Positions 1 to 27,011 of a DNA stretch of 27,011 nt are shown piece by piece. Under the pieces are notes generated by a model. The model was not told where the DNA came from. It worked only from the letters and a program-made list of their open reading frames with translations, and searched no databases. Both the position numbers and the translations under genes were made by a program. The number at the start of each line of letters is the position of its first letter. The first letter of the stretch is position 1. Origin of the DNA: a virus; the IMG/VR virus record IMGVR_UViG_3300042542_002585, positions 1-27,011 of that record. One strand, written 5' to 3'.

Positions 1-25
1 GTTTTGTGGGTCCTGTCTAAAGATT

Positions 26-334
26 TTAACCCCCATACGGGTCAAGATTCCTTTCCTTGGCACTCTTGCTCGCGTGGCAGGAATTGCACAACGGTTGCAA
101 GTTATCGGCGTCCCAAAACTCACCGCCTAATCTCACGGGCTCAATGTGATCAACCATCTGTGCCAATGTAATCAATCCAACAGACTCACAGGCTTTGCAT
201 AGCGGTGAGGCTTGCAACACTGAAGCGCGAAGGTTGCGCCAATGCTGGGTATTATATCTCGGCTCTATGTATGACCCTTTGACGTATTGCCTAGGCTTCT
301 TGCCTCCTTGCTTAGGCTTGTTTATTGTTGGCAT
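26..334 (-). CDS. HNH endonuclease (packaging-associated type)
   Basis: A 102-residue protein with a zinc-bound HNH nuclease fold. It shows Cys46-x2-Cys49, the VDHI core with Asp62-His63, Asn78 in DADNLQPLC, and Cys83-x2-Cys86 followed by His87. The N-terminus is short and basic. This is the small phage HNH class that in HK97-like phages lies beside the terminase genes and assists DNA cleavage during packaging (family knowledge). Here it is the last gene of the leftward operon; its ATG at 334 lies inside the 3' end of the VRR-NUC gene (13-base overlap). If the genome is circular, the next gene is the small terminase at the right edge, which matches the usual HNH-TerS order. The family call is firm; the packaging role is inferred from context. 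Confidence 0.85.
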   Translation of the reverse strand: MPTINKPKQGGKKPRQYVKGSYIEPRYNTQHWRNLRASVLQASPLCKACESVGLITLAQMVDHIEPVRLGGEFWDADNLQPLCNSCHASKSAKERNLDPYGG

Positions 335-657
335 GTGAGTAACAGTTTAAAGTCTAGCAATGATCTTACCAAATGATAATCAAAGCCACAGTCTCTAACA
401 CGCTGAGCAAATACCTTCTGCTCTTCTGATTGCGTGCCTGTAGATGTCTTGACTTCAACGAATAGCAACTTACTAAAGTATATCACAATCAGATCACTGG
501 CCCCTGGTGTTAATCCTGTGGCCTTCATTAGCATGGCCGTGCGCTTATCCCTTAGCCCTCCGTTCGGTATGCTAAAGATTAAACAACTCTTATAAACGCG
601 TTGGAAAGTATTGCGATAATATATTATTATTTCTTGTTGTATTTTATCCTCAGTCAT
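322..657 (-). CDS. VRR-NUC domain nuclease
   Basis: A 111-residue, single-domain VRR-NUC protein of the PD-(D/E)XK superfamily. Visible motifs are an N-terminal acidic residue in the first helix (Glu9), SIPNGG near 29-34, the GASD motif with Asp55, and VEVK with Glu68 and Lys70, followed by the Gln-rich helix containing TQSEEQ (75-80). Stand-alone VRR-NUC proteins of phages resemble the nuclease domain of FAN1 and can cleave branched DNA, so a Holliday-junction or flap-cleaving role during replication or packaging is plausible. The length is normal for a stand-alone domain. Its ATG overlaps the stop of the preceding 95-codon frame by ATGA, and its end overlaps the HNH gene, so all three are likely translationally coupled. 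Confidence 0.88.
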   Translation of the reverse strand: MTEDKIQQEIIIYYRNTFQRVYKSCLIFSIPNGGLRDKRTAMLMKATGLTPGASDLIVIYFSKLLFVEVKTSTGTQSEEQKVFAQRVRDCGFDYHLVRSLLDFKLLLTCQQ

Positions 658-941
658 ATATTAGCAAAGTTACAAAATAGGGCGGTGTACAGAGGTGTAC
701 AGAGAAAAAAAGCTCTCTGTACACCGATTGCGGCCAATGGTAGCAAGGGCTGAGGGCAAAAGGTGTACAGGTGTACACTGAAAGTCAAAGACTTTTCCAG
801 AACTATGAAATAAAAAAAAGAGAAATTGAGAATTATATTTTCTAGGGAAGTTATGTTTTTTGCGTGGCTCTCTGTACACCCGAGACGCAAACCCGCGAAA
901 ACATTGAGAAAAAAGGTGTACAGAGAAAATGCGTTTTTCAT
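654..941 (-). CDS. 95-codon frame spanning the TGTACA repeats (uncertain gene)
   Basis: An open frame of 95 codons between the primase and the VRR-NUC gene. Its ATG overlaps the primase stop by ATGA, and its own stop overlaps the VRR-NUC start by ATGA, the same coupling seen throughout this operon. That speaks for a translated frame. Against it, the product is rich in Phe, Leu, Cys and Tyr, resembles no family I know, and its recurring pieces (SLYTFF, HLYTFC, LCTPLYT) are simply the translation of the TGTACA repeats. It may be translated mainly to carry ribosomes across the repeat region to the nuclease genes. A shorter frame in another phase (670-879) has no such coupling. Product function unknown. 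Confidence 0.35.
   Translation of the reverse strand: MKNAFSLYTFFLNVFAGLRLGCTESHAKNITSLENIILNFSFFYFIVLEKSLTFSVHLYTFCPQPLLPLAAIGVQRAFFLCTPLYTALFCNFANI
684..926. repeat. GGTGTACAG repeat array, candidate origin or operator
   Basis: Seven TGTACA cores lie within 243 bases. GGTGTACAG occurs at 684-692, 694-702, 762-770 and 915-923. The inverse, CTGTACACC, occurs at 717-725 and 872-880, and a further GTGTACA is at 771-777. A longer 12-mer, GGTGTACAGAGA or its complement, occurs four times (694-705, 714-725, 869-880, 915-926). The first pair forms a perfect 12-bp inverted repeat with an 8-base spacer. An AT-rich stretch (about 786-860) lies between the left group of five and the right group of two. 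Iterons flanking an AT-rich segment next to the primase-helicase suggest a replication origin; a regulator-binding cluster is the alternative. The T-run lies in the loop rather than after the stem, so the inverted repeat is not a normal terminator. Confidence 0.7.
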
Positions 942-3103
942 TGTCTGTTCACTTTTACAACCGAATAGCAGCGCATTGTTGAGCCGTTTACCTTCCTTCT
1001 TACCTGTTCAAAACCCAAATTTTTCATTTCCATCCCCAACTTTCGAGTGTCAAAAATCCGCTGTTGGCTGTTTACCTCTAGATATATTTTCAATTCGGTA
1101 TTTGTTAAATAATCGCTATAATCACCATTTTGCGGAACACGAAAATATTGGTTTATTAATTCCGCTTCAAAATTAATTGCATTAAATTCACTACTATTTT
1201 CGTTTAATTGCAGTATGTCCTCACTCGAAAGGTGCCAATTGAACCCTGATTGGTAGAGGTCGTAGAAGGCCATGAAAAGGGCCGTTTTATCGATGGCGTT
1301 GTATGCCGGGTGATTGATGCCGAGCACATTAATGGGCAGGATTCGGCGGTTGCCTGTTGGATCTGAGATAAGGCCGAGGTCGTTGGTAGTGCCTGCTAAG
1401 ACGGCCAAGCGTTTCAAATCTCGGTGTGTGCGCCCATAAGGCAGGCGAATTGAGAATGACGCCTTACTAGTCAACTCCTTAAATCGTTTGGCCTCAAACT
1501 TGGATTTGCCCCCAAATTCGTCATCCATGATGATCAGTTTTTTTGTCAGCAAAATATCGTCATCCTTGCCCCCGTCGAGCTTAGACTCGGCGTAATAGTT
1601 GGCGAGTGGTTTGGGCAGTAGCCTGCGAAAAAACTCAGTTTTACCCGTATTTTGGCGCTCGCCTGCCAATACCAACACCAGCGGCGAGGTATGTCCGTAA
1701 ACGCTGGCAATCATTCCAACGCCCCAGTGAGTTAAGTATTTTGCAACGTGAGGCGTGGTGGTTTCGATGGTGGCGGCCAACTCATCGATGAGCGATTGGC
1801 TGCGCTGTACCGACTCATTGGCTTTGAGGAAATCCTCGAATGGGTTATAGTAGCGGGTGAGTTCCGAGTAAATAACCCTGCAGAAAAACTCAAAACTTAT
1901 CTTATTGTCTGTCAACTCACTGAAGCGCAAATACATCGTGTTTAGCGCCATATCGTCTAAAATTTTCGGTTTCGAGTTAAATAAAACTGAGCGATCCTCA
2001 ATATCTGCCGTGATTGTGTTGTAGTGCAGTTGGTGATTGTTTTGCAGATACAACTGGCACAACGCGACGGGCGTCTGACCTGTCAGCTGCAGCGAAACAT
2101 TAGCCTCAAATACTGCGGCGGCGGTTTCTGTGGCCTTTTCAACGTCCATGCCAGACAGCCGGGCAATCTCAACAACAGACTCCTGAGCACGCCCTTGCTT
2201 TTTGGCCATTTTTGCAATGTTCTCCAATTTCACAGCCTGCTGACTTTTCAACTCAACCCCCGCCTGTTTAGCGTAGTAATAAAAGGTGCCGATTGCAATC
2301 TTGCTCTGGCCTGTATCTCTGAGGCAATAATTATACTGCCTATCGGCCTTAATATGATCGTATTTGCTATTTTGGCCCGCAACCGCGTGGAAATACTCAC
2401 GGCCTCGCTCTCCAAACTCAGAAGCCAGTGCAAAGCCAATGTCTAAGTAATTTTTATAGGCCCCCTCTGTTAGATCATAACCGCCCCGGCAAATCCTATC
2501 TATAAGCTCATCAAACTCATTGCCAGTTAGCACAGTGTGCACTTGCTTTGGCTTAGCTTCCTTTTTCGGGTACTCCTTAAACGTCTTGCTTTGCTCGTTG
2601 ACATAAAGTAAGGGGTCGTATGAAAGGAACCGCAGGCGGCTTACATTCTTACAACTCTGATCAATCAGTTGCCCGTAATTGCGGAAATAATACTGTTTTA
2701 ACCCATTAAAGGCATCGAGGTGGCGCTCTGGCTCTATCTTAACGAGTGCTGCCAATCCATTGCCAGAAACGGATAGCAAAGCGGCAAAAGTATAGGGATC
2801 TTTTGCCAGTTCAGACTTCAGCCGAGCCACATCGTCTACAGCGTCAAAATCAATACAAATAAGCCCTGAGTGTTGGATGAGGTTTGCATTGCTTACATTG
2901 TCCCGAAAAGTACCCGAGATTGTAACCGCTGGAATCCGCTGCTTTGCCTCGGCCTGCTCATCTTTGCTTAACGCCTTGGTATTTCTGTACGCCTCTATTA
3001 AAGCCAAATGCTGACCAGATCGCACTAGGGCGAAATAATCAGCAATTTGGATAGTGTGGTGCTTTGCCGACTGTCTAATATTCGGCAGATAGGTTATTTG
3101 CAT
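938..3103 (-). CDS. VirE/BT4734-type primase-helicase
   Basis: A 721-residue multidomain replication protein. Residues about 55-175 match the BT4734/VirE N-terminal domain of the archaeo-eukaryotic primase superfamily, with the metal-binding Asp85-x-Asp87 in ICIDFD and an SGNG motif at 113-116. Residues about 200-285 resemble the PriCT-2 primase C-terminal region (GGYDLTEGAYKN, then YYYAKQAG). Residues about 470-640 are a VirE/VapE-family P-loop ATPase, with Walker A GERQNTGKT at 481-489, Walker B LIIMDDE at 523-529, and GNRR at 584-587. The protein probably primes DNA and unwinds it at the phage fork. It is full length, starts at an ATG overlapping the previous gene by 10 bases, and lies next to the TGTACA repeat array, which fits a role at a local origin. 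Confidence 0.88.
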   Translation of the reverse strand: MQITYLPNIRQSAKHHTIQIADYFALVRSGQHLALIEAYRNTKALSKDEQAEAKQRIPAVTISGTFRDNVSNANLIQHSGLICIDFDAVDDVARLKSELAKDPYTFAALLSVSGNGLAALVKIEPERHLDAFNGLKQYYFRNYGQLIDQSCKNVSRLRFLSYDPLLYVNEQSKTFKEYPKKEAKPKQVHTVLTGNEFDELIDRICRGGYDLTEGAYKNYLDIGFALASEFGERGREYFHAVAGQNSKYDHIKADRQYNYCLRDTGQSKIAIGTFYYYAKQAGVELKSQQAVKLENIAKMAKKQGRAQESVVEIARLSGMDVEKATETAAAVFEANVSLQLTGQTPVALCQLYLQNNHQLHYNTITADIEDRSVLFNSKPKILDDMALNTMYLRFSELTDNKISFEFFCRVIYSELTRYYNPFEDFLKANESVQRSQSLIDELAATIETTTPHVAKYLTHWGVGMIASVYGHTSPLVLVLAGERQNTGKTEFFRRLLPKPLANYYAESKLDGGKDDDILLTKKLIIMDDEFGGKSKFEAKRFKELTSKASFSIRLPYGRTHRDLKRLAVLAGTTNDLGLISDPTGNRRILPINVLGINHPAYNAIDKTALFMAFYDLYQSGFNWHLSSEDILQLNENSSEFNAINFEAELINQYFRVPQNGDYSDYLTNTELKIYLEVNSQQRIFDTRKLGMEMKNLGFEQVRRKVNGSTMRCYSVVKVNRQ

Positions 3104-3273
3104 ATTGTAATTTTAAGCAGGTGCTCAGTAAGCGTGCAAAGTAGTTGCCCGTTCAGTTTAGCGTCGCGAATATACTCGCCCTGATCATCGTGTAAGTGAA
3201 TTGCCTTAATTAAAATTCCGTTCTCTGTTACTTCAACGTGTGCGATCCGTGCGTGTGTTGGTTTAGTTTTCAT
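3094..3273 (-). CDS. hypothetical protein, 59 aa
   Basis: A small protein starting MKTKPTHARIAHVEVTENG, with beta-strand-like alternation (VEVTENGILIKAIHLHDDQGEYI) and a C-terminal helix. I chose the ATG at 3273, which lies inside the end of the preceding 50-residue gene (11-base overlap), rather than the longer frame from 3303, because that longer frame would run across most of the upstream gene's tail. The 3' end overlaps the primase start by 10 bases. No family is recognised; the position between coupled replication genes suggests an early, DNA-metabolism-related role only by association. Confidence 0.6.
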   Translation of the reverse strand: MKTKPTHARIAHVEVTENGILIKAIHLHDDQGEYIRDAKLNGQLLCTLTEHLLKITICK

Positions 3274-3415
3274 CTTTTTGCTGTCTTTTTTTCCATTCAT
3301 CAATTACTTTTTTTATGGCTTCAGTGATCGTGCTGGCTTTTTGCATAGGAATATCGGAACCTTGCCGCCATTCATTGTAATAAGCCAAAATAATGATTGC
3401 CTCCTTTTCGCTCAT
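3263..3415 (-). CDS. hypothetical small protein, 50 aa
   Basis: A short frame starting MSEKEAIIILAYYNEWRQG and ending in a lysine-rich amphipathic helix (AIKKVIDEWKKRQQKDEN). Its ATG at 3415 overlaps the stop of the preceding 73-residue gene by ATGA, and its stop lies just inside the next gene. This coupling on both sides, together with filling an otherwise empty 110-base gap, is the main support. The pattern (acidic start, AYYNEWRQG, then a helix ending in charged residues) is reminiscent of short Bacteroidota phage proteins, but I cannot name a function. Confidence 0.6.
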   Translation of the reverse strand: MSEKEAIIILAYYNEWRQGSDIPMQKASTITEAIKKVIDEWKKRQQKDEN

Positions 3416-3633
3416 AATAACTTTTCATTACCATCGCCTAACTTAATAAATCCCGAGTCTTTTGTTGATCCAGTGGCGCGGATGAAATCCACCTCCAACT
3501 TTGCCGAGTTTATAATAACCTGACCGACGTCGGCCATTGCTTTCGCCGTTGCTATGTCAATATCGCCATCCTTTAGGCGTTCCAGTGTTTCAAATAGGTG
3601 ATCACGAAGATCATTAATTTTGTTGCGTGCCAT
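3412..3633 (-). CDS. conserved small phage protein, 73 aa
   Basis: The protein begins MARNKINDLRDHLFETLERL, continues with a helix containing ATAKAMADVGQVIINSAKLEVDFI, and ends in a flexible tail. The pattern 'NDLRDHLFETLE...AKAIADVAQVIINSAKVEVDF' is one I recognise from many Bacteroidota phages, but no biochemical role is established to my knowledge. It is mostly helical with no membrane segment, so probably cytoplasmic. Its start overlaps the end of the HNH gene by 20 bases and its stop overlaps the next ATG by ATGA, placing it firmly in the early leftward operon. Confidence 0.75.
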   Translation of the reverse strand: MARNKINDLRDHLFETLERLKDGDIDIATAKAMADVGQVIINSAKLEVDFIRATGSTKDSGFIKLGDGNEKLL

Positions 3634-4228
3634 TTTTTTCTAGTTTGTTAATTTGTCTTGTGATACTTCTTTTAATGCTTAATACTTCCCTTAATTCCTC
3701 GGGCAAGTTTTTGATGTTGTTGCGCCTCATATGTTCGTGGCGGTCGATGAGCTCGAGATTGTCCAGTGCGATATTGGTCTTGTTGCGGTCTTTGAATACC
3801 ACAAAAAAACCTTTAGGCACTGGGCCGTTAATGGCTTCCCACATCAATACGTGCACCAATTTAAACCCCTGGGCTGTCTTTTCAACCATATACCCATCCC
3901 GGTAACTACGGTACCCTATCGGCTTTGTGTTGTGCGGATTTTGCCCCTTCTTAAATTGGGTTTCAACTCCGCCCATCATTAGGCCTTTGGTGCCTTTATT
4001 CCAGCTTGTCATTCCCTTTTTAAATTGGGTTGCCGGGTGCCCTTTAAAATTGGCTTTGTAGTATTGATGCAAAAAGTCGGGGCTTTTGTTAACGCCAGTA
4101 TTTTGCTGTTTGTGGTAGATCTGCGCAACTGAGCAACCGAATCGCTCCGCCAAATCCTTTGCCATTGTTGTAGGGTATAGCTGCACAAATTCTGCCGTTT
4201 CGGCTTCAGTCCATTGCTTGCGTTTCAT
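3614..4228 (-). CDS. HNH endonuclease with N-terminal HTH
   Basis: A 204-residue protein. Residues 1-50 look like a DNA-binding helix-turn-helix (WTEAETAEFVQLYPTTMAKDLAERFGCSVAQIYHK). Residues 65-105 carry two TQFKKG repeats and a WNKGTKG motif typical of phage-encoded HNH proteins. Residues about 105-170 form the HNH_3-type nuclease: His126 in LVHVLMWEA, NGPVPKGFFVVFKDRN around 134-149, and NIALDNLEL followed by a C-terminal helix (EHMRRNN). Such genes are either free-standing homing endonucleases or site-specific nickases used by the phage. There is no sign of intron insertion around it. Its start overlaps the 64-residue gene by ATGA, so it is integrated in the operon rather than a recent insertion. 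Confidence 0.85.
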   Translation of the reverse strand: MKRKQWTEAETAEFVQLYPTTMAKDLAERFGCSVAQIYHKQQNTGVNKSPDFLHQYYKANFKGHPATQFKKGMTSWNKGTKGLMMGGVETQFKKGQNPHNTKPIGYRSYRDGYMVEKTAQGFKLVHVLMWEAINGPVPKGFFVVFKDRNKTNIALDNLELIDRHEHMRRNNIKNLPEELREVLSIKRSITRQINKLEKNGTQQN

Positions 4229-4419
4229 TCCTTTATTGCATAAGTTACCTCAATCCCAAAAGCGTTATGGCCTAGCGTTGTTTCCTTAAAAGCCTTTTTC
4301 ATAACCTTCACCCATTGCGCTTCAGGCAAACTAATCCCCTGGATAAATTCCTGTATTTCTGTGCTGTTATAGCTTTTGTCTGTGTGCTCGATTTCAACTG
4401 TTATTACAAATGTTTTCAT
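4225..4419 (-). CDS. hypothetical protein, 64 aa
   Basis: A small protein starting MKTFVITVEIEHTDKSYN and ending IEVTYAIKE. The two terminal beta-strand-like stretches enclose a helical centre (LPEAQWVKVMKKAFKETTLG), a beta-alpha-beta layout. No known domain, signal peptide or membrane segment is seen. The start overlaps the stop of the 48-residue HTH gene by ATGA, and the stop overlaps the start of the HNH gene by ATGA. The double coupling makes it very likely to be a real gene of the early operon; its function is unknown. Confidence 0.65.
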   Translation of the reverse strand: MKTFVITVEIEHTDKSYNSTEIQEFIQGISLPEAQWVKVMKKAFKETTLGHNAFGIEVTYAIKE

Positions 4420-4562
4420 TTCTTCATACTTAAAATATACCTAACCCCCGACTGGCTGTAACCCAACCGCTCGGAAATCTCCCTAATTGAATACTTTAGA
4501 TCCTGCCGCAATATCAAAACGGCATATTGTTTCGGCGTGTAGCCGTTTAAATTTAGTCTCAT
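4416..4562 (-). CDS. small HTH protein, 48 aa
   Basis: A 48-residue frame beginning MRLNLNGYTPKQYAVLILRQ. Residues about 18-42 have the look of a helix-turn-helix (YSIREISERLGYSQSGVRYIL), with the usual small residue at the turn (Gly34) and a recognition-helix-like SQSGVRYIL. This resembles sigma-like or MarR/Xre-type recognition helices and could bind DNA as a minimal regulator. The ATG at 4562 overlaps the helicase stop by ATGA and the TGA at its end overlaps the next ATG, so it is translationally coupled at both ends. It fills the only gap of any size between the helicase and the 64-residue gene. The domain assignment is by eye. Confidence 0.65.
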   Translation of the reverse strand: MRLNLNGYTPKQYAVLILRQDLKYSIREISERLGYSQSGVRYILSMKK

Positions 4563-5950
4563 AATTTTACTATAAAATTTTTAACTGCGCCACCCTCGGC
4601 AAATTCTCGCTCTCTGCGATTGGTATAGCCCTGCGTGTAGCCTTTTGCATCCCAAAACCTCCTTAATTCCGAGTAATTGGCGTAATACAGCACCCGCTCA
4701 ATAAATGCCTGCTTGTAATTTTTACGGCTTTTAAGTTCCCATAAATCGGCTGGCGTTTTGGCAATCTCAAACAGATATCGGCCGTTGAGCTTTTCGTAGG
4801 CCATCAATTCCAAACTGCCGCGCTCGGCTTTCTTTTCTGTTGCAAATATCTCACCGCAAAACTCACAGAAACGAGCGGATGCGTAAAGCACAGCACCGCA
4901 GCACGGGCAATCTTTAACAGGTGCCACGCCTTGCCCTTTCTTATTCTCCATCCCGGCGAATGCCTTGCCCCAATCGCGTGCCTCCTGCCAGAATCCTAAG
5001 CGGTGCACATTCTCGCCAAAGTCGAGGATAGTGAACTCTTTTTTACTCGCTGTCGGCCGAGATCCACGCCCCACCATTTGAAGCCATAGCGCTACGGATT
5101 TGGTAGCCCTGTTCACAACCACAACCTCAATATCTGGGCAGTCAAAGCCAGTTGTGGCAATTCCGCAGTTAACGAGGATTCCGTATTTGCTACAAATAAA
5201 ATCCTGTATTAAATCGGCTCTTTCGTATGCGCTTTGTTTTGAATGTACAGCGTAAACTCTGCCAACCCCCAACTCCTTGGCAAAAGCCTCAGCGGTATTT
5301 ATCGTGGCCTCAATGTTCACGCAAAAAACAATTGCCTTCTTTTCCCTCCAACGCTTGCAAAACTCCTGCACAACTCCCTCATAAACTTTCGGGCGGTTGA
5401 AAGCGTCATCTAACCCCTGCGCTGTAAATTCCCCCATTCTGCTGGCGATTTTGGAAGTGTCCACTGGATGCATTGCGTAGGTGATCGGGTTGCACAGATA
5501 GCCCTGCGCGATCAATTCCCCAATCCCTACCGAGTTAATGAGTTTGCCGTAGCTTTGCGCCATCGGTGGCTTACTTACAGGCGTTGCAGTTGCGCCGATT
5601 ACAAAGCCATCAAACCCATCCAGAATTTTGCGAAAATTTCCAATGTGGGCCTCATCAATCACGAGCAAATCGTAACTGCTTAAATCTACCACCCCGCGCT
5701 TTATTTGATTGTTCAGAGTCTCAACCATTAAGATATCGCAGCGGTTTAATTTGCCCGCTTGGCTTAACAACTCGCGCCTGTGGGTTACGATTGCCACGCG
5801 GCGCCCCTTTTCCAACACCCTACGCACAATCTCAGAAAATACAACCGTCTTACCCGCTCCAGTGGGAAGGCATAGCACAACCCGCTTACTTTCTTTAAAA
5901 GCCCCGCGGATCTCATCGACGGCGGTCAATTGGTAGGGCCTTAATTGCAT
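4559..5950 (-). CDS. SF2 DEAH-type helicase with C-terminal zinc ribbon
   Basis: A 463-residue superfamily 2 helicase. Motif I is LPTGAGKT near residue 29-36, motif II is VIDEAH, motif III-like is GATATP, motif V is CGIATTGFDCPD and motif VI is QMVGRGSRP. The helicase core is followed by a four-cysteine zinc ribbon, CPCC then CEFC, and a charged C-terminal region. This is the SSL2/COG1061-like phage helicase that translocates on duplex DNA and takes part in replication or recombination fork processing. The Q-motif-like start (LRPYQLTAVDEI) is intact, so the gene is full length. Its ATG overlaps the end of the DnaA-like gene by 10 bases and its stop overlaps the small HTH gene. Confidence 0.9.
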   Translation of the reverse strand: MQLRPYQLTAVDEIRGAFKESKRVVLCLPTGAGKTVVFSEIVRRVLEKGRRVAIVTHRRELLSQAGKLNRCDILMVETLNNQIKRGVVDLSSYDLLVIDEAHIGNFRKILDGFDGFVIGATATPVSKPPMAQSYGKLINSVGIGELIAQGYLCNPITYAMHPVDTSKIASRMGEFTAQGLDDAFNRPKVYEGVVQEFCKRWREKKAIVFCVNIEATINTAEAFAKELGVGRVYAVHSKQSAYERADLIQDFICSKYGILVNCGIATTGFDCPDIEVVVVNRATKSVALWLQMVGRGSRPTASKKEFTILDFGENVHRLGFWQEARDWGKAFAGMENKKGQGVAPVKDCPCCGAVLYASARFCEFCGEIFATEKKAERGSLELMAYEKLNGRYLFEIAKTPADLWELKSRKNYKQAFIERVLYYANYSELRRFWDAKGYTQGYTNRREREFAEGGAVKNFIVKL

Positions 5951-6384
5951 ATTCCCAGCAGCTCCTTTACTGTGTTGTAAATCTTCTGCACTCCTTTATC
6001 GTATTCCAAAAACTCCGACATTCTTTGATAGCTGTTAATCGCTGTCGAGTGATCACGGCCCAACCGTCTGCCAATCTCTGAATATCTTAGGGCGTAATGT
6101 TGGCGCAGAATATATACCAACATATGCCGGGCATCCTTAATGTCGCCCTCCCTGGATGTTGAAAGCAACTGCGCAGGGGTTACATCGCAGGCAATGCAAA
6201 CGGATTGCATAACCTTAGAAAAGTCATCCATCTTGCTGGTAAATTTTACCTGTGGGCGAAGCAGTTCGTTTTTCAACCTTACCACCTCGGCCTCATATTT
6301 GGATGTCATTTGCAGGATGCGCATTTGTAGCTCTTTATTCTCCCTGCGTGCTCTGCTGTATAGTTGTAAATAGTCTGTAATCAT
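5941..6384 (-). CDS. DnaA domain IV-like DNA-binding protein
   Basis: A 147-residue protein. The N-terminal ~45 residues form a charged, probably coiled-coil helix (SRARRENKELQMRILQM then YEAEVVRLKNEL). Residues about 55-145 match the DnaA C-terminal DNA-binding domain: the helix SREGDIKDARHMLVYILR (77-94), YSEIGRRLGRDHSTAIN (101-117) and a C-terminal helix. The DnaA signature RDHST (110-114) keeps the Asp-His-Ser/Thr-Thr residues that contact the DnaA box in host DnaA. The AAA+ ATPase domain is absent, so it cannot itself form the initiator filament. Stand-alone domain IV proteins are known in phages and mobile elements but poorly characterised. A perfect DnaA box lies in this operon's promoter. 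The ATG overlaps the preceding gene by 50 bases. Confidence 0.85.
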   Translation of the reverse strand: MITDYLQLYSRARRENKELQMRILQMTSKYEAEVVRLKNELLRPQVKFTSKMDDFSKVMQSVCIACDVTPAQLLSTSREGDIKDARHMLVYILRQHYALRYSEIGRRLGRDHSTAINSYQRMSEFLEYDKGVQKIYNTVKELLGICN

Positions 6385-6532
6385 CTGGCTTTATTATTGA
6401 ATGTCTGGATAGTTCGTACTGCTCGGCAACTTTAATATACTCCCTCATTTTATCCCGCTCTTCGATGTTGGTGATCATAAAGCAGGCGTTGTAAATGTGA
6501 AGCGAAATCGTTTGTTCTGGGAGGTCAATCAT
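6335..6532 (-). CDS. hypothetical protein, 65 aa
   Basis: A small protein starting MIDLPEQTISLHIYNACFMI with a central charged helix (EERDKMREYIKVAEQYELSRHS). No recognised domain and no membrane segment. The ATG overlaps the stop of the coiled-coil gene by ATGA, which supports translation. The 3' 50 bases overlap the start of the DnaA-like gene in another frame; this overlap is unusually long for the operon, and one of the two boundaries may be slightly different from what is given. Function unknown. Confidence 0.6.
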   Translation of the reverse strand: MIDLPEQTISLHIYNACFMITNIEERDKMREYIKVAEQYELSRHSIIKPDDYRLFTTIQQSTQGE

Positions 6533-6894
6533 TGCCCCATCCCTTTCTTTTTCGCTCTATGCCTTGCTTTTCTAACTCTCGCCTGTTCTCTTCTGATTGA
6601 TTCCTTTGCTTCCAGTGCAAACAATTTCTGCAACGCTGCTGCCAAATCATTCTCAGCAATGAGCAAACGCTTGGCGCATTCCTGCCCTCGATCTTCCCAC
6701 GTCTTTGCTTTGTCTTTTTCTGCTCTGGCTTCAGCCTGCAGGTCGAGCAGTCGCGTGGATTGCTTGGCATATTGCAAAGTCTTTCGGTTCAATTCCCTGC
6801 CCAATCCGCGCACCTGAGCACGTGAGGCGTTAATGGCAAGCCCTAGCACGATCGTGCTGCCGGCTGTTGCTGCGGTTAAGATTTCAATTATCAT
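6529..6894 (-). CDS. membrane-anchored coiled-coil protein, 121 aa
   Basis: Residues 1-24 form a hydrophobic segment (MIIEILTAATAGSTIVLGLA) that should act as a membrane anchor. It is followed by a long charged, heptad-like helix (AQVRGLGRELNR, then AEARAEKDKAKTWEDRG and LAAALQKLFALEAKESI) and a very basic end (RKARHRAKKKG). The probable topology is N-terminal anchor with a cytoplasmic coiled coil and basic tail that could contact DNA or RNA; this is inference. It lies with two other small membrane proteins at the head of the early operon, coupled by ATGA overlaps on both sides. No named family is recognised. Confidence 0.7.
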   Translation of the reverse strand: MIIEILTAATAGSTIVLGLAINASRAQVRGLGRELNRKTLQYAKQSTRLLDLQAEARAEKDKAKTWEDRGQECAKRLLIAENDLAAALQKLFALEAKESIRREQARVRKARHRAKKKGMGQ

Positions 6895-7076
6895 TTTGAA
6901 TTATCGTTTTTTATTACAAGGTTTAAAACATACAAAGCAGCCACGCAAAGCATAAAAGAAAAGCGAGCGCTCTCTGGCCACGTCAACGGGTTAAATTGAC
7001 CCGATACAAATACAAAGCCTGCATAGGTTATCAGCAGGGCCTGCGCAAAGCAGAGCATGGTAGTGCGAAGGCTCAT
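6891..7076 (-). CDS. small two-helix membrane protein, 61 aa
   Basis: The protein has two hydrophobic segments, about residues 5-24 (TTMLCFAQALLITYAGFVFV) and 39-56 (FSFMLCVAALYVLNLVI), joined by a short polar loop with SGQFNPLTWPESAR. The tail is short and polar. It is probably an inner-membrane protein expressed early. It is not near the lysis genes, so a holin role is unlikely although the size would allow it. The start overlaps the preceding gene by ATGA, and the stop overlaps the next. Possible roles include superinfection exclusion or membrane docking of replication, both speculative. Confidence 0.68.
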   Translation of the reverse strand: MSLRTTMLCFAQALLITYAGFVFVSGQFNPLTWPESARFSFMLCVAALYVLNLVIKNDNSK

Positions 7077-7288
7077 TTGTCAGCCCTCCCCTTATACATA
7101 CGTCGTTGCACAAGCATCTGCGTGAACTCATCAAACTCTGGGCGAAATTCATCGCGCTCAAATTTGTACGGCTCGGCTTCAGGTGTTTCAATTCTGCGCT
7201 TTTTGTTGCGGCGAATTACGTGAGCGCAGTAGGCTACCGCAATGGTAGCAGGCGCTAAAATGATTGGGTAAATAATATCTAAACTCAT
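7073..7288 (-). CDS. first gene of the leftward operon, membrane protein, 71 aa
   Basis: I chose the ATG at 7288 (MSLDIIYPIILAPATIAVAY) because it lies about 20 bases after the -7 box of the leftward promoter; the longer frame from 7339 would begin upstream of that promoter. Residues 4-23 form one membrane segment, followed by a basic stretch (RRNKKRR) and an acidic cytoplasmic tail (ETPEAEPYKFERDEFRPEFDE). A positive charge cluster right after the helix suggests the tail faces the cytoplasm. No family is recognised. Its translation-initiation region contains a ten-base stretch complementary to the hairpin downstream of the repressor gene. Confidence 0.7.
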   Translation of the reverse strand: MSLDIIYPIILAPATIAVAYCAHVIRRNKKRRIETPEAEPYKFERDEFRPEFDEFTQMLVQRRMYKGRADK

Positions 7289-7309
7289 AAATGTGGTGCT
7301 ATGTGGTTG

Positions 7310-7340
7310 CAAATATAAAGGCATTATCCACAAAACCAAA
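7310..7340 (-). promoter_or_regulatory. leftward early promoter (Bacteroidota type)
   Basis: On the minus strand there is TTTG at 7340-7337, a 19-base spacer, and TATATTTG at 7317-7310. This fits the Bacteroidota housekeeping promoter (-33 TTTG, -7 TAnnTTTG, spacer 19-20). Transcription should start near 7305, giving a leader of roughly 15-20 bases before the ATG at 7288. It lies just beyond the repressor terminator, so the leftward operon has its own start. Confidence 0.75.
7324..7332 (-). promoter_or_regulatory. perfect DnaA box inside the leftward promoter
   Basis: TTATCCACA on the plus strand (TGTGGATAA on the minus strand) matches the strongest bacterial DnaA box in all nine positions. 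It lies wholly within the spacer between the -33 and -7 elements, where a bound protein would block RNA polymerase. I noticed no other perfect copy in the window. The operon it controls encodes a DnaA domain IV-like protein. Confidence 0.65.
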
Positions 7341-7348
7341 CAATTTTG

Positions 7349-7381
7349 AAAAAAAAATGCCCCGAGCCGAAACCCGAGGCA
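7349..7381 (-). terminator. intrinsic terminator after the repressor gene
   Basis: On the minus strand a 9-bp stem (TGCCTCGGG with CTCGGGGCA, two G-U pairs) with loop TTTCGG is followed by nine T residues (7357-7349). The two wobble pairs form only in RNA of this strand; the opposite strand would have C-A mismatches. This fixes the direction as leftward, ending the repressor transcript before the leftward promoter. Confidence 0.85.
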
Positions 7382-7398
7382 GTTAGCACCACACTAAC
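7382..7398 (-). other. stem-loop in the repressor 3' UTR, candidate antisense RNA loop
   Basis: The minus-strand RNA can form GTTAG-TGTGGTG-CTAAC, directly before the terminator hairpin. The segment UGUGGUGCUA, spanning the loop and the 3' arm, is complementary at ten of ten positions to UAGCACCACA in the leader of the leftward operon, which lies 5 bases before its ATG. An additional G-U pair extends the duplex. It could regulate translation in trans; an inverted DNA repeat for a protein is the alternative. Confidence 0.4.
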
Positions 7399-7411
7399 GG
7401 CGCAAATATAA

Positions 7412-7588
7412 TCAAAGTTGATCGAGCGTGCGCTCCAATTTTTTTAGGGTTGCTAAACTTTTTGGCTCCCTCTTTTCCCAGTGAGTCAAAACGCACCGAT
7501 TTATGCCAGCCAAAGCACAAAGTTTCGTCAAGTTCACGCCTTTCTCAATTGCTTTTATCCTCAATTCGCTCACAATATTTTTATCCAT
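7412..7588 (-). CDS. minimal HTH repressor, 58 aa
   Basis: A 58-residue protein starting MDKNIVSELRIKAIEKGVNL. Residues about 18-45 form a Cro/CI-type (HTH_3/Xre) helix-turn-helix: LTKLCALAGINRCVLTHWEKREPKSLATLKKL, with the Ala-Gly turn and a recognition helix in NRCVLTHW. There is no C-terminal oligomerisation or autocleavage domain, so it is a minimal, Cro-sized protein and would not be RecA-cleavable. The longer frame starting further upstream would run through the promoter, so the ATG at 7588 is preferred. It is divergent from the recombination operon and ends in its own terminator. A repressor role is inferred from this context; it could also be Cro-like. Confidence 0.78.
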   Translation of the reverse strand: MDKNIVSELRIKAIEKGVNLTKLCALAGINRCVLTHWEKREPKSLATLKKLERTLDQL

Positions 7589-7593
7589 AGCAA

Positions 7594-7626
7594 CAAATTT
7601 ACAAAAAAAGCGATAAATTTGCAAAT
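7594..7626. promoter_or_regulatory. divergent promoter/operator region
   Basis: Only 40 bases separate the two divergent ATGs. A perfect 8-bp inverted repeat, CAAATTTA (7594-7601) and TAAATTTG (7614-7621), places a -7 box (TAAATTTG) on each strand. For the minus strand there is also TTTG at 7625-7622 with a 20-base spacer, a full consensus promoter for the repressor; the plus-strand box lacks a good -33. The 10-bp palindrome ATTTGCAAAT lies at 7617-7626. Predicted starts are so close to the ATGs that both mRNAs may be leaderless. Confidence 0.7.
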
Positions 7627-7628
7627 GT

Positions 7629-8393
7629 ATGATGTACCACACTGACACAAGCCGCGTCTCAAAGAGCGGCCTCGACTTAATTAATCGCGCTCCAGCACTT
7701 TATTACGAGCGCTATCTAAACCCCAACGCCTCACCGCAAAAAGAAACCCCCGCGCTAATCATTGGCTCCGCTGCTCATTGTGCAGTATTCGAGCCTCAAG
7801 AGTTCGGCAAACGCTATGCTGTTGCCCCGCATTGCGACCGACGCACAAAGGAAGGAAAAGAAATTTGGGCCAACTTCCTCGAGCATTCAAAGGGTTTGAT
7901 TCCACTGGATGCCGAAAGCGCTACAATGGTTGAGAGGATAATGGAAAGCGTCCGCGGTCATCGGACGGCGCAGTACCTTTTAAAAGACGGAATCGCTGAG
8001 CAACCCATTTACTGGAATGATGAAGAGACAGAAATTGATTGCAAGGCTCGCCCCGATTGGTTGACGCCTGACAACGTTATTATTGATTTAAAAACGACAG
8101 AGGACGCAAGCCCGCGAGGCTTCGCTCAGAGCGTTAAAAAGTACCGCTACGATGTGCAGGCTGCCTTTTACTCCGATGGGCTCGAGGAAGCCACAGGAAA
8201 GCCCTGTAATGGTTTCTTTTTTGTAGCTGTTGAAAAGCACCCGCCATATTTAGTTGGCTGGTATTTTATCGGCAACGAGGATCTAAAGGAAGCGCGCCAG
8301 AAATACAAAAAAAATCTAATGACCTACGGCTTTTGCAAGAAGTCGAACATATGGCACGGATATAGTGAAATAGTAACAAAGGTAATTTTATGA
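7629..8393 (+). CDS. PD-(D/E)XK exonuclease, RecE C-terminal type
   Basis: A 254-residue nuclease of the phage exonuclease family related to the RecE C-terminal domain (DUF3799/PDDEXK). Visible motifs are GSAAH with His50, an acidic residue in the QPIYW strand (Glu124), RPDWL with Asp143, DLKTT with Asp153 and Lys155, and the VQAAFY motif with Gln177 and Tyr181. These residues form the metal site. The enzyme would resect double-strand ends 5' to 3', producing single strands for the annealing protein two genes downstream. The N-terminus (SRVSKSGLDLINRAPALYYERYL) is typical. I chose the ATG at 7629; a second ATG follows immediately. The gene is complete and leads the only plus-strand operon. 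Confidence 0.88.
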   Translation: MMYHTDTSRVSKSGLDLINRAPALYYERYLNPNASPQKETPALIIGSAAHCAVFEPQEFGKRYAVAPHCDRRTKEGKEIWANFLEHSKGLIPLDAESATMVERIMESVRGHRTAQYLLKDGIAEQPIYWNDEETEIDCKARPDWLTPDNVIIDLKTTEDASPRGFAQSVKKYRYDVQAAFYSDGLEEATGKPCNGFFFVAVEKHPPYLVGWYFIGNEDLKEARQKYKKNLMTYGFCKKSNIWHGYSEIVTKVIL

Positions 8394-8737
8394 AAACCAC
8401 AGATTTAAGAATTGGTAATTTAGTATTGAGTAAAGGCGTTCCCGTTCAAATTGAAGAAATAATGTGGGAAACGGTGCGATATTGTTATGGTGAATTTCCA
8501 ATAGATTATATTCAACCTGTACCAATAACCGAAGAATGGTTGTTAAGGTTTGGTTTTGAGTTTAAGGTAGTGTATGGAAATAATTTTTGGACATTAAATA
8601 ATATTTTAATTTTTGAAGATAAAAATGGGAATTTTGAGTATAGTGTGGGGTTAAAAATACAATCAATACACCAATTACAAAACCTATACTTTGCTTTGAC
8701 AGGTAAAGAACTACAAACCCAATTTGATAAACTATGA
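8390..8737 (+). CDS. AT-rich cargo gene, MKTTDLRIGNLV family
   Basis: A 115-residue protein beginning MKTTDLRIGNLVLSKG, with PVPITEEWLLRFGFEF in the middle and IHQLQNLYFALTGKEL near the end. I recognise this as a small family that is widespread in Bacteroidota phages and prophages, without a known function. The base composition is clearly different from both neighbours: about 30% G+C in sampled segments against about 50% in the exonuclease gene, with a strong preference for A/T-ending codons. It nevertheless has ATGA overlaps with both neighbours. It looks like a transferred cassette inserted cleanly into a two-gene recombination operon. No membrane segment is visible. Confidence 0.8.
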   Translation: MKTTDLRIGNLVLSKGVPVQIEEIMWETVRYCYGEFPIDYIQPVPITEEWLLRFGFEFKVVYGNNFWTLNNILIFEDKNGNFEYSVGLKIQSIHQLQNLYFALTGKELQTQFDKL

Positions 8738-9330
8738 GCACAGAAATAACAGAAACAAACCCCGCGCCACTCAGTAGCTTCGAGCTGGCCCAACGCCAAG
8801 CAAAAGCCCTGAGCGCTTCAGACTTGGTGCCACAACAATACAAAGGCAATGTTGCCAATACTTTGGTGGCCTTAGAAATTGCAAACCGCATCGGCGCCTC
8901 TCCGCTTATGGTGATGCAAAACCTGCATATCATTCACGGTCGGCCGAGTTGGTCCAGCACATTCGTAATTGCTGCAATTAACGGCTGCGGAAAGTTCACC
9001 GCCCTGCGCTTTGTTGGGGATCTTGACAAAGGTATAAAGGCAGTAGCAACCGAAAAGGCAACAGGCGAGACCGTGGAAGGCCCCGCAGTTACGATGGCAA
9101 TGGCAAACGCTGAGGGCTGGGTAAGCAAGGCGGGCAGTAAATGGAAAACAATGCCCGAGCTAATGATGCGCTACAGGGCCGCCGCTTTCTTTGGCCGTCT
9201 CTACGCCCCCGAGATTACGATGGGAATGCACAGCGTTGAGGAAGTTGTAGACATTCAACACGAAGAGCCCGCAGGGGTTGCAGCGATCAACGCTAAACTA
9301 ATCAACCCAACGCCTGAACTAAATCCTTAG
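8734..9330 (+). CDS. probable single-strand annealing recombinase
   Basis: A 198-residue protein. Residues about 15-75 (FELAQRQAKALSASDLVP, then LVALEIANRIGASPLMVMQN and HIIHGRPSWSS) match the RecT-like annealing proteins annotated in many phages, which have an early helix, the 'GxSPLxVMQNL' stretch and a 'HGRPSWS' turn. TFVIAAINGCGKF is followed by beta-strand segments and MRYRAAAFFGRLYAPEI, typical of the family's C-terminal half. It would pair complementary strands exposed by the exonuclease. The pairing of exonuclease and annealing protein in one operon is the usual RecE/RecT or lambda exo/bet arrangement. The final codons overlap the endolysin gene on the other strand. The exact family is by eye. 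Confidence 0.68.
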   Translation: MSTEITETNPAPLSSFELAQRQAKALSASDLVPQQYKGNVANTLVALEIANRIGASPLMVMQNLHIIHGRPSWSSTFVIAAINGCGKFTALRFVGDLDKGIKAVATEKATGETVEGPAVTMAMANAEGWVSKAGSKWKTMPELMMRYRAAAFFGRLYAPEITMGMHSVEEVVDIQHEEPAGVAAINAKLINPTPELNP

Positions 9331-9865
9331 ACTCCAGCAAAGTATAAGTGAAGCGGTTGCCGTGAATGGTGGCCGCTTTTTTTGCGAGTGCCATAAACTC
9401 GTTGAAATCTGCAACGCGTTTGAACACTTGGCACCCGTGGCTCCAGTCATCGACGCGGGCACTGTCAACTCCAGCCTTGTGAATGTTAATACCAAAAACG
9501 CCCGTTTCGGTTTTGTCTTGTTGGTATATTCCGTCTTTGGTGTAATCCCGGTAGACAGTTACAGGCCCGCATTGTTTGAGCGCTTCATACTTTCCCTGGT
9601 GCAATCCAATGGCGTGGCTACCTCTGTACTGATTTGCAACCAAGCGAGCAGTTCCGCCGCCGTTATCAGTTGTTGCAGCCCATTCTTTGACTACCCAAGT
9701 GTTTTGTATTTTGTACGCAACCACAAGCTTATCGTCGAAAGCGTTGGTAACTTTGTTGCCGGTGGAACTATTACGGATCCCGATGATATTTAAATTGTAC
9801 TCGCCATCCTCAAAGAAGGCATATTTTTTGGCGGACATAGTGGCCTTTAATACTGCTATATTCAT
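9302..9865 (-). CDS. endolysin with L,D-transpeptidase-type active site
   Basis: A 187-residue protein with the YkuD (L,D-transpeptidase) catalytic pattern: His129 in NIHKAG, then WSHGCQVF with Ser142, His143, Gly144 and Cys145. The spacing of His and the SHGC motif is as in the family. No signal peptide or cell-wall-binding domain is seen, as expected for a holin-dependent phage endolysin that acts as a peptidoglycan hydrolase in the periplasm of a Gram-negative host. The position, directly after the holin and spanin-like genes, supports lysis rather than host-type cross-linking. The ATG overlaps the preceding gene by ATGA. The final 29 bases overlap the 3' end of the recombinase gene on the other strand. 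Confidence 0.8.
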   Translation of the reverse strand: MNIAVLKATMSAKKYAFFEDGEYNLNIIGIRNSSTGNKVTNAFDDKLVVAYKIQNTWVVKEWAATTDNGGGTARLVANQYRGSHAIGLHQGKYEALKQCGPVTVYRDYTKDGIYQQDKTETGVFGINIHKAGVDSARVDDWSHGCQVFKRVADFNEFMALAKKAATIHGNRFTYTLLESKDLVQALG

Positions 9866-10167
9866 AAGATCAAAGTTAATAAAAAGACGGCTGCAATTGC
9901 ATAGGTTGTGCGGCGCAGTCGGTGGTATTTCTGATCACGCTTTTGCAACTCATCGAGTAGCTTGGCCTGTATCTTATCCTGTTGTGCAATTACCTCGGCA
10001 TCAATCTTCCGATACTCAATACAAAGCGCCAGATTCTCGCGAGCCTCTGCGCCCTTTAGCAGATAGTAATTATTTGCCGAGACTGTCGAGCTGTCTGTGC
10101 ATTGCGATAAGGCGCAATGTGGCGCCGCAAGAAGTATCACCATTAAGAGCAATATAGAGCGTGTCAT
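9862..10167 (-). CDS. candidate u-spanin-like lysis protein, 101 aa
   Basis: The N-terminus is a signal sequence (MTRSILLLMVILLAAPHC, then ALSQC); residues 24-80 form a polar, helical linker; and residues about 86-101 are a C-terminal membrane segment (TYAIAAVFLLTLIL). A lipid-anchored N-terminus plus a C-terminal transmembrane helix is the design of a unimolecular spanin, which joins outer and inner membranes. Cys23 stands after Leu-Ser-Gln, which differs from the usual lipobox (Gln at -1 is atypical), so the lipid anchor is unproven. The gene overlaps the preceding membrane-protein gene by 98 bases in a different frame, similar to Rz/Rz1 nesting. It is coupled to the endolysin by ATGA. Confidence 0.5.
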   Translation of the reverse strand: MTRSILLLMVILLAAPHCALSQCTDSSTVSANNYYLLKGAEARENLALCIEYRKIDAEVIAQQDKIQAKLLDELQKRDQKYHRLRRTTYAIAAVFLLTLIL

Positions 10168-10372
10168 ATTTTTGATTAATTACAATTTGTGTATCGTGAA
10201 GGGCTTTGTATTTCAGGCGGATTTGATACAGGGTATCGAGGTCTTTTTGCACAATGCGCAGGGCAGGGCCGTGCACTACCCGCTCGCGTTTTGGTACCGC
10301 AAATTCCACGTAAGCCATCCCGCCAAAAACGAGCAGGACCAACAGCAGTATGGTGAGGTTACTCTTGCTCAC
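10070..10372 (-). CDS. membrane-anchored lysis-region protein, Rz-like, 100 aa
   Basis: Residues 4-24 form a single membrane anchor (NLTILLLVLLVFGGMAYVEF), followed by a charged segment (VPKRERVV) and a helical periplasmic part (VQKDLDTLYQIRLKYKALHD, then INQKYDTLYIALNGDTSC). This is an inner-membrane spanin (Rz-like) layout, with the rest projecting into the periplasm. Size and order (after the holin, before the endolysin) agree. Its 3' 98 bases overlap the downstream spanin-like gene in another frame. The start overlaps the holin's end by 14 bases. No family match is claimed beyond topology and position. Confidence 0.55.
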   Translation of the reverse strand: MSKSNLTILLLVLLVFGGMAYVEFAVPKRERVVHGPALRIVQKDLDTLYQIRLKYKALHDTQIVINQKYDTLYIALNGDTSCGATLRLIAMHRQLDSLGK

Positions 10373-10592
10373 CCTTTTTGCCGCTAAACTTATCGACAGA
10401 AGTAAAGCCGAGCGTTAGGATTGTAACCCATTCAACAGCCGCTACCAATTCCGCACTGGGTGCAATCTCCTGCGGGCTCATTGAGTTGTGTGCCATCGTT
10501 CCGAATAGAACAAAAGCGCCAATGATCCCCACAAAGCGCTTGCTAGAAAGTTGGCCGTTATCGCCCTTAAATATTTCGAGTATCTTTTTCAT
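10359..10592 (-). CDS. probable holin, 77 aa
   Basis: A small protein starting MKKILEIFKGDNGQLSSKRF, with two hydrophobic segments at about residues 19-37 (FVGIIGAFVLFGTMAHN) and 47-63 (ELVAAVEWVTILTLGFTS), and a basic tail (KFSGKKGEQE). The 'GDNGQLSSKRFVG' start followed by two helices is a pattern I recognise from Bacteroidota phage holin-like proteins. A class II (two-helix) holin would form lesions that release the endolysin. The position fits. The ATG shares one base with the stop of the 38-residue gene (TAATG). Confidence 0.7.
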   Translation of the reverse strand: MKKILEIFKGDNGQLSSKRFVGIIGAFVLFGTMAHNSMSPQEIAPSAELVAAVEWVTILTLGFTSVDKFSGKKGEQE

Positions 10593-10708
10593 TATCTACC
10601 TTGGCCGCGGTATCTTTTCGCGGGCTTGTTATTTTTAGAATGTACGCCTTTGTTTTTACGCTTGGGCTTTGGTTGCCATTTGGCCACGGATGCGCTCGCC
10701 TTTGCCAT
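10592..10708 (-). CDS. very basic small protein, 38 aa
   Basis: A 38-residue frame from an ATG at 10708 to a TAA that overlaps the holin ATG (TAATG). The product, beginning MAKASASVAKWQPKPKRKNK and ending PAKRYRGQGR, contains about 13 Lys or Arg and no acidic residue. The pattern 'KPKRK-KGVHSK-N...KRYRGQGR' recurs as a small gene beside the tail/lysis genes of Bacteroidota phages, so it is not a chance frame. A nucleic-acid or membrane-binding role is possible but unknown. It fills an otherwise empty gap of 117 bases and is usually missed because of its size. Confidence 0.65.
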   Translation of the reverse strand: MAKASASVAKWQPKPKRKNKGVHSKNNKPAKRYRGQGR

Positions 10709-10709
10709 T

Positions 10710-11075
10710 TTACAAGCCGTTTAGTTTTAGCATATTGTTGAGGCTCAGCGTGTCCATTTCAGCCAGTGAGGTATCCACCCCCATAATCCGCATTGTGGTG
10801 GCATACTTTTCCGCCTTTAATTCAAACACCTGAGCCTTGGTTGTAGCTTTAACTACGGCCTCCTTTAGCGCTTGCTTTTCCGCTACCTTACTTTCAACCA
10901 TTGCCTCGCTAACTGCGTGAGCTGCGTGAGTCGCTTGCCCCACTGCCTGGGTGTGTTGCTGAATCTTTTTTAACATTGCATCCATTTCGTTCACTGGCTC
11001 AGGCTTTACTGCCCACGATGTCGTAAACAAAAAACCGCAAAGGAAAAGAAAAGAAAAAATGTATAGCAGTCTCAT
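10710..11075 (-). CDS. exported coiled-coil protein, 121 aa
   Basis: The N-terminus is a signal peptide (MRLLYIFSFLFLCGFLFTTS, followed by a WAV site near residue 21-23). The mature part is an alanine-rich, heptad-like helix with Ala/Val/Lys content (AVGQATHAAHAVSEAMVE, then EKQALKEAVVKATTKAQVFELK), probably coiled-coil. A role in the periplasm is implied. It follows the tail-tip and fibre genes and precedes the holin; it could belong to lysis (an outer spanin or inhibitor) or be injected. No family is recognised. The gene is complete with normal flanking spacing (4 bases from the upstream gene). Confidence 0.65.
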   Translation of the reverse strand: MRLLYIFSFLFLCGFLFTTSWAVKPEPVNEMDAMLKKIQQHTQAVGQATHAAHAVSEAMVESKVAEKQALKEAVVKATTKAQVFELKAEKYATTMRIMGVDTSLAEMDTLSLNNMLKLNGL

Positions 11076-11079
11076 GTCG

Positions 11080-11361
11080 TTATAGTTTTTTCATTGAGTT
11101 AATTATACGCAATTCGGTGATCGCCGCAGACAAAGCACTGTCTGCCGTCTTGAGCATCTTGTAGGCTTGTTTTTGCTCTGCCCTCATCACCGCCATCTCC
11201 TTACGGCACTCATCGATTTGCGCCTGATTGCCCGAACGCAAGTCCATATACAAATAACTAACAGCCAAAAGCATACAAAAAGCCACGGCAGCAACTGGGT
11301 TTTTACGGAATTGGTCAAAGCTAACAGGTAGCGCATTGGGTTTTACTTTCGGTGCCGTCAT
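11080..11361 (-). CDS. membrane-anchored coiled-coil protein, 93 aa
   Basis: The N-terminal 22 residues are polar (MTAPKVKPNALPVSFDQF). Residues 24-42 form a membrane helix (AAVAFCMLLAVSYLYMD). A charged helix follows (QIDECRKEMAVMRAEQKQAYKMLKTADSALSAAITELR), likely a coiled coil. The 'NPVAAVAFCMLLAVSYLYMDLR' layout is one I associate with small proteins in this position of Bacteroidota phages. It may be an accessory lysis or membrane-docking protein. It lies 11 bases after the preceding gene. Confidence 0.65.
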   Translation of the reverse strand: MTAPKVKPNALPVSFDQFRKNPVAAVAFCMLLAVSYLYMDLRSGNQAQIDECRKEMAVMRAEQKQAYKMLKTADSALSAAITELRIINSMKKL

Positions 11362-11372
11362 TGCTGAAAAAA

Positions 11373-11714
11373 TTAAATCGTTACAACTTCAACCTGTGCG
11401 GAATAGATTGCATTTAACGCCGAGTAAACCGCATTTATTAAAAGGGTTTCGGCTGCCAATGTTTCGTAATCCGCAACGGTCAACTCCAAGCCTGCAAAAG
11501 TGGTGTTAAAATCCTCAATCCCTTGTATAGGTGCTTTGCCTTCTGCCAATGCTTGAACACTTGCAAAAACAAATGTTGCGATTTGGGCGGGAATGATTGC
11601 GTCTTTTTGACTTTTTACATCTGCGTAACCTTCTGCGATTACGACTACTGAACCCGAAGGAATTGATAAACCGCTTGTTAGGTTTACGGGGCTTAAAATT
11701 TTTATTGCTTGCAT
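11373..11714 (-). CDS. hypothetical tail-region protein, 113 aa
   Basis: A protein starting MQAIKILSPVNLTSGLSIPS, with beta-strand-like Val/Ile alternation in the first third (SGSVVVIAEGYADV) and Ala-rich helices after (IATFVFASVQALAEG, then ADYETLAAETLLINAVYSAL). The start resembles a short capsid- or fibre-decorating domain but I cannot assign it. Its ATG lies 13 bases inside the end of the GIY-YIG gene, so the nuclease gene ends within its translation-initiation region. It is moderately AT-rich compared with later genes (about 40% G+C by sampling). Possibly a chaperone for the fibre; that is guesswork from position. Confidence 0.6.
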   Translation of the reverse strand: MQAIKILSPVNLTSGLSIPSGSVVVIAEGYADVKSQKDAIIPAQIATFVFASVQALAEGKAPIQGIEDFNTTFAGLELTVADYETLAAETLLINAVYSALNAIYSAQVEVVTI

Positions 11715-12241
11715 AATTTTTCTATTTTGTATTTGTTCTTAAAAGTATTGTTTAGGTATCCGTGTATTGTGCCAATTGCAAGACCCAAATCTTTTGATGC
11801 TTCGGTTAGTGAAGAATAAGTTTTTCCATTTGTCCCACAATAAATTTGAATTCTATTTTTTGCGGGTTTTCCCTTCATCGCAATACTGTGATTTGGCTTT
11901 GGAACTCCTTTTCGACTTAACGACATTTTCAATCGTGTACTTTCGCTAATAAGTTCTTTTTTGAAACCACAGATTCCCATTCCACCAAGCGTTTTATTCA
12001 CCAAAGTTCCGCCATCAATCTCGCGTTTGTACAAAGCAATTAATTCTTTTTCTTTTTGCAATGCCTCATTCTTATTCAAATCATCAAAAAGTATTTCAAC
12101 CCTATATTTGGTTTTAGCCACAATTTCACTCCATTCTTTTGTACGAAGCGATTTCCTAAATGGTCGTTTATTATCCGAACTCATACCAATGTAAAATGGT
12201 TGATTTGTGTCTAATCTGATATGTCTATAAATGTATGCCAT
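11702..12241 (-). CDS. GIY-YIG homing endonuclease
   Basis: A 179-residue protein. The N-terminal domain has the GIY-YIG nuclease pattern: AYIYRH (strand 1), then PFYIGMS (strand 2), an Arg-containing helix and KEKELIALYKREIDGG, which carries the catalytic Glu. Residues around 100-130 contain NUMOD3-like motifs (TRLKMSLSRKGVPKP, then SIAMKGKP), and the C-terminus has a NUMOD1-like helix (SLTEASKDLGLAIGTIHGYL). Such free-standing homing endonucleases spread by cutting alleles that lack them. I chose the ATG at 12241; a TTG two codons earlier is less likely. It is about 32% G+C by sampling, well below most of the window, consistent with recent arrival, and it separates the fibre gene from its downstream neighbour. 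Confidence 0.88.
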   Translation of the reverse strand: MAYIYRHIRLDTNQPFYIGMSSDNKRPFRKSLRTKEWSEIVAKTKYRVEILFDDLNKNEALQKEKELIALYKREIDGGTLVNKTLGGMGICGFKKELISESTRLKMSLSRKGVPKPNHSIAMKGKPAKNRIQIYCGTNGKTYSSLTEASKDLGLAIGTIHGYLNNTFKNKYKIEKLCKQ

Positions 12242-12258
12242 ACTCAAAGATACGCATT

Positions 12259-12286
12259 AATTGCTTTCAGTTTTGAATTGCTTTCA
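12259..12286. repeat. 11-bp direct repeat in the fibre/nuclease gap
   Basis: AATTGCTTTCA occurs at 12259-12269 and 12276-12286, 17 bases apart, in the AT-rich gap between the fibre gene and the GIY-YIG gene. It could be a trace of the homing event or a binding site for a regulator. Nothing more can be said from the sequence. Confidence 0.5.
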
Positions 12287-12299
12287 TATATTTACAAAA

Positions 12300-13595
12300 T
12301 TAGAATAAATCGTTCCAAGTGCTACCATTGTAGCAACATAGTTTGTTAGTTGTGGAATCGTAAACAACCAATCCAGCCGCGGGTGATGCGATTGCGTTTC
12401 TTTCGGTTGTTGTCATTCGGGGTGGTAAAAAGCCACGAGTTGTAGATGAAACTTCAAGAACTGCGGATGCTACTTGTGCGTTAGCAATACCACTATCTGC
12501 AACTTTACCACCATTATTGTTTCCGTGAACTCCACCACTTGTAGCACCCGTTGAAAGAATACTACCATTGGAACTAGTAATATATGCATATTGCGAAGAT
12601 CTTAAAGTATTGCTACTAAAATCCCAATTTATTCCGCTTGTTAATCCAATTTGCACAATACCACTATCTCCAACTTTGAATGCTTGCGTCCCCGCACTAT
12701 TCTGAACCAAAAGCGATGTAGTGGCGGATGTTGAGCCACCTCCGCTGATTGTGGTTTGACCTCCGTTGCTTACCGCAAAACGATTTGAACCGGTTCCCGA
12801 GTTGTAAACTGAAAATTGTCCACCCGTAGAAATGTTTGCACGGATTATGCTCCCTACATTAGAAAAGAGTATTGAACTATTATTTATTTCACGCCCAATA
12901 TATTTGAAATCAGCGGAAAATAAAGCATTATCCGAAAAGGTAGTTTGTCCAACAATATGCAATGCCGTTGTTGGAGTATTCGTACCAACTCCCAATCTTT
13001 TATTTGTGTTATCCCAAAAGAACTTTGTTGCATCACTTGAAAATGCAGAGCCATCGCTGAACTGAATTGCACCACTCACACCGCTTGGGTTTGCCGAAAT
13101 TGTGATATCACCCGAACCCAATAACGATGTCGAATTAATGGTCTTAATATTCGTACCGCTTACAAGCGTAGCCTGTTTGCTGTTAATCTGCGTCTGAATT
13201 GCCGAAGTTACCCCGTCCAAATATCCGAACTCCGTAGAACTTACAACACCCGTGCCAATGTTGGCCGCGTTTATTCCTGTTGGCATATCCGCAGCGTCCA
13301 ATATATCGCCCGCCGTTACAAGCCCTTTCGCATCGTATGTAATCTTTGTTTTTGTAGCTGCAACGATTGGCGCGTTTTCATCCACCTTCGCATTTAACGC
13401 GTCCTGCTGCGCAATGCTCACGGGCTTGTTTGCATCGCTGGTATTGTTTACGTTATCCAACGCGAGCGCAGTCTTAAGCGCGTTAGGGGTTACTTTCTTT
13501 GTAGTATTTGCTGAAATGTCAACAATAGGCAAAACGTCTACGCTATTGTCAACAGTTACAATCGCGGTTAATTCGCTAATTTTTTGATTAGGCAT
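12300..13595 (-). CDS. tail fibre / receptor-binding protein, 431 aa
   Basis: A modular fibre. Residues 1-60 (MPNQKISELTAI then VLPIVDISANTTKKV) are the usual N-terminal attachment region of Bacteroidota phage fibres. A repeat-like collar follows with TKTKITYDAKGLVTAG and GYLDGVTSAIQTQINSK. The middle contains the LGVGTNTPTTALHIVG type of repeat and the end carries GFLPPRMTTTERNAI and LVVYDSTTNKLCCYNGSTWNDLF, found at the tip of many such proteins and probably forming a trimeric receptor-binding knob. The 3' two-thirds of the gene (about 12300-13060) are AT-rich by sampling (33-37% G+C), against 43-55% in the 5' part, suggesting that the tip has been exchanged horizontally. Complete gene. Confidence 0.8.
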   Translation of the reverse strand: MPNQKISELTAIVTVDNSVDVLPIVDISANTTKKVTPNALKTALALDNVNNTSDANKPVSIAQQDALNAKVDENAPIVAATKTKITYDAKGLVTAGDILDAADMPTGINAANIGTGVVSSTEFGYLDGVTSAIQTQINSKQATLVSGTNIKTINSTSLLGSGDITISANPSGVSGAIQFSDGSAFSSDATKFFWDNTNKRLGVGTNTPTTALHIVGQTTFSDNALFSADFKYIGREINNSSILFSNVGSIIRANISTGGQFSVYNSGTGSNRFAVSNGGQTTISGGGSTSATTSLLVQNSAGTQAFKVGDSGIVQIGLTSGINWDFSSNTLRSSQYAYITSSNGSILSTGATSGGVHGNNNGGKVADSGIANAQVASAVLEVSSTTRGFLPPRMTTTERNAIASPAAGLVVYDSTTNKLCCYNGSTWNDLF

Positions 13596-13637
13596 AGCCC
13601 AAAATTACAAAACACCCACCGCCGACTCGTTAACAAA

Positions 13638-16058
13638 TTAAACGCTACTTATAATATACCACTGGGCGCCGTCGCTTATAATAGTCTTGCTGCCGTAAAG
13701 TGAATTTATAGTAGTTGCACTTGAGCCGTTTATATTATATGCGCCGCCGCTTATAGTCACTACATGCGGATTGGCTTTCTTTAGGAAATAGTATTTCTTG
13801 CCCTTGCTCTCATTGGCAGGGGGCAAGTTCACAGTTACGTTGCCGTCGGCAGTATTGCAAATAATAAGCTCGTAGCCGTTTGTAATTGTGTGGGTGCCGT
13901 TGGTGTAAACTATAGAGGCGTTGTGCTCTTGCAAATGCCATTCAACTTGTTCGGCGGCATCGTCGTATTGCACCATTACCTCGTAACGTGTATTTTGCGT
14001 TGGTGTAGTTGCGGGCGCACCGTCGGCATCATTTACTAAATAATTTAATACCAATGCAGGCGTGCGCTGTACAGAATCATTTAGTCGCCCAATCTGATCA
14101 TCCATATAATTAACGCGATCCTTTAAACCCGTACCAACTTTGAGACCTTCGCCCGATGAAGTTAGCCCTGTGTAGATTGGTACCAAGCCTACCCACTCGC
14201 CCGCCCATTGCTCAGATCGTGCTGTATAAACAGCGCCATTCAATAGCCACTTGTAGTCATCAAAGTAAAGTGATTTAATCGCGGTTAAAGTTCCTGAGTC
14301 TGCCCAGGTGCCTCGTATTGTTGGCACAAAATCCTTATACAATCCTGCAATGCCTTGGCCGAGCATTTCAGTAGGCGTGCCGTGTGTTGTGCTATCCCAT
14401 CCCCCTCGCCAATCGTCTGCAATTACCCACTGGTTGCTTGAGTTGTAAGCGTCTATATTTCCGATAGCGTATTTGCTTGAGCTGCTGTAATACTTTGGCT
14501 CTAAAATTATCGGCGTAGAGTTTACGCTGTTGGCCGTATCTGGCGTGTAGGTTTCGGTTATGTTGAAAGTAAAATCTGGGTTTTGGTATGGCGAAGCGTC
14601 GGCGAATGCTAGCTGTATAGATCCCCAAAATGGTTTATCAAATTCATTTAACGCGCTAGGGTTTCCGAATATATTAAATTTTTGTTTTATTGCTTGCACT
14701 TGAATTACTTCGACTTCTAAAATAGTAAAGCCTGCAGGCGGTGTGCTCACTTGCTTATCAAATACAAATGATGTCCAGTTACTATTTTGAAAGTCGTTTG
14801 CAATCTCTTCTACAAATGTCGCACCTGGCACAGACGAAGCGCTGACCCATAGCAAAGTATTTAAATCTAATACCCTGTAACCACTGCCTCCATCTCTCAA
14901 ATATATTTTGATTCGTACTTTTGTCTTATCTTCTGGACCGGTTGGCGAAGTGGTAAATGTATGCCTGCCAAATTTTATAGCAAATCGGATTCTTAACGGT
15001 GCAGCGTCTGGCGTGCTACCAGTTGGCACCCCTGTAAATGTTTTAGCAAATGAGGCGTCTGATTGATTTGCATAAGTTCTGTAGGCCGTGGCCGCAAGCA
15101 TTCGCTCTGTGTCAATCTGCACGTATTTAGCGGCCGCCTGATAGCTCAGCGACGGCTTGGAAATCCATTGCGGGCGTGCATCGTTTCCTAGCGTTACCGT
15201 GTGGGTATAGGTTCCAGTGCCAATGTACTGAAGCGTATAGTTATATTGGCGATAGGCAACAGTTGTATCTAGATATTCGGTAGCGCTAACTAGCCAATAC
15301 TTCCCAATTTCTAGAATGAATCGAGCCTGCAGAATTTCGCAAACTTGCTCAAGTGCTGCCTTGCAATCCATCATGTTGTTTTCAGCATATTGAAAAGCAG
15401 CAATGTCGGTAGCTTTGATGTCTTTAAATTGGTCGTAATTGTCTACAAAAGTATTTACATCAACCTGCAAAAGATCAATGCCTTTGCGTGTAGCATCCAA
15501 AGAAAACGGCGCAACAGCATCACGAAAATAATCTGTATTTGCACTGGCAACAACCCAGTAATCTTTAAGCGCCAACTCATCTAGGCACCTACGAAATAAC
15601 TGTGCTATAGTTATTTTGCCATCGGTAAACCACGAAGCTTGTACTTTGTAACCGCTCAGAAGCTCCAAGCCATCCACAGCGCCCAAAGAAATAATGGGCT
15701 TAGATTCTATGGCCTCACGTTGGAATGTCATTTGATCCGCAAGAACTCGGCCGACGTGCACCAGGGAGTTGTCCTGATAGATAAGCACAGCCCAAAATTG
15801 TTCTGATGTTGTGGCAATTGCTTTGAACTCGCCCAGTACTGTATTGGATGGCATCACCCAATAACTTGTACTGCGTGAAGGTCTGATAGCATTTTGATAG
15901 AATGTATCGCCTTCACCATCGCGTTGTATTTCGTAGCCATCGCCCGCAAGTTTTAACTCTGTGCCACCTGATCCCGAACCGCTCGGCGCATCCCAAATCT
16001 CAACGCGGTGAAGTTTGCCCGTAACCGAATAAAACGAACCATAGTATTTCCTTGCCAT
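13638..16058 (-). CDS. tail-tip / central hub protein, 806 aa
   Basis: A large structural protein directly after the tape measure. The start (MARKYYGSFYSVTGKLHRVE, then DGEGDTFYQNAIRPSRSTSYW) is the pattern of Bacteroidota siphophage tail-tip proteins. Residues 1-250 are strand-rich, followed by an ALEQVCEILQARF helix. The centre contains long beta-strand regions and Gly/Ser/Thr-rich linkers; the last ~110 residues (NASIVYTNGTHTITNGYE, then NVTVNLPP, then HVVTISGG and GAQWYIISSV) form a carbohydrate-binding-like or fibre-tip beta module. Position and size fit the baseplate hub or a fused Dit/Tal-type protein. The start shares a base with the tape measure stop (TAATG). Role inferred from position and size. 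Confidence 0.75.
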   Translation of the reverse strand: MARKYYGSFYSVTGKLHRVEIWDAPSGSGSGGTELKLAGDGYEIQRDGEGDTFYQNAIRPSRSTSYWVMPSNTVLGEFKAIATTSEQFWAVLIYQDNSLVHVGRVLADQMTFQREAIESKPIISLGAVDGLELLSGYKVQASWFTDGKITIAQLFRRCLDELALKDYWVVASANTDYFRDAVAPFSLDATRKGIDLLQVDVNTFVDNYDQFKDIKATDIAAFQYAENNMMDCKAALEQVCEILQARFILEIGKYWLVSATEYLDTTVAYRQYNYTLQYIGTGTYTHTVTLGNDARPQWISKPSLSYQAAAKYVQIDTERMLAATAYRTYANQSDASFAKTFTGVPTGSTPDAAPLRIRFAIKFGRHTFTTSPTGPEDKTKVRIKIYLRDGGSGYRVLDLNTLLWVSASSVPGATFVEEIANDFQNSNWTSFVFDKQVSTPPAGFTILEVEVIQVQAIKQKFNIFGNPSALNEFDKPFWGSIQLAFADASPYQNPDFTFNITETYTPDTANSVNSTPIILEPKYYSSSSKYAIGNIDAYNSSNQWVIADDWRGGWDSTTHGTPTEMLGQGIAGLYKDFVPTIRGTWADSGTLTAIKSLYFDDYKWLLNGAVYTARSEQWAGEWVGLVPIYTGLTSSGEGLKVGTGLKDRVNYMDDQIGRLNDSVQRTPALVLNYLVNDADGAPATTPTQNTRYEVMVQYDDAAEQVEWHLQEHNASIVYTNGTHTITNGYELIICNTADGNVTVNLPPANESKGKKYYFLKKANPHVVTISGGAYNINGSSATTINSLYGSKTIISDGAQWYIISSV

Positions 16059-17857
16059 TATCCTCTTCTTGAATCTTTGTTATATCGTTCTAATACTATC
16101 GCCAAATCGCGCCCCTGTATTGTGGTGCTAGCAACAAATCCGCTTTGCTCGTTTGTGTTTAGCATACCCTTCAATTTGTCAAGTGGTGCTATTACTTCAG
16201 GGTTAGAGCTAGCCCCGGGATATTCTCCCACCAATCCCAATGTCGGACCGCTCACAATTCCACCCTCAGCGAATGCTGTAGCCTGTGGGCCTTTGTTTAG
16301 CATGTTGGTGATCACCGCGGAACCTGCAACCAAGGCAACACCCGCAGCAGCTGCAAGCAAAGGGTTTTTAATTAGCAACTCTTTAAAAGCCTTTGACGCT
16401 GTAGCCGTTGCAATCAATGCTTGCCCAAATGATTTCATGAATGCCGCAACCGCTCCTAGTAATTTCTTGCCAAAATCTTGAAAGCTTCCAATTTGCCCTG
16501 TCATGATGTCGCCCAATAATACTCCAAACGCTTCGAGCCCGTCAGCGGTCAAACTATTAAATGCTTGGTTAACGCCCTCCATTGATTTCGCAAAACGCTC
16601 TTCATACTCTTCCTGCTTTGCGATTTGGTTTTGCATCGCATAATCTATCTGGGTAAATGTGTGCTCAAGTTTCTGCGGTGCCTTAATATCTATAGGCGCA
16701 GGATCAATTGTTTTGATTCCTTGGCGCTCGTTGTTTTGGATTTTTTCAGGTATGGCATTCTCACGCAAATATGCAATGCGCACGGCCGCCAATTCCTCGG
16801 CAGTTACTTCATCTTTTAAATCAGATTTGCGAGACTTAACTGCTGCCTTACTAGCGGCAATTTGAATGTCGAAACCTTTTAACGTTCGTTCGTCTTCTGC
16901 CGTTTGTATTTTTTCTGCAAGTTCTGCGTATAGTTCAGATTCAACGCCCACATCCGCTTGCATTTTTCTAAAAGCGGTAATTCTTTTCGTTAAAAATTCT
17001 TGCTCAATTTTTAAAATGTCGGCCTCAGTTTTGCCTGCAAGTTGCGCTTTTCTTTTTGCAATTTCTTCTTGCTGTTTTAAACGGCCTTCGACAAACTTAA
17101 CGGCCCTAGCATTGCTCGCGGCTAAAGCATCAACATATTTCTTTTGCGCCGCTTCTGCCTCTTCTGCTGCGTCTGCGTTATCCTGCAAAGCGCTATAGAT
17201 CAAACCGAGCGCCACAATAATAGCACCCGCTCCAGTGGCAACCAAGGCGGCGGCATAAGCACGAGCGGCAACTGTTGCCTGCCCCATTACATAGGTTTGT
17301 ATTTTTGTTGCTGCCGTTTGCAATCCCACCATTACGGTGCTCTCAGCTTGGAGTGCGTTTTGAATTGCCTGCGCCCCACTTACTATGGCCATGGCAGCCT
17401 GTAGTTTTACAAGTGTTTGCTGCAGTTCTTTATTTTCGCCACCTAGCAAAGCAGCCGCGCCTTGCACAGCGCCAAAGGCCCCGGCAACTGCCTGCACTCC
17501 ACCCAATACCGCATCGAGGCGTCGGGTATCGCTTGCAAAATATGCAACTTCGCCCCTGGCATCGCCTATGCTATCTTTAATGCTACCCGCTTCACGAATA
17601 AACTGATCTGCAGCAGCCGCAAACTCTGGGCCTAATGCCCGCGCTTCCATTGCCAACTGAGTCAACTGCCTAACAGTTGCCATAGTTGGGTTTTTAGTTG
17701 CAATGCTTGCTAGCTTCTCCTCGATGCTTTTTGCACTCTTAGCCACGTCGGCAGACATTTCACCGCCCGCCTTTTTAATTACTGATATCGCATCATTAAA
17801 GCCCTGTCTGAGCTTTTCAATGTTTGCGCCAATTACTATATTTAACGATCTTGCCAT
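16058..17857 (-). CDS. tape measure protein, 599 aa
   Basis: A 599-residue helical protein that scaffolds tail assembly and sets tail length. The N-terminus (RSLNIVIGANIEKLRQGFND) is typical of small-siphophage tape measures, with repeated Ala-rich helices, a membrane-like segment at about 205-225 (ALVATGAGAIIVALGLIYSAL), a Lys/Glu-rich helical centre (QEEIAKRKAQLAGKTEADIL), and a second hydrophobic stretch near 505-530. Using the usual rule of about 0.15 nm per residue, the tail would be roughly 90 nm long. The hydrophobic segments may insert into the inner membrane during DNA entry. It follows the chaperone and tail-completion genes, and shares a base with the next gene's start. Confidence 0.9.
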   Translation of the reverse strand: MARSLNIVIGANIEKLRQGFNDAISVIKKAGGEMSADVAKSAKSIEEKLASIATKNPTMATVRQLTQLAMEARALGPEFAAAADQFIREAGSIKDSIGDARGEVAYFASDTRRLDAVLGGVQAVAGAFGAVQGAAALLGGENKELQQTLVKLQAAMAIVSGAQAIQNALQAESTVMVGLQTAATKIQTYVMGQATVAARAYAAALVATGAGAIIVALGLIYSALQDNADAAEEAEAAQKKYVDALAASNARAVKFVEGRLKQQEEIAKRKAQLAGKTEADILKIEQEFLTKRITAFRKMQADVGVESELYAELAEKIQTAEDERTLKGFDIQIAASKAAVKSRKSDLKDEVTAEELAAVRIAYLRENAIPEKIQNNERQGIKTIDPAPIDIKAPQKLEHTFTQIDYAMQNQIAKQEEYEERFAKSMEGVNQAFNSLTADGLEAFGVLLGDIMTGQIGSFQDFGKKLLGAVAAFMKSFGQALIATATASKAFKELLIKNPLLAAAAGVALVAGSAVITNMLNKGPQATAFAEGGIVSGPTLGLVGEYPGASSNPEVIAPLDKLKGMLNTNEQSGFVASTTIQGRDLAIVLERYNKDSRRG

Positions 17858-17859
17858 GC

Positions 17860-18345
17860 TTACAATTCTATTTTAAATCCATCTTCTAACAAAATGAAAT
17901 CACCACTTTCCAACAATAGCAATTCAGTTACAACTGCAACGGTGTAATAATTAATTATAAAGTCCTGAGCAACGTGATAAATTCCTGCAAATCCTGCCTC
18001 ATCTTCAACCAAATGCACTTCGCCATCGAACTCAATCGCCTGGCAATAATAGTCATTGAATATATTTGGGTAACTCGCAGCCTCAAATGCAGCTCGAACT
18101 TGCGCCGCCACTTCTGTAGCGCTTGCAAACGTCGCGCCAAAACTACTAACTTGAACCCGAGCAAAGTCTGTGCGTGAGTGGCTTGTGTTGGTAGGGCTTG
18201 CAATTACGCTGACTAAATTATAAGCGATTGCAGGAAATGCAGACTCTTGCGGAATCCGCAAAGGATTTAAGCGAGTGGAAACCAACGCCGTAAGGTCTGA
18301 CGCATTGCTTAAAATGTTATATACTATTTTTATAGGTGCGCTCAT
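17860..18345 (-). CDS. tail-completion protein, DUF3168-like, 161 aa
   Basis: The protein starts MSAPIKIVYNILSNASDLTA, with LVSTRLNPLRIPQESAFPAIAYNLVS, the characteristic stretch of DUF3168/tail terminator proteins (short helix, then FPAIxY strand). Such proteins cap the tail tube or join it to the head. The C-terminus carries an unusual strand-rich repeat, LLLLESGDFILLEDGFKIEL, seen in fibre-associated proteins, which may be an added self-assembly motif. The position between the tail chaperone and the tape measure is atypical: HK97-like phages place this protein before the tail tube. The ATG overlaps the end of the frameshifted T frame by ATGA. Confidence 0.65.
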   Translation of the reverse strand: MSAPIKIVYNILSNASDLTALVSTRLNPLRIPQESAFPAIAYNLVSVIASPTNTSHSRTDFARVQVSSFGATFASATEVAAQVRAAFEAASYPNIFNDYYCQAIEFDGEVHLVEDEAGFAGIYHVAQDFIINYYTVAVVTELLLLESGDFILLEDGFKIEL

Positions 18346-18686
18346 GCCTTGGCGTCTGGTGTTAATTTATCAAAGACATGCGAATATAGTTTAAGCGCTT
18401 CGTGAATAGACAAAAACTCGGGTTCCTCCCAAGGAAATGTTAACAGCCTTTTCGGCTCAATTGGTTTCTTTAAGTGTGGCGCCATGCCTGTAGCAACTGC
18501 CCAGCGAGTGATCTCCCATTGGTTTCTGTACTGCTGTTGCTGCGCCTCACGCATGCCCTCCAATTTTAAACGCCAAAAACGTGGCGAGCATTTCCAAAAC
18601 TCTCGCTCAGTTAGATTTAATTCGCCGTAACTGATGCGCTCAATCTTGCGCCAAGTTAGCGGTGCGCTGTCGCCCTTGGCTTTTAC
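18342..18686 (-). CDS. T extension of tail chaperone, reached by -1 frameshift
   Basis: This reading frame has no suitable ATG of its own for 40 codons: it runs open from the GGGAAAG slip site (18692-18686) through the old start at 18563 to a stop at 18342. After slippage it adds 114 residues to protein G (total about 222). The sequence is VKAKGDSAPLTWRKIERISY followed by ELNLTEREFWKCSPRFWRLK and the helical segment starting LEGMREAQQQQYRNQWEITR. A Trp-rich tail with the 'EFWKCSPRFW' pattern is typical of the T part of GT chaperones, which guide tape measure and tail tube assembly. The overlap with the downstream gene is ATGA. A translated 73-residue start at 18563 is possible but unlikely. 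Confidence 0.85.
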   Translation of the reverse strand, partial: VKAKGDSAPLTWRKIERISYGELNLTEREFWKCSPRFWRLKLEGMREAQQQQYRNQWEITRWAVATGMAPHLKKPIEPKRLLTFPWEEPEFLSIHEALKLYSHVFDKLTPDAKA

Positions 18687-18692
18687 TTTCCC
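18650..18692 (-). promoter_or_regulatory. programmed -1 frameshift site with stem-loop
   Basis: The heptamer G GGA AAG (18692-18686) fits X XXY YYZ in the zero frame of protein G (codons GGA AAG, then TAA). It is identical to the slip site of lambda G/T. Five bases after it starts a stem, GCCAAG (18680-18675) pairing with CTTGGC (18655-18650), with an inner AGCG-CAC-CGCT hairpin. The spacing is right for stimulating -1 frameshifting. Confidence 0.85.
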
Positions 18693-19009
18693 TCGGGCTC
18701 TTCAGTGCTAAAGAAATCACTAACCGCCTGCGTGAATCCATCCAATGCAGGGCTCAACTCTGTAAATCTTTTAACCGATGCGCCCAATTTTTGGATCGTG
18801 GGGTATGGCGTTTTTTTGCCGTCGGCTTCGTAGCCTTCCAGAATCCCATAAAACGCGCAACTTAGTGCAAAGTCCATCGATTTGGCAAGGTCTTTTTGCA
18901 GGTTTAGATCTGCGAAATTTTCCATCCCAGCCAACTGCATAACGTTGCGCAGGCTGTTCATGTTAAATAAAAGGGGGTGCTGAACACCCCCGATTGTAAT
19001 GTGGCTCAT
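18683..19009 (-). CDS. tail assembly chaperone G, 108 aa
   Basis: A 108-residue protein from the ATG at 19009 (MSHITIGGVQHPLLFNMNSL), preferred over a TTG start six codons earlier. It is mostly helical (MQLAGMENFADLNLQKDLAK, then LGASVKRFTELSPALDGFTQ) and ends in a charged tail EEPEGK. By size, position (tail tube, then tape measure) and the slip site at its end, it is the G-type chaperone that prevents premature tube assembly; the frameshifted GT form is made at lower amount. A 7-bp GC hairpin (18973-18991) lies in the beginning of the gene. The gap to the tail tube is 24 bases. Confidence 0.8.
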   Translation of the reverse strand: MSHITIGGVQHPLLFNMNSLRNVMQLAGMENFADLNLQKDLAKSMDFALSCAFYGILEGYEADGKKTPYPTIQKLGASVKRFTELSPALDGFTQAVSDFFSTEEPEGK

Positions 19010-19033
19010 GCCACAAAGATAAGACAAAAAGTA

Positions 19034-19474
19034 TTAAGGCGTTACAGTGCCAACAGTCAAAGCGCCAGTACCCTGCAAAGTTCCTGTGAAGGTTGCTTTG
19101 TCGTTATTAGGTGCGCTCAATGATAAGCTGCTAAAGAAAGCCGATCCTGTCATTTTTTGGTCGCCGCTGCTGTTGGTAGTCATTACAATTGTAACAGAAG
19201 TACCCGCTAACAAATCGGTCAAAAGATCTTTAAAAGACAAACCGCTTGTGCTCACAGATGCATCTTCTTCAAAAATACCTTCAACGTTCAAAGTGTAGCC
19301 ATATTCGCCAGCGATAAATTCTTTAGCGCCTGCGCTGTCTTTGTTAGTAACGTCGATCATATCTTTAGAAATGTCGATTGAATGAGATGTCGCGTTTGCG
19401 ATTTTGGTCAAGGTTCCGCTCACATCTTTATAGATGCTTATCAGCGTGCCGTTTACTGGTCCAGAGATTGCCAT
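19034..19474 (-). CDS. major tail tube protein, 146 aa
   Basis: A small beta-rich protein of the TP901-1/phage major tail protein 2 type. The start (GTLISIYKDVSGTLTKIANA) leads into strands VTNKDSAGAKEF, YGYTLNVEGIFEED and TSVTIVMTTNSS, and the end ATFTGTLQGTGALTVGTVTP is typical of the tube fold. It forms the hexameric rings of the tail tube, with the tape measure inside. The length is slightly short for the family. Located directly after the gp10-like gene and before the chaperone gene, the normal order. Complete. Confidence 0.85.
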   Translation of the reverse strand: MAISGPVNGTLISIYKDVSGTLTKIANATSHSIDISKDMIDVTNKDSAGAKEFIAGEYGYTLNVEGIFEEDASVSTSGLSFKDLLTDLLAGTSVTIVMTTNSSGDQKMTGSAFFSSLSLSAPNNDKATFTGTLQGTGALTVGTVTP

Positions 19475-19476
19475 GG

Positions 19477-19938
19477 TTATTTGTATATTAGATTATTTTT
19501 CTTTGCTAAATCGGCAATGATTTGATCAACGCCTTTTTTAATACCTTCGATTACACGATTTCTATTTTGATCCATTGCGGGCCGCATAAATGCGCGTTGT
19601 GTTCCAAGTTGCCCCGTGTACCTTCCAGTACTTTCTTGTATACGAGCAACAGTTCCATACTCAAACATCACGCCCAAATAATGGTTGTAATAATTGCCAT
19701 TTAGACCAATCAAAACGCGCTCTCTGTTATCTTTATCCATCTTTGTAATAAAGCCGATTGAGTTTCGCATGTTGCCTGTATCGGCAGGCGCTAAACTTTT
19801 AGCCGTATCAATAATGCACTGAGACTCTTTTTTTATCATGTTCTGCAATTTTTCAGACTTGACATCAACGCCCATTTTTTCTAGTGCTGAAAGTATTTCA
19901 GCAAGGCCGTCCATTTTTGTCTCGCGTTTGTTTGCCAT
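19477..19938 (-). CDS. HK97 gp10-like head-tail protein, 153 aa
   Basis: A 153-residue protein of the HK97 gp10 family: the N-terminal helix LAEILSALEKMGVDVKS, the conserved TAKSLAPADTGNMRNSI motif (about residues 50-68), and a strand-rich C-terminal half with YNHYLGVMFEYGTVAR and FMRPAMDQNRNRVIEGIKKG. These proteins make up part of the head-tail junction or tail terminator complex. The start shares a base with the head-closure stop (TAATG), and the stop is 2 bases from the tail tube gene. Well-formed and full length. Confidence 0.88.
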   Translation of the reverse strand: MANKRETKMDGLAEILSALEKMGVDVKSEKLQNMIKKESQCIIDTAKSLAPADTGNMRNSIGFITKMDKDNRERVLIGLNGNYYNHYLGVMFEYGTVARIQESTGRYTGQLGTQRAFMRPAMDQNRNRVIEGIKKGVDQIIADLAKKNNLIYK

Positions 19939-20258
19939 TATTGCGTTAATTCGGTTTGTAGTTTCAAATATAGATTGCGTTGAAGGTTGGCAATGTTAAC
20001 AATGTTGTGCGCTCCGTTGTCATCAACAACCCTGTGCTTAACGCCTACGGCCGAATTAAAACGGATTGTATACATCACAATTTGCTTGTGCTCGCGCCTG
20101 TCTGCGTTTACATTCTCGGCACCACTTTCCTGCTCAACACGCTGCGCCCATGCGGTTGCATATTCGGTCCACGTTTGCAGCTTCTCGCCTGTGTTTGTAT
20201 CTATGGTTTCGGTATAACTTTGCAGGCTTACCAAAACGTCCATTAACCCCGCATTCAT
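19938..20258 (-). CDS. head-closure (head-tail joining) protein, 106 aa
   Basis: A 106-residue beta-barrel protein of the SPP1 gp16/Phage_H_T_join family. The start MNAGLMDVLVSLQSYTETID is followed by TGEKLQTWTEYATAWAQRVE and NADRREHKQIVMYTIRFNSA, then GVKHRVVDDNGAHNIVNIAN, all matching the family's strand pattern. It stops DNA leakage at the neck and provides the docking surface for the tail. Coupled by a shared base to the connector upstream (TAATG) and the gp10-like gene downstream. Confidence 0.85.
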   Translation of the reverse strand: MNAGLMDVLVSLQSYTETIDTNTGEKLQTWTEYATAWAQRVEQESGAENVNADRREHKQIVMYTIRFNSAVGVKHRVVDDNGAHNIVNIANLQRNLYLKLQTELTQ

Positions 20259-20917
20259 TAGATCATGATTTGGATTTTGTACGGATCGAGTAGGTAGTGA
20301 AAGCCAAAATTCATTTCGCTGTTAATACTTCCCGCAATGATGGCCTGCCTGTTATCGTAGTACTGAGCAACTAACAACAGCGCCGCGTGTTTAATCGTGG
20401 CGGGTAGAATTGTATCAGGATCTACAGATGAAGTGCCTACAGGATTAAAGCCCTCAGAAATTTCAACAATATACTTAATAACATCATCCGTTATAGAGGA
20501 TGGCGTATTTTCAAAAAAGATATTTCGAGAATATCCGCCCATCGGATCAGGCGCAACCAACCAATCGGCAGAATCAAAAGCAACAACTGCCTGCGAGTCG
20601 TTCACATAGCTCACGGAGTTAATAGCCAAACAACGTGTGTTTAAGCGCAGATAATTTCCCGAAGGTATATTTAGGCCGTTCACGGGATTCACGAGCGCAG
20701 GCTGGCCCGTAAATGAGTCGAAGCCATACTTTGCCGTCCCTTTGCGAATCGAGTAGCCTAAATAATTACTGCAGGCATCAATTGCCATAGAGATAAGCCC
20801 CGAAATGTAAGTATCATCTGAGGAACTTGTAACCCTTAAATGGGTTTTTGCATCTGCCAAACTGAGGTAATCAGTGGCGGCATTTGCGAAGGCGGTATAT
20901 CTACGGCTGACAAACAT
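20258..20917 (-). CDS. gp6-like head-tail connector, 219 aa
   Basis: A 219-residue protein of the HK97 gp6/gp15-like connector family. The N-terminal part has YLSLADAKTHLRVTSSSDDTY, ISGLISMAIDACSNYLGYSI, the conserved helical bundle that builds a ring below the portal. The central part is strand-rich, with FDSADWLVAPDPMGGYSRNI, and the end has AALLLVAQYYDNRQAIIAGS, the usual terminal helix. It is longer than the HK97 protein because of an inserted strand domain, as in many Gram-negative phages. The start shares bases with the end of the 66-residue gene. Confidence 0.85.
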   Translation of the reverse strand: MFVSRRYTAFANAATDYLSLADAKTHLRVTSSSDDTYISGLISMAIDACSNYLGYSIRKGTAKYGFDSFTGQPALVNPVNGLNIPSGNYLRLNTRCLAINSVSYVNDSQAVVAFDSADWLVAPDPMGGYSRNIFFENTPSSITDDVIKYIVEISEGFNPVGTSSVDPDTILPATIKHAALLLVAQYYDNRQAIIAGSINSEMNFGFHYLLDPYKIQIMI

Positions 20918-21117
20918 TATTCTGCGTCTAATTCGGTTTCAGGGTTTACTGGCTTTGCCTTTTTGCTAGGCTTGGCTGGCGTCAATACTGCAATCTCTTC
21001 AGCAACGCCCGCCTCAATTAAGAGCATGGCCTGCTTGGTTTCCATTATTACTTCTTCACCTACGTTGTAACTTAAATTAAATTGGCCCGTTGGGTTTGCT
21101 GTAAATCTCACTTTCAT
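20917..21117 (-). CDS. small head-region protein, 66 aa
   Basis: The N-terminal 45 residues (KVRFTANPTGQFNLSYNVGE, then METKQAMLLIEAGVAEEI) match the small SH3-like domain found between capsid and connector genes in many HK97-type phages: strand, 'Y-x-x-G-E-x-V' turn, strand and a helix ending 'LIEAGVAE'. The C-terminal tail is charged and Pro/Lys-rich. The function is not established; a capsid or connector accessory role is inferred. The ATG comes after a 72-base gap with two hairpins. Confidence 0.65.
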   Translation of the reverse strand: MKVRFTANPTGQFNLSYNVGEEVIMETKQAMLLIEAGVAEEIAVLTPAKPSKKAKPVNPETELDAE

Positions 21118-21126
21118 ATTGGCCCA

Positions 21127-21178
21127 GGGGCGATGCAGTCAAGATCACCCCCGGCACTCGGTATTTAATGACTCCGAG
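21127..21178 (-). other. two tandem hairpins behind the capsid gene
   Basis: In the 72-base gap after the capsid stop, the minus-strand RNA can form two hairpins. The first is CTCGG with CCGAG (21178-21174 and 21161-21157). The second is GGGGTGAT with ATCGCCCC (21151-21144 and 21134-21127), eight pairs including one G-U, with a 9-base loop. The 9-mer CTTGACTGC (minus strand) occurs before the first and as the loop of the second. No T-run follows. It may protect or process capsid mRNA or act as a weak terminator. Confidence 0.55.
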
Positions 21179-21189
21179 CAGTCAAGTTA

Positions 21190-22503
21190 TTAGGCTACGA
21201 TGTCCTTACAAACTGCAAAGGCAGTAGGCTGCAACAAGTTGCAATCTAAGTAAGCATTCAAAACAACGTTAGTCAAGCCAGCAGTTGCACCGCTATAAGG
21301 GTCAACTGTCAACTCCATACCACCCCAAGAAGCGATAGCCATTTTGCTGAAATCTCCAAAGATCATTGCAGACAAAGTTGAGCTAGTTCCTTTGGTCAAG
21401 TTGCTAGGAACCAAAGTTGAAGTAGCTACGTTATAACCGTTCAATTCAGCACCACCTGCAGGCCAAATGAAGTTACCTTCTACACCAGAAGCTTGGCGTG
21501 GGATAGTTTGCAAAGCGGCTTTTACTTTAGGGTTAGTTAAGTAAGCAACACCCTCGCCGTTTGCGTTCTCTACAGCCTTCATCAAGTTAACAACGTCGGC
21601 CCATACTGGAGCGATACCGTTTGCGTTTGTGCTGTTAGAAGATGCACCACCTGCGAAAGTTACGTTTACGTTGGCATTTGCGATGATACCGGTAGGCTCG
21701 TTAGATCCACCACCTTTGATAGCAGCAGTTTCCAAAGATTGAGCCATGGCGTTAAGCAACCAGTTACGCACATAAGCGTCGATTGAGTTGCTAGATTGCA
21801 ACATCAACTGGTTTGATACTTGAATGTAAGCGGCCAAACGCTTAGGGCTAAAAGTAATTTTAGAGAAAGCGGGGCTCTTTTCAGTAGCTGAACCGTTTTC
21901 AGTGTTCCAACCTGCAGAAGGTACAGTGCTGGCCGTTGGCATATCCAAGTTACCAACCAATCCGCTCAACTGCTGAACGCCCAAACCTCTCAATACAGTC
22001 TTAGGCAACAATACATCAATGATAGAACCAACAGAAGTTTGAACGTTTACACCACCTTCAGAGCCAGAAGAACCACCGGTAGCAGTCATATCACGTTTGA
22101 AAACTTCAGAAGGGATTTTCATAGAGTGAGCGCTTACGCTTACACCGCTACGCTGGTACTCGCTAGAAGCCAAGGCAGAAAATTCACCTTCAACACCTTC
22201 GCGACGGCCAGAAATAGCCATATCAATAGCGCGCTTAAAGCTGTACTCTTTAGCCATGTCGGCCTTTTCTTTTTCTTCGCTACGGCTAGCAACGTGGCCA
22301 GCGGCTTGAGCTGCAAGATTCTGCAACTTTTCCAAGGTTTCAACCTCAGCTTTGATCGCGCCCAAACGAGCCTCGATTTCGCTTAAGCGGTTAGTTTCTG
22401 AATCGGCCATAGATCTGGCTTCTTTTTCGATTGTGGTTTGCAAGGTAGACAATTCGCCGAGCAAACGTCCACGCTCTTCTTTCAATGCTTTAATTTTATT
22501 CAT
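21190..22503 (-). CDS. major capsid protein, HK97 fold, 437 aa
   Basis: A 437-residue HK97-fold capsid protein. Residues 1-75 are a charged coiled coil (KIKALKEERGRLLGELSTLQ, then ADSETNRLSEIEARLGAIKA), the scaffolding delta domain removed by the prohead protease. The mature part includes GSSGSEGGVNVQTSVGSIID, LGVQQLSGLVGNLDMPTAST, SPAFSKITFSPKRLAAYIQV and the typical AYLTNPKVKAALQTIPRQAS. The end (YSGATAGLTNVVLNAYLDCN) contains the P-domain and the final strands. It builds the icosahedral head. Located 15 bases after the protease gene, as is usual. Confidence 0.93.
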   Translation of the reverse strand: MNKIKALKEERGRLLGELSTLQTTIEKEARSMADSETNRLSEIEARLGAIKAEVETLEKLQNLAAQAAGHVASRSEEKEKADMAKEYSFKRAIDMAISGRREGVEGEFSALASSEYQRSGVSVSAHSMKIPSEVFKRDMTATGGSSGSEGGVNVQTSVGSIIDVLLPKTVLRGLGVQQLSGLVGNLDMPTASTVPSAGWNTENGSATEKSPAFSKITFSPKRLAAYIQVSNQLMLQSSNSIDAYVRNWLLNAMAQSLETAAIKGGGSNEPTGIIANANVNVTFAGGASSNSTNANGIAPVWADVVNLMKAVENANGEGVAYLTNPKVKAALQTIPRQASGVEGNFIWPAGGAELNGYNVATSTLVPSNLTKGTSSTLSAMIFGDFSKMAIASWGGMELTVDPYSGATAGLTNVVLNAYLDCNLLQPTAFAVCKDIVA

Positions 22504-22518
22504 GATTTTGTTTTTTGT

Positions 22519-23130
22519 TTAAAGGTTTTGGTATCTAAGTAAAGCCAATTTAATAACATCGGCAGAGGCTTGGCTTCTTTTGGCCTCTTCGATTTCTTGC
22601 TCCTGATCACGCATAGCAACAATGCTACGGGCGTCGGCTTCAGTGTCAGCGTAAGCGGGATAAGTTACAGGGCTAACGTCGTACAAATCCTCGATTACTT
22701 TGATTGTTCGCTTGCCCATAGATCCGTACTTTTCTGACTCGCTCCACATTTGCTCTTTAATCGTGAAGGCAAATGAACTCTGCGTGATATCGCCGCGCAT
22801 GATAGAACGCACAACGCTCATATGGGTAGGGTTTTCGTAATCTGGGATCCACGTATATTCTAAATTGCCGTCGCCATTTACAAACACTTTGCAGGTGTTT
22901 GCTTTTGTGCGGCCCAAAATTAACTCGGCTTCGTGGTTAAACAAACAACGAATGTCGTAATCTTTTGACAAAGCATTGTCAAACGCTCCCGGCAAAATAA
23001 CCTCCTCAAAATATCCTAGATCCGTAGCGGAATTAATGACAGCAGCAATGCCGCCAATTTCTTTTGGCATGCCTTCGCCGTCCTCTCTGGTGTGAACAGT
23101 GCCCGTAAATGTGCGCCTTTCTTGTTTCAT
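22519..23130 (-). CDS. prohead protease, HK97 family (U35), 203 aa
   Basis: A 203-residue prohead protease of peptidase family U35. His66 in CLFNHEAELILGRT and Ser119 in TQSSFAF form the catalytic dyad region; an acidic residue in the LYDVSPVTYPAYADT motif completes the site. It cleaves the capsid delta domain and itself. The start shares a base with the portal stop (TAATG). The C-terminal ~30 residues are a charged helix (EEAKRSQASADVIKL). All core motifs are intact. Confidence 0.92.
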   Translation of the reverse strand: MKQERRTFTGTVHTREDGEGMPKEIGGIAAVINSATDLGYFEEVILPGAFDNALSKDYDIRCLFNHEAELILGRTKANTCKVFVNGDGNLEYTWIPDYENPTHMSVVRSIMRGDITQSSFAFTIKEQMWSESEKYGSMGKRTIKVIEDLYDVSPVTYPAYADTEADARSIVAMRDQEQEIEEAKRSQASADVIKLALLRYQNL

Positions 23131-24404
23131 TAGATTACTTCGTTATTATTTGTGCCCTCTGGGTTGTTGTTTTTGTCGGCGGTGCTCATTAGTTGTGCAA
23201 TCTTTGCATCCATGTATTCATCGATTTTGCTGGACGGCATCAAATTTGATTCGATCAAATATTCATCGCCTCCATTAAATCCGTTAGCGTCCTCAAACAT
23301 GCGGGCCTCATTACGTGAAAGCCAACCGCCGCGAATGCCTTTATTATAGTAATCAGCGCGCTCATTGGCGGAGGCTCTCAACAGCGAATTAAAGTTAAAT
23401 TTAAAGTAATAAGTTAACTTGTCATTTTCTGTTAACAGCTTGCGTGCCATTTCCTGCTCGATGTTAATGGCGTAACTTGCCAAAGTGCGTGCGTAAAAAT
23501 CTTGGTATTCCTGTTCAACGCTGGACTTGATGCCATCCTTTGCGCCAATCATGGAAGCGGGCACCCCAAAAATGCGGGCGATTTCTTCAGCTGAAAATTT
23601 GCGTGTTTCCAAATACTGCGCCTCTTCTGGGCTAAGGCTCAATTTTTCCATCTTGATGCCATTGGGTAGCACAGTGCTGCGGCTTGCCCCATCAATTACA
23701 TCGTCAAGCGATTTCTTCAACGGCACTGCCTGCTCTGGTTTAATCTGCGCATCCGATGTTAACAAAAATTTCAATACTCCATTTTTGTAGACGCCTGCGC
23801 TCTGGCTAATTGCAGCCAAATCAATACCCAAGGTTTCCGCGTGCACCACAATTGGCGATAAACCCACAAGCGGATCATCACCACACAAGCCTTTAAAGTG
23901 CAACATGTCGGCCGCTGGGATCATGCCAGGGAAGCCCTTGCGATTCACTTTGTAAAACAATTGGCCGTCCTGCATGATTGGCTGAACGTAATCAGGTGCA
24001 ATCGGGTGCAACTCAATGCCCAAATATCTGCTGTCGCGATTTATAAAAGCGTAGGCGTTACCCTTTAGAGCCAAGTGGCTCACCATGTATTTGGTGAAAT
24101 CGTATTTCGTTTGGTATGGGTTTGGCTCGTTCACCAATGCCGTAGCATAGTGTACCACAACCTGCTCGCGGTCGGTGCCATCGTCTTTATATAGTTTTAA
24201 AGATAGCCCCGCAATACCGTCTGCAATAACTCTAACACACGCATGCACCGACGCAATAGAAAGCGCCGTGCGATCATTAACCGCCTGACCGCTTTTTGTT
24301 TGATATCCGAAAACATTTTGTAAAGTATTCACTAGCCAATCAGTTGGCTGCGATAAGCTACTGCGCTTCTCCGCTCTTTTTGGCTGCCAGAATTTTAGAT
24401 TCAT
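23130..24404 (-). CDS. portal protein, HK97 family, 424 aa
   Basis: A 424-residue HK97-family portal. The start (MNLKFWQPKRAEKRSSLSQP) leads into SIASVHACVRVIADGIAGLS, the stretch that defines the family, then FTKYMVSHLALKGNAYAFIN, the clip/stem regions, and the C-terminal ARTLASYAINIEQEMARKLL and ADYYNKGIRGGWLSRNEARM. The portal forms the dodecameric ring through which DNA enters and leaves. I chose the ATG at 24404; a TTG three codons earlier is possible. Located after the 61-residue gene. Confidence 0.92.
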   Translation of the reverse strand: MNLKFWQPKRAEKRSSLSQPTDWLVNTLQNVFGYQTKSGQAVNDRTALSIASVHACVRVIADGIAGLSLKLYKDDGTDREQVVVHYATALVNEPNPYQTKYDFTKYMVSHLALKGNAYAFINRDSRYLGIELHPIAPDYVQPIMQDGQLFYKVNRKGFPGMIPAADMLHFKGLCGDDPLVGLSPIVVHAETLGIDLAAISQSAGVYKNGVLKFLLTSDAQIKPEQAVPLKKSLDDVIDGASRSTVLPNGIKMEKLSLSPEEAQYLETRKFSAEEIARIFGVPASMIGAKDGIKSSVEQEYQDFYARTLASYAINIEQEMARKLLTENDKLTYYFKFNFNSLLRASANERADYYNKGIRGGWLSRNEARMFEDANGFNGGDEYLIESNLMPSSKIDEYMDAKIAQLMSTADKNNNPEGTNNNEVI

Positions 24405-24447
24405 CGCCCGCAAATTACAACTGCCCCAAATTACTCACGTTAACAAA

Positions 24448-24633
24448 TTACTTATTACGCCCCTGGGCCAACCACCTGCTGAGCGCTGCCCTGAATACAT
24501 CGTAATTTTTGTACCGACGCACGCCAAACTTGCCGAAATACTTTTCCTCGGTTGCGTTATAGGCGTCCTCATAGGTCCGATATCTCGGTAGGTTGTTGTA
24601 ATATTCCTGCATGTAGTCATCCAAAAATTTCAT
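24448..24633 (-). CDS. hypothetical protein between terminase and portal, 61 aa
   Basis: Starting at the ATG at 24633, which overlaps the large terminase stop (ATGA), the protein reads MKFLDDYMQEYYNNLPRYRT, then YEDAYNATEEKYFGKFGVRR, KNYDVFRAALSRWLAQGRNK. It is rich in Tyr and charged residues, and helical. A longer frame from 24687 would run through the terminase tail, so the shorter start is chosen. The helix-turn-helix-like layout and coupling suggest a small packaging accessory protein, but I cannot identify it. Confidence 0.65.
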   Translation of the reverse strand: MKFLDDYMQEYYNNLPRYRTYEDAYNATEEKYFGKFGVRRYKNYDVFRAALSRWLAQGRNK

Positions 24634-26255
24634 AAGCTTACAAACCAAAAATCTGATTCTTTTTCTTTTGCGGCATCCTGCATGCAAGTGCCCAATGCCA
24701 TAACTATCGAAACAGGCCCATCGACTTTATCGCCAGACTTGGCTTTATCTATTTTGATATTACCCGCAGGATCTGTGCGCAGCATTATGTTGCCCATCAT
24801 CCAACGAGTCACGGGATTACCCGCGTGCCTTAATTGTTTATCCTTTGTCAACCGCTCAAGTTCTTTAGTAGGTGCCGACATTGATACAAAGCCCTGGCCG
24901 AATGGGAACATTTGCAAGCCCTCGTTTTGTAGCTCAATTACTAACTGCGAAGAGTTGAATCGGTCGAAGGCAATGTCTTTGATATCGTACTGCTGGGCCA
25001 ATTGGATAACCCGCGCCTTAATAAAAGAGTAATCAGTTACGTTTCCGTCCGTCAACTCAATGTGCCCATCGCTGGCCCATTGCCTAATCGATTGCCCTGC
25101 GGCGTCCTTTCTTTTGTATGCCGTCTCGACTGGCAACCAATACCATGATCGGATCGCGTGAAATTCTGGGAAGTATAAACTGAATGCGCAAAAGTCGCCA
25201 GTGCTTGCCAAATCCAAACCCCCATAACACAAAGCGCCTTCAAGATCATCCAATCCATCGCAGGCTTTCCAATCGCTGTCGCTTATCCAAGTTATTGCCG
25301 TATCGGTCCACACGTTCAGCAGTTTGGTTTTAAATTCAACTTCTTTGTGCACGAACTCCTTGGCCTCGGTCAGTCCTTGCTCAAGTTGGCGCGGGTTTAC
25401 TGAAATACCCCAGTTTGGGTTTGCCTTGGCCCATACTGCCGGGTCCGTCCAATCATCGCCCTCATCCAATGTATAGATCACCGAAAACAAAGCATCGTCT
25501 TTTATGTTACCACTTAACACGCCTGCGCAATACTGCCGGTGCTTATAACAAGGCGCCTCACGATTAAAGCCCGCCGTCGTAATAGTAAACAGCAACGGCT
25601 GGCGCCTTGCACCCATTGAGTTTCTGATTACGTTGTACAGCTCATCATTTGGATGGGCGTGATATTCATCAATGCAACAAAAGTGCGCATTGAGTCCGTC
25701 CTGCTTGCCTGGGTTCCACTCGAGCGGTTTGTATATCGATTGCCCGTAAAGTATCCGCCGATTGTTTACAGAATTGTTAACGGTAAGCGCTTCATTCAAC
25801 CAAGGCAGATTTTGGCAAACCCTAACCGACTCGCCGAAAACCATCATCGCCTGATCTAACTTTGTGGCCGCGCTGTAAACCTGCGCCGCCGATTCATCAT
25901 CTGCAATAAGGCCGTAAAGCATAATCGCCGAGGAAAAAGTAGATTTACCATTTTTGCGTGGCACTTCAACATAAGCCCGCGTAAAACGCCTAGATCCGTC
26001 CTCGTTCAAAAACCCAAACAGATTCCAAATTATAAAAGCCTGCCATGGCTCCAACTCAAACGGCTTGCCCGCATATTCGCCCGTGCTATGCTCTAGCTGC
26101 TCAATAAATTCAATGGCATGCAAAGCGTAGGTATCAGAGAATCCCCAACCCGCTGCACGATCTGCAACGTATCTATTTACGGCATTGCGCACGTGTTCAC
26201 AAACTGGCACCGCGCCAGATTGTACGTCGCTTATATACTTTTCAACTTTAAGCAC
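24630..26255 (-). CDS. terL: large terminase subunit (TerL), 541 aa
   Basis: A 541-residue terminase of the HK97-like (Terminase_1/COG4626) type. The N-terminal ATPase domain has a Walker A-like motif VPRKNGKST (98-106) and Walker B CIDE with Asp196-Glu197. The C-terminal RNase H-like nuclease shows CYGGLDLASTGDF with Asp348, IAFDRFNSSQL with Asp431, and a third acidic site in VDGPVSIVMALG near residue 515. It translocates DNA into the prohead and cuts it. The start overlaps the 83-residue gene by 25 bases; the stop overlaps the next ATG. Full length. Confidence 0.95.
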   Translation of the reverse strand: MLKVEKYISDVQSGAVPVCEHVRNAVNRYVADRAAGWGFSDTYALHAIEFIEQLEHSTGEYAGKPFELEPWQAFIIWNLFGFLNEDGSRRFTRAYVEVPRKNGKSTFSSAIMLYGLIADDESAAQVYSAATKLDQAMMVFGESVRVCQNLPWLNEALTVNNSVNNRRILYGQSIYKPLEWNPGKQDGLNAHFCCIDEYHAHPNDELYNVIRNSMGARRQPLLFTITTAGFNREAPCYKHRQYCAGVLSGNIKDDALFSVIYTLDEGDDWTDPAVWAKANPNWGISVNPRQLEQGLTEAKEFVHKEVEFKTKLLNVWTDTAITWISDSDWKACDGLDDLEGALCYGGLDLASTGDFCAFSLYFPEFHAIRSWYWLPVETAYKRKDAAGQSIRQWASDGHIELTDGNVTDYSFIKARVIQLAQQYDIKDIAFDRFNSSQLVIELQNEGLQMFPFGQGFVSMSAPTKELERLTKDKQLRHAGNPVTRWMMGNIMLRTDPAGNIKIDKAKSGDKVDGPVSIVMALGTCMQDAAKEKESDFWFVSL

Positions 26256-26482
26256 TGGCTTTCAAAGATGGCCAAAGATTCCTGCGCGAGTTTCAAGTTG
26301 CGATACACAAACGCCTCATCCCACAAACCAAACTTGCCACACTCACGGAATCCGCTGCCCTGATCCATGATAATGATATAGCCCTGCCCTTTTGGTATGA
26401 TCCTGTACTCGCGTCCCTGGTATTCAACGTGCGCCGTTTCAAAGGCGGCTTTGTGCGTTGCTTTGTTAACTGTCTTTTTCAT
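26231..26482 (-). CDS. hypothetical protein between TerS and TerL, 83 aa
   Basis: The protein begins with a basic segment (MKKTVNKATHKAAFETAHVE) and continues with strand-rich residues (YQGREYRIIPKGQGYIIIMD, then GSGFRECGKFGLWDEAFVYR) and a helix (NLKLAQESLAIFESQCLKLK). It resembles small proteins between the terminase genes in some Bacteroidota phages; function unknown. Located one base after the TerS stop, and overlapping the TerL start by 25 bases in another frame. Confidence 0.6.
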   Translation of the reverse strand: MKKTVNKATHKAAFETAHVEYQGREYRIIPKGQGYIIIMDQGSGFRECGKFGLWDEAFVYRNLKLAQESLAIFESQCLKLKSI

Positions 26483-26483
26483 G

Positions 26484-26954
26484 TTATGCGGTTTTTGGTT
26501 TTCTTAACAATTCTAATTTACTCGCTGGCTTCACGTTGCCCGTTTCAATCTTTGCCCGGGCGCTTGGCGTGATTCCAAACAACTGCCCCATCTGCGTGGC
26601 TTGCTTCAATGCAGCACTGCGCACGCTGTACCACGGATTCACACACTGATCACCAAAACGGTTTACAATTACGACGCCCTCTTTTTCTGTCATTTCACAC
26701 GCTGACTTATACAAACCCAACTCATTGCAGTAGCCGGCAACCAGCCCGAGATCTGCGCCAGCCAATAAATTGTTATTCAATAACTCCTTGCACGTGATAT
26801 CCCAATACTCAAAGCCCAACGGGTTTAAGTGCACCGGTGGTTGTGGAACTCCAACACTCAGCTCGACAATCATTGGCTGCTCGAGGTTTCGGCAAGGTTG
26901 GTAAGTGCCCTCTAACTTCTTCAATTCGACAGGTTTGCGTGGCCTTCCTTTCAT
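26484..26954 (-). CDS. terS: small terminase subunit, P27 family, 156 aa
   Basis: The start KGRPRKPVELKKLEGTYQPC is the hallmark of the P27 family small terminase ('GRPRKP-x-LKxLEGT'). Then VGVPQPPVHLNPLGFEYWDI, LVAGYCNELGLYKSACEMTE and SARAKIETGNVKPASKLELL complete the family pattern. It recognises phage DNA at the packaging site and loads the large subunit. It is the first gene of the packaging/head cluster. A TATATTTG box lies directly upstream and the 57 bases beyond it to the window edge hold no gene. Confidence 0.93.
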   Translation of the reverse strand: MKGRPRKPVELKKLEGTYQPCRNLEQPMIVELSVGVPQPPVHLNPLGFEYWDITCKELLNNNLLAGADLGLVAGYCNELGLYKSACEMTEKEGVVIVNRFGDQCVNPWYSVRSAALKQATQMGQLFGITPSARAKIETGNVKPASKLELLRKPKTA

Positions 26955-26959
26955 TTTTA

Positions 26960-26984
26960 CAAATATACGTTAAAATTTGCAAAT
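26960..26984 (-). promoter_or_regulatory. -7-like box and palindrome before TerS
   Basis: TATATTTG (26967-26960, minus strand) matches the Bacteroidota -7 box, 6 bases before the ATG. There is no TTTG at 19-20 bases upstream, so the promoter is incomplete or needs an activator. The palindrome ATTTGCAAAT (26975-26984) is identical to the one in the repressor control region. Confidence 0.45.
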
Positions 26985-27011
26985 CTATTTCTGCACGGGT
27001 GTGAAGAAAAG

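Follow-up and report, generated by a model that had tools for sequence, protein, structure and literature searches.

The best-studied phage antisense RNAs (c4, sar, and OOP) come from enterobacterial phages, and the c4 RNA of P1/P7 is cut from its target's own transcript. The c4 RNA is a small phage RNA whose complementary bases probably lie in loops and which blocks translation around the ribosome binding site (PMC12197685); it has one mRNA target, ant. The sar RNA of P22, 68/69 nt long, base-pairs with a phage mRNA and hinders the initiation of translation (PMC12197685), and it is antisense to ant. The CI RNA of satellite phage P4 is a small RNA that keeps replication genes off via complementary sequences (PMC4825925); it arises by processing of a transcript that is not translated, and its effect is on transcription termination. 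The OOP RNA of lambda, a 77-nt RNA that controls a phage regulatory gene (PMC12197685), is the cis-antisense RNA of cII. A literature search with most subscription papers outside its scope returned no report of such a small RNA in Bacteroidota phages.

The window, the whole stretch of DNA analyzed here, spans 27,011 nucleotides and comprises positions 1 to 27,011 of the 27-kb virus record IMGVR_UViG_3300042542_002585. It encodes terminase, capsid, primase, and helicase proteins and a recE/recT pair, and its promoter boxes have the Bacteroidota-like form TAnnTTTG. Between a repressor candidate and the leftward operon, it quite probably contains an antisense small RNA (sRNA) gene whose product would block translation of both early operons (Table 1).

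The principle is already known from P1 c4, P22 sar, lambda OOP, and P4 CI RNA, and the predicted RNA belongs to none of these. Unlike c4, it has a separate box and terminator and targets on two divergent operons; its unit terminates before the leftward promoter and its rightward target lies on the other strand, so it does not share c4's origin from the target transcript. In contrast to sar, the RNA gene lies beside, not opposite, its several targets: the pairing arms of the hairpin and the leftward leader are separated by 82 nt on the same strand, and the unit lies outside the rightward gene. Unlike P4 CI RNA, it is a predicted primary transcript directed at translation starts, and unlike OOP, it would use short seed pairing with separate genes. 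What sets the locus apart is that the predicted RNA has a gene of its own next to the two divergent operons it would target, and that the seed is exchanged together with its target. The locus would extend the c4/sar/OOP principle to phages whose promoters are of the Bacteroidota type, with a compact RNA directed against the two divergent early operons together.

Table 1. Predicted sRNA gene, target sites, and neighboring features in the window.
Feature	Position	Strand	Basis or remarks
Predicted small RNA, ~49 nt	7350–7398	−	5′ hairpin GUUAG-UGUGGUG-CUAAC, terminator stem, U-run; conserved unit in 35 records
Predicted sRNA 5′ end (G)	7398	−	Inferred from the −7 box and the 4–5 nt box-to-start spacing given in PMC6847099
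Pairing (seed) hairpin GTTAGTGTGGTGCTAAC	7382–7398	−	Sequence GTTAG-TGTGGTG-CTAAC, 7398–7382
Intrinsic terminator	7349–7381	−	10-pair stem 7381–7358, then T-run
sRNA −7 box TATATTTG	7403–7410	−	No −33 TTG; 4 nt upstream of hairpin
Target site L TAGCACCACA	7292–7301	−	Leader of first leftward gene
Target site R GTACCACACTGAC	7634–7646	+	Codons 2–6 of first rightward gene
Repressor candidate, 58-aa Cro/C1-type helix-turn-helix protein	7412–7588	−	Pfam HTH_26, under cut-off
Repressor candidate −7 box TAAATTTG	7594–7601	−	Sequence
First leftward gene, 71 aa	7073–7288	−	N-terminus hydrophobic; no Pfam or PHROG match
Leftward operon promoter, −7 box TATATTTG	7310–7317	−	−33 TTTG at 7337–7340
First rightward gene, exonuclease VIII/RecE-like (DUF3799)	7629–8393	+	Family match
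Rightward operon promoter, −7 box TAAATTTG	7614–7621	+	Sequence

The hairpin, the terminator, and a ten-base complementarity to the leader of the gene starting at 7288 all lie on the minus strand where the original prediction had placed them. UGUGGUGCUA is the exact complement of UAGCACCACA at 7301–7292, 3 nt ahead of the ATG, and ten nucleotides of the predicted mRNA leader (~17 nt) are paired. The ten Watson-Crick pairs were correctly foreseen, but the run that includes G-U pairs is 12, not eleven. When the 18-nt hairpin is shuffled by mononucleotides, 25 of 20000 versions reach ten contiguous Watson-Crick pairs with the 30-nt leader. When the 44 gene starts of the window are ranked by duplex, 7629 comes first (−23.0; 13 contiguous pairs) and 7288 second (−19.0), and these two best partners are the first genes of both operons flanking the hairpin. 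The single leftward target proposed earlier pairs as described but is incomplete: the recE-like start at 7629, which had gone unmentioned, pairs at least as well, and by complementarity the predicted RNA is one with at least two targets. A possible further target is the second rightward gene (8390, MKTTDL), which has ACCACA at +6 (8396–8401).

We infer transcription of the RNA and its start site from the −7 box. This TATATTTG box is part of direct repeat D8, ten bases that recur in the promoter of the 7288 gene. Folded from the start that the box predicts, the RNA forms two hairpins and a U-run at −20.6 kcal/mol, with GUUAG/CUAAC as the minimum; no shuffle out of 200 does as well. If upstream bases are folded too, the hairpin of lowest energy becomes GCGCCG/UGGUGC. 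No Rfam family reaches its gathering score in the window, so no known RNA family model matches, and ARAGORN calls a tRNA neither in the window nor in eight loci. The unit has the intrinsic terminator expected of a trans-acting base-pairing sRNA gene, together with the complementarity to translation starts beyond chance that such a gene requires. The terminator probably also ends the repressor mRNA.

To our knowledge, Bacteroidota lack Shine-Dalgarno sites, and pairing around the AUG should therefore stop ribosome loading. From the Bacteroidota-type −7 box, transcription would begin at 7398 and yield an RNA of about 49 nt, consisting of the pairing hairpin and the intrinsic terminator. This RNA would pair with the start regions of two first genes, 7288 in the leftward operon for replication and 7629 in the rightward one for recombination. 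With the bases around the AUG covered, ribosome loading would be blocked and both operons would be held down beside the repressor. The region from about −22 to +20 of Flavobacterium starts has lowered structure (PMC6847099), and pairing across it would hinder initiation. The repressor mRNA, ending at the same terminator, may share the activity of the sRNA. Repression as the sign of this control and its timing are presumed, as is a role in lysogeny or immunity. Lysogeny itself is unproven because no integrase, tyrosine or serine recombinase, was found in any of 13 records (0/13 for each type), which may be fragments.

Box, hairpin, and terminator form a unit that is present in 35 records, the window included, and falls into two sequence clades: 20 records in clade 1 with GTTAG/CTAAC arms and 15 in clade 2 with ATTAG/CTAAT arms. 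Relatives were gathered by protein similarity and by pattern scans, some of which fixed the hairpin core by the search pattern itself; clade 2 was first met through the recE-like protein. The unit core is almost letter-perfect across the 35 records, while its flanks vary. Within the sRNA box, TA and TTTG are constant and the bases between them vary. The pattern TAnnTTTG occurs 4–6 nt before the hairpin in 35/35 units, against a contig background of 584 in 756880 positions. The −33 TTG is absent ahead of this box in all 35 units; the leftward promoter has a TTG 17–23 nt upstream in 33/33 readable units. The −33 element is likewise much less evident in F. johnsoniae promoters as described in PMC6847099. 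Without a −33 TTG, the sRNA promoter may be weak, or the RNA may derive from the repressor mRNA.

Pairing is complete in both stems across 11 distinct units (154/154 cells), and two stem pairs, one in each stem, change on both sides. The hairpin end pair changes in a compensatory manner between the clades (G-C/A-U), and in the L121 terminator a G-C pair is replaced by A-U, again compensatory. Clade 2 has a minimum-energy structure other than the 5′ hairpin. Five rows were dropped in reaching the 35: L115 and L133, chance coding matches that account for two of the 21 stretches in the viral hairpin scan; L192 and L202, chance matches in later scans; and L185, a truncated carrier. Four matches to the 17-base hairpin in host genomes were rejected, all lacking box and terminator.

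RNA-level control of the leftward start, as originally proposed, is supported by comparison across clades. Of the 35 units in both clades, 33 are readable at the first leftward gene, and every one of these carries ACCACA there, beginning between −20 and +9 relative to the ATG. The motif is present in 20/20 distinct first-gene start regions with this seed versus 0/15 without it; the seedless set counted 16, and its sole match, L041, is a truncated carrier. The site is kept although the first leftward gene encodes a different protein in L124, L186, L189, L191, L195, and L200. Three first genes (L124, L186/L194, L200) open with identical ATGAAAAACACCACATTAA and then diverge. In L124, a leader site is present on both the inserted and the displaced gene; in L172, L174, and L175, the displaced gene has none. 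It had been held that a change in one segment without the other would speak against pairing. Such change is seen in leaders AAGTACCACACTATG and AAACACCACACTATG with the hairpin unchanged, yet a register shift keeps runs of 12 and 10. The leader is unlikely to be protein-coding, as it contains one-base indels (CACATTTATG, CACATTATG).

The recE-like start reads TAC CAC in 32/32 distinct sequences (script pattern TA[CT]CA[CT]AC). In this gene, 13 of 121 conserved degenerate codons use one codon, codons 3 and 4 among them, whereas codon 5 varies (ACT/ACA/ACC). The hairpin end pair change from G-C to A-U coincides with C to T at the third base of codon 6. YHTD is also conserved in L183, with TACCACACCGAC, and no unit was found there. 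By the conservation of YHTD in L183 and the variation of codon 5, part of the recE match is coding. Pairing runs are longer at the sites than where ACCACA occurs elsewhere (135 places; Mann-Whitney p 1.7e-5 for the first gene and 2.7e-9 for recE), with no correction for kinship in these or the other statistics and with many contigs closely related. Of 23 first-gene ACCACA sites, seven run only 7 pairs, three of these being second sites beside a longer one.

Clade 2 has the widest set of sites. ACCACA is present at 50 of 252 distinct gene starts and the complement TGTGGT at 0 of 252, whereas the interior rate predicts 0.0115 per start. Two of the 50 starts belong to spurious ORFs that lie opposite the unit. 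It occurs in every member of 4/28 gene families and is tied first among 4096 hexamers. These families are the recE-like gene (+7), the MILYTT protein (+12), the MDYI protein (−22), and a small gene before primase (+5); further sites are found at the first gene by position and at 6/11 recT starts. At the level of sequence, this distribution shows a regulon. Because of the strand bias and operon-internal sites, mRNA pairing fits and DNA operators do not. Clade 1 has the motif at 19/357 starts and ranks it 23rd when tested alone, and a test pooled over both clades does not single it out (rank 60), so clade 2 is the only clade that does; the script at times took a longer first-gene start, which lowers the first-gene count in these tests. 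Relatives without this seed have ACCACA at 8/557 starts, below their own interior expectation of 0.0327.

Two further clades, of 3 and 20 loci, were found by a covariance model of the unit, searched over 71 loci, and by inspection. Clade 3 (L049–L051; E 2.5e-4 to 6e-4) has an unchanged box, a different RNA and terminator sequence, and the same location as in the window; its unit follows another gene, putatively helix-turn-helix-like. The clade 3 RNA finds its best partner in its own recE-like start in all three loci (21, 17, and 21 starts), and its first-gene pairing is broken by bulges. Clade 4 (L066–L080, L082–L084, L086, and L081) was missed by the covariance model and spotted by inspecting leaders. 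Its interval from recT to the first leftward gene contains box-like GATATTTG, an RNA, and a terminator rich in GC, and it lacks a repressor. Read by eye, its RNA AUUGUUGAU complements leader AUCAACAAU, and UCGUUGUUU complements AAACAACGA at the recT start.

In each of the four clades, a blind ranking of ORF starts per contig puts the first genes of both divergent operons first or close to it. Right/left ranks, followed by dinucleotide-shuffled RNAs as good per 1000, are 1/1 of 43 in the window (5/0), 4/3 of 26 in L196 (41/30), 4/1 of 16 in L191 (72/2), 1/2 of 20 in L050 (1/0), 1/1 of 19 in L049 (0/0), 2/1 of 22 in L069 (102/2), and 3/1 of 12 in L081 (100/2). The right targets of clade 4 are weak relative to shuffles (102 and 100 per 1000), and several of the clade 2 starts that rank above the first genes are regulon genes.

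The pairing sequence might belong solely to the repressor mRNA, acting as its 3′ terminus or as a fragment released by cleavage, with RNA control tied to repressor expression and no separate promoter. Clade 1 units other than L127 lie 13 or 15 nt behind the repressor stop and clade 2 units similarly close, no other terminator intervenes, and the −33 TTG is missing. This reading is nevertheless unlikely, given a box kept in every unit despite its variable middle bases and flanks, its retention with the hairpin behind a tRNA-like insert that parts repressor from unit in L127, and a similar unit in clade 4 without a repressor gene. For these reasons the sRNA is, on sequence grounds, most likely a separate gene with its own −7 box; the original prediction, which named the repressor mRNA tail or a processed piece as the source, is incomplete, and the tail could contribute too.

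In another reading, the repeats would serve as operators on the DNA, lying immediately after three promoters and bound by the helix-turn-helix protein or a different regulator. This is improbable, and the earlier alternative of an inverted repeat bound by protein is accordingly disfavored. In the window, a −7 box does shortly precede each of the three sites, the interrupted palindrome (17 bp) is operator-sized, and repressor and sites differ together between clades. Operators would be expected to share their arms and show no strand preference, but the common part is the asymmetric center ACCACA, gene starts show a 50 to 0 strand bias, clade 2 sites occur at operon-internal starts, and the hairpin has a terminator attached. 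Distance from the box end varies from 10 to 31 nt (second sites omitted), yet the sites stay within −20 to +9 of the ATG. It is highly improbable that coincidence and common descent produced a chance match to the leader and to a conserved protein-coding start. Codons 3–4 of recE do encode family-conserved residues and many contigs are close relatives, but three unrelated pairing sequences each rank their own first genes at or near the top, and the hexamer is unenriched in relatives without this seed.

Related phages keep the arrangement of the predicted sRNA gene while swapping its pairing sequence, which suggests an additional RNA-based off-switch for early genes. More speculatively, the early-gene RNA layer of Bacteroidota phages could be modular: the sRNA gene would stay fixed at the junction of two early operons while the seed and both operons' start sites are exchanged together, giving related phages different RNA specificities, as heteroimmune repressors do, and newly inserted first genes would join by keeping or acquiring a target site. 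The four sequence clades offer natural variation in seed and target with exact, short, testable pairs, and illustrate how an RNA regulon may be rewired across phages.

Phage records contain no DNA match to the region and no relative of the first leftward protein; relatives of the recE-like and terminase proteins are distant only. The repressor and recE-like promoters overlap back to back at 7594–7621 around a TTTGCAAA palindrome, a likelier place for a DNA operator than the hairpin of the unit. The site right after the leftward promoter is an insertion hot spot with differing small genes, several starting MKNTTL (L124, L186, L189, L191, L194, L195, L198, L200, and L049–L051). The L127 insert (about 3908–4037, minus strand) scores 36.3 bits as an Rfam tRNA with a long middle part, and ARAGORN does not call it. 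At 3055–3064 of the window, AAGCACCACA matches 9/10 target-site bases; it lies on the coding strand of the primase gene, about 40 nt into it. In the terminator stem (7358–7381), three G-U pairs are unchanged in 11/11 distinct units, seemingly beyond what a terminator needs.
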